A program made the translations under genes and the position numbers. Positions 1 to 64,000 of a stretch of DNA of 64,000 bases are shown piece after piece (the first letter of the stretch is position 1; each line of letters starts with the position of its first letter). The notes under the pieces were generated by a model that made no database searches, was not told the DNA's origin, and was given only the letters and a program-made list of their open reading frames with translations. The stretch spans positions 62,001 to 126,000 of the forward strand of contig NZ_CP021106.3 in assembly GCF_000355765.4 (NCBI RefSeq). Direction: 5' to 3'. This DNA comes from Nitrosospira lacus (GTDB taxonomy: Bacteria > Pseudomonadota > Gammaproteobacteria > Burkholderiales > Nitrosomonadaceae).

Positions 1-662
1 GTCACGCGCCGCCGCGACAGCCCATAGGCATTGCCATCCAGCATCAGATGGAGCGCGGTCACCACGTTCTCAAAATTGGCCAGTGGCTCGCCCATACCCA
101 TCATGACTACATTCGTGACGGCACGACTATGGTTCTGAAAATTGGGGTGGCTTGGAGGACTCACACCTTTCTGACCGCTCGCGATCCCCTCAAGTTCCGT
201 GATGGACTTGCCAGCGGAGGCTCCCGCCAGCGTTTTATTCGCCCACCACAACTGGCCGATGATTTCCGCAACCGTCAGATTGCGATTAAATCCCTGCCTG
301 CCGGTGGAGCAAAAGGTACATGCCAGCGCACAACCCACCTGGCTGGAAATACATAGTGTGCCGCGACTGGTTTCGGGTATGAAAACAGTCTCGATGCCAT
401 TACCCGCACCTACTGACAACAGCCACTTTCGGGTGCCGTCCGCGGCGATATGATCGCTGATTACCTTGGGAGGCTCAATCACCGCGCCTGTGGAAAGCTT
501 GTCCCGCAATCCCTTCGCCAAATCACTCATACTCGCGAAATCGGCCTCGCCGAACCGGTGTATCCAGCGCAGCAACTGCTTGGCACGAAATGGCTTCTCA
601 CCTATTTCAGCACAGAAACCGGCAAGAGCATTCGCATCAAAATCCAGCAGGTTGACACTCAT
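1..662 (-). CDS. rlmN: 23S rRNA (adenine-2503-C2)-methyltransferase RlmN (3' part outside window)
   Basis: Radical-SAM enzyme that methylates C2 of A2503 in 23S rRNA (and, in E. coli, A37 of some tRNAs). Translating the minus strand from the ATG at 662 gives a protein starting [13 protein letters not shown], with the cluster motif CxxxCxxC visible as CALACTFC followed by STG, then the family motif MGMGEP and LSRRRVT near the window edge. The C-terminus, including the catalytic methyl-carrying Cys, lies beyond position 1. An insert of about 25 residues rich in Ser, Gly and Pro sits just before VVMMGMGEP, which looks longer than the E. coli loop. It starts 22 bp after the ndk stop, so ndk-rlmN is probably one operon. 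Family is certain; the start is likely. Confidence 0.95.
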
Positions 663-684
663 GATGTTGAACTAGAAACCATTC

Positions 685-1110
685 TTATCTGGAATAAATG
701 TTCAGCGCCGGAAAATAATAGGCAATTTCAACCGCCGCGGTTTCCGGCGCATCGGAACCATGCACGGCGTTGGCATCTATACTGTCGGCAAAATCTGCGC
801 GAATGGTTCCTTTTTCCGCTTTTTTTGGGTCGGTTGCACCCATCAGGTCCCGGTTCTTCCTGATCGCGTCTTCGCCTTCGAGCACCTGCACCATGACAGG
901 CCCGGAAATCATGAATTTCACCAGATCACTAAAAAATGGGCGGCTGCGATGCACAGCGTAAAAGCCCTCGGCCTCCGCCTGTGAAAGATGCAGCATGCGG
1001 GCTGCAATTACTTTCAGTCCGCTGGTTTCAAAACGGGAATAGATTTCTCCAATCACGTTTTTAGCCACCGCATCCGGCTTGATAATAGACAATGTTCTTT
1101 CGACAGCCAT
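685..1110 (-). CDS. ndk: Nucleoside diphosphate kinase
   Basis: Transfers the gamma phosphate of ATP to NDPs through a phospho-histidine. The 141-aa protein starts [15 protein letters not shown], typical of bacterial Ndk, and carries the active-site His block NAVHGSD near residue 117. The open frame runs 58 codons further upstream into a repeat element, but the ATG at 1110 is chosen because family homology starts exactly there and a GGAG lies 7-8 nt before it. First gene of an ndk-rlmN operon. Its upstream region has been replaced by a MITE-like repeat 30 bp from the start codon, so the promoter is either in that 30 bp or in the repeat. Confidence 0.96.
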
Positions 1111-1140
1111 CAAACACTCCACTAAATTAAGAAATGAAAA

Positions 1141-1320
1141 AACCTCTGAATAAGTCCTCCGTCGAGCGCGCTGCGGCAAAATCGGAAGGATCACAAGGCA
1201 CGTCACGAAGGTAGCACGAGTCGTAATTTGACCTGCGATACCAAAGCGAAGCGCGCAACGCAATGAGCACCCAACTTGCCGCAACTGAAGGGACGCCCAT
1301 ATGGGACTTATTCAGAGGTT
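1141..1320. mobile_element. MITE-like repeat, family I, copy 1
   Basis: A 180-bp unit bounded by perfect 17-bp inverted repeats (AACCTCTGAATAAGTCC and its complement). It encodes no protein. Its interior resembles, read in the opposite orientation, the element at 45679-45949: both ends share the TCTGAATAAGTCC core, and blocks such as ATCACAAGGC recur in order. A non-autonomous transposon relic is the simplest reading. It sits just upstream of ndk. No target duplication is evident. Confidence 0.8.
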
Positions 1321-1358
1321 CCTTTTTGTATTTTAACAAAAAAACCGATTCCGAAGTC

Positions 1359-1393
1359 GGAAAAAGCAAAAAGCCCGGTGTTGACCGGGCTTT
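1359..1393 (-). terminator. Rho-independent terminator downstream of the M1 peptidase gene
   Basis: On the minus strand a perfect 10-bp stem (AAAGCCCGGT with its complement, arms 1384-1393 and 1370-1379) around a 4-nt loop is followed by a T-rich tract (TTTGCTTTTT). It lies about 85 bp past the stop of the M1 peptidase gene and would isolate that operon from ndk. Confidence 0.8.
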
Positions 1394-1477
1394 GAGCCGA
1401 GAAATGCACGACCGCTCGGTTACGTAATGATTTTCACGGTAAGCTTGCGTACAGTTTCAGGCATTCTTGCGATACCT

Positions 1478-3535
1478 TCAATCGAGCTTCAACACCTGCG
1501 CACGTGTGGGCCACGCGCCCCGCCCGATCGCCTTGGCTCCCTCAAAAATGACATAACTCTGACGGCCGTAGTGCGGCAGAGGCCGTATCAGCGCAGTGAG
1601 CGAGGCCGCATCCCGCGCGGACACCATCGCCAGCGTCACGCCATCGGAACGGCTGATCGTCCAGGCCTGCGCCGAGCCTTTGCCCCGCACGATCTCCGGC
1701 CGGCCAGGCAACTGATGCCGCGCAAGCCACGCATCGACTTGTTCCTCCAACCCAATCACCAGTGCAGGCACAGACGGCAGGTTATCTGTCGCCGGGACCA
1801 GTTTCAGGGATCGATTTTGAAGTTTGCCGGCAAGCGTCTCGGCGGTACTGCGCAGCTCGCCGCTTTCCGGCAGTAGAATGGCCATCGCTGTCCGGTCAAC
1901 CATGATCTGGCGCAGAATCGGCGGCGCCTCGTCGGGTGTCAAGCGCCGGAATAACCGCAGATCCGGATCCAGGATCACTTCCAGCGGAAGGGTGCGTACC
2001 TCAAGTGTAAAAGTCTGGCGTCCGCGCTCCAAATCGAGCATGTGCATCTCTTCACCTTCCCCGGTACGAATCGCAACGGGCACACGCAACCGGTATTCGG
2101 GCTCCGTTTGTTCAAGCGTGACGCTGATGCGATAACCGGAGTCGGACTTCGTACGTCCGGCTTCCGCAATGCGCACGACAGGTGCTCCCGCGCGCGTGAG
2201 CCACTGGTCGAAGAAACCATGTAAATCCTGTTTGGACACTGTCTGGAATGTGCTCCGTAGATCCGCCCACGAAGCGATACGGAAGCGTTGCTCGCGCCAG
2301 AATGCCTGCAATGCATGATCGAAGGTCTCGCGTCCGAGCAGGTCGCGCAGCATGAGGAACATCATCGCAGCCTTGTTGTAACCCACGATCTGGGAAGCCC
2401 CATGAGTACGCGAGGTAAAAGTCGTAAGCGGCGCGTCCTGACCGGGTGACAGTGCGGCGAAATCGCGCAGCCAGCCGCGGCGCATTTCTCGCGCGGCATC
2501 GGGACCTTCACGCTCCTTGTACGCATAATCCGCCATGAACGTGGTCAACCCCTCGGACCAGTTACCCTGAGCGTAATCGGGATACACACCGTTTCCCCAC
2601 CAGTTATGCAGCACTTCGTGGCCGAGCGACGTGGAACGGATGAACGGCAGCCGCAGCACCTCGATGCCGAGATAGGTGAGCGTCGGCATGCCGAAACCCG
2701 TCGGCGTTGGACTCGATACGACGCTGAACTCAGTAAACGGATACTTCCCGATCCATGACTCGTAGAATTCGATATAGCCCTTTACCGACCTGAGATAGGC
2801 GGGCGCGAGGTCTGCAATCTGGGGATGGAAGTAAGTCCGCAACTGGATTGGCTTGCCGCCCGCGCCGCGCATTGTACTTGTTTCCACTTTGTACGGACCG
2901 GCCATGAGATCGATGCCGCCGGTCGGTGCAAGAAACTCGAAACGTGCACGATATCCCTCATCCGTTTCAGATTCCTCGGCAAGGCGGCCCGCGACAATAC
3001 CGCGCTGGCCGCCGGGAAGTTCGATACTCACCCGGTAGCTTGCGAGTTTGTCCGCTATATAAGGATACCAGCCGCTCGAGTCCGGCAGGAAAGTACCCTC
3101 GCCGCTACTTGCCGGTTCGCTCCTTCCCAGTGTCTGCGGGTGATCGAGCGAGGTATCAAGTGCCGCAAGTTCGCCACGCCAGTGAACCTCGATACGGCGT
3201 GGCATCTGCTTGTCGCCCGGGATACGCCAGGCACGCATCCTGCCGGTAATCGCGGACGGACCGAGCGACATGGCGTCAATACGTCCGCGCATCATCTCGA
3301 AACGACGGCCCATTACCAGGGTCAACTCCTCTGATGTCTTTGCTGTTATGACACTGCGCCCCTCTATGGTGCGTGCAACCGGATCAATGCGCACTGTAAT
3401 GTCATAGTGGATCTCGGCATCCGCTGCCGGGGCAGATTCGGCGGATGTGGCGGTTGCCATAAAAAACGAAAGTAGAATGCAGACAATATCCCTACTGACA
3501 CCCGGAATGCGCGCCCCCCTTGTCAGCTGCCTCAT
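1478..3535 (-). CDS. Exported M1-family metallopeptidase
   Basis: A 685-aa zinc aminopeptidase of the M1 (gluzincin) family. The catalytic motif HEVLH is at residues 306-310, followed by NWW, and the third zinc ligand Glu lies in NWSEG at 328, giving the M1 spacing HExxH-18-E. Residues about 15-32 form a hydrophobic stretch ending in TSAESA, consistent with a signal peptide, so the enzyme should act in the periplasm or at the membrane. The typical GxMEN exopeptidase motif is replaced by a GFGMPTLTY segment near 281, which makes classical N-terminal amine recognition uncertain. The start overlaps the stop of the ChaN-PDZ gene by 4 bp (ATGA), implying translational coupling. Substrate unknown. 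Confidence 0.88.
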   Translation of the reverse strand: MRQLTRGARIPGVSRDIVCILLSFFMATATSAESAPAADAEIHYDITVRIDPVARTIEGRSVITAKTSEELTLVMGRRFEMMRGRIDAMSLGPSAITGRMRAWRIPGDKQMPRRIEVHWRGELAALDTSLDHPQTLGRSEPASSGEGTFLPDSSGWYPYIADKLASYRVSIELPGGQRGIVAGRLAEESETDEGYRARFEFLAPTGGIDLMAGPYKVETSTMRGAGGKPIQLRTYFHPQIADLAPAYLRSVKGYIEFYESWIGKYPFTEFSVVSSPTPTGFGMPTLTYLGIEVLRLPFIRSTSLGHEVLHNWWGNGVYPDYAQGNWSEGLTTFMADYAYKEREGPDAAREMRRGWLRDFAALSPGQDAPLTTFTSRTHGASQIVGYNKAAMMFLMLRDLLGRETFDHALQAFWREQRFRIASWADLRSTFQTVSKQDLHGFFDQWLTRAGAPVVRIAEAGRTKSDSGYRISVTLEQTEPEYRLRVPVAIRTGEGEEMHMLDLERGRQTFTLEVRTLPLEVILDPDLRLFRRLTPDEAPPILRQIMVDRTAMAILLPESGELRSTAETLAGKLQNRSLKLVPATDNLPSVPALVIGLEEQVDAWLARHQLPGRPEIVRGKGSAQAWTISRSDGVTLAMVSARDAASLTALIRPLPHYGRQSYVIFEGAKAIGRGAWPTRAQVLKLD

Positions 3536-4806
3536 TTCGGCACCGCCGGAAACCTGGCAATAATTTCCATCGTCTCGCTACCACGTTTTACCTTGAGCGG
3601 CAGCCATGTCCCCGGGGCCTGGCGTTTGACGATATCCACAATATCGTTGATGCGCTTGAGTGCGACGCCGGCGGCCTCCATGATGAGATCACTGTCGCGG
3701 ATACCGGCTGTTTCGGCGATACTGCCCTTCTCCACCTGCAGCACGCGGGCACCGCCATCCTGTGCCACTTCGAAGCGGATACCCAGGCGCTGCCGCGGCA
3801 GCTCATGCGAAACGAATGCCAACGAACCAACGCCAAATACCGCATCGGCCAGTCCTCCGACAACCTGTCCGCAATGGGTGCCGCTATTCCATGGCAACAG
3901 CGTGCCGACGTCCGTAACGCGCAGGTCCTTCAACTGGTGGGGGACCCCGTAACCATATTTGATATGTCCCGAACCCATAATGCCGACTACCAGGGGACGC
4001 CCCGGCCGGTCCAGCGCCGAGTGTATGGCTTGTGCCATTGCCCTGTCCCAGAGCTGCTGGCTCTCCACAAAGCGCCGAAAATCCGGGTCATCCCGATTGG
4101 CTTCACCCTTCTTCTTGCCGCCGCGCTCATGCTCACCGTAAAACGGCAGTAGGTAATCAAGATAAGCCGTGCTTGGCGCGGCGGGTGGCATCACGCCTTC
4201 ACGCTCATTCTCCGGAACCCCCTCGAAACCCTTCTGGGTAGTCGCTCGACGCAAGCGCGCGTCGATATTGAGCGCCACCATTGGCACACGATTCATGCGT
4301 GCAAAATGAAACAGCGGCAGGTAAAGGCTCGCGTCCGTACCCCAGACGGCGTTCCAGTCCGCGGCGGCGAGAAATTGCGCTTCCGAAAACTCCCCGGCCA
4401 CCCACTGATCGAGCGCCTTCTGTACCCTGCGCGGAAACATCTCGAAACCGATTACCATGTCGGGGCGCATTGCATGCAGCGCAGCCAGCACCTGCAATTG
4501 CCATCGGTGATGTTCAGGGTTATCGTGCATTTCACCCAGCAACACCACCGAGTTCCTTGCGGCGCGGGCAATGACATCAGGGCCGGATATCTTCCCGCCG
4601 CCAGGCAGGGTCCAGCTTCCGACCGGCACACACCCCTCATTTTCCTTGTTGCCCGCCTTGGTTTGAGCCCATGCGATATGCGGACCGGCGACGAATGCGA
4701 ATAGCATGACAGCCAGGAATCCCCCTTTGTACAGGGCATGCCGGAGCGGGGCGCATTGAAAAATTGTCAAGCTGGATACTCCCTTATCGTGAATTATCGA
4801 ACTCAT
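3532..4806 (-). CDS. ChaN-family haem/iron-associated protein with C-terminal PDZ domain
   Basis: 424 aa starting MSSIIHDKG. A signal peptide precedes AWAQ near residue 47. The ChaN (Cofac_haem_bdg) domain covers roughly residues 65-310, with VVLLGEMHDN, GFEMFPR and the closing VVGIMGSGHI blocks. The last 90 residues form a PDZ fold (LGIRFE, IRDSDLIMEAAG, DIVDIV). Family knowledge: Campylobacter ChaN binds haem and takes part in iron uptake; PDZ domains bind exposed C-termini. The open frame continues 61 codons upstream into purL, but the start at 4806 avoids that overlap. It lies 50 bp after purL and overlaps the M1 peptidase start by 4 bp. The pairing suggests a shared envelope function, which is inference. 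Confidence 0.82.
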   Translation of the reverse strand: MSSIIHDKGVSSLTIFQCAPLRHALYKGGFLAVMLFAFVAGPHIAWAQTKAGNKENEGCVPVGSWTLPGGGKISGPDVIARAARNSVVLLGEMHDNPEHHRWQLQVLAALHAMRPDMVIGFEMFPRRVQKALDQWVAGEFSEAQFLAAADWNAVWGTDASLYLPLFHFARMNRVPMVALNIDARLRRATTQKGFEGVPENEREGVMPPAAPSTAYLDYLLPFYGEHERGGKKKGEANRDDPDFRRFVESQQLWDRAMAQAIHSALDRPGRPLVVGIMGSGHIKYGYGVPHQLKDLRVTDVGTLLPWNSGTHCGQVVGGLADAVFGVGSLAFVSHELPRQRLGIRFEVAQDGGARVLQVEKGSIAETAGIRDSDLIMEAAGVALKRINDIVDIVKRQAPGTWLPLKVKRGSETMEIIARFPAVPK

Positions 4807-4855
4807 CTCATCCGTATCCGGATTATTATAGTCGCACCAGGCTACCTTGACGGTA

Positions 4856-7800
4856 TCACCCCACCCATTTTCTGGCGTTCCTGAACATGCGCATCCACGG
4901 CGCGTCGCCCCGCCAGCCGGGATGCCAGGAATGCTGGACGGCGCGAAACCCGCGCTCCGGGTGTGGCATGAGTATGCTGAAGCGTCCATCCGGGGTGGTC
5001 ACGCCGGCCATGCCATGGGGAGAGCCGCTGGGATTGAGTGGGTAAATCTCGGTGGGCTGGCCCCGATTATCGACGAAACGCAATGCAACCAGAGATGCAA
5101 TAGCTGAGACCCTGTTCGATCCGGTAAATTCAGCACGGCCCTCCCCGTGCGCAACGACAACAGGCATTCGGCTCCCGGCCATGCCGTCAAAAAAGAGCGA
5201 TGGACTCTCCTGGATTTCCACCATGACGAATCGCGCCTCGAACTGCTCCGATTTATTGCGCGCAAATCGCGGCCAATGTTCGGTGCCGGGAATGATTTCA
5301 TGCAGATTACTCATCATCTGGCATCCGTTGCAGACACCCAGCGCAAAGCTGTCGGTGCGCTCGAAGAACGCCTCAAATTCATCACGTGCGCGAGGATTGA
5401 ACAGTATCGAGTTGGCCCAGCCTTCCCCTGCTCCCAGCACGTCGCCGTATGAAAATCCACCGCATGCGGCGAATCCCTTGTAGTCCCCGAGAGATGCACG
5501 TCCTTCGACGATATCGCTCATGTGCACGTCGGTGGCCAAAAATCCCGCCCGATCAAACGCGGCAGCCATTTCCACGTGACCGTTCACGCCTTGCTCGCGC
5601 AAAATGGCGATTCGGGGCCGGATGCCGCTATGGATGTAAGGCGCGGAAATATCATCGTCCACGTCGAAATTCAGGCGTGCATGCAGACCAGGATCGGTGA
5701 TATCGAGAATGCGATCATATTCCTGCAGCGCGCATTCCGGATTGTCGCGCAGCGCCTGCATCCGATAAGTGGTCTCCGACCAGGCACGATGCAGGTCAAC
5801 GCGTTTCTCGGCGAACACCGGCTTATTGTTGCGCAGGAACTGAACCTCATCCTTGTCATTGATCTCACCAATAACAAAACACGCATCGCGCAAGCCCGCT
5901 TCCGCCAGGATAGCCATCACATCACGGCGGTGTTCCGTTTTTACCTGGATTACCGCCCCCAATTCCTCATTGAACAGGACGGAGAGGATGCGCTCCATGA
6001 ATCTTCCGCCCAGCGCCTCCGGGCGCAACTCATGGCCATCGACGTCGTTCGCGAGCACATCGAAACATAGCTGATCCAGGTTGATGGTTATGCCAACGTG
6101 GCTGGCGAATGCCATTTCACACAATGTTGCAAATACACCTCCATCGGAGCGGTCATGATAGGCAATTATTTTGTTCTCATGATTCATACGCTGTATCGCG
6201 GTGAAAAAGCCCCGGAGTTTCTCCGCTCCCTCCAGGCCCGCCATGTCCGGCGCGTCATCTCCCACCTGCTTGTAGACTTGTGCCAGCGCCGAACCGCCCA
6301 AGCGGTTCCTGCCGCCACCCAGATCGATCAGTACAAGTGCCGTCTCGCCACAATCCTTGCATAACTGCGGCGTGAGCGTTTTGCGCGCATCCGTTACTCT
6401 CGCAAAGGCGGAAACGATCAACGAAAGCGGCGCAGTCACCTCTTTTCTGATCCCCGCGCCGCCATGGCCGGATTCCGATTCCCATATGGTCTTCATCGAC
6501 ATGGAATCCTTGCCCACCGGGATGCTGATTCCCAATTGGGGGCAGAATTCCATGCCTACCGCGTGCACGGCGTCGAACAGTGCCGCATCTTCGCCTGGAT
6601 GCCCCGCCGCAGCCATCCAGTTGGCGGAAAGCTTGATCTCTCCGATATGCTCAATTCTCGCGGCCGCAATGTTGGTGATGGCTTCGCCCACCGCCATGCG
6701 TGCTGAAGCGGCGGGATCTATTAGTGCCACCGGGGTGCGCTCGCCCACAGCGAAAGCTTCACCCAGGCAAGTCCGGTAACCCATCAGTGTCACCGCCACA
6801 TCCGCTACTGGCACCTGCCACGGCCCCACCATTTGGTCACGCGCGGTCATACCGCCGACGGTGCGATCGCCGATGCTTATGAGAAAGGTCTTGTCCGCCA
6901 CTGCGGGCAGCCGCAGCACCCGATAGGCTGCTTCCCGCAGATTCAATTCCGCCGTATCGAACGGCAACAGCGTTCTCCCGATATGCATCACATCACGGAT
7001 CATTTTAGGCGGCTTGCCCAATAATACGGAGAGATCCATATCAACCGGCTGATTGCCGAATACAGGGTCGGCCACGGTGAGTTGCTGCTGCGCCGTCGCT
7101 GTGCCCACTACCGCGAACGGACAGCGTTCACGCTCACAAATTGACTGGAACAGTGCCATCGACTCCGGCCTGATTGCGAGCACATAGCGTTCTTGCGCCT
7201 CGTTGCTCCAAATTTGCATGGGCGACATCCCCGGCTCTTCCAAGGGGATATCGCGCAAATTGAAACAGCCCCCGCGTCCGGAACCATGCAACAGCTCGGG
7301 CAGCGCATTCGACAAGCCGCCGGCGCCAACATCGTGAATCGAAAGAACCGGATTAGGTTCGCCCCGTCTCTCCATCTGCCAGCAACAGTCGATGACTTCT
7401 TGCGCGCGCCGCTCCATTTCCGCATTGCCGCGCTGCACCGAATCGAAATCGAGACGCTCCGCGTTCACCCCGGTATCCATGCTGGAAGCCGCACCGCCGC
7501 CCAGACCGATCAGCATCCCGGGTCCGCCCAGTTGAATCAGCAGCGCACCGGCTGAGAACTCTTCCTTGAATGAATGGCGTTCGGCGATATGGCCTATGCC
7601 TCCAGCCAGCATGATGGGCTTGTGATAACCGCGCATTTCGCCAGCGACGAGCTCCTCGAAGGTACGGAAATACCCCGCCAGATTGGGCCGCCCGAATTCA
7701 TTGTTGAACGCCGCGCCGCCAATGGGGCCCTCCAGCATGATTTGCAGGGCCGATGCAATGCGCGATGGCTTGCCGTAAGAATGCTCCTTTCCTGATCGGT

Positions 7801-8890
7801 GCACTTCCCAAGGCTGAATAAATCCGGGAATGTTCAGGTTGGAAACCGAGAAACCGCCAAGTCCGGCCCTGGGTTTGGCGCCCCGGCCAGTCGCCCCTTC
7901 ATCGCGGATTTCCCCGCCTACCCCGGTGGCGGCGCCCGGATAAGGCGAAATCGCGGTGGGATGATTGTGCGTTTCCACTTTCATCAGGATATGCGTTGAC
8001 TCCTCTCCATAACCGTAAGCGTCATCCTCGCCGGGATAAAAACGGGCGACCTTTGCTCCTTCGATAATGGAAGAATTATCCGCATAAGCCACCACGGTGC
8101 CTTGCGGATTCTGCTGGTGAGTATTGCGTATCATCGAGAACAGCGACTTCGCCCGCGGCTCGCCGTCTATCACCCAGTCAGCGTTGAAAATCTTGTGGCG
8201 GCAATGCTCGGAATTGGCCTGGGCAAACATCATCAATTCCACATCGGTAGGATTGCGTCCGATCCGGGTGAAGTAGGCCGCAAAATAGTCGATTTCGTCC
8301 TGCGACAATGCAAGTCCCATCGCGCTATTGGCACTCTGCAATGCATCGCTTCCGCCTGTCCGCACATCCACGGTGGTGAATGGCGCGGGCTCAAAATGTC
8401 TGAACAATTTCTCCGCATCATCGAATGAGCCGAATACCGCTTCGGTCATGCGGTCATGTATCAGCGCAAGCAGCGCAATCCTGCCATCGGTGGAAAGTCC
8501 GGGGGTGGGCGTGCCTCCCGTCTGAATATAAAATGCCACGCCGCGTTCCAGCCGCTCCACCGCTTCGAGTCCGCAATGACGGGCAATATCGGTGGCTTTG
8601 GATGACCATGGAGATATGGTACCGGGCCGGGGCAGGACCAAGAGCAACTCACCCGGGGCATGACGGGCCTGCCGTTCGATATCGCTCCTCAGAAAGATTT
8701 CTTCCGGCGCAGACTTGAGCAGCCTTTCAAGAACGGCGCTTTCAGCCGGCCCAAGATCGCGCTTGAGCGCGCAAAAATGCCAATATTCCGCGTAAATGTG
8801 GGAAACTTGCGGAGCGGCAATCTTGAGTGCGCTCGCCAATTTTTCCAGGCGGAATGGAGAAAGCGCGCTGCCACCACGAAGTCGAAGCAT
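4856..8890 (-). CDS. purL: Phosphoribosylformylglycinamidine synthase
   Basis: Large single-chain PurL (about 1344 aa), the fourth step of de novo purine synthesis: FGAR plus glutamine and ATP give FGAM. The N-terminal domain starts [14 protein letters not shown]; the synthetase domain carries [14 protein letters not shown] and the KVETHNHPT motif. The C-terminal class I glutamine amidotransferase has its nucleophilic Cys in GVCNGCQ and ends with PHPERGF. The length matches proteobacterial PurL. A TTG at 8941 would add 17 residues; ATG 8890 is preferred because family homology begins there. Divergent from the NAD(P)HX repair gene, with 89 bp between the starts. Confidence 0.96.
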
Positions 8891-8979
8891 CCGGCGAAAT
8901 GGGTCAAGAGGTTGAAAATGCAATTTTACACGAGAAGACAAGCTGGCCGCAGCCTGATAAGCGTTTGATAAACGATAAT

Positions 8980-10494
8980 ATGCGTAATTACTCCACCGCT
9001 ATTTATACCACTGCCGAGATCCGCGAAATCGAGCAACTCGCGGCTGCATTGCCTGACCCCCCCGCCTTGATGGAAAAAGCCGGTCTTGCCGCAGCTGAAG
9101 AAGCGCGGGACAGGTTGCTGATCCACGGGCGGATCCGGGTGCTGGTACTCGCAGGTCCGGGTAATAATGGTGGCGATGCTTTCGCAGTGGCACGCCATCT
9201 GCAAGCGTGGTGGTTCAAAGTAACGCTTGTGTTCACCGGCGAACGCTCAACCTTGTCCAGCGATGCGCGGCACATGCTGGACGCATGGCTTGCTGCGGGG
9301 GGCAAAATATATGCCGAAATCCCGAAAAATGAAAAATGGGATGCGGTGATAGACGGATTATTTGGCATTGGTCTCGATCGCCACGAGGGTCGAGAACTCG
9401 AGGGTAGATACCTGGCTCTGGTCAACGCCGTCAACCGCATGAACCTGCCAGTGCTTGCCATCGATATTCCCAGCGGCTTGGGCAGCGACAGCGGCCGGGT
9501 TCGTGGCGCAGCGATCCGGGCAGTCATGACGGTCACGTTCATTGGCCTCAAACCCGGCCTCATGACTCATCAGGGTCCCGAATATTGCGGGGAAATTTGC
9601 CTGCACGATCTCGACCTCAATACGCTTTCGCTGAAAGAACCCGGCTCATGGATGATGGATCAGATTTTGGCTCAAAAGTTATTGCCGCCACCCCGCCTCG
9701 CCAGCAGCCACAAGGGCACGTATGGCAGCGTCGGCATAATTGGCGGCTCAACAGGGATGATGGGTGCGGCACTTCTGGCGGGCGCAGCGGCATTGAAATC
9801 GGGCGCGGGGCGCGTCTATCTCGGTTTGATTGCCGGCAAGGCGCTTGAGGTGGACACTGCGCAGCCTGAGCTGATGCTGCGCCCCGTGCATGAAATGTTC
9901 AAGCTCGATCAGCTGAGCTGCCTTGTTGTCGGCCCAGGGCTGGGAATGAAAGCCGATGCGCGTTTCTGGCTGAGTTCCGCGCTGGAATCCACTCTGCCCC
10001 TGGTGCTGGATGCCGACGCGCTGAATCTCATCGCCGCCCATTCCAGCATTGCCAATCTGTTACGGGAGCGCAAGGGTCCGTCCATCCTCACACCACATCC
10101 CGCCGAAGCCGCACGTCTTCTGAACACGGACACCCCGACGATTCAAAATGACCGCATGGCCGCTGCGGCGGATCTGGCGAAGCGCTTCAATTGCCGCGCG
10201 GTATTGAAAGGCGGGGGCAGCATTTGCGCTGTGTCCGGCGGCAAACGCTATATCAATACCAGCGGCAATCCTGGCTTAAGCAGCGCGGGAACGGGCGATG
10301 TATTGTCCGGCATCACGGGCGCTTTGCTGGCGCAGGGATTAAGTTCGGACAATGCACTCTTGCTGGCGGTTTATCTGCACGGAGCCGCGGCGGATATGCT
10401 GCTCAAACAACAGGGCGGGCCGGTGGGAATGACCGCCTCGGAAATCCCGAATGCTGCACGCTACCTGTTGAATCAGTGGATCCACAATTCCTGA
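8980..10494 (+). CDS. nnr: Bifunctional NAD(P)HX epimerase / ADP-dependent NAD(P)HX dehydratase
   Basis: 504-aa fusion of NnrE (YjeF-N) and NnrD (YjeF-C), which together repair hydrated NADH and NADPH. The epimerase half (about residues 1-215) shows [18 protein letters not shown] and IDIPSGLG. The dehydratase half (about 230-500) shows [20 protein letters not shown], the DADALN block, [12 protein letters not shown], and [11 protein letters not shown] near the end, the last being the catalytic ADP-dependent kinase-like motif. The chosen ATG starts [15 protein letters not shown], as in YjeF homologues; in-frame ATG codons upstream would run back over purL. Cytosolic, stands alone on the plus strand. 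Confidence 0.93.
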
Positions 10495-10663
10495 TGGCCA
10501 GCGGAAAGAAGTTGGATATTGCGCTGCCGCCAGCACAAAAAAAGGCACGCGCTCATTATTCGCGGGTCTTGGACGAATTATAAAAAAGGCACTTTGTCAC
10601 GGCAAGATGCCTTCAGGGCAAAGCGGACGCTCCGTTTTGGTCAAACAGCTTTACAAGCCCGGC

Positions 10664-13597
10664 CTAAATTTCCTCCCCGGGTTGAGCATCCTGCTCTTGC
10701 AGTGTTCCCCTCATGAGATCAGGTTCTCCGCAAAGCCGCAAGATTTCCGCACGAGCGGAGTCCCTCAAATGAATGGCGGCAGCCCAATCCTTGGTATCCG
10801 GCAAGATAGGCTTGCTGATCGTGATGGTAATAATCCCGCGGCGAGGCAACCAATGTCCGGCGCGAAGGATGGAGCGAGTACCACGAATGGTTACGGGCAC
10901 TATCGGCACTCCCGCTTCGGCAGCCACCATAAATGCACCCATCCGGAAAGGCAGCAAGCCGGGCATGCGGGTGAATGTGCCCTCGGGAAAAAATATCGGA
11001 CGGCTACCAGACCGCAATGAGCGGGACACCTGCTTTAATTCCTCCACACCGCGTTCCGGATCGAAGCGATCGACGAAATTCGACCCGATATGCCGTAGAT
11101 ATACGCGCGAAACAATACTGTCCAGCAGCTCCCGTTTGGCTACAAAACTGAAATGCTCCTTGGCATGGAATCCGCCCGGCAGGGCTGCTACCAGCATGAT
11201 TCCGTCGAGATAGCTGGCATGGTTTGCCACCAGCACAAACGGCGCCTTGCAGGGCAGATTTTCCAACCCGCGAACCACTAATGGCGTTCCCGACAAACGT
11301 GCAAGGAGGCGTGCGCTTCCCCTGCTTAATGCCCACCCCCAGGCGGGGCGGGGTAGCAATGCGGTTGCCAGCCAGGTCACGGGTGCCAGCAGGCAGAACA
11401 GGACCCATACATATGCAGCATATAAAATGCCGGATGCCACCCTGCTGCCGCGGCGCAACTGAGGCAGCGCACCGGCCCACGCCAGCCGCACCACCTGCCA
11501 CCATACCGGGCGCGGGGGGGGCGCCCCCTTTTCATACAACTCACGGCAGGCTGCCCGGCGGATCTTGCCGCTCGAGGTTTTGAGCACGCTATGGACAGGC
11601 GCCAGCACAATATCGTCTGCCGGCATTCCCAGCATATCCAGAGTCAGGGCGTTGATCTGACCGCGCAACTCCTCCTGCTTTCCGGAATCGATATCGCGCA
11701 TCTCGGCCAGCACCACCAGTCGCTCTGTACCGGAAGCCGGGTCCGGGCTGCCAAAAACCGCGACGCACCCCTTACGAATGCCGGAGATATTACCGACCGC
11801 CTCTTCCAGCTCATGGGGGTGGATATTGCGCCCGGCACGAATGATAATGTCCTTTGCACGTCCGGTCAGATAAATATCACCTGCAGCAAGGTAAGCAAAA
11901 TCGCCGGAATCCAGCCACCCTTCGCGAAACAACAGGCGATTCTGCTCCGGGTTGCGGAAGTAACCACTGGTAGCGGACGGTCCTTTGAATTTCAGGTATC
12001 CTTCCACCCGCTCCCCCACTTCATTGCCTGTGGCATCAACAATTTTGATTTGGTGGCCCGGAAGCGGCCGGCCACAGGCCACAAAGCGCAATACCTCCGC
12101 ATTTTCGCCTCCCGCTGGATCCGCCCGACCGGAACGTGTGAATTCTTCCCGCTTGATACAGTCGATCAACGGCCCGCGGCCCGGCGGCGGAAAGGCGAGC
12201 CCAACCGAGCATTCTGCCAACCCGTATACCGGCGCCATCGCTTCCGGCCGCAGCCCGTAGCGGGCAAAGCGCTGCGTGAAATTGACGACAGTCGCGGGAC
12301 TCACCGGCTCGGCACCGTTAAAAGCCATACGCCAGCTCGACAGATCCAATCCATCGATAACATCGTCCGGGATCTTGTGCAGGCACAACTCATAGCCAAA
12401 GTTGGGAGATGCCGAAAGGGTGCCGCGGTGCTGATGGATCGCCCACAGCCAGCGTTCCGGCCGCGCCAGAAAGGTGATGGGTGACATCACCACCAGCGGA
12501 CACGCGTAGTACAGGCTGCCCAGCCAGGCCCCGATCAAGCCCATGTCATGATAGAGCGGCAGCCAGCTGACAAACACGTCCGTGGAAGTGACCCCCGCCG
12601 CCTGTCCCATCGCGCGGATATTGGTGAGTAAATTGGCATGAGTCAAGGCAACGCCCTTCGGATTGGCGGTACTCCCGGAGGTGTACTGCAACAGCGCGAT
12701 ATTATCGGCCTGGACGGGATACTCCGCCGCCTGTCCGGAAACGGACAACTCCGCCGCAGTCGTAATTGCGCGCAGTGTCTCCACCTGAGCCCGGAGCAGT
12801 CGAGCCACCGGTTTCGCCTCGGGCACCGTAATCAGGATCGTGGCGAGCGCATTGGACAGAATGCCCGCATGCCGGCGCAGATGATCCTCGATCTGTGAGA
12901 CGCGAACGGGGGGATAAATTGGCACAGGAACCCCGCCCGCGAGCAGTGTCCCAAAGAAGCAGCAGAAGTAGTCATGGCTGGTCGGCAGCATGATCGCCAC
13001 GGACTGTCCGGGCTGCAACCCGAATTCCACCAGTCCCGCCGCTATTTTCATGGCGCCTTGCTGCAATGCGACGTAGGAGATGACGTCTTCCCTGCCCGCT
13101 TCATCCAGCAACGTGATATGCGTGCGGTGCGGATGGGCGCGCACGTGCCAATCAAGAACTCCTGGCAGCGTCAGCGCATCGGCTGGTTCCGCCGATACCT
13201 GAAGTGGAGCTTCACTTCGCTGTATTCCCTTCAGCGCTGCCGCGGCGGGCGCGGCCGTCAATACCGCTCGCAACAGATCGCGTGGTGTCTCGGCATTGGC
13301 CAGCACCTGTTCGGGTAGACTGATCCCGAAGACACGCTCAATGCGAGCGAGCAGTTCTACCCTCGCGAGACTGTCAAAACCCAGATCCTGCTCCAGAGAG
13401 TTGTCCAGCGTTGCCGAAATTTCCCCACTGGAGCGTCGATGCAATTCAGCTGCCAGCTGCCGCGCGGTTTCCAGCAGAACGCCAGCCGCATCTTCCGCGC
13501 TTACCGCCTGTCCTGTTGGCCGCTCTCCAATCAAGCCTGATTTCCCCCGCGGTATAAATTCACACTGCCCCCTGCGGGCATCAATTTACCTTTGAGC
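10664..13597 (-). CDS. ACP / acyl-AMP ligase / 1-acylglycerol-3-phosphate acyltransferase fusion
   Basis: 977 aa if read from the ATG at 13597, which has GAGGAG 8 nt upstream; the frame is open from there. Residues about 25-110 are an acyl carrier domain with LGFDSL (phosphopantetheine Ser about 76). About 140-690 is an AMP-dependent ligase of the FadD/FAAL type: YTSGSTANPKG at about 305, YGLAE, LDSGDFAYL, GRAKDIII and the catalytic Lys in SSGKIRR. A hydrophobic segment near 720-745 precedes a PlsC domain with NHASYLD (about 792) and FFPEGTF (about 869). The order suggests that a free fatty acid is activated, passed to the ACP and esterified to a lysophospholipid in one protein, similar in principle to Aas. 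Substrate is not predictable. Single-gene unit. Confidence 0.9.
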
Positions 13598-13925
13598 ATG
13601 ATGTGATCTCCTCAATTTCCCTCTCAGAGGTCAATGATCGTGTGTCACAACTTTCTTTATAGCATAGAGCCTTCCCGAAATTAGGTTCGTACAGGGGTCG
13701 GATTGCCGGATTGCCTCGATCGAAGGATAACTCGGGAGCACACAGCCTTTTTAACCCGCGGATATACTAATAGGGGCCCATGGATACCAGAGGTTCTTGC
13801 TTTCATAAGATATTTCCTACAAATTTCATTTCATGCGCGGCAGCGCACAGATGAGATGTTTTTTTTTATGTATGTTATAAAGTATTGAGGCAGATTCCCA
13901 TTTCCATCACAAAGGAGAAATACCA
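13598..13925. other. Intergenic region between the divergent fusion-ligase and peroxiredoxin genes
   Basis: 328 bp carrying the two divergent upstream regions. The right half is AT-rich, with a run of T and TATGTTATAAAG about 45 bp before the peroxiredoxin start, a plausible sigma-70 region. A 17-bp motif at 13682-13698 recurs with one mismatch at 17230-17246. No open frame with family resemblance was seen. Confidence 0.5.
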
Positions 13926-14528
13926 ATGTCCGTGCTCGTCACCCATCTCGCACCTGACTTCACCAAGCCCGCTGTCCTGCCGAACGGAAGTTTCAATGAC
14001 GCTTTCAATTTTCATACCGAAATTTCGGGCAGGTACGCTGTGCTGTTTTTTTATCCGCTGGATTTCACCTTCGTCTGCCCTTCCGAAATCATCGCTCACT
14101 CCCACAGGGCGGAAGAGTTCCGCAAACGCAATGTGGAAGTAATCGGAGTTTCGGTGGACTCCCAGTTCACCCACTATGCCTGGCGCAATACCACTGTGGA
14201 CAAAGGAGGGATCGGCCCGGTAGGCATTACTCTGGTGGCCGACGTGGGTGGGGAGGTCATGCATGCCTATGGGGTCGCTCATCCGGATCACGTCGCCCTG
14301 CGCGCTTCTTTCCTGATTGATAAACACGGCATTGTGCGCCACCAGGTGGTCAACGACCTGCCGCTGGGACGCGACGTGGACGAAATGCTGCGCATGGTGG
14401 ACGCATTGCAGTTCTACGAAAGCCATGGCGAGCTATGCCCAGCCGGCTGGAAGACGGGAGACCCTGGGATGAAGGCATCTCCCGAGGGCGTAGCGGAATA
14501 TCTGGGCGCGCACGCCGAGGCGCTTTGA
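13926..14528 (+). CDS. Typical 2-Cys peroxiredoxin (AhpC/TSA family)
   Basis: 200-aa thiol peroxidase reducing H2O2 and organic peroxides. The peroxidatic Cys lies in DFTFVCPSE (about residue 51) and the resolving Cys in GELCPAGW (about 168), as in AhpC/Prx1-type enzymes. The C-terminal arm is complete. A strong ribosome site (AAGGAG) is 9 nt before the ATG. No ahpF-like reductase is adjacent, so the electron donor is unknown. It is followed 190 bp downstream by a ferritin-like gene, pointing to a shared oxidative-stress and iron role, though a separate ribosome site and the gap leave co-transcription open. Confidence 0.94.
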   Translation: MSVLVTHLAPDFTKPAVLPNGSFNDAFNFHTEISGRYAVLFFYPLDFTFVCPSEIIAHSHRAEEFRKRNVEVIGVSVDSQFTHYAWRNTTVDKGGIGPVGITLVADVGGEVMHAYGVAHPDHVALRASFLIDKHGIVRHQVVNDLPLGRDVDEMLRMVDALQFYESHGELCPAGWKTGDPGMKASPEGVAEYLGAHAEAL

Positions 14529-14718
14529 TTTGATGAGCCCATAAAGCACGACGACCGGAGAGCGAATACAGGTGATTATTATGCAATTGACCGTCAAATG
14601 CTTGGAGAAGGCCCCCTGAATTACCACTTCCGGGAAAAAACAAAGCTCCCTGTTTAATGACTGTCTCTATGAGAGACCTGTGCCGCGCGGATGATTTGCA
14701 AATCAAAAGGAGAAAAAC

Positions 14719-15177
14719 ATGAACTTCGATAAAGACAAGGCCATCGCGTTGTTGAACAAGATCATGGAACTTGAGCTCGCCGGCGTGGTGCGTTATACGC
14801 ATTATTCATTGATGGTCTTCGGTTACAATCGCATCCCTGTCGTGGAATGGCTTAAAAAAGAGGCTGAAGAGGGATTGATGCACGCCCACAAAGCGGGCGA
14901 GCTCGTTACCTTGCTGGGAGGATATCCTTCACTTTCCATAGGCCCGCTGCTGGAGACCCATCATCATGACATCGGCGATATCCTTCGGGAATCCCTGGCG
15001 CATGAAGGCGAAGCCTGTACGGCTTACTATGAACTGCTGGAACTGACTCAAGGCAAATCGGTACTGCTTGAAGATTACGCACGAAGTCTCATTGTCGCTG
15101 AAGAGATGCATGCCGACGAAGTTAACAAGATGCTGCGACGAACGGGTAAAACGGGCGTGTACGAGCCCGCCAGGTAA
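14719..15177 (+). CDS. Bacterioferritin-like (ferritin superfamily) protein
   Basis: 152-aa four-helix-bundle protein. Acidic and His residues at ferritin-like intervals are visible: E17/E19 in helix A, E51 with H55/H57 in helix B, E97 in helix C and EEMH at 128-131 in helix D, consistent with a diiron site. It lacks the haem-ligand Met environment of classical Bfr (compare the real bfr at 23907-24371). SD AAGGAG precedes the ATG. Probable role is iron binding or oxidation in the cytoplasm after the peroxiredoxin. Confident of the fold, less of iron storage as such. Confidence 0.82.
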   Translation: MNFDKDKAIALLNKIMELELAGVVRYTHYSLMVFGYNRIPVVEWLKKEAEEGLMHAHKAGELVTLLGGYPSLSIGPLLETHHHDIGDILRESLAHEGEACTAYYELLELTQGKSVLLEDYARSLIVAEEMHADEVNKMLRRTGKTGVYEPAR

Positions 15178-15189
15178 CCGCTTTTCAAT

Positions 15190-15216
15190 GTGGGCCGGGG
15201 TTCCCGGCCTCTGGTT
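15190..15216 (+). terminator. Possible terminator after the ferritin-like gene
   Basis: GGCCGG and CCGGCC arms around a short loop lie about 15 bp after the stop codon. The following tract has only a few T residues, so termination strength is doubtful. Confidence 0.4.
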
Positions 15217-15235
15217 TCCCTGATGCGGAGCGGAA

Positions 15236-15427
15236 TTATTCGTCGCTTCGCAAATCGTTGTATACCATGCCGCTTAACTGAATCATCAGCTCAACCTCGC
15301 TTTCCTCTTCCTCGAGAGTCTCGCCAGACTCGTAGAGCTCCATTAACGAGCGGAGAGCATCGACAGGATTCGCATCAAAGATGTCAGCCTGCTCACCTGG
15401 CTGCAAGGTAATTTCAACAGGGTTCAT
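15236..15427 (-). CDS. Small acidic protein of unknown function
   Basis: 63 aa starting MNPVEITLQPGEQ, strongly acidic toward the C-terminus (ETLEEEESEVE). The frame is open upstream to 15511, but AGAGG lies about 8 nt before the ATG at 15427, favouring the short form. No signal peptide, membrane segment or recognised domain. It faces the ferritin-like gene tail to tail, with 58 bp between stops. I do not recognise the family. Confidence 0.5.
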   Translation of the reverse strand: MNPVEITLQPGEQADIFDANPVDALRSLMELYESGETLEEEESEVELMIQLSGMVYNDLRSDE

Positions 15428-15523
15428 GCCCGCCTCTTTAATGCGGATAATCATCAAAAACCGGTTATGTACATATAGTGAATCAACCTGGCGTTCTTCA
15501 TGCGGGCGCACGTCGCATAAATC

Positions 15524-15796
15524 CTACCCAAAGCGCTTTTTCCTGGTCACAACGGACAACGCGGCATGTCCGGTACGCCGGTTGAAACTGGCGGAATCCC
15601 ATAAGCCGATGGTTCTGCCGCGATGCGAGTCTTTGAAGACGCCGGGGTCATTGAATATGCCATGGGGATCAATCACGTGATCGACCTCATTTTTCATGGC
15701 TGGCAATTCCTGCCCAGACTGCCTGTCAAGTGAAGGCTGATCAGCCTGGCTCACTGATGATGCGGGCATCACCAACGCGGATAGTTCGGGTTTCAT
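15524..15796 (-). CDS. Small hypothetical protein with strong ribosome-binding site
   Basis: 90 aa starting MKPELSALVMPASS, hydrophilic, with a basic C-terminus (VVTRKKRFG). A near-perfect AGGAGG is 5 nt upstream of the ATG, which argues for real translation. No transmembrane segment; the first 18 residues are only weakly hydrophobic, so export is unlikely. It lies 97 bp upstream of the small acidic gene on the same strand and may be co-transcribed with it. Family not recognised. Confidence 0.5.
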   Translation of the reverse strand: MKPELSALVMPASSVSQADQPSLDRQSGQELPAMKNEVDHVIDPHGIFNDPGVFKDSHRGRTIGLWDSASFNRRTGHAALSVVTRKKRFG

Positions 15797-15948
15797 GTTG
15801 CCTCCTGTGAATGTAGGAACTAAACCAGGATAAATTCGTAAATTTGATCGATGTGTTCAGGCTAACTAAAATAGATGGCGTTTCAATGAAGGATTTATGA
15901 AGGTTTTACAATCGATTGAGTACAGATCGAGTGGGAATGGAATATGTT

Positions 15949-16434
15949 TCAGCTTTGCTTCTTTGAAATTTCCATCATGTTCCATTTGGGACCCGAATAT
16001 TCAAAAGTAACCGGCTCGAGCGGCGTCCGCTCGCACCCATCACGCATCAACGCGGCCGTTTCTCCCAAGGCTATTTCCTGCAGGCGGCAGCGCATATTCA
16101 ATACGCCATCGCTGGACTCGAAGACGCCGCAGGTACGCGAGGTCTCACCATCCGCCCGATAGCCTTCGGATGCTGCGTGAGACCCCACATCGTTCATGAT
16201 TGCCACGGGCAAATGGGGATAGCGCCGCCGGGCTTCCCGAATCCATCGCAACAGACTTGCCTGTTGAGCGCAATCGTATACGTTGCCGTCAACAAGAACC
16301 ATGTCGTAATCTTCCAGGTCTGGCTCAGGAAAGCTTTCCAGCGATTTTCGTTCCAGCCTGTGCTTTGATTTCTCAAGCAGCAGTTGCAGGATTCGACGCG
16401 CATCCTGTTTTTCTCCAACCAGAAGAATATTCAT
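15949..16434 (-). CDS. Degenerate response-regulator receiver-like protein coupled to luxI
   Basis: 161 aa. The first 75 residues follow a CheY-like pattern: strand 1 MNILLVGEKQDAR, helix, then YDMVLVDGNVYD where the Asp in VLVDGN would match the phospho-acceptor. The acidic pair after strand 1 is replaced by Gly-Glu, and the conserved Lys loop is not visible (FESSDG is found instead), so normal phosphotransfer is doubtful. The C-terminal 60 residues match nothing I know. Its ATG overlaps the luxI stop by 4 bp (ATGA), with AAGGAAGG inside the luxI tail as ribosome site, so it is translated together with the AHL synthase. A role in tuning quorum sensing is an inference from context only. Confidence 0.65.
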   Translation of the reverse strand: MNILLVGEKQDARRILQLLLEKSKHRLERKSLESFPEPDLEDYDMVLVDGNVYDCAQQASLLRWIREARRRYPHLPVAIMNDVGSHAASEGYRADGETSRTCGVFESSDGVLNMRCRLQEIALGETAALMRDGCERTPLEPVTFEYSGPKWNMMEISKKQS

Positions 16435-17045
16435 GCGGCCTTCCTTTGCGCATCCTCGGGAAGCGTACCGAACAGGGCAAACTCCGTCATGGCGTCGATC
16501 TCGATGTAGCAGGCTACGGTTAAAACCCGTCCAATCTTGATAGGTGCTCCCAGTCTGGAAACGTTGACACCAAGTTTGCGTATCAGCCTCTCCACGGCAA
16601 CGGTAGTTACGGTCACGTAGCGCTTTATTCCGTTGTTTTGCGCAAAAAGAAACAAGGTTCGCATCATTTGGATGGGAATATCGCTAAACCCGAATCCCGC
16701 ACTTTCATACTTGGGAACCGCCACGGCAAACCGGCTCAATTCCCACACATCGGTTTGCCGGGGTGCCGGCTGCCCATGCAATAGCTGTGGAAACGTATCC
16801 TTCAGCATGTTGGGACCGGTAGTGGGAAGCAGCCGCCAACAGCCCAGTATCTCATCCTCATCGCCTTTTGCCAGGACATATACCGGATTTGCATGATCGA
16901 ACTCATCATGCTCCATTCCATTATCGTTGGTTACCTCCCACCCCAGCCGATCATGAAAAACTTCGTGTCTCAGTCGATACATTCCAATCACCGCCCGTTG
17001 ATCCAGTGAAGCATTTCCGTGCTGCGCAAGCATGATCTGTCCCAT
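16431..17045 (-). CDS. luxI: LuxI-family N-acyl-homoserine-lactone synthase
   Basis: 204 aa. The LuxI catalytic residues are visible with a shift of one from LuxI numbering: R26, F30, W36, D47, D50, R71, F85, E102 and R105 (in WELSRF). A Thr-rich strand at 145-148 lies where 3-oxo-selective synthases carry Thr. The enzyme makes AHL from SAM and acyl-ACP; the homologue described in Nitrosospira multiformis (nmuI) is reported to make long-chain AHLs, from memory. No luxR is adjacent; the only one in the window is at 49449. Two lux-box-like dyads lie 65-130 bp upstream, which suggests autoinduction. Coupled to the downstream receiver-like gene. Confidence 0.95.
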   Translation of the reverse strand: MGQIMLAQHGNASLDQRAVIGMYRLRHEVFHDRLGWEVTNDNGMEHDEFDHANPVYVLAKGDEDEILGCWRLLPTTGPNMLKDTFPQLLHGQPAPRQTDVWELSRFAVAVPKYESAGFGFSDIPIQMMRTLFLFAQNNGIKRYVTVTTVAVERLIRKLGVNVSRLGAPIKIGRVLTVACYIEIDAMTEFALFGTLPEDAQRKAA

Positions 17046-17107
17046 TTCTGGCCCCGTCCTGGTTGTTAATGACGGTGCTATGAAACAACGGAATGGAGGC
17101 TTCCGAT

Positions 17108-17127
17108 AGCTGTAGAATCTTACAGGA
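17108..17127 (-). promoter_or_regulatory. lux-box-like operator 1 for luxI
   Basis: AGCTGTAGAATCTTACAGGA contains the dyad CTGTA-N6-TACAG, i.e. CTG-N10-CAG, the LuxR/LasR box rule. By eye 16 of 20 positions agree with the Vibrio fischeri lux box. It ends 63 bp upstream of the luxI ATG; a weak -10 candidate (TTCATA, minus strand) lies at 17079-17084, placing the box near -40. Confidence 0.75.
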
Positions 17128-17158
17128 AAAAATGCCAGATACTCGCTGTAACCGTTAT

Positions 17159-17174
17159 CTGTAGCGGATTACAG
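17159..17174 (-). promoter_or_regulatory. lux-box-like operator 2 upstream of luxI
   Basis: CTGTAGCGGATTACAG is a second CTGTA-N6-TACAG dyad, again obeying CTG-N10-CAG, centred 49 bp upstream of the first. It could be a second LuxR site for luxI or an operator for an unseen divergent transcript. Confidence 0.65.
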
Positions 17175-17640
17175 GCCTCCGCACCGGATCAATTTGAACC
17201 GGATTTTTGGTGATATTTCCGGGAAATAATAGGTTCGAACAGGGGTAACGTTCAGTTCTTTTTGTACTTTTTTCTTCGACACAGGTAAGGCGCATAAACC
17301 GTAGGACGCTATAAGCAAAGCACATTATGCCGAATGTCTGGATAACCATTCTTCTCAACCATTCGGCGAAAAGTCGAATATGGCCACTCACTTACCCGCC
17401 TCACTAAACCGCGCTTGAAGTCTCACCGCCTCGCGAAGCAATTCTATATAGACGTTACCCTGCCGTCGCGGCAGGGTAACGTCGAATAAATATATACCAT
17501 ATGAATAATAAATTTCATTTGGCATTATGGGTTTCAGATATTACGCCTTACGTCTTGGATAAGTCGTTTGCAGGCGCGGAACCCCGGCCATGCGGCGGCA
17601 TGACCGCGACTATGGCCGACTTCTGGCGAAGATGATTCCG
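17175..17640. other. Intergenic region between the luxI promoter and the siderophore receptor 3' end
   Basis: 466 bp without a credible gene. It holds the 17-bp motif at 17230-17246 and a perfect 33-bp hairpin at 17451-17483. The only longish frame (minus strand, 17155-17391) would overlap lux box 2 and has no recognisable protein character. Confidence 0.5.
17451..17483. repeat. Perfect 15-bp-stem palindrome
   Basis: GACGTTACCCTGCCG and its exact complement flank a 3-nt loop (TCG). It lies 158 bp past the stop of the TonB receptor gene. No T-run follows on either strand, so it is not a textbook intrinsic terminator; it could be a transcript-stabilising stem or a protein-binding dyad. Confidence 0.7.
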
Positions 17641-19845
17641 CTAATTAAAATTAAAGCGGATAGAACCGAATGCGCTAAGTGGATTTCCCGGCAATGCCCC
17701 GGCAAATGTGGGATTGGTATAATAGGTTGCATCCGTCAGATTCTTTATATTGACGGCGAGATCCATCCTTTTGATGCGATAGGAAACGGCGGCGTCAAGC
17801 ACGACGTAAGACGGTATCTTCAGAAGATTCAAGGTGTCAGCGAAACTATCGCCTTTGTATGTAACGCCGAAACCGAACATCAAGCCACGCGCCAAGCCGC
17901 TTTGCAGCGTATAGGTTCCCCATAAGCTGCCCATATGGGTCGCAACGCCGGCCGGGCGGGTTCCAAAAACACTTCTCGTTACGCCAAGTACACTATTGGT
18001 GGCCACATTGCGTGACAATGTTTCAGGATCCATCCACACCCCGTTACCGATAATATTCAGGCCGGGCATGGGACGCACGCCGAGAGACATTTCTACCCCA
18101 CGCGACCGGTCATTGCCATCCTGAGTGGCTTGCCCCCCTGAACCAGGCAACGTGATGAAATAGTTGTTGCGGCTGGTTTGGAACAGTGCCACGTTAAAAT
18201 CAGCTTTGCCATCCAGTAATGTGGTTTTGGCGCCCACCTCTATCTGATCCGAGGTTTCAGGTGCTGTGGATACATTTTGAGCTTCGGTTGCAAGGTTGAT
18301 GAAAGCGCCCGTGCTATAACCCGCGTAAAAAGCCAGAAACTTGGTGGGTTGATATACCCCTCCGGTCGAATAAGTGGTCAACGACTTCGTCTGCACAATT
18401 TCGCGATACCCATAATTACCCGAAACAAATTGAAAACCCTTGTCGCTGTACTTTACCAAATCGTTGCGGATGCCGAGACGAAGCTTGAATTTGTCGGTTA
18501 AATCAATCTGATCCTGGGCGTAGAAAGACGTTTGATCGCTGCTGATCCTGCGGTCGAAGATTGGCCTGCGGACAAGCCCGTTCAATGAAGTTTCCAGTAT
18601 CACCGGGCTTAAAAGATTGACGTTGGGTAATGTAAAGTCAGCGCGAGTGGTGGTGATGTCCGTATTCTTGTATTCAAATCCGCCCAGGAACGTATGCTTG
18701 ACCGGACCGGTATTCGTTTTCCAGATAAACTCGTTTTGCAATTGCGTATAGCCCGCGATATCGAATTGCGAGCGGGCGTCGCGCCCGGTAACAATACCCG
18801 CCGCATTCCCCTGATTACCCCCGCCATTTCGTATGATCTCAAGAGTCCGCGCATCGTATGTGAAGGCTGTGCGCATGCTTAAAACATCGGATATCGCCCA
18901 ATTATGGATAAGGCCGAGACGATTGATCGTGTGATCTGTTTTATTGAAAGGCGTGTAGTAGCGGGTTTCCCGGGAGACATTGGCTAAATGGGAGTTGCCA
19001 TCGAAAAGTATCCCGTAATTATCCGGCTTGATTTTCATCTCCCGATGATCAAAGTCTATCAAGAGGGTTTTGTCCGGCGCCAGACGCCAGATGAAGCTGG
19101 GGGAAGCCTCGACGATATTGCGCTCAAGCCCGCGGAAACCATCGGTATGCTCCATATTGGCAATCACGCGTCCCGCCAGGTTTGGCATGTACGGGATAAC
19201 GCCAGTCAGGTCGAGAAAGCCATTACGCGTACCGAAACTGCCGAGCATGGTGCCCACGGACAGGTCAAAATTATACTGGGGTTTCTTGGTAATCATGTTG
19301 ATACTGCCGCCGGGACCGGCCACACCGAATAGAGCGGAGCCCGGACCCTTTAATACCTCGATGCGGTCGACATCGTACATGGTGCGGAAATAGCTGTTTT
19401 GCGCCCCCCCGTCGGGCAGATCGTCGCGTAAATAGCTCAGCGCCAGTCCGCGTGAAGTGAAGCTGTTGCCGAAGCCATATCCGCCCCCCATCAAAGGCTG
19501 CACACTGCTGACGTTGCGCATGGCGTCATTCATGTCGGTGACGCCTTGCTCTTGCAGCAACGCTGCCGGCACGACGGCAATGCTGGCGGGAATGTCGCGT
19601 AACGGCGTATCTGTCTTGCTTCCCGTTCGCGCTATATCCTCCAGGGTACCGGGACGGACCCGCCCGGTGGTAATCTTGATTTCAGGCAACGCTGTGCTTT
19701 TTGCCTCACTTTTTACCTCGTTCTTTGCCTCTTTACCGGTGTTATCCTGAGCCGTTGCATGCAGCGGCAACAATACCCATGTTGATAAGAATGCCATTAG
19801 GCCCATATGGGCACGCCTCAATCTGAATCCAGCCACACGTTTCAT
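17641..19845 (-). CDS. TonB-dependent siderophore receptor
   Basis: 734-aa outer-membrane receptor of the FhuA/FpvA class. A signal peptide ends at HATAQ (about residue 33). The plug domain (about 75-190) shows DIPASIAVVP, the RGLALSYLRDD strand and VEVLKGPGSALFG as in ferric-siderophore receptors (here IEVLKGPGSALFG). The rest is a 22-strand barrel closing with GSIRFNFN, an aromatic-containing C-terminal strand. No STN signalling domain is present, so it is not a transducer-type receptor. Last in a same-strand run: multicopper oxidase, DUF4198, PepSY, then this receptor. Substrate is probably a ferric hydroxamate or similar, by family resemblance only. No clear Fur box was seen directly upstream. 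Confidence 0.9.
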   Translation of the reverse strand: MKRVAGFRLRRAHMGLMAFLSTWVLLPLHATAQDNTGKEAKNEVKSEAKSTALPEIKITTGRVRPGTLEDIARTGSKTDTPLRDIPASIAVVPAALLQEQGVTDMNDAMRNVSSVQPLMGGGYGFGNSFTSRGLALSYLRDDLPDGGAQNSYFRTMYDVDRIEVLKGPGSALFGVAGPGGSINMITKKPQYNFDLSVGTMLGSFGTRNGFLDLTGVIPYMPNLAGRVIANMEHTDGFRGLERNIVEASPSFIWRLAPDKTLLIDFDHREMKIKPDNYGILFDGNSHLANVSRETRYYTPFNKTDHTINRLGLIHNWAISDVLSMRTAFTYDARTLEIIRNGGGNQGNAAGIVTGRDARSQFDIAGYTQLQNEFIWKTNTGPVKHTFLGGFEYKNTDITTTRADFTLPNVNLLSPVILETSLNGLVRRPIFDRRISSDQTSFYAQDQIDLTDKFKLRLGIRNDLVKYSDKGFQFVSGNYGYREIVQTKSLTTYSTGGVYQPTKFLAFYAGYSTGAFINLATEAQNVSTAPETSDQIEVGAKTTLLDGKADFNVALFQTSRNNYFITLPGSGGQATQDGNDRSRGVEMSLGVRPMPGLNIIGNGVWMDPETLSRNVATNSVLGVTRSVFGTRPAGVATHMGSLWGTYTLQSGLARGLMFGFGVTYKGDSFADTLNLLKIPSYVVLDAAVSYRIKRMDLAVNIKNLTDATYYTNPTFAGALPGNPLSAFGSIRFNFN

Positions 19846-19928
19846 TGGTAACGTCTCTATTTTTAATGTTATTGGCTGGCTACAAGCTGCTGACTACAGG
19901 CTGCGAGGCTTACTGGCTGGCTGGGGAT

Positions 19929-19951
19929 GCCTCCCGGCGAACGCGGGAGGC
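19929..19951. repeat. Hairpin between the PepSY and TonB receptor genes
   Basis: GCCTCCCG and CGGGAGGC arms around a 7-nt loop in the 169-bp gap between the PepSY stop and the receptor start. It could be an attenuator or processing stem splitting expression of the two genes; no T-run follows. Confidence 0.45.
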
Positions 19952-20014
19952 GGAAGAACACAGTTTATATAGGCATCGCAATACCAATGCTTCGATTGAT
20001 AAAAAGGTGCAATT

Positions 20015-20791
20015 TCATGATAGCGCGAGCGTGTTGAGTATAAGAACGAGTAAAGCGGAAAGCGTGGTGCCGATCAGGCCCGCCGCCAGCAGTCGCGGCC
20101 CGTGCAGGCGGCTCCATAGCAGTGTTCCGGTTATCGCCAGAATAAGGAGGGCGCCTGCCAGGGTATCGGTGAGCAATATCCACGCATTGGACATCCCGCT
20201 CCCTTTGTGAAAATTGGCGAGAGTTGCCCAGAGGTTGGCTTCTTTCTGCTCAATATGCGTATCCGTATCGCCTTTCCAATACTCCGCCGTGACGCTCAGG
20301 TTGGGTGCTATGAGCATAATTCGCCAGTTTTCCGGTTGCTCGATCTGGCCTCCCCCCCAGGGAACAGGGCTGGCAGGTTTTTTCTGGACGCGGGACTTGG
20401 CGTCAGGCAGCTTGAATTCCGCCCGTAACCATGTTTCCAGGGCTTCCGGGGTTTGCAGGCTGGCAGCGGGTGGCGTGAATAGCTGGCGGGTTTCTTCCTG
20501 CTTGGCGAGCGGGATTTTCATCTCGCTGCGGTGATTGAGCAGAATACCGGACACGCCAAACATCAAGCCCATCACCGCTCCCCATAACCCCATCCAGGCA
20601 TGCGTGCGGCGCAGCCAGACAAGAAAACGGCCGCGCTTCATGCCTTGCGACAGAAACAGATAGCCGCGCGGCTCAACAGGAGGCGGTCGGCGCAGGTCGA
20701 TTGCAGGCGACTGGGCGATGTGTGCCTCAGCCAGACGCGCCCCGGTTGACCGCGGCTCAGGCTCGCTTGTACCGGATTGCGGTGTACTCAT
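20015..20791 (-). CDS. PepSY-associated transmembrane-helix protein
   Basis: 258 aa. After a Pro-rich cytosolic leader of about 55 residues comes RRTHAWMGLWGAVMGLMFG, the first membrane helix with the His typical of PepSY-TM proteins, then a periplasmic region of about 110 residues, then two helices (about 205-228 and 235-256). Related proteins accompany siderophore receptors and are thought to help reduce or release iron at the inner membrane (established for some FpvG-like relatives; inference here). Its ATG overlaps the DUF4198 stop by 4 bp, so the two are translationally coupled. Confidence 0.8.
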   Translation of the reverse strand: MSTPQSGTSEPEPRSTGARLAEAHIAQSPAIDLRRPPPVEPRGYLFLSQGMKRGRFLVWLRRTHAWMGLWGAVMGLMFGVSGILLNHRSEMKIPLAKQEETRQLFTPPAASLQTPEALETWLRAEFKLPDAKSRVQKKPASPVPWGGGQIEQPENWRIMLIAPNLSVTAEYWKGDTDTHIEQKEANLWATLANFHKGSGMSNAWILLTDTLAGALLILAITGTLLWSRLHGPRLLAAGLIGTTLSALLVLILNTLALS

Positions 20792-21444
20792 TTATAAATA
20801 CTAAACGTGACTTTATGGCTCTCGATGGCGTAAGCCTTGCCCTCGAATTCCCCTGGATTCCTAAGCTCATATTTCGCCTCGATCACATAAAGGCCGGATT
20901 CAGGCAGCGAAAAAGAAACTTCCCCTTTCTCATCAGTCGTCAGATGCTTCTCCCAACCATTCGGCGCAATAATGATGACCTCGGTTTTTGCCGCAGGCTT
21001 GCCCATGAAGCTCAAGCGCAGCAAATTGCCGGTGTTCTCTATATCCAGCGGTAAACTGCCGCCTTTGCCAAAGCGCGCGTACAAAAAGCGTTTTGAAACA
21101 GGGGCGGGATTCTCGCCTTGTGGTTCACGTATAGGCTGTTTAAGTGCCTGCACCAACACCGCATTGCCCGTGGTACTACCGGGTATCGCAAAATAACCAT
21201 TCTCGCGGATGGGTTTGACCGGACTCTCCTTACCTGTCGCGTCAATCACCACCGCCGTCGGCTCGACAATGCCGTCGAGCCTGCCGGGTGAGGTTTCACG
21301 CAGATTCTCGCTATATTCACCGAAATAAAGCTTGACAGCCTTGGCATCGTTCTCCAGCCACAACGCATGAGCCGACGCATCAAGGCTGAGAAAACCGCTA
21401 ACAATAGCGGCAACGGCGGCGAGTGTCATTTGTGTGAATTTCAT
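20788..21444 (-). CDS. Periplasmic DUF4198-family protein
   Basis: 218 aa with a clear signal peptide ending at DASA and the mature N-terminus HALWLE, the hallmark of DUF4198 proteins, whose N-terminal His is suggested to bind metal. The second half forms an Ig-like fold (TTDEKGEVSFSLPESGLYVIEA) resembling carboxypeptidase-regulatory domains. Such genes sit next to metal transporters and TonB receptors. Here it lies between the multicopper oxidase and the PepSY gene, with a 79-bp gap upstream and a 4-bp overlap downstream. Role in iron or copper handling is inferred from context. Confidence 0.8.
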   Translation of the reverse strand: MKFTQMTLAAVAAIVSGFLSLDASAHALWLENDAKAVKLYFGEYSENLRETSPGRLDGIVEPTAVVIDATGKESPVKPIRENGYFAIPGSTTGNAVLVQALKQPIREPQGENPAPVSKRFLYARFGKGGSLPLDIENTGNLLRLSFMGKPAAKTEVIIIAPNGWEKHLTTDEKGEVSFSLPESGLYVIEAKYELRNPGEFEGKAYAIESHKVTFSIYK

Positions 21445-21523
21445 AAATCTTTTCCTTATCGGTGAGTTTTAATGTTTGATTCCTTTTACACCCGGGATGC
21501 AAAATCCGGCTCATGCATATCTT

Positions 21524-22555
21524 TTATGGGAGGACGCGCCAGCGAGTGGACATGCCCGCCATCATGTGATCGTCAACATGGCAGTGAAAGAGCCAGTGGC
21601 CCGGGGAGCGGGGAACCATATCGACCGAGGTCATGCTGGCGGGCAGGACTTCAACCACATCGGTGCGGCGCCCGTGATTGAGCACCGTCTGCCCATGCCA
21701 GTGCACGGTATGATTATCCGTTTCGTTACCCAGGGCGACGACGTGCCAGCGGACACGCTTGCCAAGCCGGGTTTCATACCCGGCCAGATTGCCAAAAATA
21801 CGGCCGTTGATCGTATGTTTCACGCCGCTTTCTTTTCCTTCCTCTTCATTAAAAATCATATAGAGAGCAGTGAATTCCTGGTCCACGTCGCGCGGCGCGG
21901 GATCATGGGCGGAATGCGCCATCCCTTTGCGTGTAATGACGATGGTGCCTATCAGGCCAAGATTCGGCTCCTCTTCCTCCATTACATGCGAATGATAAAG
22001 CCAGACAATCGACGAGGGATCAGCAGGTCCGGGGCCTGCGTCCTCGTCCGCAACCCAGGTATAAGTATGGGACTTGCCCGGCGGGACGCTTGCTCCCGCA
22101 CCGTTCCCATCCGCACCTTCGCTGTTTTTGTCGTAAAGCATTCCGTGGGGATGCATGGAAAGCGGCCTGTCTGTCCTGTTCAAAAAATGAATTTTGAGGG
22201 TGTCTCCCACCACGGCCCGAAGCTGCGGCCCCAGAATCCCCATCCACTCAGGCTGGGCCAGCGGCTTGGCATAGCTGGCATCCGTATAGCCGATATAGCG
22301 GTACTTGGTGTATGCGAGCGTTTCCCCCCACACGCCAAGTCCGGCATCAGGCTTGATCAGGTTTAGTCCTGAAGGCGCGTAATTCCATGTCGTTTTTTCG
22401 GCAGCGATCCAATATTCCCTCACCGCCGCCTGTGCCGGAAAAACCATCCAGCAGCTCACAATAAAAGCTGTCAGCGCGGTAAATCTGCTTGCGTAATTGG
22501 AGTTTCTCTCCACATCGACTACCCGATTGACATAGTAACTGCAACGATTAATCAT
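21524..22555 (-). CDS. Two-domain multicopper oxidase
   Basis: 343 aa with a long leader and a hydrophobic segment ending AQA (about residue 43), so exported. Domain 1 has HPHG (H135, H137) and WLYHSH (H188, H190), trinuclear-cluster ligands. Domain 2 has NHTVHWHGQ (H282, H285, H287) and HCHVDDHMMAGM, supplying H324, Cys325, H326, H330 and Met335, so type-1 copper ligands appear only in domain 2. Two-domain oxidases of this size are known from Nitrosomonas. Possible activities are ferroxidase, cuprous oxidase or phenol oxidase; the neighbouring iron genes favour metal oxidation. GGAG precedes the ATG at 22555 by about 8 nt. Confidence 0.9.
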   Translation of the reverse strand: MINRCSYYVNRVVDVERNSNYASRFTALTAFIVSCWMVFPAQAAVREYWIAAEKTTWNYAPSGLNLIKPDAGLGVWGETLAYTKYRYIGYTDASYAKPLAQPEWMGILGPQLRAVVGDTLKIHFLNRTDRPLSMHPHGMLYDKNSEGADGNGAGASVPPGKSHTYTWVADEDAGPGPADPSSIVWLYHSHVMEEEEPNLGLIGTIVITRKGMAHSAHDPAPRDVDQEFTALYMIFNEEEGKESGVKHTINGRIFGNLAGYETRLGKRVRWHVVALGNETDNHTVHWHGQTVLNHGRRTDVVEVLPASMTSVDMVPRSPGHWLFHCHVDDHMMAGMSTRWRVLP

Positions 22556-22847
22556 AAAAATACTCCATCATCCTTATATGTTTGGGAGGCCGACGCCATG
22601 AACCTCGAATCAATATTAAATATACCCATAAACCCTGCCCGAGGTCGCAGAATGGATGAAGCGTAGCTCAAAACCCGGTAAAAAACGATGTATCAAACCA
22701 CAGGCGGCTACTATTGCGGTTTGATTGGACAGGGAAAAAACCGAGGATGGATTGTGTTTTACTCCACCCATCCGGCCAAGACCGGATCGGTTTATGCGCG
22801 ACATGGTAAAAAGCGGTAATTTTTTAGAAAACCAGTCATGTTTGCTA

Positions 22848-23855
22848 TCAAGCAAGGTTAGAACTCATCGATTGAGCGGAATTACCGCCTGCGGCTGACC
22901 GCACGACCCGTGCAGCCAGTGACTCCACTCCCTTGCGAAACGTCGGCAAACCAGAACGATCAAGCAATACACAGGCCTTGCCGGAACGTTTGCAGTAGCG
23001 CTTCACGGTGAAATAGGTATGATGGTTTACGCAATCCACCGGACAAACCACCATATCGGCATGAGCAAGCAGTAGAGGCAGAGGGTCCTCATCACTCTGA
23101 TGATCGCCTCGGTAAATTAACAAGCTACCACCCGACGCCTCTATCAGACGACGGTATTCCGAATACAGCCCGGCGCGCCCGCCCACGCAGAGAACGCAAT
23201 TTCCCGCAAGATCAAAATCACCTGCGCCGGGTGGCGTTTCGTCACGAGCATCGCATTTCGACGCGTTGCAACCCAGTGTGCGGGCTGGAGCAGATGGCGC
23301 TCCAGGTGGGACGGCAGCCTTGATCAGTGGAATCCAGTCTGTCTCATGCTGTGTAGGCGTTCCAGTATCGGCGAGTTTGCACTCCGGCAAAGTGGTGCAG
23401 TCATGTAACGACTGTTGCCGATGAGCTGATGTGGGTCCAGCAGCGCAAAGCCCGGCCTCCTGCCTGGGTTCCCGTGCTGGTGATTTCCGCCTGTCTTCCT
23501 TAAAGCAGCGCGCAACCTTGGTTAACCCGCTGCGCCCTGGAAAAAAGGCGTTGCTGTTAGCCCTTAGGAATTGTTTGATGAGATCAAATTTATTTTCCAG
23601 CAGTGCCTGGACACGGCTGACCAAAGGATTATGGAGATCAGGGCCCGGGGCCTCATCAACCGGGTTACATAGCAACCCAGGTAACGGATGAGTGGACATG
23701 GCTTTCACGCCGTGAAGACAGGCAAGCAAGATTTCGCCGGCGCGTGGAGCCGTTCCAATGGGAAACGGGGCGATAATGCCCGAAGTTATTTTTTTTAGCC
23801 GCTTCACAGCCCATATTCCCGGCAAGTCAACAAAAGTGGCTGGCTTGCCCGGCAT
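22848..23855 (-). CDS. DUF2325-domain protein
   Basis: 335 aa. The C-terminal 110 residues carry the DUF2325 pattern: VLCVGGRAGLYSEYRRLIE, YRGDHQS, ADMVVCPVDCVNHHTYF, CKRSGK, with several Cys and His that could bind metal. The N-terminal 200 residues are low-complexity, rich in Pro, Cys, Arg and Lys, without a known domain. The start is uncertain: neither 23855 nor an internal ATG at 23702 has a good ribosome site. It follows bfr by 51 bp on the same strand and may belong to the hemP-bfd-bfr transcript. Function of the family is not established. Confidence 0.7.
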   Translation of the reverse strand: MPGKPATFVDLPGIWAVKRLKKITSGIIAPFPIGTAPRAGEILLACLHGVKAMSTHPLPGLLCNPVDEAPGPDLHNPLVSRVQALLENKFDLIKQFLRANSNAFFPGRSGLTKVARCFKEDRRKSPAREPRQEAGLCAAGPTSAHRQQSLHDCTTLPECKLADTGTPTQHETDWIPLIKAAVPPGAPSAPARTLGCNASKCDARDETPPGAGDFDLAGNCVLCVGGRAGLYSEYRRLIEASGGSLLIYRGDHQSDEDPLPLLLAHADMVVCPVDCVNHHTYFTVKRYCKRSGKACVLLDRSGLPTFRKGVESLAARVVRSAAGGNSAQSMSSNLA

Positions 23856-23906
23856 GGGCTGGCTGGCTAAATGCCGCTGATGAGAGATCAGCGGTAATGA
23901 ATGAAT

Positions 23907-24371
23907 CTATATCTGGCTCTGCAGCCAGTTCTGGGTCCCAATTTTTTGCAACACATCCAGCTGCGTCTCCAGCCAGTCGATATGCTCTTCTGTATCCACC
24001 AGAATATCCTCGAAAATCTCCCGCGATACGTAATCCTTGGCGGTTTCGCACGCGGCAATGGCGGCGACCAGCGTTTCACGGGAGATTACTTCCAGCTTGA
24101 GGTCACAAGCGACACATTCTTCCGCCTTTTCCCCGATCATGAGCTTGCCGAGTTCCTGCAGATTAGGCAGCCCCTCCAGAAACAGGATTCGTTCGATCAA
24201 TGCGTCGGCATGTTTCATTTCCTCGATGGATTCGTCGTATTCGTGCTTGCCCAGGCTGTTGAAGCCCCAGCTTTTATACATGCGGGCATGGAGGAAATAC
24301 TGATTGATGGCCGTCAACTCGTGCTGCAGTTGGCGGTTTAGCCACTGGATGATATCTGCGCTGCTTTTCAT
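23907..24371 (-). CDS. bfr: Bacterioferritin
   Basis: 154 aa, the usual Bfr length. Haem-ligand Met52 is present (EEMKHAD), as are ferroxidase ligands E18, E51, H54, E94 and H130. The position aligning with E127 of E. coli Bfr reads Thr (DTEEH instead of DEEGH), with Glu at 128 and 129, so one ferroxidase ligand may be shifted or lost. Stores iron as a ferric mineral in a 24-mer cage. It follows bfd by 39 bp and hemP, all on the minus strand, as a probable operon. SD GAGG about 5 nt upstream. Confidence 0.94.
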
Positions 24372-24410
24372 GTTTGCCTCCTCAGGCGGAATCTCGAATT
24401 AACGAGTGGG

Positions 24411-24605
24411 TTATGTGGGCTGGCATTGCGCCAGCGTTCTCTGCATCAGTGTTTGCTCCAATACCTCCTTCGCGTGGCAGGCGCATATTCCGCATTGCTC
24501 GCTCACGCCCAGGCAGGTTTTCAAGTCCCGCATCCGGTCAGCGCCTTTATAGACAGCCTCGCGGATTGCGCTATCGGTTACACCTTTGCAGACACAAATA
24601 TACAT
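24411..24605 (-). CDS. bfd: Bacterioferritin-associated ferredoxin
   Basis: 64 aa, full family length. The four cluster cysteines are at C4, C6, C38 and C41 (MYICVCKGV and EQCGICAC), the Bfd [2Fe-2S] pattern. In Pseudomonas Bfd donates electrons to Bfr so that stored iron is released. Located between hemP (19 bp upstream) and bfr (39 bp downstream), consistent with one iron-regulated operon. Confidence 0.94.
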   Translation of the reverse strand: MYICVCKGVTDSAIREAVYKGADRMRDLKTCLGVSEQCGICACHAKEVLEQTLMQRTLAQCQPT

Positions 24606-24624
24606 GATAAGCGCCCCAAGTCTA

Positions 24625-24810
24625 CTATTTGGTTAAGATCAGTTTGCCGTTACGGGTGCGGCGCAAACGATATTGCGCACCCTGATGCTGGATAAACACT
24701 TCATCCCCATGCTGAAACAAGGTATCGCTGTAGATGCGCTCGTTCTGCTCCAGCACGGGAAAATTTCTTTTATTAACATCCACTTCCGGAACTATGCCTG
24801 ACTTTTCCAT
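24625..24810 (-). CDS. hemP: HemP-family hemin uptake protein
   Basis: 61 aa. The second half (FQHGDEVFIQHQGAQYRLR, then KLILTK) is the HemP/HmuP domain. In Bradyrhizobium and Burkholderia, HmuP/HemP is needed to activate haem-receptor genes. AAGGAG lies 7 nt before the ATG and a Fur-box-like site 24 bp upstream. First gene of the probable hemP-bfd-bfr operon. No haem receptor or hmuTUV lies next to it, so its target is elsewhere or absent. Confidence 0.88.
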   Translation of the reverse strand: MEKSGIVPEVDVNKRNFPVLEQNERIYSDTLFQHGDEVFIQHQGAQYRLRRTRNGKLILTK

Positions 24811-24833
24811 TCGGTGCTCCTTCTGCGACTATT

Positions 24834-24853
24834 AATGAGAATGATTCGTAATT
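24834..24853 (-). promoter_or_regulatory. Fur-box-like operator upstream of hemP
   Basis: AATGAGAATGATTCGTAATT closely matches the AATGAGAATGATTCTCATT-type Fur box seen before hemP in other betaproteobacteria; the first 14 bases agree. It ends 24 bp before the hemP ATG and would place hemP-bfd-bfr under iron repression. Confidence 0.72.
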
Positions 24854-25141
24854 ATATTCACTTCTAAGGGAAATGCAATACCTAATAAAAAAATTTGGCA
24901 AAGTTACTGAAAATGGCATCAAAAAGATGGAAGACCGGCTTATCCGGGATAGCAGCAAGCGGGATTTTGAAATTTCCTGAGCGTAAGCGCGCGGGGCTTC
25001 AGAGAAATTATTTATGTTATGATGAAACGTAAGATAGCAATTGTTACGCCTCGACCCACCCATCCCGCTGAAAACCTATAGGGCATAAATGTTCTTTGAA
25101 GCACCCAACCCTTCCGCCAGCACCTGACGGAGCGGTCATGG
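24854..25141. other. Non-coding, partly AT-rich stretch between hemP and the cysC remnant
   Basis: No open frame with protein character was seen on either strand. It contains the left arm (25107-25119) of a 13-bp inverted repeat, AACCCTTCCGCCA, whose right arm is at 25182-25194 inside the cysC remnant. Confidence 0.5.
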
Positions 25142-25369
25142 ATGGCATCCATTCGAAAAAATCCCCTAATGTCGTATGGTATGGCGGAAGGGTTCACCCC
25201 GAGGATCGAAGGTGAAATCCGGGAATTCACGGGCGTAAGCGCACCTTACGAACCGCCTGGCTCGCCTTATATGACAGTTGACACATCTATTGGGGACCCG
25301 GCGGAATGTACCCGAAAAGTGTTATGTGGAATAATCAATAGTATCGGGATATCCGCCAGCGTTAAATAG
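25142..25369 (+). pseudogene. Adenylylsulfate kinase (cysC) C-terminal remnant
   Basis: The 75-codon frame has about 24 meaningless codons, then GEIREFTGVSAPYEPP, the C-terminal signature of APS kinase, followed by VDTS and a degenerate helix to the stop. The ATP-binding P-loop and the catalytic body are missing; nothing upstream in any frame supplies them. Read as a decayed 3' fragment of cysC, which full length would make PAPS from APS. It lies at the left border of the glycan cluster and probably marks an old recombination junction. Confidence 0.65.
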
Positions 25370-25600
25370 TCCTTCTCAGGCCTTTTGGATGGCTGATGAT
25401 GGCATCGCTATCCATGGCCGAATCTTCACAAGAGCATCCATGTTTGAAAATCGTATGAATGCTTAAGACCTTTTATCCTCCGATTCCGGAATTCATCGGA
25501 AATTTGCCAAGAGGATACGATCGCGGGTTTTCGGGGACCCAGGCCCGCAGAATTTCCTCTATTTGATTTGTCTGAGAATGCGCCTACTTCTGGTATTTAA
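25370..25600. other. Upstream region of the glycan exporter genes
   Basis: 231 bp between the cysC remnant and the ABC permease. No clear promoter hexamers or ribosome site can be named; the permease ATG is preceded only by a weak purine stretch. Confidence 0.4.
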
Positions 25601-26383
25601 ATGTTCTCAACTGCATTACAAGATTTGAGCGCAAGCCTTGCCGCGTGGCGGCTCTGGTCTCTGCTGGGTTGGCTGGAAATTCGCCAGCGTTATGCCCGGT
25701 CCCAACTCGGTCCCTTCTGGCTTACCATCAGCATGGGAGTGATAGTAGGTTCAATTGGCATGGTGTACGGCACACTCTTCAATCAGAATATCGCGGTCTA
25801 TTTGCCGATGATGGGAATCGGACTGGTTTTCTGGAGTCTTCTTACCAGCATTATTAATGAAAGCTGCATGGCCTACATCAACTCGGCGGGCTATATCCGG
25901 CAGACCGTGACGCCCAAACTGCTCTTCATGCTCCAGGCAGGTTGGCGCAACTTCCTGATTTTTATTCATAATTTTGTTATAGTAATAATATTGCTGGCTG
26001 TTTTTGGCTCAGAGGATTGGTCTACGTTTCCTCTATTCATACCGGGCTTGATGCTATTTATTCTCAATGCGTTATGGATCGGACAAGTGGCTGGCATTAT
26101 TTCAGCGCGATTCCGGGATCTGCCACAAATTATTTCGTCAATGCTGCAAATGGCATTCTACGTGACGCCTATTTTGTTCCCTCCCAGCATGCTCAATAAG
26201 CATCGGTGGATTCTGGACTATAACCCCTTCGCACACCTGCTTGACCTGGTCCGTGGCCCCCTGACCGGCAATGCACCCAGCCTCCTGACCTGGGGTGTAA
26301 CAGCCGCTATGGCGGTGCTAGGCTGGCTGCTGGCACTGGCGCTGACCGAACGCTATCTCAAGCGAATCCCTTACTGGGTATAG
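25601..26383 (+). CDS. ABC-2 type polysaccharide/O-antigen exporter permease (Wzm-like)
   Basis: 260 aa with six predicted membrane helices and the family features RYARSQLGPFW near residue 30 and the YVTPILFPPS and NPFAHLLDLVRGP blocks near the end. It resembles Wzm/KpsM/RfbA-type permeases, which with an ATPase export lipid-linked O-antigen or capsule across the inner membrane. The ATPase gene starts 4 bp after its stop, so the two form a transcriptional unit. First gene of the glycan cluster. Confidence 0.9.
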   Translation: MFSTALQDLSASLAAWRLWSLLGWLEIRQRYARSQLGPFWLTISMGVIVGSIGMVYGTLFNQNIAVYLPMMGIGLVFWSLLTSIINESCMAYINSAGYIRQTVTPKLLFMLQAGWRNFLIFIHNFVIVIILLAVFGSEDWSTFPLFIPGLMLFILNALWIGQVAGIISARFRDLPQIISSMLQMAFYVTPILFPPSMLNKHRWILDYNPFAHLLDLVRGPLTGNAPSLLTWGVTAAMAVLGWLLALALTERYLKRIPYWV

Positions 26384-26387
26384 CGCC

Positions 26388-27158
26388 ATGAGCGTAATAA
26401 ACTTACAAAACGTTAGCGTGGACCTGCCGGTGTTTGAAATGGGCGGACGTTCCCTGAAAAAAAGACTTGCCGGGTTGGGGCGCCGCAACCGCATTGCCGA
26501 AGACAGCGATGGGGTTGTGGTAGTACGAGCGCTGGACGATTTGAATTTATCTCTGCAAGAGGGGGACCGCGTGGGGCTGATAGGCCGTAATGGGGCGGGC
26601 AAGAGTACTCTACTGCGGGTGCTGGCCGGCATTTACCCCCCCACATCCGGACAAATATATACCAGTGGCCGTATCGTGCCATTACTTGACATTAGCCTGG
26701 GCATGGATGAACTCTCCACCGGCCGACAGAATGTCCGCCTCCGTGGCCTACTACTTGGCATGAGCGATGCTGAGATTCGACGCAAAACAGAGGAGATCTC
26801 CGCATTTACCGAGCTCGGCGACCACTTGGATTTACCCCTGCGCACCTACTCCAGCGGAATGCGGCTGCGACTGGCGTTTGCGGTTTCCACCGCAGTGGAT
26901 GCGGATATCCTGCTACTGGATGAAGTGATTGGTGTGGGTGACGCATCCTTCATGAAAAAAGCCGAGGAACGCATGCTGGATCTGCATAACCGGGCGAAAA
27001 TTGTGGTGCTTGCCTCTCATGGACATGAGGTGATTCGTCAGATGTGCAACAAAGTGCTCTGGATGGATCGCGGGCGCATCCGGGCGTTTGGCGAAGTTGA
27101 TGTGATAATAACAACTTATATCGCTGAACAAATGTCGGTATCTGTGCCATCGTCTTGA
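26388..27158 (+). CDS. ABC transporter ATP-binding protein for polysaccharide export (Wzt-like)
   Basis: 256 aa. Walker A is GRNGAGKST, the signature is YSSGMRLRLAF and Walker B is ADILLLDEVIGVGD. The protein ends soon after the nucleotide-binding domain, so it lacks the C-terminal carbohydrate-binding domain found in long Wzt of the E. coli O9a type. This points to a system in which the exporter does not check a chain-terminal cap. The N-terminus has an extra stretch of about 30 residues before the first strand, as in KpsT/Wzt relatives. Partner of the permease 4 bp upstream. Confidence 0.92.
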   Translation: MSVINLQNVSVDLPVFEMGGRSLKKRLAGLGRRNRIAEDSDGVVVVRALDDLNLSLQEGDRVGLIGRNGAGKSTLLRVLAGIYPPTSGQIYTSGRIVPLLDISLGMDELSTGRQNVRLRGLLLGMSDAEIRRKTEEISAFTELGDHLDLPLRTYSSGMRLRLAFAVSTAVDADILLLDEVIGVGDASFMKKAEERMLDLHNRAKIVVLASHGHEVIRQMCNKVLWMDRGRIRAFGEVDVIITTYIAEQMSVSVPSS

Positions 27159-27254
27159 GCCCTATGCACAATGCGCAATCAGTTTGGGTAGGATATGTCT
27201 ATTTCAAGCCGTGGCTTAACAGGATTTCTTTACGTATAACGCCTGCCCAATAAA

Positions 27255-28190
27255 ATGACTTGGAAAAAACTTGGAAGGATTGCGTATCTCGGAACATCTG
27301 ACAGGCGGAAAACAACGCATATGCAGGGTCCGGTAGCGACAATCCTAAACGGAAGCATAAGAATTTATTTCGCTGCGCGAGATATTAATGGCAGGAGCTA
27401 TGCGGCATACATAGATGTAGATAAAACTGATCCTCGACGACTTCTATATGTACACGAACAATCTGTAATATCCCCCGCTCCGTTGGGCACATTTGACGAT
27501 GATGGGCAAATGCCTGCATGCGCAATTTCAGTTGGTGACAAGCTATGGCTGTACTATAGTGGGTGGAATCGAAGGGTATCTATCCCATATCACAATACAA
27601 CGGGACTGGCGATAAGTTGCGACAACGGCGGGTCTTTCCAGAGAGCTTTTGATGGACCAATTCTGGAAAGAACTCCGGACGAACCCTATATGGCAGTTAC
27701 CCCATGGGTATTGCGGGAGAACAACATCTGGCGTATGTGGTATGTCTCGGGTCTGAGTTGGCAAAATGTGGAGGGTTCCCTAGAGCCGATCTATGGAATT
27801 AAGTATGCGGATTCTAGTGATGGCATCGGTTGGCATCGCCCCAATCTCCTCGCCATTTCGCAGCAACACGCGATGGAAGCAATAGCGCGTCCAACGGTTA
27901 TACATTACGGTAATAAATATCATATGTGGTTTTGCCATCGTGATAGCTTGGACTTCAGGGATGGAAAAGGAAGCTATCGCATTGGCTATGCTAATTCTAC
28001 CGATGGTATGGCGTGGCAGCGTAATGATAAGCTGGCAGGCATCGAGCCATCCGATGAGGGCTGGGATTCGAAGATGCTGTGCTACCCCTATGTAATAGAG
28101 GTTGAAGGCGTACCTATTATGTTCTACAACGGCAATAGTTTCGGGCAAACCGGGATTGGGTGTGCTATTTGGGAAGGAACTTTACCCTGA
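27255..28190 (+). CDS. Beta-propeller glycosidase-like protein (GH43/GH32-like fold)
   Basis: 311 aa without signal peptide. Repeating blade motifs (IRIYFAARD, LWLYYSGW, WRMWYVSG, YHMWFCHRD, PIMFYNGN) and SSDGIGWHR / STDGMAWQR segments are typical of the five-bladed propellers of GH43/GH32/GH130-like enzymes. Acidic residues are present but I cannot assign a catalytic pair. In a biosynthetic cluster and lacking an export signal it may be a phosphorylase, a transferase or an editing enzyme. It starts 96 bp after the ATPase gene. Visible base composition is more AT-rich than the flanking core genes. Confidence 0.6.
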   Translation: MTWKKLGRIAYLGTSDRRKTTHMQGPVATILNGSIRIYFAARDINGRSYAAYIDVDKTDPRRLLYVHEQSVISPAPLGTFDDDGQMPACAISVGDKLWLYYSGWNRRVSIPYHNTTGLAISCDNGGSFQRAFDGPILERTPDEPYMAVTPWVLRENNIWRMWYVSGLSWQNVEGSLEPIYGIKYADSSDGIGWHRPNLLAISQQHAMEAIARPTVIHYGNKYHMWFCHRDSLDFRDGKGSYRIGYANSTDGMAWQRNDKLAGIEPSDEGWDSKMLCYPYVIEVEGVPIMFYNGNSFGQTGIGCAIWEGTLP

Positions 28191-28218
28191 TTTTGATTTA
28201 TATGGTTGGTCAAAGTAT

Positions 28219-29466
28219 ATGCTAGAACCACTAGAAAATCCGCGTCCTCTTAAAAACAGTGGCTTCTTGAGGAGATTAGCTCATACCCGAAGCCGACTAC
28301 GCCAAGCACATACAGCATTCTCTACAAATACTGATATCAGACTAGTGGATCCGGGCGCACCTAAAGTTAGCGTGATGTTGATAACCTACAACCATGAAAA
28401 ATATATCAGCGAAGCACTTGACAGTATTTTAATGCAGGAACGTGACTTCGACATCGAAATTAATGTGATTGATGATTGTTCCACTGATAGCACCCAAAAT
28501 ATTGTGCGAGACTATCAAGGACGCTACCCTGAAGTAATCAACTGTTATTTCAATGAACATAATGTAGGGTATATCGCAACGCAATTAAATACTTACCGTG
28601 GATTTCAGACATTGAGAGGTGAATATTTTGCCCTGTTAGAGGGTGATGATTACTGGACTGATCCCAAAAAACTTAAGGAGCAAGTGGCATTTTTGGAAGG
28701 CAACACCGAGTATGTCGCTTGCGCTCACGACACCCTCAAAATCTTTGAGGATGGTCGCCCTTCTGAGCATTTTCTCCCATTTAAAGCATTTGGACGTAAT
28801 CGGGCAAAAATGCCTGACCTGGTCAGTATGGCTGGAGTATTTCATCTTAGCAGTATTGTGTATCGAAACAAATTTGGACTGAATCCTCCCCAATGTCTGG
28901 CTGACCCATACAGCTGCGAAGTCATAATAAATATGCTTTACGGTCAGTTTGGTGATTTTTATTGCATAAATAAATACATGTCTGCCTATCGAGTTCATGG
29001 GGCAGGGGTTTTCTCAACACGAAACTTAGAGAGCATATGGCTTTTTCATATGCACGGATATCGCCGATTCGCATTTTATATGGGTGCGCGCTATTGGGTA
29101 TTGTTTTCCAGGTCTGTCATAGGGTTCTCAAGACATGCGTTATTGGCTCATCGGAAAGGGGAATGCCCATTACGACTTAAGACCCGGATGATTTTTGTTG
29201 CCCATTTATTGGTAGCGGGTTTGGTTTTCATTATTACTAAGCCCATAGATTTATTCACAAAGCGTGGTCAAGGATATGGCTTTGAATATGTTTATGTAAT
29301 TGAACATATACGCGGTCGGCTAAAAAATAATTATCCTCGGATAGAATCATTAATACCGAATTCCTTGATTCGAATTTATCTCATTCTTGAAACACGAATC
29401 CCCGCTGTGCGCGATCTAAGGCTACGTTTGAAAAGATTCTCACAGCGTTCACAAGAAGAAAATTAG
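28219..29466 (+). CDS. Family 2 glycosyltransferase
   Basis: About 415 aa. The GT-A domain begins at VSVMLITYNHEKYISEALDSI; the nucleotide-sugar motifs DDCSTD and LEGDDYW (DxD-like) follow. The C-terminal third has a hydrophobic segment (FVAHLLVAGLVFIITKP), suggesting membrane association. The frame is open upstream to 28102, inside the previous gene; the ATG at 28219 avoids an 89-bp overlap but has no strong ribosome site, so the start is uncertain. AT-rich. The next gene follows after 9 bp. Confidence 0.82.
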   Translation: MLEPLENPRPLKNSGFLRRLAHTRSRLRQAHTAFSTNTDIRLVDPGAPKVSVMLITYNHEKYISEALDSILMQERDFDIEINVIDDCSTDSTQNIVRDYQGRYPEVINCYFNEHNVGYIATQLNTYRGFQTLRGEYFALLEGDDYWTDPKKLKEQVAFLEGNTEYVACAHDTLKIFEDGRPSEHFLPFKAFGRNRAKMPDLVSMAGVFHLSSIVYRNKFGLNPPQCLADPYSCEVIINMLYGQFGDFYCINKYMSAYRVHGAGVFSTRNLESIWLFHMHGYRRFAFYMGARYWVLFSRSVIGFSRHALLAHRKGECPLRLKTRMIFVAHLLVAGLVFIITKPIDLFTKRGQGYGFEYVYVIEHIRGRLKNNYPRIESLIPNSLIRIYLILETRIPAVRDLRLRLKRFSQRSQEEN

Positions 29467-29475
29467 GAGGGAGTA

Positions 29476-30195
29476 ATGACTGAGCATACATATGGTTGCT
29501 TGGAGAGCATGAAGTTCGACGATCGTAGACCAGCATATAATGAGGCATTAGAAGGATTAAAGAATTTGCAAATCCCACTTGAGGATTTATTGCACTATTT
29601 CCCCGCATATGTAGGTGACATGACCCTTAACCGTTATTTGACTTTATATGAGTTATACAAACGCACACTGGAACTTTCGGGACATATAGCCGAAGTGGGG
29701 GTTTATAAAGGGGCGGGATCGATTTTCTTCGCAAAGCTTATCAACATATTTGAGCCGATGTCACTCACTATGGTTCATGGGTTCGATTGGTTTAAAGGAA
29801 ACATTCCGAATGAAGACGAATCTAAATTAATGCCGGTGGGGGGATATCGCGCCTCTTATACCGACCTCAGAATGCTTATTGACTTGCAAGGACTCACTAA
29901 TACGCTGAAGATTCATAATCTGGACGCAGCTAACGAGCTGGGAAATTTCTTTTCTGAGAATAGACACTTAGTCTTTAAATTGGTATTTCTGGATGCAGGC
30001 GTTTATAAAGTTGTTAAACACTGTATCGAGAACTTTATGAATCGAATCGTTCCTGGTGGCATCTTAATATTCGATCAGTTTGCTCATGAATTAGCGCCTG
30101 GGGAAACTAGAGCAATCATGGAATTGCTTGGAGATCAGAGAATCGAGCGCCTACCTTGGAGCTGGATGCCGAATGCTTATATTGTGAAGAAATAA
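29476..30195 (+). CDS. TylF/MycF-like SAM-dependent methyltransferase 1
   Basis: 239 aa. The family features GHIAEVGVYKGAGSIFFAKL (SAM-binding loop), HGFDWFKG, and late VFLDAGVYKVVKHCIENF with an acidic metal-binding region are visible. TylF and MycF methylate sugar hydroxyls on macrolides; relatives in glycan clusters probably O-methylate sugars. AGGAGG is 5 nt before the ATG. Followed 34 bp later by a second related gene. Substrate unknown. Confidence 0.75.
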   Translation: MTEHTYGCLESMKFDDRRPAYNEALEGLKNLQIPLEDLLHYFPAYVGDMTLNRYLTLYELYKRTLELSGHIAEVGVYKGAGSIFFAKLINIFEPMSLTMVHGFDWFKGNIPNEDESKLMPVGGYRASYTDLRMLIDLQGLTNTLKIHNLDAANELGNFFSENRHLVFKLVFLDAGVYKVVKHCIENFMNRIVPGGILIFDQFAHELAPGETRAIMELLGDQRIERLPWSWMPNAYIVKK

Positions 30196-30229
30196 TCAAT
30201 CCAATCATTGCTTATTTGGGAAAGGTTCT

Positions 30230-31009
30230 ATGGAAAAGCTAAGCTCGCAACAGGAACTTACATATCAAATTGAAACCACCGCATCCCGTGAGCAACTCTC
30301 TTTCCGGGAGCGATTGCAAGAAATGTTTGGTAGTAGCCCGCTATCCTTAGAGGATAGGTTGTTCAATATTGGCATGTTCACACGCAGTTCCGTGTTGGTT
30401 AAATTTTTAGTGATGAGCGAAATATACCAGCGGATCCTGCATGTTCCTGGTTGCTTGGTCGAATTTGGGACATGGTGGGGTCAGAACCTGATTCTTCTTG
30501 AGAACCTGCGTGCTATCCACGAGCCGTTCAATAAGCAACGTACCATTATCGGCTTTGATACCTTTAGCGGCTACACGCCGATAAGCAATCAAGACAAGAA
30601 GAGTGACGTCTGGAAAGAAAACTCCTATAGGACGGGTACAAATTATATTCAGTATTTACGCGATCTACTGGAGATTCATGAGGGATGTAACGTACTAGGG
30701 CACGTTCGAGGGCGTCATAAACTGATAGAAGGCAATGTAGAAATAACCGCACCTGAATATTTCAACGAACATCCTGAGGCAATTGTTGCTTTTGCCTATT
30801 TTGATATGGCGTTGTATATGCCTACTAAAGCGGCCTTGGAAGCAATCAAGCCACATTTAGTTTCGGGCAGCATTCTGTTATTGGATGAACTAACGTGGGA
30901 AGAGTCTCCCGGTGAAGCTATTGCATTCAAAGAGGTTTTCTCCCGCGATGAGGTAAGAATTGAGAAGTGCAAACTTTATCCATCCAAAGCAATTATTACC
31001 ATTCGCTGA
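30230..31009 (+). CDS. TylF-like SAM-dependent methyltransferase 2
   Basis: 259 aa. The motif order matches the preceding gene: CLVEFGTWWGQNLILL, IIGFDTFSGY, FAYFDMALYMPTKAAL and a closing GSILLLDEL. Sequence outside these blocks differs clearly, so this is not a recent duplication. A long N-terminal arm of about 45 residues precedes the catalytic fold. Probably a second O-methyltransferase on the same glycan. It ends 4 bp before the aminotransferase start. Confidence 0.72.
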   Translation: MEKLSSQQELTYQIETTASREQLSFRERLQEMFGSSPLSLEDRLFNIGMFTRSSVLVKFLVMSEIYQRILHVPGCLVEFGTWWGQNLILLENLRAIHEPFNKQRTIIGFDTFSGYTPISNQDKKSDVWKENSYRTGTNYIQYLRDLLEIHEGCNVLGHVRGRHKLIEGNVEITAPEYFNEHPEAIVAFAYFDMALYMPTKAALEAIKPHLVSGSILLLDELTWEESPGEAIAFKEVFSRDEVRIEKCKLYPSKAIITIR

Positions 31010-31013
31010 CTTC

Positions 31014-32195
31014 ATGCTAATCATGCAACCTTCACTTTTAACTAAAACGAAGATGACCCCGGCCCCATTCGCCAGCCCCATTTTGATCACTCGACCAACA
31101 CTGCCCCCCATCGAACGATTTGAAGCACACCTTAAAGAAGTTTGGTTTAATCGGGTGCTGACCAATCAAGGCTCTAAGCATAGGCAGTTAGAAAACAATC
31201 TGACAACTATACTTGGAACGAGAAACGTCCGTCTTTTTAATAATGGTACATTGGCGCTAATATTGGGATTGAAAGCATTGGGTATTCGTGGTGAGGTAAT
31301 CACCACTCCATTTACGTTCCCCGCCACGCCACATTCATTAGTATGGGCGGGAGCAACACCTGTTTTTTGCGATATTGACCCGATGTCGTTATGTATCGAT
31401 CCAAATCGTATCGAGGCTCTAATTACGCCAAGGACAGAAGCAATCCTAGGCGTTCATGTGTACGGGATCCCATGCGACGTGGAGGCCATACAGGCAATTG
31501 CCAACAAATATAGCTTAAAGGTTATATATGATGCGGCGCATGCTTTTCTTACAGAGATTGACGATATCCCAATTGCCAGTTTTGGTGATATGACAATGTT
31601 CAGTTTTCATGCAACGAAACTCTTCCATACCATTGAGGGAGGATGTCTTGCTTTCAACAATACAGAACTGGGAGAAATCCTTAATTTACTGAAGAACTTC
31701 GGCATCAAGGATGGAGAGGCGGTTGTGATGCCAGGCTTAAATGCAAAAATGAATGAAATTCAGTGCGCGATGGGTATTGAGATGCTTAAGGAAGCTGGAG
31801 TGGAACGGGAGCGCAGAAAACCTCTACGTAAAAAATATGTCGAATTGCTGTCTGAGATCGAGGGTATCGATTGCATAGTATTACCTGACGGAGTCAGCGA
31901 TAGTCTTCAATACATGGCTATACGTGTAGATGAAAATAAGTTCGGCCTTTCTCGGGATCAATTGCAAGAAGGACTTAACAATTTTAATGTCTTCCCACGC
32001 AGGTATTTTTTTCCACTATGTACCGATTATGAATGTTACAAGGAAGCGGTTAATGATGGTGTTCCTGCTGCTCGCCGGGCAGCCAATCAGCTATTGTGCC
32101 TCCCGTTCTATGGTGAGATAGAAATCGAGGCAATCGCGAGAATTGCTGAAATGATTGCATATTTGGGGAAAAACAAGGGCGATCATTTTTTGTAA
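31014..32195 (+). CDS. DegT/DnrJ/EryC1/StrS sugar aminotransferase
   Basis: About 393 aa PLP enzyme. The catalytic Lys is in FSFHATKLFHTIEGG; VIYDAAHAF supplies the PLP-contacting Asp; TTPFTFPATPHSL and VHVYGIPCD are family blocks. Such enzymes transaminate keto-sugars, for example to dTDP-3-amino or UDP-4-amino sugars. Two starts are possible: ATG 31014, 5 bp past the preceding stop, or ATG 31053 (MTPAPFASP), which is closer to the usual family N-terminus. No matching nucleotide-sugar dehydratase is in the window, so the precursor must come from elsewhere. Confidence 0.85.
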   Translation: MLIMQPSLLTKTKMTPAPFASPILITRPTLPPIERFEAHLKEVWFNRVLTNQGSKHRQLENNLTTILGTRNVRLFNNGTLALILGLKALGIRGEVITTPFTFPATPHSLVWAGATPVFCDIDPMSLCIDPNRIEALITPRTEAILGVHVYGIPCDVEAIQAIANKYSLKVIYDAAHAFLTEIDDIPIASFGDMTMFSFHATKLFHTIEGGCLAFNNTELGEILNLLKNFGIKDGEAVVMPGLNAKMNEIQCAMGIEMLKEAGVERERRKPLRKKYVELLSEIEGIDCIVLPDGVSDSLQYMAIRVDENKFGLSRDQLQEGLNNFNVFPRRYFFPLCTDYECYKEAVNDGVPAARRAANQLLCLPFYGEIEIEAIARIAEMIAYLGKNKGDHFL

Positions 32196-32209
32196 TTAGA
32201 TGATCGAAC

Positions 32210-32536
32210 ATGAAATTTAGTGCAGAGCTTTTGAAAGAATTTAATATTAATAAGAAAAATGACTATTCAGATAATTGGGATGTGATGTCACGTGGCCCAG
32301 AACCTGAGCCTTATGATGATTCACTATTTCAGGAGATGAGCACCGGTTGGCGAATCCATCATCGAGAGAAATTACGCTATATCCTAAATGGCCTGATTGG
32401 GAAATTTTATCCTACACAAGAGTATCGTATTAAACTCAGGAAATATGACGGCATTGGATATCTGCATGATCTTCTATCACCCTCTCAATATTTTTTTGGA
32501 CATCCGGTGCAACATATAGTGTGCACGAGGCGGTAA
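32210..32536 (+). CDS. Short hypothetical protein at a convergent overlap
   Basis: 108 aa, Tyr- and charge-rich (WRIHHREKLRYILNGLIG), ending HIVCTRR. No domain is recognised. It starts 14 bp after the aminotransferase, but its last 60 bp overlap the 3' end of the opposite-strand glycosyltransferase gene. It may be a genuine small gene or the 5' stump of a longer gene cut when the neighbouring segment was inserted. AT-rich. Confidence 0.4.
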   Translation: MKFSAELLKEFNINKKNDYSDNWDVMSRGPEPEPYDDSLFQEMSTGWRIHHREKLRYILNGLIGKFYPTQEYRIKLRKYDGIGYLHDLLSPSQYFFGHPVQHIVCTRR

Positions 32537-33574
32537 TATGACTCCCGCTAACGATTTAAGTTTGCGCGAAAATCTACCCTCATCAATTGAGCCCAATGGA
32601 TTTTGGGCAATAAAATGCCTATAGTCAACATGCGTAAAACGATGACAATTATATGCCTGATTCATTGAGATCTCATCAGCCCCCCACTCAAACATGGTGT
32701 CTACAGCGAATTGCAGGTGATGAAGGGAGCCTTGTTTACTCGCAAAATGTGCTAAATAAAACATTATAAGCAAATTATCGGCATTAATTGATATCTCTAT
32801 CTCTGGAAAAATTTCCTGCAATTCCTTTAAGGTACGCACTTGCCAGAAGTGTCGGAGTAATCTGGAATATTCATACGTATAAATTGATCGGCTTATTCCT
32901 GAACCTGCGCTCATATTAGATCTATTTCGCGCTACTCGATAATGAGTTAGCTCATCATCTAAAATGTGAAGATCGAAGCCATTAATAGCAATTCTCAACC
33001 ACATTTCCAAGTCTTGCAGTTGAATATAACGGCCATCAAAGGGACCAAGACTAGTCAGACACTCCCTACGGATAAGCGCACTAGAGGCACAAAATGGATT
33101 TCCCCTACTGAACATGTACTTCAACCACGATGGCCGGTCTCGATTTTTCGCACTAAATACCGACTGCAACTGATGGGAGTTTTCTTCCCAACACCCTCCC
33201 TTTTCATCGACCAGTGCTACGCGGGTAAAAACAGCACCACAATTCGGATTGGCTTGCATATAGTCAACTTGGCTCTGTAATTTGCTGCCTCGCCAATAGT
33301 CGTCAGAATTCAATATTGCAATGAAATCCCCCTTACAAGCGAGTAATCCCTTTATTGTTGTAGCACCGCCAAGGTTATTAGGTTGGCAAAAGAGATGGAT
33401 TGAAGGATGTAATATTTTAGAGGCTACAAATACCGAATTATCAGACGATGCATCATCAATAACTATTATCTCATCCGGGACAAGGGTCTGATTAATAGCA
33501 CTCATTAAGGTTTCATGAATGTAGTATTCATGATTATAAAGAGTGGTCAATACACTGATGAAAGGTTTGTTCAA
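32477..33574 (-). CDS. Family 2 glycosyltransferase
   Basis: 365 aa. The classical GT2 N-terminus ISVLTTLYNHEYYIHETLMS is followed by IIVIDDASSDNS, AILNSDDYW (DxD-type) and LQDLEMWLRIA, the ED-like catalytic region. The C-terminal 120 residues are helical and unassigned. Encoded opposite to its neighbours, overlapping the short hypothetical by 60 bp and divergent from the PhyH gene. AT-rich. Confidence 0.88.
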   Translation of the reverse strand: MNKPFISVLTTLYNHEYYIHETLMSAINQTLVPDEIIVIDDASSDNSVFVASKILHPSIHLFCQPNNLGGATTIKGLLACKGDFIAILNSDDYWRGSKLQSQVDYMQANPNCGAVFTRVALVDEKGGCWEENSHQLQSVFSAKNRDRPSWLKYMFSRGNPFCASSALIRRECLTSLGPFDGRYIQLQDLEMWLRIAINGFDLHILDDELTHYRVARNRSNMSAGSGISRSIYTYEYSRLLRHFWQVRTLKELQEIFPEIEISINADNLLIMFYLAHFASKQGSLHHLQFAVDTMFEWGADEISMNQAYNCHRFTHVDYRHFIAQNPLGSIDEGRFSRKLKSLAGVILPPRAHYMLHRMSKKILRG

Positions 33575-33648
33575 GTATTGCCCTCTTCAATTTTCCCATG
33601 TCTGAGTTAGACTCGGGTATGTATTAACTTATTTAATTGGAGCAGAAG

Positions 33649-34470
33649 ATGATAAGTGAAGCATTAGAACAATTCAAGAAGGAAGGTTTCTATATCGCAA
33701 GAAATCTTCTGCAAAATGATGAAGTTATCACCGTCAGGAATAGCATTCATAAAAGTTTCAACGATCAATTGGCTCACCTTGGATTTCCGGAGAATGGGAA
33801 CGATCTCTTTAATTCCATGTTACTGCTTTATAACAAAGACATCGACAGATATAAAAGGCTGATTGGAGCTCTGTGGAGAAAATTGGAAATCTATAATCTC
33901 ATGCATCACAATAATATTGTGGGCCTACTACGGGAACAATTCGGGTGGCAAGATATTTTTATGCCGGGAGGGCAAGTAGCGGTGATCATGGCTGAGGAGT
34001 TGAAGATTCCCAATGGGTATTTTGGTTTTGTGCCTCATCAGGACTTCCCTTCTGTTCAGGGTAGTTTGGATGGCGTGGTAGTCTGGCTTCCCCTAGTTGA
34101 TGTGGGGCGCGACAACTACCCGCTGGAGATCATACCCCGCAGCCATTACGAAGGAGTATTACCTGCCATAGAAAATAATAGCTCGACTTGGGAAACAGAT
34201 ACCAGCCAATATACCGAGGACGACTATCTTCCAGTTGAAGTTAACGTGGGTGACGTTGTCTTTATGACTCTATTTACGATTCATCGCAGTTCTCAACGAG
34301 GCACTGCGGGGCAATTAAGAATTGCGCTATCAACTCGTTTCGATAATGCAAATGAAGCGACTTTCATAGATCGCTGCTATCCTACAGCGTATATAAGAAC
34401 CATTCAAAGAGAACAATATTTTAAGGGATTCCCCTCCCGGGAACAGGTCGCAAAGATTTTCCCAAAATAA
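33649..34470 (+). CDS. Phytanoyl-CoA dioxygenase (PhyH) family protein
   Basis: 273 aa Fe(II)/2-oxoglutarate oxygenase. The iron facial triad reads HQD (VPHQDFPS, about residue 130) and a distal His in IHRSSQRG (about 215), followed by RIALSTRF with the 2OG-binding Arg. The domain starts with the typical FKKEGFYIARNLL. A TTG 12 nt upstream is in frame, but the ATG at 33649 has GGAG 8 nt before it. PhyH proteins in glycan or natural-product clusters hydroxylate small molecules; the substrate here is unknown. AT-rich. Confidence 0.82.
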   Translation: MISEALEQFKKEGFYIARNLLQNDEVITVRNSIHKSFNDQLAHLGFPENGNDLFNSMLLLYNKDIDRYKRLIGALWRKLEIYNLMHHNNIVGLLREQFGWQDIFMPGGQVAVIMAEELKIPNGYFGFVPHQDFPSVQGSLDGVVVWLPLVDVGRDNYPLEIIPRSHYEGVLPAIENNSSTWETDTSQYTEDDYLPVEVNVGDVVFMTLFTIHRSSQRGTAGQLRIALSTRFDNANEATFIDRCYPTAYIRTIQREQYFKGFPSREQVAKIFPK

Positions 34471-34531
34471 TCTCATAATTATTTATGAATGATCACCCTG
34501 ATAAAGTAGATATCTTTGGAAGAGAATATCA

Positions 34532-35197
34532 ATGAAAGTTGCGATAATGCAACCTTATTTTATGCCATATGCAGGGTATTTCAGATTATTCGCTGCAGCG
34601 GATCTCTTCGTTGCCCTAGATTGTGTGCAATTTCCCAGGCGGGGATGGGTTCACCGAAATCGATTCACAGATGCGAATGGAGAAGCACAATGGCTTACGA
34701 TATCGCTAAAAAAGGGCGACCGTGATACTACGCGTATTTGTGACCTAAGATTTCAGGACAATGCGAAAATGATGTTACTTGAGGAGACGAGGAGATTCTC
34801 CGCGCTTAAGTGCATAGGGGAGACTCATAGCGACTTGGCAGATCTACTTTTTGATTTGGGTAACGATCCTACTGATTACCTTATCTCAACATTGACGAAA
34901 ATGGCAGGGATACTCGGTCTTCACCGCCCGGTTATCCGCTCAAGCGCGCTCAATATAGACCCCCAATTTAAAGCACAACAGCGAATTATTGAGATAGCTA
35001 CACGGGTCGGGGCAACAGGCTACATCAATGCCCCAGGGGGGAAAGATCTGTATGATGAGGCAGCGTTTAAAAAAGCCGGGTTAACCCTAGATTTTCTACC
35101 TGATTATCGGGGAGGCTTCGCCAGCATACTAGAAAGAGTGATTGACAATGGCCCTAATCTGATAGCGGCAGAGATTCATAAAAATTTGCTCGCGTAA
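34532..35197 (+). CDS. WbqC-family protein
   Basis: 221 aa starting MKVAIMQPYFMPYAGYF, the WbqC hallmark, with the conserved VQFPRRGWVHRNR and a late GATGYINAPGGKDLY block. WbqC-like proteins occur in O-antigen and glycan clusters near aminotransferases and methyltransferases; their biochemical role is not established. It sits 61 bp after the PhyH gene, facing the acetyltransferase gene. Confidence 0.88.
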   Translation: MKVAIMQPYFMPYAGYFRLFAAADLFVALDCVQFPRRGWVHRNRFTDANGEAQWLTISLKKGDRDTTRICDLRFQDNAKMMLLEETRRFSALKCIGETHSDLADLLFDLGNDPTDYLISTLTKMAGILGLHRPVIRSSALNIDPQFKAQQRIIEIATRVGATGYINAPGGKDLYDEAAFKKAGLTLDFLPDYRGGFASILERVIDNGPNLIAAEIHKNLLA

Positions 35198-35272
35198 ATT
35201 ATATTATGTCTAGGTGACAAATTACTTTGGTCTTCTGTCCAGATGCAGTGATGGAATAAATTTCCTCCGAGA

Positions 35273-36001
35273 TCATTGTCCCGATTGATTTTTCTGACGA
35301 TTACGGCTTGACCTGGAAAGACTGCGAAAAAGCACAGCCTCGTTTAACTCAACTATTTCGCTGTTTATAGATTTTACCAAGGAATGTTCAGGAATATCCC
35401 CACTCAGTACAGTTCCGTGCCCAATCCAGGATGCATCACCAACCCGACAGTTGTTAGCTAATGTGCTGTTTACGCCTAGAAAGCAATGTGTACCAATATT
35501 ACACCACCCAGATACCACTACATGTGATGTGAGGAAGCAATGATTCCCAATGAATGAATGGTGACCAATATGATTCCCGCTCCACATTACGACGTTGTCT
35601 CCAATTTTAACGAAGGGCTGTATGGTATTGTCCTCGAAAATAAAGCAATGCTCCCCCACACTTACGTTACGCCAAATAAAAGCGCGTGAACTAATATAGC
35701 TTGCAAGTCTGTAACCTTTATCCTTAATGCGAATGCAAGTTTCTTGCCGAACCCTGTTAAGCTTGCCATAAACTATGGCTGCGTAAACTTCATAACCGAT
35801 GGCGGGGAATCGTTGTTCTAACTCTTCAAAACGCACAACGGGCAAACCGAATAACTCGGAAATGGAACAATAAGCACCATCAACTGTAAATGCCACTACT
35901 TCATAGTCCGAATCATATGTGAAATATTCATATGCCAATTGCGCAAAATCCTCAATGCCGAAGATAATTAGCTTTTTACTTTTCTTCATTAGAATATCCA
36001 T
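35273..36001 (-). CDS. NeuD-type sugar O/N-acyltransferase (left-handed beta-helix)
   Basis: 242 aa. The N-terminal domain (KKLIIFGIEDFAQLAYEYF) resembles the PglD/NeuD nucleotide-sugar binding domain, although the GGG loop is replaced by GIED. From about residue 110 hexapeptide repeats form the left-handed beta-helix, with His in GNHIGHHSFIG as the likely catalytic base. These enzymes acetylate amino sugars or sialic-acid-like sugars; the DegT aminotransferase nearby could supply the amine. Minus strand, divergent from the next glycosyltransferase. Confidence 0.78.
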   Translation of the reverse strand: MDILMKKSKKLIIFGIEDFAQLAYEYFTYDSDYEVVAFTVDGAYCSISELFGLPVVRFEELEQRFPAIGYEVYAAIVYGKLNRVRQETCIRIKDKGYRLASYISSRAFIWRNVSVGEHCFIFEDNTIQPFVKIGDNVVMWSGNHIGHHSFIGNHCFLTSHVVVSGWCNIGTHCFLGVNSTLANNCRVGDASWIGHGTVLSGDIPEHSLVKSINSEIVELNEAVLFRSLSRSSRNRQKNQSGQ

Positions 36002-36112
36002 TCCTAGAAAAAAACATGACTATTTTCAAAGATGAAATATAGTCACACTACCTTAATTTCTGTGGGGTTGGCAACAGAGTCTTCCCCTATTATTGAAGTT
36101 TGTACGTAACTC

Positions 36113-37066
36113 ATGCAAATTGCGGTAGTAATAGTAACGTGGAACTCATCCCGATTACTGGGTAATGTTCTCAACGCATTGAATCACCAAACTTTATATC
36201 CAGATAAAGTACTAATCATTGATAACAATAGTAAGGATGTCGATGAAGTTATGAAGATTACGAAAAAATACTCATTTTGCGAGTTACTTCGTATGCAGAA
36301 AAATACGGGATTTGCTTCCGCCAACAATATTGCCATTGACCGATGTTGTGACTTCAAGTATCTAGCTCTTCTTAATCCTGACGCTTTTCCAGAACCAGAT
36401 TGGCTCGAGCAATTGCTGACAGCTGCTAACGCTTACCCAGAAGTAGCGGCATTCGGATCCCGCCAGTTGCGCCATGATAATCCAAACATTTTAGACGGTA
36501 TTGGTGACTGCTACCACATCAGCGGACGGGTTTGGCGCGAACGACGTGGGGAGCAACAACGACAAGATGACTTAGTAGATCGAGAAATATTTTCTCCATG
36601 TGCGGCAGCCGATTTGTATCGCCGGCAGATTCTGGTTGACGTAGGGGGATTCGATGAAGATTTTTTTTGTTACTTGGAGGATGTAGATTTAGGATTTCGC
36701 CTCCGTTTGGCCGGACATAAAGCCAGATACGTCCCAGGCGCGGTCGTGCATCATATAGGTTCAGCAACCACAGGCGGCCAGCATAGCGATTTTTCCGTGT
36801 ATTACGGCCATAGAAATCTGGTTTGGACATTCATCAAGAATATGCCTGGAGTTCTGTTCTGGATATTACTTCCATTGCATGTGCTTCTGAATTTTGTAAC
36901 CATAATATATTTTATCAGCCGCGGGCAAGGTAAGGTGATATGGAAAGCAAAACAGGATGCGATCAAAGGCATCCCAAAAATGTGGCGCAAACGACACAGT
37001 ATTCAGATCGGTCGACGTGCATCCATTATTGATATCTGGCGTGTTCTGGATAAAGGGCTAAATTAG
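36113..37066 (+). CDS. Family 2 glycosyltransferase (rhamnosyltransferase-like)
   Basis: 317 aa. IAVVIVTWNSSRLLGNVLNAL, LIIDNNSKD, NTGFASANNIAI and LLNPDAFPEPDW are the pattern of the WcaE/RfbF-like GT2 subgroup; FLEDVDLGFRLRL-like residues (FFCYLEDVDLGFRL) give the catalytic Asp. A C-terminal hydrophobic stretch (VLFWILLPLHVLLNFVTIIYF) should anchor it in the membrane. Weak ribosome site. Last of the clearly AT-rich glycan genes before mazEF. Confidence 0.88.
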   Translation: MQIAVVIVTWNSSRLLGNVLNALNHQTLYPDKVLIIDNNSKDVDEVMKITKKYSFCELLRMQKNTGFASANNIAIDRCCDFKYLALLNPDAFPEPDWLEQLLTAANAYPEVAAFGSRQLRHDNPNILDGIGDCYHISGRVWRERRGEQQRQDDLVDREIFSPCAAADLYRRQILVDVGGFDEDFFCYLEDVDLGFRLRLAGHKARYVPGAVVHHIGSATTGGQHSDFSVYYGHRNLVWTFIKNMPGVLFWILLPLHVLLNFVTIIYFISRGQGKVIWKAKQDAIKGIPKMWRKRHSIQIGRRASIIDIWRVLDKGLN

Positions 37067-37212
37067 CAGGCTCGCTTTAATCCGGCGTACGGTAGCTAAG
37101 TCATAAAAGTTGGGGCATCGGCGCGGTGCCTTGGTAGTCGAAGCGCACATCATTTCCATGGGGACTTACCGCACCACCTGATCCAATCGGGCTCAAGTAC
37201 CCATGGAGTATC

Positions 37213-37260
37213 AACAATGTTGACACGCTCCAGTTTCGCCGTTATTGTATTGACATTGTT
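37213..37260 (+). promoter_or_regulatory. mazEF promoter flanked by inverted operator arms
   Basis: TTGACA at 37220-37225 and TATTGT at 37243-37248 are separated by 17 bp, a near-ideal sigma-70 promoter ending 27 bp before the mazE ATG. Perfect 8-bp inverted arms AACAATGT (37213-37220) and ACATTGTT (37253-37260) bracket it, a plausible MazE/MazEF autoregulatory operator. Confidence 0.68.
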
Positions 37261-37275
37261 CTATAGGAGACAGTC

Positions 37276-37518
37276 ATGCGCGTAATCGTGAAGAAATGGG
37301 GAAATAGTGCATCCGTTCGCATCCCTGCCGGGGTCATGGAAGCTGCACATTTAAGCCTGGATGACCCGGTTGACATTCGTGAAGAGGAAGGGCGCATCAT
37401 CATCGAACCGATTTGCACACATAAATACGACCTCGCTCAGTTGCTTGCCGGCATAACGCCAGAAAATCTGCATGGCGAAGTTGATTTCGGGGTGCCTGTC
37501 GGCAAAGAGCTTTTGTAA
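37276..37518 (+). CDS. mazE: MazE-type antitoxin (AbrB/SpoVT family)
   Basis: 80 aa. The swapped-hairpin AbrB DNA-binding domain is seen as VKKWGNSASVRIPAGVM and the C-terminal toxin-neutralising tail contains ITPENLHGEVDFG, close to E. coli MazE ITPENLHENIDWG. A good ribosome site (TAGGAGA) precedes the ATG. Its stop overlaps the mazF start by 1 bp (TAATG). Autorepression through the arms around the upstream promoter is likely. Confidence 0.93.
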   Translation: MRVIVKKWGNSASVRIPAGVMEAAHLSLDDPVDIREEEGRIIIEPICTHKYDLAQLLAGITPENLHGEVDFGVPVGKELL

Positions 37519-37856
37519 TGGTTCATCGCCGTGTCCCTGAGGCTGGCGACATTGTGTGGCTACACTTCGACCCGCAAGCTGGACACGAGCAGGCTGGGCA
37601 CCGCCCGGCGCTCGTGGTTAGCCCATCGTCCTATAATGGCAAAACCGGCCTTATGTTGTGTTGCCCAATAACGACGCGGGTTAAGGGGTACCCTTTCGAG
37701 GTTCTGCTTTCTGAAGATCGTCCCAGTGCTGTTCTAGCCGACCAAATTAAAAGTCTCGATTGGGTTGCACGTAAAGCCCGCTACAAAGGCAAGGTCTCGC
37801 GCAGCGAATTATCCCAAGTGCTGGCAAAAATTTCCGTTCTCATTGAAAAACTATAA
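37518..37856 (+). CDS. mazF: MazF-type endoribonuclease toxin
   Basis: 112 aa, close to E. coli MazF throughout: GDIVWLHFDPQAGHEQAGHRPA contains the catalytic Arg and Glu region, with TTRVKGYPFEV and LADQIKSLDW following. All landmark residues are present, so the toxin looks intact. MazF cuts mRNA at short motifs (ACA in E. coli); the motif here cannot be predicted. It lies between glycosyltransferase genes, where it could help keep the cluster from being lost. Confidence 0.93.
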   Translation: MVHRRVPEAGDIVWLHFDPQAGHEQAGHRPALVVSPSSYNGKTGLMLCCPITTRVKGYPFEVLLSEDRPSAVLADQIKSLDWVARKARYKGKVSRSELSQVLAKISVLIEKL

Positions 37857-37920
37857 TAATTGCGCTTTATTCCACTCATTCTGTTAAGACCCCAGTCACA
37901 AAGCCAAATAGACGATATAG

Positions 37921-38847
37921 ATGGTTATTGAGATGGATTTGCACACCGATATGCCATCGATCTCAGTCGTGATTGTCAATTACAACGCCGGGCAATTCCT
38001 GACCGCTTGCATTGATTCAGCATTGGCACAGGTGTCACAGGTAAGTGAGGTGCTGGTGGTGGACAATGCCTCCACAGATTTGAGTCTTGAGCTTTGCACG
38101 GAGCATTTTCCTGAAGAACCAAAACTCAAGATCATTCGCAATACAACTAATCTCGGTTTTGCGGCGGCCTGCAATATTGGCATCACGCGGGCTACGGGTG
38201 CTTATGTGCTGTTCCTGAATCCTGATTGTGTTTTGGGTGCGGATTCGTTGCTGCGCATGTTCCAGGTGATGGAGGCGCACCCTGAGGCAGGCATGGTGGG
38301 GGGACTTTTAACCAATGAGGATGGCACCGAGCAGGCGGGCGGGCGCCGCGCGGTGCCCACTCCATGGCGTTCGTTTGTCCGTGCCTTTGGGCTGTATCGG
38401 TTTGCAGAATATTGGCCTCGCTTGTTTTTTGATTTTCATCTGCACAAGCAGGCCTTACCCGATCACCCGGTCGAAGTAGAAGCTGTTTCAGGCGCCCTCA
38501 TGCTGGTGCGACGAGAGGCGATTGAGGATGTTGGCCTTTGGGATGAAGGCTATTTTCTGCACTGCGAAGACTTTGACTGGTGCATGCGCTTTCGGCAGAA
38601 AGGGTGGAAGATTCTATTTGTGCCCGATGCCCCGGTTATGCATCATAAGGGAATATGCAGCCGATCTCGTCCCATCTTTGTGGAATGGCACAAGCATAAG
38701 GGAATGATGCGGTTCTACCGCAAATTCTTCCGGCATCAGTATCCCGGTGTTTTGATGTGGCTGGTGGCGCTGGGAGTCTGGTTGCGCTTTGCTGCTGTGG
38801 CGTTATATTACTCCATGCGTCACGCCGCCGGGCCTAGGCGAGGATGA
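37921..38847 (+). CDS. Family 2 glycosyltransferase
   Basis: 308 aa. ISVVIVNYNAGQFLTACIDSAL, VLVVDNASTD, NLGFAAACNIGI, FLNPDCVLG and HCEDFDWCMRF form a complete GT2 core. The C-terminus has a hydrophobic segment (LMWLVALGVWLRFAAVALYY). Base use is visibly GC-richer than in the genes at 27-37 kb, suggesting it belongs to the older, native part of the cluster. A second ATG at 37933 is an alternative start. No strong ribosome site. Confidence 0.9.
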   Translation: MVIEMDLHTDMPSISVVIVNYNAGQFLTACIDSALAQVSQVSEVLVVDNASTDLSLELCTEHFPEEPKLKIIRNTTNLGFAAACNIGITRATGAYVLFLNPDCVLGADSLLRMFQVMEAHPEAGMVGGLLTNEDGTEQAGGRRAVPTPWRSFVRAFGLYRFAEYWPRLFFDFHLHKQALPDHPVEVEAVSGALMLVRREAIEDVGLWDEGYFLHCEDFDWCMRFRQKGWKILFVPDAPVMHHKGICSRSRPIFVEWHKHKGMMRFYRKFFRHQYPGVLMWLVALGVWLRFAAVALYYSMRHAAGPRRG

Positions 38848-39002
38848 GCGGCATCCCCCTGCCTTCCCTGTGGTCCTTGTGCGGAAATGATATTCATGGC
38901 TCAGTCTGCATTTAGTTATTTATCCGGCGAGAAAATCTGATGAATTTCATCATTCCCGGCTTGCGCCAGTATGGCTTTGGTACTTTTCGGGATCAATAAT
39001 CG

Positions 39003-39893
39003 ATGCCTGGCCCCGCTTCTCCTAAAATCGTTGTGACTGGGGCAACCAGTATCATCGGATATTTCTTGCTGCCCCGGCTGGTGAATGCGGGTTACGAAGT
39101 GCATGCCATCAGCCGCAATCGCCGCGAGAAGCCAGGCGAGACTGATAAGAAGGTGTTTTGGCATCCGGTGGATATCAGTCATCCAGATCAGTTGCCCAGG
39201 ATTAATGCGCAGGCGCTCATTCATCTTGCCCCGCTTTGGCTGCTGCCGCCGCTTTTACCCATTTTAAGTTCCTTCCAGATCAAGCGGGTGATTGGCTTTG
39301 GTTCAACCAGCCTGTTCAGCAAGGCCAAGTCTGCCAATGATGGTGAAAAGCAGTTGGTAGCGCGCTTTGTTACGGCGGAAGAAGACATTATGTGTCGTGG
39401 CAGCGCCTTGAAAATGAATTGGACGATATTTCGCCCGACGCTGGTTTATGATTGCGTGCACGATAAGAATATTGCGGTGATCGCACGCTTTATCCAGCGC
39501 TATGGTTTCTTTCCACTATTGGGGAAGGCCTTGGGATTACGGCAACCGGTCCATGCCGATGATCTGGCGGGGGCATGCATCATGGCGCTTGATCAGCCTA
39601 TTACGTTTTGTAAGGCATATAACCTGAGCGGCGGCGAGACGTTGAGTTACCGCCGGATGGTTGAAAGAATATTTAATTCCCTTGGCAAATCCGTACGTTT
39701 TCTGAGTATCCCCGCGTGGCTGTTTCGTAGTGCGATACGTGTCATCATGCTAATGCCCGGCAAGCGGAACATGACGCCGGAAATGGCGCTGCGCATGAAT
39801 GTCGATCTGTGTTTCGATCACACTGATGCGACGCGGGATTTCGGATTTTCGCCGAGACCGTTTTTACCGTGTTGGGAGGATCCAAAGGAGTGA
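39003..39893 (+). CDS. NAD-dependent epimerase/dehydratase (extended SDR)
   Basis: 296 aa. The Rossmann nucleotide motif is degenerate (VVTGATSIIGYFLLPRL instead of GxxGxxG). An IGFGSTS block precedes the catalytic region, where the usual YxxxK is not obvious, so activity needs caution. The C-terminal half shows VHADDLAGACIMAL and YNLSGGETLSYRRMVE as in nucleoside-sugar epimerases. The enzyme may act on a nucleotide sugar or a lipid-linked sugar for the cluster. Core-like base composition. Confidence 0.78.
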   Translation: MPGPASPKIVVTGATSIIGYFLLPRLVNAGYEVHAISRNRREKPGETDKKVFWHPVDISHPDQLPRINAQALIHLAPLWLLPPLLPILSSFQIKRVIGFGSTSLFSKAKSANDGEKQLVARFVTAEEDIMCRGSALKMNWTIFRPTLVYDCVHDKNIAVIARFIQRYGFFPLLGKALGLRQPVHADDLAGACIMALDQPITFCKAYNLSGGETLSYRRMVERIFNSLGKSVRFLSIPAWLFRSAIRVIMLMPGKRNMTPEMALRMNVDLCFDHTDATRDFGFSPRPFLPCWEDPKE

Positions 39894-40059
39894 GTCTCGC
39901 CAGGCCCAAAGCCGAATGATGGGTTGCGCCCCGCCTCTCCATCCTACCACTGACCATATAGAGGCATAATGGATCATGCATACAGAAGGTGCGCAACGTG
40001 TTGTGGTCCCTGATCTTGCATCTGCCGCGAATTACCCGAAGGTAGCGAGAAAACTTCAT

Positions 40060-40479
40060 ATGGATATTACCATTCCCGAAAACGAGGTCGAGATAAGTGC
40101 GATTCGGGCCCAGGGATCTGGCGGGCAAAATGTAAACAAGGTTTCCAGCGCTATTCATTTACGCTTCGATATTGGCGCTTCATCGCTGCCCGATATCTTC
40201 AAGGAACGGCTTGTGAAGCTGAGCGATCAGCGTATTACCAAAGAAGGGATTGTCGTTATCAAGGCGCAGCGGTATCGTAGTCAGGAGAAAAACCGCGAAG
40301 AGGCATGGAGACGATTGTATGAGCTTATTGATAGCGTAGCCAAAGTCCCCCAGATACGTAAACCCACTAAACCCACCCGTAGCTCGCAAGCAAAGAGGCT
40401 CGACAGCAAAATACAGCGGGGACAGCTTAAGACGTCGAGAAAAAAATTACCGACCGAACCTGGCCGGGACGGCTCATGA
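40060..40479 (+). CDS. arfB: Alternative ribosome-rescue factor B (peptidyl-tRNA hydrolase)
   Basis: 139 aa from the ATG at 40060. The GGQ motif (GSGGQNVNK) and the domain-3-type fold of class I release factors are present, followed by the basic tail (RPTKPTRSSQ-like, ending SRKKLPTEPG) that enters the empty mRNA channel. Releases peptides from ribosomes stalled without a stop codon. The frame is open to 39976, but homology to E. coli YaeJ begins at the chosen start (MDITIPENEVEIS). Confidence 0.93.
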   Translation: MDITIPENEVEISAIRAQGSGGQNVNKVSSAIHLRFDIGASSLPDIFKERLVKLSDQRITKEGIVVIKAQRYRSQEKNREEAWRRLYELIDSVAKVPQIRKPTKPTRSSQAKRLDSKIQRGQLKTSRKKLPTEPGRDGS

Positions 40480-40538
40480 GGGCAGGCAAACAAACTGTAC
40501 CGCGAATGAGTAGATAGCTCCGAGCGAACATCCCCTTT

Positions 40539-42047
40539 TTATCCGGTTGGTTCCAGCGACCCCGCCTGCGGGGTGGCTGGATGCACAACCGGACTTCCAG
40601 GTTTTTGCACGCTTTTTTCCGCAACCGATGCGCTTCTCACGCCCTGAAAGACGACGGAAAAGGCTGTCCCCCTATTGGGCTCGCTGGAAACCTTGATTTG
40701 CAGTTTGTTATTTTCCGCGACGGTTTTTACTATCGATAACCCTATCCCGCTTGATGTTCTATTGTGGAGCACGGCTCTGGGCGTATAAAAATATTCATCG
40801 AAAATATGGGGCAAGTCTTTTTCTCCGATTCCAATTCCGTGATCGGTGACTGTCACCACAGTGGACAAGGTTTGCCTGTCAATGCTCGATGCGATCTCTA
40901 TGGATGCGCCATTATATGAATAGGCGATGGCATTTGAAATGATATTCTCGAAGAGAATTTCCATCTGATTGCGAATACCTTCAACCACGAAATCCTCAAT
41001 CGACACCTTGACGTCGATTTGTCGTGAACTGGCGATGGGGCTTAATTTGTCAACGCACTTGTGAATGACCGCTGCGATATTGACATGTTCCCGCGCATTT
41101 TCACTTCGGGCAGCCGCTTTCAATCGCTCAAGTTTGAGCACATCCAGAATCAAGCCTGCCATACCGGAAGCACGGTAATCGATCTTTAATATGACATCCT
41201 TTATTTCAGGTGAAACTTCCCCGCAATAATCGCCCTTTATCAGGTTTATTTTACTGCGAATGGCATCGAGTGGCGCCTTGAGCTGGTGTGTCATCAGAAC
41301 CGCGTACCGGTCTTTCTCGACCTGAGCCCGGCTGATCTGTTCGTAAGCATCCAGGAGCTGGTGCTCGCGTGTACGCACGACGATAGCAAGCCGTGAAACC
41401 ACATACCAGACAATGACAAACAGTACATCAAGGGTAAACATCCATGAAAGGATATCAATTTTATGCGGATTTATGCCGGATGTACCGGAAGCGATCAGCA
41501 CGGATTGGGGAGAGAGAAAAAGAAGGGGAGTTTCTATCAGTAAAACGATTGCATACATGAGGCAAACCAGGATCGCCACGATCAGGCTTTCCATTGCCGA
41601 GAAAAAAATACACGATAAGGCAATGTGCAGCACATAAAAGAATGGAGCCGGTGTCGCGATACTGCCAACAAAATGTACGACAACCGAAAGGCATAGAAGG
41701 TCGATGATAATCTGCGCCCAGATATTGATTGACGGAGAGTTGTACCGGGATTGCCGGCGTGAATCCAGAGCATAGATGCAAGCAATGTTTGCCAGGCATA
41801 ATATCAATGTGATAGCAAGCGGCCAGCCCTGTTGATGAGTGATGCCCGCTTCGGTGAGCGTATCTGAGGCAATAACCGCTACTATCTGAAAAAGAATGAG
41901 AATACCAATCACGCCCCATCGAAAAATGATAAACCAGCGAGCGTTGCCGATTAATACTTCGTCACTGAGCTTCGAGCCGGTCACCCCGATATTGGAGAAC
42001 GCAAAACGATTCCTCGAGGTGTCCCAGGAAAATTCGGCAAGCGCCAT
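40539..42047 (-). CDS. Membrane sensor histidine kinase
   Basis: 502 aa. Five or six hydrophobic segments occupy residues 38-225 (for example WFIIFRWGVIGILILF and ILSWMFTLDVLFVIVWYVV). The HisKA phospho-acceptor is H254 in MTHQLKAPL, an uncommon H-box. The ATPase domain shows NIISNAIAYSYNG (N box), VTDHGIGIG (G1) and SSGIGLSIVK (G2). The last 35 residues are Pro/Ser-rich. It follows the receiver gene by 27 bp and they should be co-expressed. Signal unknown; the membrane part is not a recognised periplasmic sensor. Confidence 0.9.
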   Translation of the reverse strand: MALAEFSWDTSRNRFAFSNIGVTGSKLSDEVLIGNARWFIIFRWGVIGILILFQIVAVIASDTLTEAGITHQQGWPLAITLILCLANIACIYALDSRRQSRYNSPSINIWAQIIIDLLCLSVVVHFVGSIATPAPFFYVLHIALSCIFFSAMESLIVAILVCLMYAIVLLIETPLLFLSPQSVLIASGTSGINPHKIDILSWMFTLDVLFVIVWYVVSRLAIVVRTREHQLLDAYEQISRAQVEKDRYAVLMTHQLKAPLDAIRSKINLIKGDYCGEVSPEIKDVILKIDYRASGMAGLILDVLKLERLKAAARSENAREHVNIAAVIHKCVDKLSPIASSRQIDVKVSIEDFVVEGIRNQMEILFENIISNAIAYSYNGASIEIASSIDRQTLSTVVTVTDHGIGIGEKDLPHIFDEYFYTPRAVLHNRTSSGIGLSIVKTVAENNKLQIKVSSEPNRGTAFSVVFQGVRSASVAEKSVQKPGSPVVHPATPQAGSLEPTG

Positions 42048-42074
42048 GATTAAGTTCTCTAGGAAAAATCCACT

Positions 42075-42548
42075 TTAAACTTTTGCGTTACTTGCACTAT
42101 CCAGACGGTTACGAATAATTGATAAGAAACTGGCCGGTTCCACCGGCTTCTCCACGATCAGAATCCATTCGTCGGATATGCCTGTAAAATAAGGACGGAT
42201 CTCTTCCCCGAGAGAAGTCATGAATATCATGTGAAGCTGTGGAAGGCGTTTCCGGATTTCAACAAAGGCCTCCAAACCGGCATCCATGGTCTCGACCATC
42301 ACATCGAGAATTGCCAGATCAGGCGGATTTCCCGATTCCCGCAAGGATTCGACAAAATCACCCATTGTCTGGTAGCTATCAACTATATATCCATTGGCGC
42401 TCAGGATACGCGCGACCGTATCCCGGATATCCGGATCGTCATCGACATGGGCAATCCGTTGTTTTGTGCCATTTTCTTTTGCGAGTACGGAATTCGACCG
42501 TTGACCCGTCAGTTTGCCGGGTTCCAGGTGGTGAATGGTTGCATGCAT
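42075..42548 (-). CDS. Single-domain response regulator
   Basis: 157 aa. After a 30-residue leader the receiver domain starts IAHVDDDPD (acidic pocket D36-D38), with phospho-acceptor D82 in LAILDVMVE, FMTS and a late VEKPVEP giving the conserved Thr/Ser and Lys. No DNA-binding or enzymatic output follows, so it probably works by phosphotransfer or protein binding. GGAGGGG lies about 8 nt before the ATG. First gene of the two-gene operon with the kinase. Confidence 0.9.
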   Translation of the reverse strand: MHATIHHLEPGKLTGQRSNSVLAKENGTKQRIAHVDDDPDIRDTVARILSANGYIVDSYQTMGDFVESLRESGNPPDLAILDVMVETMDAGLEAFVEIRKRLPQLHMIFMTSLGEEIRPYFTGISDEWILIVEKPVEPASFLSIIRNRLDSASNAKV

Positions 42549-42958
42549 TTTAGTCCCCTCCGTTTCTGTTATATATATATGTGTAGAAATACCCTATTGT
42601 TAGCAGGGTAATATAGTATGTGTGAAGGCAGCGTCAGGCGCAAGTCAAGAATTCGTTAAGATTGCAGCGAACCGGGGGTTAAGTGAAATACAAAGGCGGC
42701 ACACTCTACGGCGTATTGCGGCAGGTTTCGCGCTCAAAGCGCCGGCGCCGGGAATCTATGTAAACTGTAGGAAGCCAATAAGTGAAACGCATTGCGCCGC
42801 AAGTCGTTGGACCGGTAAACGAAATCGCATTCGGCTTCTCACCTGATAGTTAAAAAGAGCACCCAGCGAGCGGATTGAAGAGGGAATGATGGCGATATGC
42901 TTGCATAGGGGACTGATTGACATGCGGCGTAATGCGCTGCGCTTGTTGTGCCCTACGC
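42549..42958. other. Intergenic region upstream of the receiver gene
   Basis: 410 bp. Near the receiver gene there is an alternating TATATATATA tract and a TACCCT / AGGGTA dyad at 42590-42610, both plausible promoter elements for the two-component operon. The remainder has GC-rich short dyads around 42770-42800 and 42920-42940 but no gene I can support. Confidence 0.4.
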
Positions 42959-43645
42959 CTATATCAGAACCCGCTTCAGCCAACCACCGATATCGGCTAT
43001 TTCGTTTGCGCAAACAGAATGCGCCATCGGATATTCGTGCCACTCCACGGCGTAGCCTGATTCTTGCAGCTTCCGCCTTGCAGCCGCCGCCAGTGCCATG
43101 GGTACGATATTGTCCGCGCTCCCGTGCGCCATGAAAATCGATATGCCGGAATTGGCTCGATGCGCCTCCGCCGCGAGCGTTTGTGACGCCGGCAGATAAC
43201 ACGATAATGCCATGACGCCGGCGAGTTCTTCAGGGTAACGCAGACCGGTATGCAGCGCCATGGCTCCACCTTGGGAAAAGCCCGCCAGAACGATATTCCC
43301 CGGCTCGACACCGCGCTGCTTCTCGCGGTCGATCAGTGCTTCGATGGCCCGTTGTGAATCGCGCAGGCTTGTCATTTCTTCATGAAGGCCGGAATCTGGA
43401 TCGACTACATCATAGTCATGCCATGCCCGCATCACCAAGCCCCGGTTGATGCTTACCGGCCGCATGGGCGCGTGTGGAAACACGAAGCGGACGTGAAGAT
43501 TTGAAGGCAACCCGAGTTCATCCACGATGGGAACAAAATCGCGGCCATCGGCTCCGAGACCATGCATCCACAAGATCGTGTGACTGGGACGAACCCCGGT
43601 TTCGAGTTCAATGGCGGGAAGCAGTCCGGCGGGAGGAGGAGTCAT
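42959..43645 (-). CDS. Carboxylesterase / phospholipase (alpha/beta hydrolase)
   Basis: 228 aa of the Abhydrolase_2 (EstB / acyl-protein thioesterase) family. HTILWMHGLGADGRDF gives the oxyanion loop, GFSQGG the nucleophile S124, HGSADNIVP the acid D178 and YPMAHSV the base H209: a complete triad. No signal peptide, so cytosolic. Hydrolyses short-chain or lysophospholipid esters in characterised relatives. Faces away from the transglutaminase gene; single-gene unit. Confidence 0.92.
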   Translation of the reverse strand: MTPPPAGLLPAIELETGVRPSHTILWMHGLGADGRDFVPIVDELGLPSNLHVRFVFPHAPMRPVSINRGLVMRAWHDYDVVDPDSGLHEEMTSLRDSQRAIEALIDREKQRGVEPGNIVLAGFSQGGAMALHTGLRYPEELAGVMALSCYLPASQTLAAEAHRANSGISIFMAHGSADNIVPMALAAAARRKLQESGYAVEWHEYPMAHSVCANEIADIGGWLKRVLI

Positions 43646-43758
43646 TGATAAAAAAGGAATTTGGAATGAGGGTTGAAAATGTCGGTTGACTTAGCCGAAA
43701 GGCAGGATTAGATTCGCGCTTTCGATTGTTAAGATTGCACGAATAGCGGGGAAAGATC

Positions 43759-44865
43759 ATGAAGCGTAGGGATTTTATCAAACTAGCAGGGGTCAGTGGG
43801 GTAAGCGCCGCATTATTTCCGATTCCGTCATCCGTATTCGGTCAGCAGGCTGTCCGGCCGCGATCGCGCAGCTACCGTCTGACCTATAAAGTCGACCTTC
43901 CCAGTGAAGGCAAAAAAGCGCGTCTATGGCTGCCGTTACCGGATACCAACGATACCGCCCATCAGTTTTCCCAGGGCAGTGTATGGAGCGGTAACGCGGA
44001 CATCGCCCGGTTTGACAACATACCAGGAACAACCTCCCCGATGTTTTATGCTGAGTGGCGGGGCACCGGTCCACGCAGCGTCGCGGTAAGCAGCGTTATA
44101 AAGACAACCGATCGCGTGGTCGATTTGAGCCGCTATGCGGAGCATGGTACCGCCAGCATCCCCGCGGAGGTGAAACGTTATTTGCAGCCGACCAGGCATA
44201 TTCCGCTGGATGGCATCGTGCGCAAGACCGCTTTATCCATCGTCAAGGGAGCCAATGCCCAAACGTCGCTGAAGAAAGCCCAGGCGGTATACGATTGGGT
44301 GGTGGAGAACTCCTATCGCGATCCGGCAACGCGGGGATGCGGGCGGGGTGATATCAAATCCATGCTGGAATCCGGCAATCTGGGTGGAAAATGCGCCGAC
44401 CTTAACGCCCTGTTTGTGGGTCTCACACGGGCCGCAGGCGTTCCCGCGAGGGATAATTACGGAATTCGCATCGATGAGTCTGCGGCGCATAAGACGCTCG
44501 GTCAATCAGGCGATGTCTCCACCGCCCAGCACTGCCGTCCTGAATTCTATCTTGCCGGTCTGGGGTGGGTGCCTGTGGACCCCGCTGATGTGCGCCAATT
44601 GGCGCTGGATGAAGATTTGCCCATTACTAATCCGCGCGTGGCCGCGCTGCGCGAGAAATTGTTTGGTGCATGGGAAATGAATTGGGTAGCGTTCAATCAT
44701 GCCAGGGATGTCACCCTGGCGAAAGATAGCATGTTGGGCGAACTCCCGTTTTTTATGTACCCCCAGGCTGAGGTCGCCGGTCATCTACAGGATAGCCTTG
44801 AGCCAGCGGAATTCGTTTACAAGATTGTTTCGTCGGAACTGGTCGGCACCGGCGTCAAATTCTAG
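43759..44865 (+). CDS. Tat-exported transglutaminase-like protein
   Basis: 368 aa. The N-terminus MKRRDFIKLAG is a twin-arginine signal, with an Ala-rich h-region ending FGQQA (about residue 31). The transglutaminase-like core has C212 in GGKCADLN, H258 in QHCRPEFY and D274 in VPVDPAD, a full Cys-His-Asp triad. An N-terminal beta domain (about 40-115) precedes it. Such proteins are thought to act as periplasmic peptidases or cross-linking enzymes. Tat export suggests that it folds in the cytoplasm. Ribosome site GGGGAAAG before ATG. Confidence 0.88.
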   Translation: MKRRDFIKLAGVSGVSAALFPIPSSVFGQQAVRPRSRSYRLTYKVDLPSEGKKARLWLPLPDTNDTAHQFSQGSVWSGNADIARFDNIPGTTSPMFYAEWRGTGPRSVAVSSVIKTTDRVVDLSRYAEHGTASIPAEVKRYLQPTRHIPLDGIVRKTALSIVKGANAQTSLKKAQAVYDWVVENSYRDPATRGCGRGDIKSMLESGNLGGKCADLNALFVGLTRAAGVPARDNYGIRIDESAAHKTLGQSGDVSTAQHCRPEFYLAGLGWVPVDPADVRQLALDEDLPITNPRVAALREKLFGAWEMNWVAFNHARDVTLAKDSMLGELPFFMYPQAEVAGHLQDSLEPAEFVYKIVSSELVGTGVKF

Positions 44866-44877
44866 CACTTGCCACAA

Positions 44878-45050
44878 CGCAGGATGGGTGGCGCGCAGCG
44901 CAATACATCATTTGGCTTTTATTCCATACCGCCGGCATTGTAAGCCGGTAAACCCTGGGAAAACAGCGCGTTAATGCGCGCCAGTGGCAGGAATATTGGT
45001 GGGGCGCCGTGGGGGTTTGATGGGTTACGCTGCGCGCCACCCATCCTGCG
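44878..45050. repeat. Element with perfect 23-bp inverted ends between convergent genes
   Basis: Arms 44878-44900 and 45028-45050 are exact inverted copies (core GGATGGGTGGCGCGCAGCG), continued imperfectly inward by about 10 bp. The 127-bp interior codes for nothing. It sits between the transglutaminase stop and the darP stop, where it may also act as a two-way transcription block. Repeats with a GGATGGGTGGCGCG end are common in proteobacterial genomes, from memory. Confidence 0.78.
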
Positions 45051-45091
45051 CACGCTGCAACGAGTATGGCACATGCAATACTGCCGTCCGC

Positions 45092-45667
45092 TCAGTGCCC
45101 CCATCCTTCATCTGCCGCCACATTGTCTGTATCGACTTTCCCGGATTCTTCCGGAATGATCTTCTGCAATTCTTGAAATAACGCACGAAAGCTCCTGGGC
45201 GGCTTGTTCGCGAGTTTCTCCTTAGGAGCGTTGCGCGCGAGCGCGCGCAAATGCTGCAAGTCAGCGTGAGGATAGTTTCGCGCAAGTTCTGCGAAGGCCT
45301 GCTCATCCGCAAGCAGGCGGTCGCGCCAGCGTTCCAGCAGGTGAAGCCGTACGGTATGTTGCACGGTTGCGCCGTTCCATACATTAAACTTTTCCAGAAT
45401 AGGTACCGCATCAACGTCGCGCATCAATTTGCCGATATATTGCATCTGCCGGCGGCGGGCTTCATGCTTATGTATCCGTCTGGCTTCGAGTATGGCGTCT
45501 GTGAGCGCTTCCGGCAAAGCCAACTCGGTCAGTCGCTTGACATCGAGCAGCACCAATTGTTCGCCAATGTCCTGCAGGGCATGCATTTCTTGCTTGCGGC
45601 GGGTCTTGCTGGGCAAGAGATCGGGCTCTGAATTCTGCCCAAAATCGTTGATCGGCTTTTTTTGCAT
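45092..45667 (-). CDS. darP: Ribosome biogenesis factor DarP (YjgA, DUF615)
   Basis: 191 aa, highly charged. SKTRRKQEMHALQDIGEQLV and the ARRRQMQYIGKLMRD block are hallmarks of YjgA, which binds late 50S precursors in E. coli. The gene is divergent from pmbA, the usual proteobacterial arrangement. A family I MITE-like repeat begins only 12 bp upstream of the ATG, so the native leader and promoter have been displaced; no clear ribosome site remains. Confidence 0.94.
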   Translation of the reverse strand: MQKKPINDFGQNSEPDLLPSKTRRKQEMHALQDIGEQLVLLDVKRLTELALPEALTDAILEARRIHKHEARRRQMQYIGKLMRDVDAVPILEKFNVWNGATVQHTVRLHLLERWRDRLLADEQAFAELARNYPHADLQHLRALARNAPKEKLANKPPRSFRALFQELQKIIPEESGKVDTDNVAADEGWGH

Positions 45668-45678
45668 GGCGGCTTGTT

Positions 45679-45949
45679 AGGAATCTCTGAATAAGTCCCA
45701 CGTGGGCACGACGACGGCTTTGCGGGATGGAATGCGCGAAAGGCGAAGACGTGAATGGTGCTCCCCTTCGCTAGGAGCCTGACAAAGCGGGCCGCCCGCA
45801 AAGCCCCGTCCCCTTCGGTTGCTGGTAAAATCGGGCGCTCACTGCGTTACACTCCTTGGCATCGTAGACTACGACCTGCGTCGTGCGCCTTGTGATCATC
45901 CCAATTTTACCAGCAATGCGCTCCACGGCGGACTTATTCAGAGGTTCCT
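45679..45949. mobile_element. MITE-like repeat, family I, copy 2
   Basis: 271 bp with ends AGGAATCTCTGAATAAGTCC and, inverted, AGGAACCTCTGAATAAGTCC (one mismatch in 20). Its right part, read on the minus strand, aligns with copy 1 at 1141-1320; the left roughly 90 bp are extra. No coding capacity. It lies 12 bp from the darP start. Confidence 0.8.
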
Positions 45950-45992
45950 CAATGGCAATCAGAAACTGCTATCATAGCGCATTCAACACATT

Positions 45993-46216
45993 ATCCTGAA
46001 TCCGGCAGTTGGACAGGGCGGAGTGGATGGTTTCTGGGGCGCGGAGCAAGGCGCCACGACGCGGAATAGTCTTTCCATTCCAATGAGTTGCAACGTAGCC
46101 ATGAAAAATCATCCAACCCGCTCTGTAGCGAATCATCAAAGATCAAAGGTAAAGGAAGTCTTTGTGGATCATAGCGCCAAACTGAAAAATGAGCGGTCAA
46201 CTGCTGGATTTAGGAT
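45993..46216. mobile_element. MITE-like repeat, family II, copy A
   Basis: About 224 bp with ends ATCCTGAATCCGGCAGTTGA and the inverted ATCCTAAATCCAGCAGTTGA. The whole unit aligns with copy B at 55184-55412 (shared blocks around CATTCCAA, AGTTGCAACG and AACTGAAAAATGAGCG-like ends). No target duplication is clear. It is only 43 bp from the family I element and about 90 bp upstream of pmbA. Confidence 0.78.
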
Positions 46217-46307
46217 GTTCTTATTTAATCGCGTCGAACTTGTCTTTTTGGCCAGAAAATGATGTGCCCTTCGATAGTCAATCCAATGTTACTTCCGTAA
46301 AGTCGCC

Positions 46308-47666
46308 ATGAACGAGAACACCAAGTCTTCGCCACATTTTTCCTATCCTTTTACCGTGCTCCAGAATATCGCGCGTGATGTGCTGGATCATGCCAGGAAG
46401 GCTGGCGCTACCGCCTGCGAAACCGATGTCTCGGATGGATTCGGCCAGAATGTCACGGTGCGCCGGGGTGAGGTGGAAACCATTGAATACAACCGGGATA
46501 AAGGGCTGTCGGTAACGGTATATATTGGCCAGAAGCGTGGTCATGCGAGTACTTCGGATTTCTCGCCCCAAGCGGTAAACGACACCGTGGCGGCGGCACT
46601 GTCCATCGCGGGGTACACCGCCGCCGATGATTGCGCGGGATTGGCCGATGCCGACTTATTGGCGCGGGAATTTCCCGATCTCGATTTGTACTTCCCATGG
46701 GAATTGCCAGTGGAGCAGGCAATACAGCTTGCCCAGGCCTGCGAAGCGGCCGCGTTCTCGGTTGACAAGCGTATCACCAACTCCGAGGGGGCAAGTGTTT
46801 CGCTGAATGAATCTCAGTTTGTTTATGCAAACAGTCTCGGTTTCATGGGCGGCTACCCTTCCTCTCGCCATAGCATCAGTTGTGCAGTAATCGCAAGCCA
46901 CGATGACACCATGCAGCGCGATTATTGGTACAGCACGGTGCGCGATGCCGTCGATCTGGAGCAGGCCGACAGTGTCGGCAGGAAAGCGGGAATGCGTAGT
47001 GTCGCGCGGCTGGGCGCAAGAAAAATTGCTACCTGTGAAGTACCGGTGCTGTTCGAGGCACCGATCGCCTCGAGCCTGATGGGACATTTTGTCAGCGCCG
47101 TGAGCGGTGGCAGCCTTTACCGGAAGTCGTCATTCCTGCTGGATAGCGTTGGCAAACAGGTATTCGCGCCGGATATACAGATCCGGGAATTGCCTCACCT
47201 GAAGAAAGGACTGGCGAGCGGGGTGTTCGATGATGAGGGGGTTGCCACCCGTGAACGCCAGTTGATAGAGAATGGCGTGGTACAAGGTTATTTTCTCAGC
47301 AGCTATTCCGCTCGTAAACTTGGGTTGCGCACTACGGGCAACGCCGGTGGCAATCACAACCTGATTCTGGATAACGGTGCCGCCCTTGAATTCTCCGCAT
47401 TGCTCAAGAAAATGGGCAGAGGGCTGCTGGTAACCGAATTGCTTGGCCATGGCGTGAACCCTGTTACTGGCGACTATTCGCGAGGAGCTGCCGGCTATTG
47501 GGTTGAAGGAGGGGAAATCTGTTATGCAGTCGAGGAAATCACGATTGCAGGTAACCTCAAGGACATGCTGCTCGGTATTTCCGCAGTGGGTAACGATGTA
47601 ATAGTACGTGGCTCAAAACAGTGCGGATCACTTCTGATAGATCGGATGACAGTGGCGGGCGGCTAA
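46308..47666 (+). CDS. pmbA: Metalloprotease PmbA/TldE
   Basis: 452 aa. TldD/TldE-family features: ATACETDVSDGFGQNVTVR near the N-terminus, VPVLFEAPIASSLMGHFVSA and the C-terminal VTGDYSRGAAGYWVEGGE. TldE is the non-zinc partner in the TldD/E heterodimer that processes microcin B17 and degrades CcdA. A tldD is not in this window. Divergent from darP; two MITE-like units occupy most of the intergenic space, so its promoter lies within about 90 bp or in the repeat. Confidence 0.94.
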   Translation: MNENTKSSPHFSYPFTVLQNIARDVLDHARKAGATACETDVSDGFGQNVTVRRGEVETIEYNRDKGLSVTVYIGQKRGHASTSDFSPQAVNDTVAAALSIAGYTAADDCAGLADADLLAREFPDLDLYFPWELPVEQAIQLAQACEAAAFSVDKRITNSEGASVSLNESQFVYANSLGFMGGYPSSRHSISCAVIASHDDTMQRDYWYSTVRDAVDLEQADSVGRKAGMRSVARLGARKIATCEVPVLFEAPIASSLMGHFVSAVSGGSLYRKSSFLLDSVGKQVFAPDIQIRELPHLKKGLASGVFDDEGVATRERQLIENGVVQGYFLSSYSARKLGLRTTGNAGGNHNLILDNGAALEFSALLKKMGRGLLVTELLGHGVNPVTGDYSRGAAGYWVEGGEICYAVEEITIAGNLKDMLLGISAVGNDVIVRGSKQCGSLLIDRMTVAGG

Positions 47667-47802
47667 AAGTCCCGGCACGGAATGGCGTGGTTTCCCCCCA
47701 ATTGATTTCCATGCGGATCGCCACCGTTATCTCATCCGGGTTCCCGCATTAATCCGGCAACCATCCACTATCAGCCTTCTCCCACTTCCGCACCCCCATC
47801 TC

Positions 47803-47821
47803 CGACTGCCGGATTCAGGAT
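47803..47821. repeat. Solo end resembling the family II repeat
   Basis: The 19 bp CCGACTGCCGGATTCAGGA is, inverted, 17 of 19 identical to the family II terminus (TCCTGAATCCGGCAGTTGG). It stops 1 bp before the ATG of the next gene, so its AGGA lies in ribosome-site position. Chance similarity cannot be excluded for so short a match. Confidence 0.45.
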
Positions 47822-47822
47822 A

Positions 47823-48863
47823 ATGAATCTACATTTATTCATACCTTCCCTTTTCTGGCCGGATGCGTCCCTGCCCGAGATTTACCGCGATTTATCATTG
47901 CCCGGGTTGGAAAATCTGCTGGCAAAAAGTTTGCGCATTGACGATAAATCGCACGAGGTCGAAGCGTGGCTTTGCTGCGCTTTTGGCGTGTCAAAGCAGC
48001 GGGATTGGCCGGTGGCCCCCATTACCCTGGAAACCGATGGTGCGGGAAGCGTAATAGCTGGAGACGATTACTGGGTTCGTGCCGATCCCGTGCATCTGCA
48101 CATAGAGCACGATCAAATCCTACTGGCTGACAGCCGTGTGTTTCGAATTTCGATGGAAGAAGCAGACCAGCTTACCCGTTTGCTTAACCGGCATTTTGAA
48201 GAAAATGGCCAGGAGATGGTATTTATGCCGCTGCGGCCTGATCGCTGGTATTTACGCGTGACGGCAATACCACCGGTGGAAACGCGTTTGCTCAGTGAGG
48301 TTGCCAATAAAGGACTGCGTGAATTATTGCCATTCGGCACGAACAATAAAATCTGGCGCGGCCTCTTCAACGAAATTCAGATGCTGCTGCATGAGCATCC
48401 GCTTAACCAGTCACGCGAGGCCCACGGCGAGCCAGCCATTAACGGCACCTGGTTCTGGGGCGGAGGAATCCTGCCGCAATCCATGACAAGTCGCTATACC
48501 CATGTATGGACCGATGAGGTTCTTGCCGCTTCCCTCGCATTGGCGTCCGGCGCTGACCAGCTATGGCTGCCGCCGGATGCGGCGACATGGCATCAATCCG
48601 CCGTGAGCGGCAATCATCTGGTCGTACTTGATTCCCTGCATGGAAAATCCCAGTATGCGGATGCCTATGGTTGGCGTGAGAGCTTAAAAGAATTGGAGCG
48701 TAACTGGTTCATGCCCTTATGGGCAATGTGCAGGCAAGGCAAATTCAATCAGCTAACGCTGACAAGTACCGGCAGCCGCAATACACAAAGTTTCACCCTT
48801 AAACGTGGTGATACGAGAAAATTCTGGCGTAGTACGAAATTACTTGCCGATTATGCTCGATGA
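47823..48863 (+). CDS. RpfE-type / phosphoglycerate-mutase-like regulatory protein
   Basis: 346 aa. I associate it with the betaproteobacterial family annotated as RpfE-type or cofactor-independent phosphoglycerate-mutase-like, on overall resemblance (start MNLHLFIPSLFWPDAS, INGTWFWGGG, VVLDSLHGKSQYADAYGWRE, and a closing basic RKFWRS). No phosphoglycerate-mutase active site is obvious and no signal peptide is present. Function is unknown; in Xanthomonas rpfE is linked to regulation of pathogenicity factors. A fragment of a family II repeat directly abuts the start codon. Confidence 0.6.
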   Translation: MNLHLFIPSLFWPDASLPEIYRDLSLPGLENLLAKSLRIDDKSHEVEAWLCCAFGVSKQRDWPVAPITLETDGAGSVIAGDDYWVRADPVHLHIEHDQILLADSRVFRISMEEADQLTRLLNRHFEENGQEMVFMPLRPDRWYLRVTAIPPVETRLLSEVANKGLRELLPFGTNNKIWRGLFNEIQMLLHEHPLNQSREAHGEPAINGTWFWGGGILPQSMTSRYTHVWTDEVLAASLALASGADQLWLPPDAATWHQSAVSGNHLVVLDSLHGKSQYADAYGWRESLKELERNWFMPLWAMCRQGKFNQLTLTSTGSRNTQSFTLKRGDTRKFWRSTKLLADYAR

Positions 48864-48879
48864 AACCTACAGGATCTAG

Positions 48880-49131
48880 GGCCTGTTAACACTTATTTTG
48901 CACCCGCGACGGCGACGGATTTCATCCAGGACGAGGCATGAGCCGCGCGGCGGAGCAGACCTCCGTAAGCGGCGAGTAACGAAGGGCTGGATGAAATCCG
49001 TCCCGTCCCTTTGGGTTGCGCACAAAAAAAGCGGATGCCGCGTTTGCCCATAGACCTACTATGGCCTGCGCTTCGCGCCTTGCCTCCGCGTTTTTGTAGT
49101 AACGCGGGCGCGAAATAAATGTTAACAGGCC
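48880..49131. mobile_element. MITE-like repeat, family III, with CTAG target duplication
   Basis: 252 bp. Ends GGCCTGTTAACACTTATTT and inverted GGCCTGTTAACATTTATTT (one mismatch). Direct CTAG copies flank it at 48876-48879 and 49132-49135, the 4-bp target type used by part of the IS5 family. The interior has long internal dyads (GGATTTCATCCAG with CTGGATGAAATCC) but no gene. Confidence 0.82.
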
Positions 49132-49135
49132 CTAG

Positions 49136-49448
49136 GTTGAATGATTCTCCTAGTATTCATAAAAATCCCCACCCCGCTGTATAAATGCTTTCCACAGTAT
49201 ATACTTTACGTAAATAGCTATTTTGGGCTATTTGGACTATCTTATTTGGATGAATAGTCATATTGTAGAAGCGATGAATGAAGGTATGATTAACAAGCAG
49301 ATTGTTACGAATTTTCCGGCCTCTGTAACAAATCTGTAATTAACATATTGTAATATTGGAAGTTTTGATAGAATTTCCCCAACTGAATGAAGTGGCCTTG
49401 AAGGGATTCTCGAGAAGAAAGGAGAATGACTCATGAAAGGAAGAAGTC
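49136..49448. other. AT-rich upstream region of luxR
   Basis: 313 bp, clearly AT-rich, between the family III repeat and luxR. TAACATATTGTAATATTGG-type tracts could hold the promoter. No CTG-N10-CAG dyad was found, so luxR is not obviously under its own lux box. No gene seen. Confidence 0.45.
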
Positions 49449-50183
49449 ATGACTGATTTAAGCCTGTTCGAATCGTTGCTAAATTGCAACACAGTGGAGG
49501 AATTGCATACCAATACGACGGCCATCATCGGCCAGATGGGTTTTGAGCATTTTCTTTACGGCGTGCAAGTGAATACTTCGCTTACCCGTCCTTATCGATT
49601 TATCCTCAGTTGTTATCCGGAAGCATGGCGCAAGCATTATGATGAAGAGGGTTATGCCGGTATCGATCCTACCGTGGCACATTGCGCCAGAACCACCATT
49701 CCCATTATCTGGAAAAACGAGGTTTTCAAGGGACGCAAGGAAGCCCGGGTAAGGAGCGAAGCAAAGGATTCCGGCCTGGTGAGCGGCGCCAGTTTCTCAG
49801 TACACGGCGGACGCGGGGAAGCCGCAATGCTGAGTCTTGCCACCTCACGGGAATCCCGCGAAGCACAGGATGACATTTTGGCGACGATGGGCCGTGCTCA
49901 ACTGTTAACCTGTTATCTGCATGAGGCGGTGCAGCGTATCGTGCTTAGCCAAGGTCCCCTGCCCCTGAAGCAAATCAGCCTGACAGAGCGGGAAAGGGAA
50001 TGTTTATTATGGGCGGCGGAAGGTAAAACGGGCTGGGAGATCGCCAACATCGTCAGTATTTCGGAGCGAACGGTGACTTTTCATCTCCAGAACGCAGCGC
50101 AGAAAATGGGGGTGGTCAACCGTCAGCAGGCAATCTCCCGCGCCCTCTCCATGGGGCTTATCGCGCCCTGCACTATTACGTGA
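49449..50183 (+). CDS. luxR: LuxR-family AHL-responsive transcription regulator
   Basis: 244 aa. The autoinducer domain retains W60, Y64, D73, P74 and W88 in the PEAWRKHYDEEGYAGIDP...IIW segment, and a Gly at about 121, i.e. the residues that line the AHL pocket in TraR/LuxR. The GerE/LuxR helix-turn-helix is LTERERECLLWAAEGKT...ISERTVTFHL. It is therefore a full AHL receptor rather than a solo lacking ligand residues. SD AAGGAAGAAG before ATG. luxI lies about 32 kb away; pairing of the two is likely because no other candidate is in the window, but not proven. Confidence 0.93.
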   Translation: MTDLSLFESLLNCNTVEELHTNTTAIIGQMGFEHFLYGVQVNTSLTRPYRFILSCYPEAWRKHYDEEGYAGIDPTVAHCARTTIPIIWKNEVFKGRKEARVRSEAKDSGLVSGASFSVHGGRGEAAMLSLATSRESREAQDDILATMGRAQLLTCYLHEAVQRIVLSQGPLPLKQISLTERERECLLWAAEGKTGWEIANIVSISERTVTFHLQNAAQKMGVVNRQQAISRALSMGLIAPCTIT

Positions 50184-50215
50184 AGCCGCGCTAGCCGCGA
50201 AGAAAAAGAAAGGCA

Positions 50216-51010
50216 TTACAGATCTGTTTCAAGTTCCGACGACTCCGTCCGGAGCTCCACCATTACGGGAGCATGATCGGAAGGCCGGTCAAGCTTGCGT
50301 GTTGCCTTATCTATGACACACGTGGTGCATAGTTTTGCAAGCGCATCACTCAGCAAAATATGGTCTATTCGCAAGCCCATATTACGGCGAAACGCCATCA
50401 TGCGGTAGTCCCACCATGTATAGGATTTTTCCGGCTGATCAAACAAACGAAAGCTGTCCAGAAGACCCAGGTTGAGTACTTCGCGAAACGCATCGCGCTC
50501 CGGCAGACTGAACAGCACCTGCCCTTCCCATAATTTGGGGTCATGCACATCGCAGTCTTCCGGCGCAATGTTGAAGTCACCCAGCAGCACCAGCTTCTGG
50601 TGTCTGCTTAACATGTCCCGTAGCCAGCCATTGAGCGCGGCCAGCCATTTCAACTTGTATTGATACTTTTCCGACTCGATGCTCTCCCCATTGGGAACAT
50701 AGATGCAAACGACCCGCATATCCCCGTAAATCGCCGACAGGATGCGTTTCTGAGGATCGTCGAATCCGGGGATGGCCGTAATAACTTCGGTGCCCGGTTG
50801 CTTGCTGAGCAAGGCGACGCCGTTATAAGTTTTTTGACCGGTATGGATTGTCTGATATCCCGCCGCAGCAATTGCCGCTATGGGGAAATTCTCGTCCTGC
50901 AGCTTGGTTTCCTGTAGACACAATACATCGGGTTGATTTGCCGCGAGCCAATCGAGTACCTGTGGAAGGCGTACTTTGAGGGAATTGACATTCCATGTGG
51001 CAATTTTCAT
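50216..51010 (-). CDS. xth: Exodeoxyribonuclease III
   Basis: 264 aa from the ATG at 51010 (MKIATWNVNSLKVR), where family homology starts; the frame is open 54 codons further without family resemblance. AP endonuclease landmarks: LCLQETKL (Glu), GDFNIAPED, WWDYRMMAFRRNMGLRIDHIL and the terminal SDHAPV His. Repairs abasic sites and 3' blocked ends. Tail to tail with luxR, 32 bp between stops. Confidence 0.95.
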   Translation of the reverse strand: MKIATWNVNSLKVRLPQVLDWLAANQPDVLCLQETKLQDENFPIAAIAAAGYQTIHTGQKTYNGVALLSKQPGTEVITAIPGFDDPQKRILSAIYGDMRVVCIYVPNGESIESEKYQYKLKWLAALNGWLRDMLSRHQKLVLLGDFNIAPEDCDVHDPKLWEGQVLFSLPERDAFREVLNLGLLDSFRLFDQPEKSYTWWDYRMMAFRRNMGLRIDHILLSDALAKLCTTCVIDKATRKLDRPSDHAPVMVELRTESSELETDL

Positions 51011-51693
51011 TGTCTGTATCTTCGCTGAATCCACACAGGTTGTTTCTTTAACTCGCTGACTGAGACTATCGCTAATGGCCATCAAGACCCTGTTCAAGAT
51101 ATTATTTCGCTTGGCTGGTAAGGAAATAACCTTTGTCAGTCCTGCAAGCAAAAAACCCAGGATGGGGACCATTCTCCCACAATTTCAAGAACTCCGGAAA
51201 TTGGGAGGGTTCGCTTTTGCGAAAACCCGGGAATCACACGCTCACTCATTCTGCCCAAAACATAACCCAAAAAATGGTCTGGTGATAACAACTTATACCC
51301 GAGGCGGGATTTTATATGCCGGATAACATATCCGGGAATGAATGGCGGTAAGCGGATTCGATCTTGTAGCGTCAGAAGCTCTTCATGCGCTATTTCTCCG
51401 CGGGCAAATTTCATGGCATCGTTACGTTTGAACAAGCCGAATAGATAGCCAGGGATCAATACTGAATAGTTACACATTTATGTTGTGCTATCATGGATGT
51501 GGACGTGTTGCAAAATGCGTCCTTCCTCTCACGGAGAGATTGGCGGATTCTGCACATCCCGCTGCCGCAATTAATCATTTGCGTCACCCTCCTGCCAGCA
51601 CCTGGAGACCCGATAACCGGCATGGGTGCCGATGTGAGTAAATGCTCTGTCGATACTTTGGACAATCTTCATCTAAATAAAGGCAAAGTTACA
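51011..51693. other. Intergenic region xth to folE, with a doubtful minus-strand frame
   Basis: 683 bp. A 113-codon minus-strand frame (51136-51477, MCNYSVLIPGYLFGLFK) and an 83-codon plus-strand frame overlap each other; neither matches a family I know nor has a good ribosome site. The stretch may be a decayed gene. The folE frame is open back to 51493, but that part lacks family resemblance. Confidence 0.4.
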
Positions 51694-52263
51694 ATGACCA
51701 CTCCACGCGATTCAGAATTTGGCGTAGCCGACTGGCAACGGCTGTTGCGCTCAATTGGCGAGGACCCTGAACGTCAGGGCCTGACCGACACACCGAACCG
51801 GGTTGCCCGCGCCTGGGCGCATTGGATGCGAGGTTATAAGCAAGACCCGGCAACGATTCTCAAGACATTCGCCGATGGGGGTGAATGCTACGATGAATTG
51901 ATTGTTGTCAGGCAGATACCGGTTTACTCGCATTGTGAGCACCATCTGGCGCCCTTCTTCGGCCATGCGACCGTTGGGTATCTTCCGAGCGGCCATATTG
52001 TCGGGCTATCGAAATTGACCCGGCTGGTCAACTGCTTTGCCGCACGGCTGCAGGTGCAGGAACGCCTGACGCAACAGATTGCGCAATCCCTGCTTGAGCA
52101 TCTGCAACCCAAGGCGGTCGGTGTGATAATCCGGTGTCGTCACATGTGCATGGAGTCGCGCGGGATCGCGGTTGTGGGGGAAGAAACAGTCACGTCCGCA
52201 ATGCTCGGCGATCTGAAGACGAACGCCGCTCAGCGAGCGGAGTTTCTGGCATTGGCAGAGTAG
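51694..52263 (+). CDS. folE: GTP cyclohydrolase I
   Basis: 189 aa from the ATG at 51694 (MTTPRDSEFGVADWQRLL). First enzyme of folate synthesis, GTP to dihydroneopterin triphosphate. Zinc ligands and active-site residues are in YSHCEHHLAPFFG (Cys and two His), IVGLSKLTRLV and IRCRHMCMESRG (second Cys). AAAGG precedes the ATG. The longer open frame upstream is not family-like. Stands alone. Confidence 0.93.
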   Translation: MTTPRDSEFGVADWQRLLRSIGEDPERQGLTDTPNRVARAWAHWMRGYKQDPATILKTFADGGECYDELIVVRQIPVYSHCEHHLAPFFGHATVGYLPSGHIVGLSKLTRLVNCFAARLQVQERLTQQIAQSLLEHLQPKAVGVIIRCRHMCMESRGIAVVGEETVTSAMLGDLKTNAAQRAEFLALAE

Positions 52264-52539
52264 AAAGCAGCCTCCGGAACTACCTCAAAACCACACGTCA
52301 AGCCTCAGTCCGACATTTTTACCTGACATTCCTCTGCAATAATATATAAGTAAACTTGCGTATATATTCTGGCTTATGTTCAGCATTTGGATTCAAGATG
52401 CAAAATTAACGCTTGGTTTGCCATAATATCAAAGTCATACAAAGTCATATCTTGTCAACCATAATTCTTCTGGTTCGTTTTTACTATCAAGTGAAATGGA
52501 GGAAATTAAATTAGCAATACTATTGAGGAGCAGAAGTTT

Positions 52540-53433
52540 ATGAAGTCAGGAAAATATTGTTCGATCTTCTCTCCCGCGACAAAACAGCAAAGAAAAGAAA
52601 ATTTTGAAAATTACTGGGAATTCACTCAGCATCATGGTGGCGAACTTTTTGAAGATGATAGGGATCTAGCCAAGAAACGTGCCCGCCTTCAGTATTTTCA
52701 GGATAACCCGGTAAAATTACGGCAGCCACTGGCTGATCCTGAAAGCTTTTATCGAAACTACGTTGAAATGCAGGATGACCTTCATTCCCTTGATCGCATG
52801 ACATTGATGCTGACGGGGATGTACAAATTCGCCAGGCACGAGTGGGTGGGGATAAAAGGCGCATGGGATTCGGTTCCGGATATGGCAAATTCGTGCCGGG
52901 TCGAGGATAAAATCAGCCGCGTGCATTTAGCCGAAGAGTTCTGTCACGTACGCCTGTTCAATGAAATGCTGGTGACATGTGGCCTGGACAGGGTTGAGTG
53001 GGTACCTTTAGGACCAATCAAGGAAAAAATCTACGAACAGTTTCCCAAGTTTCCGGGATTCCTGATGGACTCACCCGCTTTTGTAACTGAATTAATGGGT
53101 GTAACTTACTACTCTCATCTAAACCGCCTGTTTGACGACATATTGGTTGATGAACCGGAAGTCCGCGGTCGTTTGAAAGAACTTCTGGATGAAATTACCA
53201 TTGATGAAGTCGCCCATGTGGGACAACGAAGAAATTTCATCGGCCCGCTGGGCATGAAAATTTCAAAGGCGCTGGTCAGACCTTTTTATACATTTTTTTT
53301 CAATGACATTCCTGAAATCAAATACTTGTTCAATGTTGGGCAGATGATTGAGGATGGCATCGCTTTCGACTTTAATAAACTGCCCAATCATATGATTGAA
53401 CGTAGCTGGGTTCCTTCTTACTGCAAAGCCTGA
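52540..53433 (+). CDS. Ferritin-like diiron-site protein of unknown function
   Basis: 297 aa, largely helical. Candidate diiron ligands: E133 with H136 (EEFCH), E184 (FVTELMG) and E223 with H226 (IDEVAH), a spacing like ferritin-superfamily oxygenases. No signal peptide. GAGGAG lies 9 nt before the ATG, giving a strong start. Not a known Bfr, ribonucleotide reductase or monooxygenase subunit by eye. Upstream 276 bp is AT-rich. The neighbours (folE, recN) give no functional hint. Confidence 0.65.
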   Translation: MKSGKYCSIFSPATKQQRKENFENYWEFTQHHGGELFEDDRDLAKKRARLQYFQDNPVKLRQPLADPESFYRNYVEMQDDLHSLDRMTLMLTGMYKFARHEWVGIKGAWDSVPDMANSCRVEDKISRVHLAEEFCHVRLFNEMLVTCGLDRVEWVPLGPIKEKIYEQFPKFPGFLMDSPAFVTELMGVTYYSHLNRLFDDILVDEPEVRGRLKELLDEITIDEVAHVGQRRNFIGPLGMKISKALVRPFYTFFFNDIPEIKYLFNVGQMIEDGIAFDFNKLPNHMIERSWVPSYCKA

Positions 53434-53492
53434 GAGGCATTCCGTACGAACAGGAATCCGTTTCACGACCGCTATATCGCCGGCCGGGCATT

Positions 53493-55169
53493 TCACCCGT
53501 TCCGCAACATTTCGGCCGCGTGTTTACGCGTAGTTTCGGTGATCTGCTCGCCACCCAGCATGCGGGCAATCTCTTCGACTCGCTCCTGCTTTTCAAGCAC
53601 GGTGATCCGACTCGATACTTTCCCTCCATTAGCTGGATCGACCGATTTGGTGACCTGCCATTGGTGGTCTGCCGCCGCTGCGACTTGTGCGAGATGGGTG
53701 ATGCACATGACTTGACGTTCGGTGCCCAGTTTTTTGAGCAACCCCCCCACAATCTCGGCCACGCGCCCGCCTATGCCTGCATCCACCTCATCGAATATAA
53801 GTGTGGGCGCCGCACCAAGCTTGCTGGTGATAACCTGTATTGCCAGGCTGATTCGCGACAATTCACCACCCGATGCCACTTTTGCCAACGGGCGAAGCGG
53901 CAACCCCTGATGAGCTGAAACCTGAAATTCGATTTGCTCCATGCCATGCGCATTACCTTGTTCAAGCGGGGTCAGCGCCACCGAAAATTCCCCACCCGAC
54001 ATCGCCATGGTTTGCATTGCGGAGGTAACTTGCTGCGCAAGCGCTATAGCCGCCTTTCTTCTCGCCTCACTCAGCTTTTTTGCAAGCTGGAAATATTCAT
54101 CCCGGGCTTCCGCCTCTTCCCTCGCCAACGTTTCGCCGTCATCCTCCTGGCCGAGTTCTTCCAGGCGCCCTCCTACTGTTCTCAACAGATCCGGCAATTC
54201 CTCGGGAGTAACACGATATTTTCTGGCGGTGGCGTGGATCGCCGATAACCGTTCTTCCATTTCCTGCAAGCGTTGCGGGTCGAGATCGAGTCGCTGCTGA
54301 TAACGTCCCAGTTCATACACGCCTTCCTGCAACTGAATCTGCGCCGATTCGAGTAAATCAAGCACGGTTTTAAGATCAGTGTCGCAATCAAGCAGATTGT
54401 TCAGGCGCGAAATAACCGAGTTTATTTGCGCAAGCGCGGCCGATTCTCCTTCCGACAGCGCTTCCAGCCCCATCTGTGCCGCTTCAAGCAAGCTGGCCGC
54501 ATGCGCCAGACGACTGTGATCGGCTTGCAGCGCTTGCCATTCTCCAAGTGAAAAGTTCAAGGCGGTAATTTCGTTGACTTGCCACTCCAATTGCTCGCGC
54601 TCTTGCATGAAGGCGGCTGCATTCTGCTCCCAGGCCATGCGCCGCTGCTGCAAGCCCTGCCAGCGGCGATAAATTTCTGCCGTAGTCCGGTGCAACTCAT
54701 GACTGCCCGAGAATGCATCAAGCAGATCGCGTTGCGCATCGCTGCGCAACATGGACTGATGTGCATGCTGACCATGAATATCCACCAGCCTTTCACCCGC
54801 CGTGCGTAGTTGCTGCAAGGTAGCGGGATATCCGTTGATAAAACCGCGTGACCGCCCGCCAATATCCACAATCCTGCGCATCAGGCATATGCCGCTATCA
54901 TCACCATTACTTTCAAATCCGTTGTCACGCAACCAGTCTCCCAGCTCCGGCTGTTCTCTAATGTCGAACTCCGCGCTGATTTCGGCACGCTCGCAACCAT
55001 TTCGCACCTCGCCGGGGTCGCTGCGCTCACCCAGAACGAGTGAAAGCGCATCAATCAGAATGGATTTTCCCGCCCCCGTTTCGCCTGTAAGTACCGTAAA
55101 ACCGGGAACGAACTCCAGCTCCATGCGATCGACAATGACAAAATCCCGAATGGTCAGAAACGTCAGCAT
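53493..55169 (-). CDS. recN: DNA repair protein RecN
   Basis: 558 aa SMC-like ATPase of double-strand break repair. Walker A GETGAGKS at about residue 30; two coiled-coil arms (about 150-360); C-terminal signature ASGGELSRISLA and Walker B TLIFDEVDAGIGG. The usual length. It follows nadK on the same strand, but a family II MITE-like unit fills the gap and ends 15 bp before the recN ATG; no good ribosome site is visible, so expression may have changed. Confidence 0.95.
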   Translation of the reverse strand: MLTFLTIRDFVIVDRMELEFVPGFTVLTGETGAGKSILIDALSLVLGERSDPGEVRNGCERAEISAEFDIREQPELGDWLRDNGFESNGDDSGICLMRRIVDIGGRSRGFINGYPATLQQLRTAGERLVDIHGQHAHQSMLRSDAQRDLLDAFSGSHELHRTTAEIYRRWQGLQQRRMAWEQNAAAFMQEREQLEWQVNEITALNFSLGEWQALQADHSRLAHAASLLEAAQMGLEALSEGESAALAQINSVISRLNNLLDCDTDLKTVLDLLESAQIQLQEGVYELGRYQQRLDLDPQRLQEMEERLSAIHATARKYRVTPEELPDLLRTVGGRLEELGQEDDGETLAREEAEARDEYFQLAKKLSEARRKAAIALAQQVTSAMQTMAMSGGEFSVALTPLEQGNAHGMEQIEFQVSAHQGLPLRPLAKVASGGELSRISLAIQVITSKLGAAPTLIFDEVDAGIGGRVAEIVGGLLKKLGTERQVMCITHLAQVAAAADHQWQVTKSVDPANGGKVSSRITVLEKQERVEEIARMLGGEQITETTRKHAAEMLRNG

Positions 55170-55183
55170 GATAAAAGATTCAT

Positions 55184-55412
55184 CCTAAATCCGGTAGTTG
55201 GACGGGGTGAAGTGTGCGGTTTTTGGGGTGCAGGGCAAGGCGCAACGATGCGGAATGGTGGTTCCATTCCAAGAAGTTGCAACGCAACCATGCGCCCCAA
55301 AAACTGTGCAATCCACCCCGTAGCGGACACACTCGAAAGGTGAGAATCAAGTGACACAAAATTCCCTACCAATCATAGACTGATAAATGAGCGATCAACT
55401 GCCGGATTTAGG
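55184..55412. mobile_element. MITE-like repeat, family II, copy B, with TTCAT target duplication
   Basis: 229 bp bounded by CCTAAATCCGGTAGTTGGAC and inverted CCTAAATCCGGCAGTTGATC. Direct TTCAT repeats flank it (55179-55183 and 55413-55417), a 5-bp target duplication. It aligns along its length with copy A (45993-46216). The right TTCAT contains the nadK stop codon, so the insertion occurred exactly at the nadK 3' end. Confidence 0.85.
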
Positions 55413-55413
55413 T

Positions 55414-56298
55414 TCATACCGGATTTCTCGGAAAACCGCTCCAGCCAAGTTTCTCGCGCAGCATTCGGTAATAGCTGTGATCGGCAGAATGCAGCAAGGT
55501 TGCTTCGTGGGGAGAGCGCTGCACTACCACTCTGTCATGTTCCCGCAGGTCGAAATGGGAATGGCTGTCGGAGTGAACACGAGCAACCGCGGTGCGATGC
55601 ATCAGGATTTCCACGATGGCATCAGGTTCCACCACGATCGGCCGATTGCTCAGTGTATGCGGGCTGACAGGGACCAGCGCGATTAAATCCAGACTGGGAT
55701 GAAGAATCGGACCGCCCGCCGACAGCGCATAAGCGGTAGAGCCGGTTGGAGTCGCCACAATCAGACCATCGGAACGCAGCGAGTAGACGTATTCGCCATT
55801 GATACGTACCTCGAACTCAATCATATTGCCACCCACCCCCCGGTTCACCGCGACGTCGTTCAATGCCAGGGCGCCAAATACGCATGTATTATCGCGCATG
55901 ACTTCAACATATAGCAGCATGCGCCGTTCCATGACATATTGGCCGTCGAGCATGGCGCCAAGCGTCTTCACCATGGAATCGATGGAAAGATCCGTAAGGA
56001 ATCCGAGCCTGCCCTGATTGATACCGACCAACGGCACGTCGAAAGGCGCCAGCTTTCGCGCAATATTGAGCATGGTGCCATCTCCGCCCAGCACAATCGC
56101 CAGATCGGCGCGTACGCCGATCTCCTCCATCGTCACGGCGGGATATGCGTTTTCTGCTATATTCGCGGCGGTAAGGCAATCCACCAGAACTTCCACATCC
56201 CGGCTCTCCAGATATCGCCCCAGGCGCAGCAATGGAGCTGCAATCTCCGGATTCTTGTGCTTGCCGATAAGCGCTATTGTGTTGAACGGGGAACTCAT
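55414..56298 (-). CDS. nadK: NAD kinase
   Basis: 294 aa. Makes NADP from NAD and ATP or polyphosphate. The GGDGTML motif (LGGDGTMLNIARK), NEYVYSLRSDGLIVATPTGSTAYALSAGGP-type block and NRPIVVEPDA strand are canonical. Start at 56298 (MSSPFNTIALIGK) matches family length; an ATG at 56343 with GGGAG about 11 nt upstream would add 15 residues and cannot be excluded. Divergent from hrcA as in other betaproteobacteria. Its stop codon lies in the target duplication of a MITE-like unit. Confidence 0.94.
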   Translation of the reverse strand: MSSPFNTIALIGKHKNPEIAAPLLRLGRYLESRDVEVLVDCLTAANIAENAYPAVTMEEIGVRADLAIVLGGDGTMLNIARKLAPFDVPLVGINQGRLGFLTDLSIDSMVKTLGAMLDGQYVMERRMLLYVEVMRDNTCVFGALALNDVAVNRGVGGNMIEFEVRINGEYVYSLRSDGLIVATPTGSTAYALSAGGPILHPSLDLIALVPVSPHTLSNRPIVVEPDAIVEILMHRTAVARVHSDSHSHFDLREHDRVVVQRSPHEATLLHSADHSYYRMLREKLGWSGFPRNPV

Positions 56299-56343
56299 GG
56301 ATGGATTTAGAATGGGAGGCCTGCTCCACGGGGAATGATCCAT

Positions 56344-56753
56344 TATTCAGGAATCTCCCGGTACCTGCTCCACTAAGGATTTATTGAGATTTCCTGAGAA
56401 TTGTTTTCAAGATTAAACCATATCGGGCGCCGGGTGACAAAAGATTCCAGCAGTAGTGCGATAAATCTGCACGATATGGTCCGCATGGCACCGATTGAAA
56501 CTGACTCCCGCAGTTGATTGTTCATTTTCTTAATCAGCGTGCCATGATTCACAAGGATTGGTGACATTTCTTGACCTTGATCTGTGTCTGCAAATCGACG
56601 CTCCCGGCTGAACAGAATTTCTCTTTGCCGGTCCAAGATAAGCGTAACGCGTGATTTCCACACTGGCTGGTGTCTCGTTCATAATGGTGTTGCATTAAGC
56701 GGGATAACGCAATCCCGGAGCCGGAAAACAGAATCCTGGTGTAAAATAATCCC
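56344..56753. other. nadK / hrcA divergent intergenic region
   Basis: 410 bp. No CIRCE dyad (TTAGCACTC-N9-GAGTGCTAA) was found by eye, although hrcA promoters often carry one. TGTAAAATAATCCC sits just before hrcA. No supportable gene. Confidence 0.5.
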
Positions 56754-57773
56754 ATGCTCAATCAACGCGCAAAAATTCTGCTCAAGACCCTGGTGGAACG
56801 GTATATCAGCGAAGGCCAGCCGGTAGGCTCCCGCTCGCTTTCCAAGTTTTCCGGCCTGGATCTGAGTCCAGCCACCATACGCAACGTGATGGCTGACCTC
56901 GAGGAGATGGGCTTCGTGGCCAGTCCCCATACTTCGGCCGGACGTGTGCCGACTCATCGAGGCTATCGTTTTTTTATCGATACGCTGCTGGTGGTCAAGC
57001 CCCTGGACGTTATCGAAATCCACCAGCTTGAAGACCAGTTGTACCCGGACCATCCTTCACGGTTGATCAATTCCGCGTCACAGTTGCTGTCGGAATTGAC
57101 ACGTTTCGCGGGCGTGGTGGTAACCCCCAAGCGCAGCAGCGCGGTGTTCCGTTATATCGAGTTCATGGCCTTGTCGGAGAAGCGCATTCTACTTATTATC
57201 GTCACGCCGGAGGGTGATGTTCAGAATCGCGTGCTGTTCACCGACAGGCCCTACAACCAGACGGAGCTGATTGAGGCGGGCAATTTCATTAATCAGAATT
57301 ACGCCGGTTGCACCTTTGATGAAATCCGCGTTCGTCTTCAAAGCGAATTGAAGCAATTGCGCCACGATATGACCAATCTCATGACCGCAGCCATTGAGCT
57401 GGGTAACGAGGCACTCCAGTCAAATAGCGAAGCAGTAGTGGTCGCCGGCGAACGCAAGCTGCTGGATGTACATGATTTAGCCAGCAACATGACCAGCCTG
57501 AAGAAACTGTTTGATCTGTTCGAACGTAAAACCGTATTGCTGCAGTTGCTGGAATTCAGCCGCAAGGCGGAAGGTGTACAGATCTTCATTGGCGACGAGT
57601 CGGGTGTGTTGACGCTGGATGAATTCAGCGTAGTTACCGCACCTTACGAGGTAGACGGAAAAGTCGTGGGGACCGTGGGGGTCGTCGGCCCCACGCGCAT
57701 GGCTTACGAACGTATCATTCCGATTGTGGATGCGACTGCCAGACTGCTCTCCAGTGCACTGTCGCACCACTAA
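56754..57773 (+). CDS. hrcA: Heat-inducible transcription repressor HrcA
   Basis: 339 aa. Winged-helix N-terminus [18 protein letters not shown]...[26 protein letters not shown], then the [19 protein letters not shown] linker and the GAF-like effector region. Represses groESL and dnaK through CIRCE elements. No CIRCE and no dnaK operon appear in the window. Followed 207 bp later by hemH on the same strand. Confidence 0.95.
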
Positions 57774-57924
57774 TTATCCCCTATTCCGTCCCGAACCGGC
57801 GCCCGTTCCCATCTCCCGAGCTCGCTGTCCGATGCTATCTCTCGTCAGAAACGCAAGCAAGGATGAGGGCGGTACCCGCGGAGCTGAGACACGGTCAGGG
57901 CACACCACTACGGGTTCGGACTGG

Positions 57925-57945
57925 ATTCCGGGTCAAGCACGGAAT
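57925..57945. repeat. Short REP-like palindrome upstream of hemH
   Basis: ATTCCGGGTCAAGCACGGAAT, part of the TGGATTCCGGGTCAAGC-ACGGAATGAC pattern common as a dispersed repeat in proteobacteria, from memory. It lies 35 bp before the hemH start. Confidence 0.5.
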
Positions 57946-57980
57946 GACGCAATCCATGGGATTTTCCTGCCCGATCAATA

Positions 57981-59087
57981 ATGAGAATTCAGGATAATTT
58001 GATTTCCCCCGAACCCGCTTATGAGCACGGCACCCAAGACCGGACGGGCATTCTGCTGGTCAATCTTGGCACGCCCGATGCCCCTACCGCTCAGGCGCTG
58101 CGGCCCTATCTCAAACAATTTCTGAGCAATCCACGAGTCATTGAAATATCGCCGTGGGCATGGTGGCCGATTCTGAACGGCATCATACTCAATACGCGGC
58201 CCAAAAAATCGGCGGAAAAATATGCACAGGTGTGGATGCCGGAAGGCTCGCCATTGAAAGTCCACACCGAGCGCCAGACCAGATTGCTGCGTGCCGCCCT
58301 GGCGGATCGCACTCATCCCGCGCCGATGGTTGAATATGCAATGAGCATTGGGAGCCCCTCCATAGCGGAAGTGCTGGGGCGAATGAAACAGCATGGTTGT
58401 GAACGCATCCTGGTGCTGCCGCTCTACCCCCAGTATGCCTCCAGTAGCACCGCCTCGGCCTTTGATGAAATCTTTGCGCAACTGGGAAAGATGCGTAACA
58501 CGCCTGCCCTGCGCACGGTGAAGCATTATCACGACCATCCGGGCTACATCGCCGCGCTGGCGCGGAATGTACAGGATTACTGGATGAAAACCGGCAAGCC
58601 CGACAAGCTTGTAATAAGTTTTCACGGCGTGCCGCGCTTCACCCTGGACAAAGGCGATCCCTACCACTGCGAATGCCAGAAAACGGGACGATTGCTGGTG
58701 GAGGCGCTGGAACTCAACGCGGATGAATACCAGATTTGTTTTCAGTCACGCTTTGGACGGACGGAATGGTTAAGACCCTACACCGCAGTAACATTGGAAC
58801 AACTCGGCAAACAAGGTATCCGGCGCGTGGATACCGTCTGTCCCGGCTTCGTTTCCGATTGCCTTGAAACCCTCGAAGAAATCGCCATGGAAGGCAAGGC
58901 CATCTTCATCCAAGCCGGTGGCCAAGAGTTTCATTACATTCCCTGCCTCAATGAACGCGACGACTGGATCCAGGCCCTGGCCGATATCGCACTTGCCAAT
59001 TTGCAGGGATGGCTGGATCTGGAGCACCCGGAAGAACAACTGACCCAATCACGGCAGCGGGCGCTGGAAATGGGGGCTCAGAGGTAG
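57981..59087 (+). CDS. hemH: Ferrochelatase
   Basis: 368 aa. Inserts Fe(II) into protoporphyrin IX in the last step of haem synthesis. [12 protein letters not shown] near the N-terminus, [16 protein letters not shown] with the catalytic His, [16 protein letters not shown] and [16 protein letters not shown] are family motifs. It has the extended length of beta/gammaproteobacterial enzymes and no C-terminal membrane anchor. It is tail to tail with the DedA gene, 16 bp between stops. Confidence 0.95.
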
Positions 59088-59103
59088 CGATGCCAGCAGT
59101 CTG

Positions 59104-59757
59104 TTAAGCTTTCTGCCCCCCGTTGCCAAACCGGCTGCGTATAAATTGAATAATGCCCGGCAAGATCGAAATGATAATGATCCCAAAAATGAAAAAGGTC
59201 AGATTATTTTTGACGATCGGCACGTTGCCGAAGAAAAAGCCGCCAAATACAAAGAAACTGATCCAGAAGATGCTGCCGAATGCGCTGTACGCCATGAAAC
59301 GCGGATAGACCATACGCCCAACCCCGGCAACGAAAGGCGCAAAAGTGCGCACGATGGGCAGAAAGCGCGCGAAGATAATGGTCTTGCCGCCATGCTTTGC
59401 ATAGAACTGGTGAGTCTTTTCCAGATGAGCGCGATTCAATAATCGCGAATCCGCGCGGCTGAATATCCTGGGACCGAAATAACGTCCGATCCAATAATTC
59501 GTGTTGTCGCCGCAAAATGCGGCCAGCATCAGCATTGCCGCCAGCCATTGAACGTCCATGGCGCCGCTTGCGGCAATCGCACCCGCCACGAACAGCAACG
59601 AGTCCCCCGGCAGGAACGGTGTCACCACCAACCCGGTCTCACAAAAGATTATCAGGAACAGAATGAGGTAAATCCAGCTGCCGTAATTCTGCACCAGCCA
59701 GATGAGATGCTGATCCAGATGCAGGATGATATCGATAAAAGTCGTAAGGAGTTCCAA
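59104..59757 (-). CDS. DedA-family inner-membrane protein
   Basis: 217 aa, about five membrane segments. The family signatures FCETGLVVTPFLPGDSLLFVAGAIA, GDNTNYWIGRYFG and FARFLPIVRTFAPFVAGVGRM are complete, including the Glu, Asp and Arg residues essential in E. coli YqjA/YghB. DedA proteins are linked to lipid-carrier flipping (UptA-type) and membrane potential maintenance. Ends convergent with hemH; secF lies 71 bp upstream on the same strand. Confidence 0.92.
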   Translation of the reverse strand: MELLTTFIDIILHLDQHLIWLVQNYGSWIYLILFLIIFCETGLVVTPFLPGDSLLFVAGAIAASGAMDVQWLAAMLMLAAFCGDNTNYWIGRYFGPRIFSRADSRLLNRAHLEKTHQFYAKHGGKTIIFARFLPIVRTFAPFVAGVGRMVYPRFMAYSAFGSIFWISFFVFGGFFFGNVPIVKNNLTFFIFGIIIISILPGIIQFIRSRFGNGGQKA

Positions 59758-59828
59758 AACGAGCCTTGGAAAAAACGGAACCGAAACTGCGATGAAACCG
59801 GGAAGCGTCTAAAAAGATCGAGACTAAA

Positions 59829-60764
59829 TCAAGGTACCGCTTCCGCCTCTTCCTTCTTTTTTTCCGGCTTGACAATATCCTCGCGCGAGACACCCAGCAA
59901 CATGAGGAGAGGGCTTGCCACCAGCACCGAGGAATAAATGCCAAACAGGATGCCGATAGTCAGCGCCAACGCAAAGTAATGCAGCGCCTCGCCGCCGAAC
60001 AACAGCATGGAAATTACGACCATTTGCGTACTGCCATGGGTGATAATGGTGCGCGACATGGTGCGGGTAATTGCATTATCTATGACCTGCGCCACAGGGG
60101 CCTTGCGCATCTTGCGGAAATTTTCCCGTATCCGGTCGAATATCACCACCGATTCATTTACCGAATAGCCAAGAATTGCCAATATGGCCGCCAGCACGGT
60201 GAGCGAGAACTCCCATTGGAAAAAAGCAAAGAAACCCAGAATGATCACGACGTCATGAAGGTTGGCGATGATCCCGGAGACACCGAATTTCCACTCGAAA
60301 CGTACCGCCAGATAAGCCACGATACCCAGCGACACGATCAGTAACGCCAGCGCACCGTTCTCGACCAACTCTTTGCCCACTTGGGGGCCGACAAACTCCA
60401 CCCGGCGTATCTCTGCGGTTTCGTCATCCTGACGCAGGGCGGCAATGACTGTTTCGGACAACTTGGCGCTTGACATATCCGACTTGGCAGGCAGTCTTAT
60501 CAGCACATCCCGGGATGTGCCGAAATTCTGTACGCTGACATCCGGCATCCCCAGTTTCACGAGTACATTCCGTACCTTGTTGATGTCCGCCGAATGGGTA
60601 TAGCCGACCTCCATTACCGTGCCGCCGGTAAAATCCACACCCAGATTCAGACCCTTGGTAAAGAGAAAAAATACCGACACAATAAAAGTCAGCAACGAAA
60701 TGGTGGTGGTATATTTCCCCCAACTCATGAAGGGGATGTCGCGCTTGATTCTGAAAAATTCCAT
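59829..60764 (-). CDS. secF: Protein-export membrane protein SecF
   Basis: 311 aa. Six membrane helices; VDFTGGTVMEV after helix 1, the SecF-specific ILGYSVNESVVIFDRIREN and the C-terminal ALTIGILFGIYSSVLVASPLL. Works with SecD in proton-driven late steps of Sec export. It follows secD by 58 bp in a tgt-yajC-secD-secF order. Confidence 0.96.
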   Translation of the reverse strand: MEFFRIKRDIPFMSWGKYTTTISLLTFIVSVFFLFTKGLNLGVDFTGGTVMEVGYTHSADINKVRNVLVKLGMPDVSVQNFGTSRDVLIRLPAKSDMSSAKLSETVIAALRQDDETAEIRRVEFVGPQVGKELVENGALALLIVSLGIVAYLAVRFEWKFGVSGIIANLHDVVIILGFFAFFQWEFSLTVLAAILAILGYSVNESVVIFDRIRENFRKMRKAPVAQVIDNAITRTMSRTIITHGSTQMVVISMLLFGGEALHYFALALTIGILFGIYSSVLVASPLLMLLGVSREDIVKPEKKKEEAEAVP

Positions 60765-60822
60765 GCGGCCTTTATCTCCTGCTTGTTTTCTGCCTGTTCT
60801 TCACTTGTTTTTTACTTATTCG

Positions 60823-62718
60823 TCACTTACTTTTCAGTCTGGCAGGCCGCTGGGCCCCGCTCATTCCCGGCGTCGGCGCTTGTTCACTCACCGGCTTCCA
60901 AACCTGTCCAATGGAAACCTTGTCCAGTTTGCGGCGGCTGCCGTACATTAAATTAACCAAACCGCGCGAAACCATCACCGCACTGAATACCGAAGTCAGA
61001 ATACCCAGACACAACACCACGGCAAATCCCTTGATGGGACCGCTCCCGAACGCAAATAAAGCGATGCCTGCGATCAAGGTAGTAATGTTGGAATCAAGTA
61101 TGGTGCCAAATGCCCGTTCATATCCCGCATTAATCGCGGCTTGCGGCGACATGCCGTTGCGAAGCTCATCGCGAACACGTTCATTGATCAGCACATTCGC
61201 ATCGATTGCCATGCCTATGGTAAGCGCGATCGCCGCCATGCCCGGAAGCGTCAATGTAGCCTGCAAGATCGAGAGCAGGCCGATCAGAAGCAGCAGGTTC
61301 ACACCCAGCGCCATCACGGAAATGACACCAAACATCAGATAATAGGCCATCATGAAAATGGCGATCGCCAGAAAGCCATACAATGTGGAATTAAACCCGC
61401 GTGCGATATTGTCCGCACCCAGACTGGGGCCTACCGTGCGTTCCTCGATGATATCCATCGGCGCGGCCAGCGCTCCGGCACGTAACAGCAGCGCCACATC
61501 CCTGGCTTCCTCGGTACTCATGCGTCCGCTGATTTGCACCCTCCCGCCGCCGATCTCCTCGCGGATCACCGGAGCCGTCACGACTTCCGCCTGATTCTTT
61601 TCGATCAGCAAAATAGCCATGCGCTTGCCGACATTGTCACGTGTCAATTGTCTGAAAATTCGCGCCCCATTGTTGTCGAGGTTAAGATGCACCGCTGGCT
61701 GATTGTTGCTATCGAAACCCGCCTGCGCGTCATTGATGCGATCGCCCGTCAACACTACCTGCTTTTTCACCAGCAACGGACCCCCGCCGCGCTCATTGTA
61801 GAGCTCTGTTCCGAACGGAACCTGCCCGCGCAGTGCCGCGGCCAGGTCACGCTCCTCGTCCACCATGCGCACTTCCAGCGTGGCGGTACGTCCCAGAATA
61901 TCCTTGGCTTTGGCAGTGTCCTGTACACCGGGCAATTGCACGACCACCCGATCAGCTCCAGCCTGTTGAATAATGGGTTCGGCCACACCCAGTTCATTGA
62001 CGCGGTTGCGCAGCGTGGTGATATTCTGCTGCACGGCGGTATCCTGGATGAGCTTCTGCGCTTCCGGCTTGAGGGTAGCGGTAAGATGAAACTCGTCTCT
62101 CACACTCTGCTCACGCAAGCTTAGATCGGCATAGGTCTTCTTGATCTCGGCCTCAGCCTTGGCGCGAGACTCGGGATCACGAAATTTGACAGTGATCATC
62201 GAGCTATCCTTATCGAGTCCGATATACTGGATTTTCTGCTCGCGCAGGCTGCTGCGTATATCGGCGCTGAAACGGTCAAGCGCTTTGGAGAGCGCCCCGT
62301 GCATATCCACCTGCAGCATGAAATGGACGCCACCCCGCAGGTCAAGTCCCAGATACATGGGCAATGCGCCGATGCTGGTCAACCACTGCGGAGAATTGGG
62401 GAGAAGATTCAGCGCCACCATATAACTGTTACCGAGTACCGACTGGAGCGTATCCTTGGCCTTGATCTGCGTATCGGTGTCGGCAAAGCGCACTTTGACA
62501 CCGCCAGCCTCAAGGAACATTCCGGTAGGGAGAAGGTTAGCCTTCTTTAACGACTCCTCAACCCGCTGCAGCAGTGCGGTATCGGCTTTGGCAGCGGTCC
62601 GTAATGGCGAAACCTGCACTGCGGGCGACTCACCATAAAAATTCGGCAGGGTATAGAGCAGTCCGAGCAGTATCGAAACCGCGATAATCAGGTATTTCCA
62701 GGCAGGGTAGCGGTTCAT
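60823..62718 (-). CDS. secD: Protein-export membrane protein SecD
   Basis: 631 aa from the ATG at 62718 (MNRYPAWKYLIIAVSILLG). Features: LGLDLRGGVHFMLQVD, the large periplasmic P1 domain, then GMAIDANVLINERVRDELRNG and AFGTILDSNITTLIAG in the C-terminal membrane half. The frame is open 12 codons further, but that part is not family-like. Partner of SecF; the Sec accessory complex also contains the YajC encoded just upstream. Confidence 0.96.
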   Translation of the reverse strand: MNRYPAWKYLIIAVSILLGLLYTLPNFYGESPAVQVSPLRTAAKADTALLQRVEESLKKANLLPTGMFLEAGGVKVRFADTDTQIKAKDTLQSVLGNSYMVALNLLPNSPQWLTSIGALPMYLGLDLRGGVHFMLQVDMHGALSKALDRFSADIRSSLREQKIQYIGLDKDSSMITVKFRDPESRAKAEAEIKKTYADLSLREQSVRDEFHLTATLKPEAQKLIQDTAVQQNITTLRNRVNELGVAEPIIQQAGADRVVVQLPGVQDTAKAKDILGRTATLEVRMVDEERDLAAALRGQVPFGTELYNERGGGPLLVKKQVVLTGDRINDAQAGFDSNNQPAVHLNLDNNGARIFRQLTRDNVGKRMAILLIEKNQAEVVTAPVIREEIGGGRVQISGRMSTEEARDVALLLRAGALAAPMDIIEERTVGPSLGADNIARGFNSTLYGFLAIAIFMMAYYLMFGVISVMALGVNLLLLIGLLSILQATLTLPGMAAIALTIGMAIDANVLINERVRDELRNGMSPQAAINAGYERAFGTILDSNITTLIAGIALFAFGSGPIKGFAVVLCLGILTSVFSAVMVSRGLVNLMYGSRRKLDKVSIGQVWKPVSEQAPTPGMSGAQRPARLKSK

Positions 62719-62799
62719 GGTTTTGGGATGGATACTAGGGAAAAGAAGGTACAAAAAGGACGATGCCGCACCCTCATGTCTTGCCTTACCGGAATCTGG

Positions 62800-63132
62800 T
62801 TAATCCTTCTCTATACTGTTCAAGGTTCCCTTGGGCAGCAGGGTCTGTATGGCAGTCTTTTGAATGACGATCTGCACATTTTCGGCAATCTGGAGTATTA
62901 CGTAATTACCGCTGACCTTGCTCACGCGTCCCAGCTGACCCCCTGTGGTCGCCACCTCGTCGCCCTTTTGCAGCGCCTCTATCATCAGTTTCTGTTCCTT
63001 GGCGCGCTTCGCCTGAGGACGAATCAGCAGAAGGTAAAATACGGCGAATATGCCGATCAGCGGAAGCAGGCTCATAAAATCAGCACCTGTTGGAGCAGAA
63101 GCGGCCTGGGCGAAAGCTTCACTAATCAACAT
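62800..63132 (-). CDS. yajC: Sec translocon accessory subunit YajC
   Basis: 110 aa. One membrane helix (LPLIGIFAVFYLLLIRPQAKR) then GDEVATTGGQLGRV, the family core. Located between tgt and secD, the conserved order in proteobacteria. Start MLISEAFAQAA with a GGAG about 5 nt upstream. Confidence 0.95.
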   Translation of the reverse strand: MLISEAFAQAASAPTGADFMSLLPLIGIFAVFYLLLIRPQAKRAKEQKLMIEALQKGDEVATTGGQLGRVSKVSGNYVILQIAENVQIVIQKTAIQTLLPKGTLNSIEKD

Positions 63133-63168
63133 GACATTCTCCGATGATAGTTGAAAAAAAACGCGATT

Positions 63169-64000
<832 letters not shown>

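Follow-up and report, generated by a model that had tools for sequence, protein, structure and literature searches.

A conserved, probable lux-box promoter module at luxI and a predicted direct quorum-sensing regulon in Nitrosospira

We analysed a 64,000-nucleotide stretch of the Nitrosospira lacus genome (the window), in which two dyads precede the acyl-homoserine-lactone (AHL) synthase gene luxI, and find it likely that AHL-loaded LuxR, encoded at 49449, binds the proximal dyad and activates luxI together with a regulon that shares the same promoter module, the distal dyad being incidental. We infer from sequence that LuxR is the binding protein, that AHL is needed, that the effect is activation and where transcription starts. 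A lux box in front of luxI is ordinary; the useful result would be the prediction, for an ammonia oxidizer, of a regulon under direct quorum-sensing control. In the proposed mechanism, LuxR with AHL would bind the proximal dyad and touch the RNA polymerase of a promoter whose -35 is weak and whose -10 sits at a fixed distance of 24 bases past the dyad, thereby switching on luxI and the coupled downstream ORF in positive autoregulation. Some dozen further transcription units of the host genome are preceded by the same module, which recurs across the genus, and because of this recurrence one LuxR would directly control sensory, c-di-GMP, exopolysaccharide/exosortase and surface genes as its regulon. 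Throughout, g1 denotes the genus Nitrosospira, including strains named Nitrosovibrio, and g2, g3 and g4 denote other genera of the family. The features of the window are as follows.

15949–16434, minus strand: 161-aa ORF, 4-base overlap with the luxI stop, kept in g1 and g4
16431–17045, minus strand: luxI, acyl-homoserine-lactone synthase, 204 aa (PF00765 Autoind_synth, E 1.1e-37)
17080–17085, minus strand: TTTCAT, -10-like hexamer, 24 bases past the proximal dyad (TNTVAT there in 10/15 exact dyads)
17104–17109, minus strand: CTATCG flank, immediately after the proximal dyad, approximately at a weak -35 position (CTA at 13/15 exact dyads)
17110–17125, minus strand: proximal box, CTGTAAGATTCTACAG on the luxI strand, 65–80 bases 5' of the luxI ATG
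17146–17174, minus strand: candidate longer inverted repeat CTGTAATC-N13-GGTTACAG, overlapped by the distal dyad
17159–17174, minus strand: distal dyad, exact CTGTA-N6-TACAG, 114–129 bases 5' of the luxI ATG
49449–50183, plus strand: luxR, presumed regulator, with autoinducer-binding domain and GerE helix–turn–helix (HTH)

A sequence-only reading had placed two CTGTA-N6-TACAG dyads 49 bp apart, 65–130 bp before the luxI start, and the measurements agree: both dyads are exact, CTGTAGAATCTTACAG at 17110–17125 and CTGTAGCGGATTACAG at 17159–17174, with a start-to-start distance of 49 bp and with 65–80 and 114–129 bases, respectively, between them and the ATG. Its figure of 16/20 positions shared between the first dyad and the classic lux box holds on the plus strand and becomes 15/20 on the luxI strand; the distal box, set against the same sequence, reaches 13/20 and 12/20. 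With up to one mismatch allowed, the window contains three such dyads against a shuffled mean of 0.61, and 3 of 100 shuffles reach three. The 161-aa ORF downstream is probably in one operon with luxI; its first half looks receiver-domain-like by eye, it has no match in Pfam or NCBIfam, and its structure model is of low confidence (mean pLDDT 53.7). Between the TonB-receptor gene and luxI, a hairpin made out by eye at window positions 17451–17483 (GACGTTACCCTGCCG-TCG-CGGCAGGGTAACGTC) is perhaps a terminator.

Alignment of the luxI upstream region in close relatives, named beforehand as the check that could refute a lux box here, found the proximal box kept. Upstream regions were taken from 26 of the 27 luxI loci of the family (22 from g1 and 4 from g4), and the box was present in 26/26, as CTGTAAGATTYTACAG in the 22 g1 regions and CTGTAAGATTTGACAG in the 4 from g4. 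The 27th locus, in genome G019 (L082), was examined separately and carries CTGTAAGATCCTACAG with a CTATTC flank and GTCTCAT approximately 350 bases before the luxI ATG, which brings the box to 23/23 g1 genomes and 4 of g4. This locus looks as if an extra stretch had been inserted between the luxI promoter module and the ATG. The sequence CTGTAANATNTTACAG occurs in 23/23 g1 genomes and 0/102 other genomes of the family. Over the 22 g1 rows (the four g4 rows and G019 left out), mean column identity was 0.974 in the proximal box and 0.955 in the -10-like hexamer, 0.811 from that hexamer to the ATG, 0.697 between the dyads and 0.602 upstream of the distal dyad. Among named genomes, CTG-N10-CAG stands at -75 to -83 in 31/31 luxI relatives, only 10 of which are new because 21 are g1 or g4 loci that coincide with the family set; the new loci are eight Candidatus Nitrotoga records, five of them with CTGTC in place of CTGTA in the box, and two other betaproteobacterial records. 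The window LuxI and the LuxI of Nitrosospira sp. NpAV share 94% identity. An imperfect CTG-N10-CAG palindrome upstream of luxI is the form of a lux box at a luxI promoter, and the proximal dyad, judged by these sequence comparisons, very probably serves luxI as its lux box and predicts luxI autoinduction. In the draft genome G015 (L103, L251), luxI is split across two frames, by a frameshift or an assembly error.

The proximal dyad is followed by CTATYC and then, 24 bases on, by the -10-like hexamer, an arrangement that resembles LuxR-activated promoters, and the same arrangement recurs elsewhere in the host genome. Among its 15 distinct exact CTGTA-N6-TACAG sites, 13 have CTA on one side and 10 have TNTVAT at an offset of exactly 24; no other offset between 10 and 44 has it more than twice. 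LuxR-activated promoters are recognized by a dyad centre near -42 to -45 and a fixed spacing to the -10; the offset of 24 in 10/15 dyads provides the latter, and the dyad centre would fall at about -44.5 if the offset-24 hexamer is the -10. An activator of the LuxR type that contacts RNA polymerase, as in Vibrio fischeri, would require a fixed dyad-to-hexamer spacing such as the one found here. Two exact dyads have neither the CTA flank nor the offset-24 hexamer: the distal box and the L021 site, which shows TATCC at the flank and, as a one-base deletion would leave it, TCTTAT at offset 23. In relatives, with one pattern-only locus from each (n = 22), the CTA flank was found in 17/22 and the offset-24 hexamer in 14/22, or in 16/21 and 13/21 once a single luxI promoter is removed. 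Across 53 sites in relatives, 39 carry the hexamer at offset 24, a count biased by the fact that these sites were picked by the profile R1. For the dyads as sigma-54 enhancer sites, which would have a TGGCAC-N5-TTGC promoter downstream, the best match per site to that pattern covered 8–11 of 12 specified positions, scattered and at no constant spacing, in a comparison made without a shuffle control.

R1 was built from 14 promoters of the host genome, namely 13 of the 15 exact sites and L023, a one-mismatch site that was kept in the training set because its flanks fitted. Left out were L021, the distal box and eight other one-mismatch sites (L024–L030 and a second site in L014), and the host genome has further one-mismatch sites beyond those used or weighed for R1. 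Scoring took at most 150 candidates per genome, and the family survey at most 41 under stricter filters. We give no site number per genome because R1 counts include second-strand matches of one palindrome, and the 14 strong matches in the host genome are not independent evidence because they are the training set. Among the matches listed for 125 family genomes, R1 found all 27 genomes with a strong luxI match and 1 of the 98 others. At E up to 0.01, the matches listed covered 23/23 g1 genomes and 4/4 g4 genomes with luxI and luxR, and 0/5 g4 genomes without luxI (three of them 51–80% complete), 0/8 in g2 and 1/85 in g3 (E 0.004). The co-occurrence in g4 is partly built in, because any genome that has luxI brings the luxI site with it; one g4 site other than luxI was examined (in G121). 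Overall, the co-occurrence of the module with luxI and luxR follows phylogeny. Ten genomes with Nitrotoga and related loci each have an R1 match at luxI, by coordinates, and one of them has a second, indicating that the module is tied to luxI. It seems to be mainly in g1 that targets other than luxI were gained or remained recognizable to R1.

Predicted targets were sampled in 9 of the 23 g1 genomes and at one g4 site, giving 67 genes for 68 sites; the target was the longest ORF starting within 900 bases of the site, not always the first, and genes were clustered by BLAST, with families named in the host genome and G121 and assigned by similarity elsewhere. Within the nine g1 genomes, the families shared after the sites are a PAS histidine kinase (9/9), an exosortase-system acyltransferase, TIGR03694 (8/9), a CheR protein (7/9; the host genome has a CheW gene ahead of CheR) and a kinase-receiver-Hpt protein, a tyrosinase and a TPR protein (6/9 each). 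Other targets in the host genome are a FadL-like porin, a KaiC unit with a GGDEF/EAL protein, another GGDEF/EAL protein, a second kinase-receiver-Hpt protein (at the L021 site), a LamG protein, a glycosyltransferase, a polysaccharide lyase with a weak PEP-CTERM match and a gene with a weak ATP-grasp match. In g4, G121 has one further site, before an exosortase-system acyltransferase. Going by gene names, these families suggest control of biofilm and surface functions. As a separate observation, TIGR03694, the family of a core predicted target at L013:901–1695, also weakly matches LuxI. The L013 acyltransferase would thus be related to the signal synthase and have the same type of promoter.

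The presumed regulator gene was expected to lie far from luxI, and it does, at 49449, approximately 32 kb away. This distance is no objection to autoinduction because a separation of 28–42 kb is a trait of the genus: by coordinates, 20 of the 22 g1 genomes with a LuxR match have luxR and luxI at that distance on a single contig, and the other two have them on different contigs. Outside g1, a LuxR-like ORF stands directly upstream of luxI in 13/14 loci. The genome encodes an AHL receptor with autoinducer-binding and GerE domains, and the window LuxR is its only Autoind_bind match; LasR is the best match among solved structures, and a comparison of 13 proteins, the window LuxR among them, shows good conservation of the HTH region, which is kept among relatives with similar boxes. 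Candidatus Nitrotoga loci (L238–L241, L243, L244, L246 and L252) have LuxI in all cases, 69–76% identical to the window LuxI, and a LuxR was seen in 7/8, with approximately 63–66% identity to the window LuxR in the four Nitrotoga loci compared. Autoregulation of luxR by the module was considered and set aside, as no module lies near luxR within the window.

The same data bear on whether some other activator binds the module, luxI being just one of its targets. We regard this as unlikely, since the genus, g4, Nitrotoga and the two other betaproteobacterial records have luxI as their common target, since all ten Nitrotoga and related genomes have the luxI site and one of them a second, and since LuxR neighbours luxI in those 13/14 loci outside the genus, even though the broad target set would fit another activator and the confounding of co-occurrence by phylogeny leaves room for one. 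Genome G013, which has luxI and sites but no LuxR match, also fits another activator; it is 93% complete in 260 contigs, and the missing LuxR is perhaps a gap in this draft.

With LuxR as the preferred regulator, the question for the distal dyad is whether it too is a lux box, and here the relatives speak differently. Its exact form is found in 1 of the 22 aligned g1 upstream regions, the window's own, and a search of both strands found neither a CTA flank nor an offset-24 hexamer. The distal dyad thus fails the conservation check in close relatives that the proximal box passes, and we set it aside as a second lux box on conservation and on the missing flanks. Autoinduction from two lux boxes, as the sequence-only reading had it, is supported for the proximal box, through its conservation, its promoter spacing and the adjacency of luxR in relatives, and is not supported for the distal one. 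That both dyads are nevertheless functional LuxR sites, the distal one serving as a second operator or as the site of an upstream transcript, strikes us as quite unlikely: chance alone would seldom place an exact dyad 49 bp from the first, the distal block is somewhat conserved (mean column identity 0.79 in the 22 g1 rows versus 0.602 upstream) and CTG-N10-CAG is kept there in 5/22 aligned regions, but the distal dyad departs from the centre consensus and CTG-N10-CAG recurs at its position in only 2 of the 31 named luxI loci, a set that does not include the window's genome. Read as a dyad, its cells are paired in 63% of cases versus 22–33% when slid, a value matched by 40/500 shuffles; for the longer inverted repeat that it overlaps, pairing is 76% versus 21–46% when slid (19/500 shuffles as high). 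For this longer repeat, the number of cells changed on both sides was reached by 57/500 shuffles and the covariation score by 31/500, and pairs changed on both sides are not in excess (479/500 shuffles reach their count), so that a longer inverted repeat over the distal dyad is weakly supported. The distal dyad is probably not a functional lux box; we read it as incidental, or as a degenerate remnant, and it may be the site of another regulator.

The CTGT-N8-ACAG shape of the dyads is also that of the E. coli-type LexA consensus, and one TPR unit (L020) has a methylpurine-DNA glycosylase gene behind it, but LexA (SOS) boxes are highly improbable here: the sole match to the LexA model falls below the cut-off (74.8 versus 110.95 bits) and adjoins an ImuA gene (L032), this 3.5-kb LexA-like locus contains one GAACGATTGTTC and no CTGT-N8-ACAG, no classic SOS gene is present among the first target genes classified, and a fixed spacing to the -10 is unexpected for a repressor such as LexA.

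The proposed action of LuxR at the proximal dyad has a well-known counterpart in V. fischeri, in which LuxR acts on a CTG-N10-CAG lux box upstream of luxI in positive autoregulation. The Nitrosospira arrangement is like that system in having CTG-N10-CAG upstream of luxI at a similar distance to the -10 and in the positive autoregulation that we propose, and unlike it in that 4–5 of 20 box positions differ, luxR lies 32 kb away and a genome-wide set of similar promoters is present. Gao 2014 and Mellbye 2017 reportedly dealt with the AHL synthase of Nitrosospira multiformis, the same gene as the window luxI in the same genus. Nitrospira belongs to a different phylum from Nitrosospira; its NspR1/NspI system likewise has a lux box upstream of the synthase gene. 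According to PMC8553950, that box lies 81 bp upstream of nspI, differs in sequence (ACCTGGCGGTTCCGCCAGGT) and was tested by reporter and EMSA, few NspR1 targets were confirmed, and NspR1 bound only together with RNA polymerase. For Acinetobacter, PMC8088503 and PMC6523755 give a predicted box, CTGTAAATTCTTACAG, upstream of abaI, which shares 12/16 letters with the proximal box of the window, a resemblance that favours LuxR as the regulator; the AbaR/AbaI system differs by a third gene, abaM, between abaR and abaI. PMC6050957 reports Candidatus Nitrotoga fabula proteins 56% and 46% identical to AnoI and AnoR. The AHLs of N. multiformis are tabulated in a review (PMC9095614), whose table has nothing beyond the synthase discovery under N. 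multiformis and enters ‘Unknown’ under N. briensis. Among the titles and abstract openings searched, no Nitrosospira quorum-sensing regulon was found.

The module would provide a compact, conserved list of candidate direct quorum-sensing targets in ammonia-oxidizing bacteria. The likeness to Nitrotoga is a reason to consider signal sharing between two guilds of nitrifiers, which is conceivable because the Nitrotoga LuxI and LuxR are closely related to those of the window and the luxI promoter is nearly the same. We offer as a tentative possibility that Nitrosospira expanded an autoinduction promoter once confined to luxI into direct control of at least a dozen units, tying quorum sensing to exosortase/PEP-CTERM exopolysaccharide, c-di-GMP and chemosensory signalling, and that ammonia and nitrite oxidizers could hear each other.
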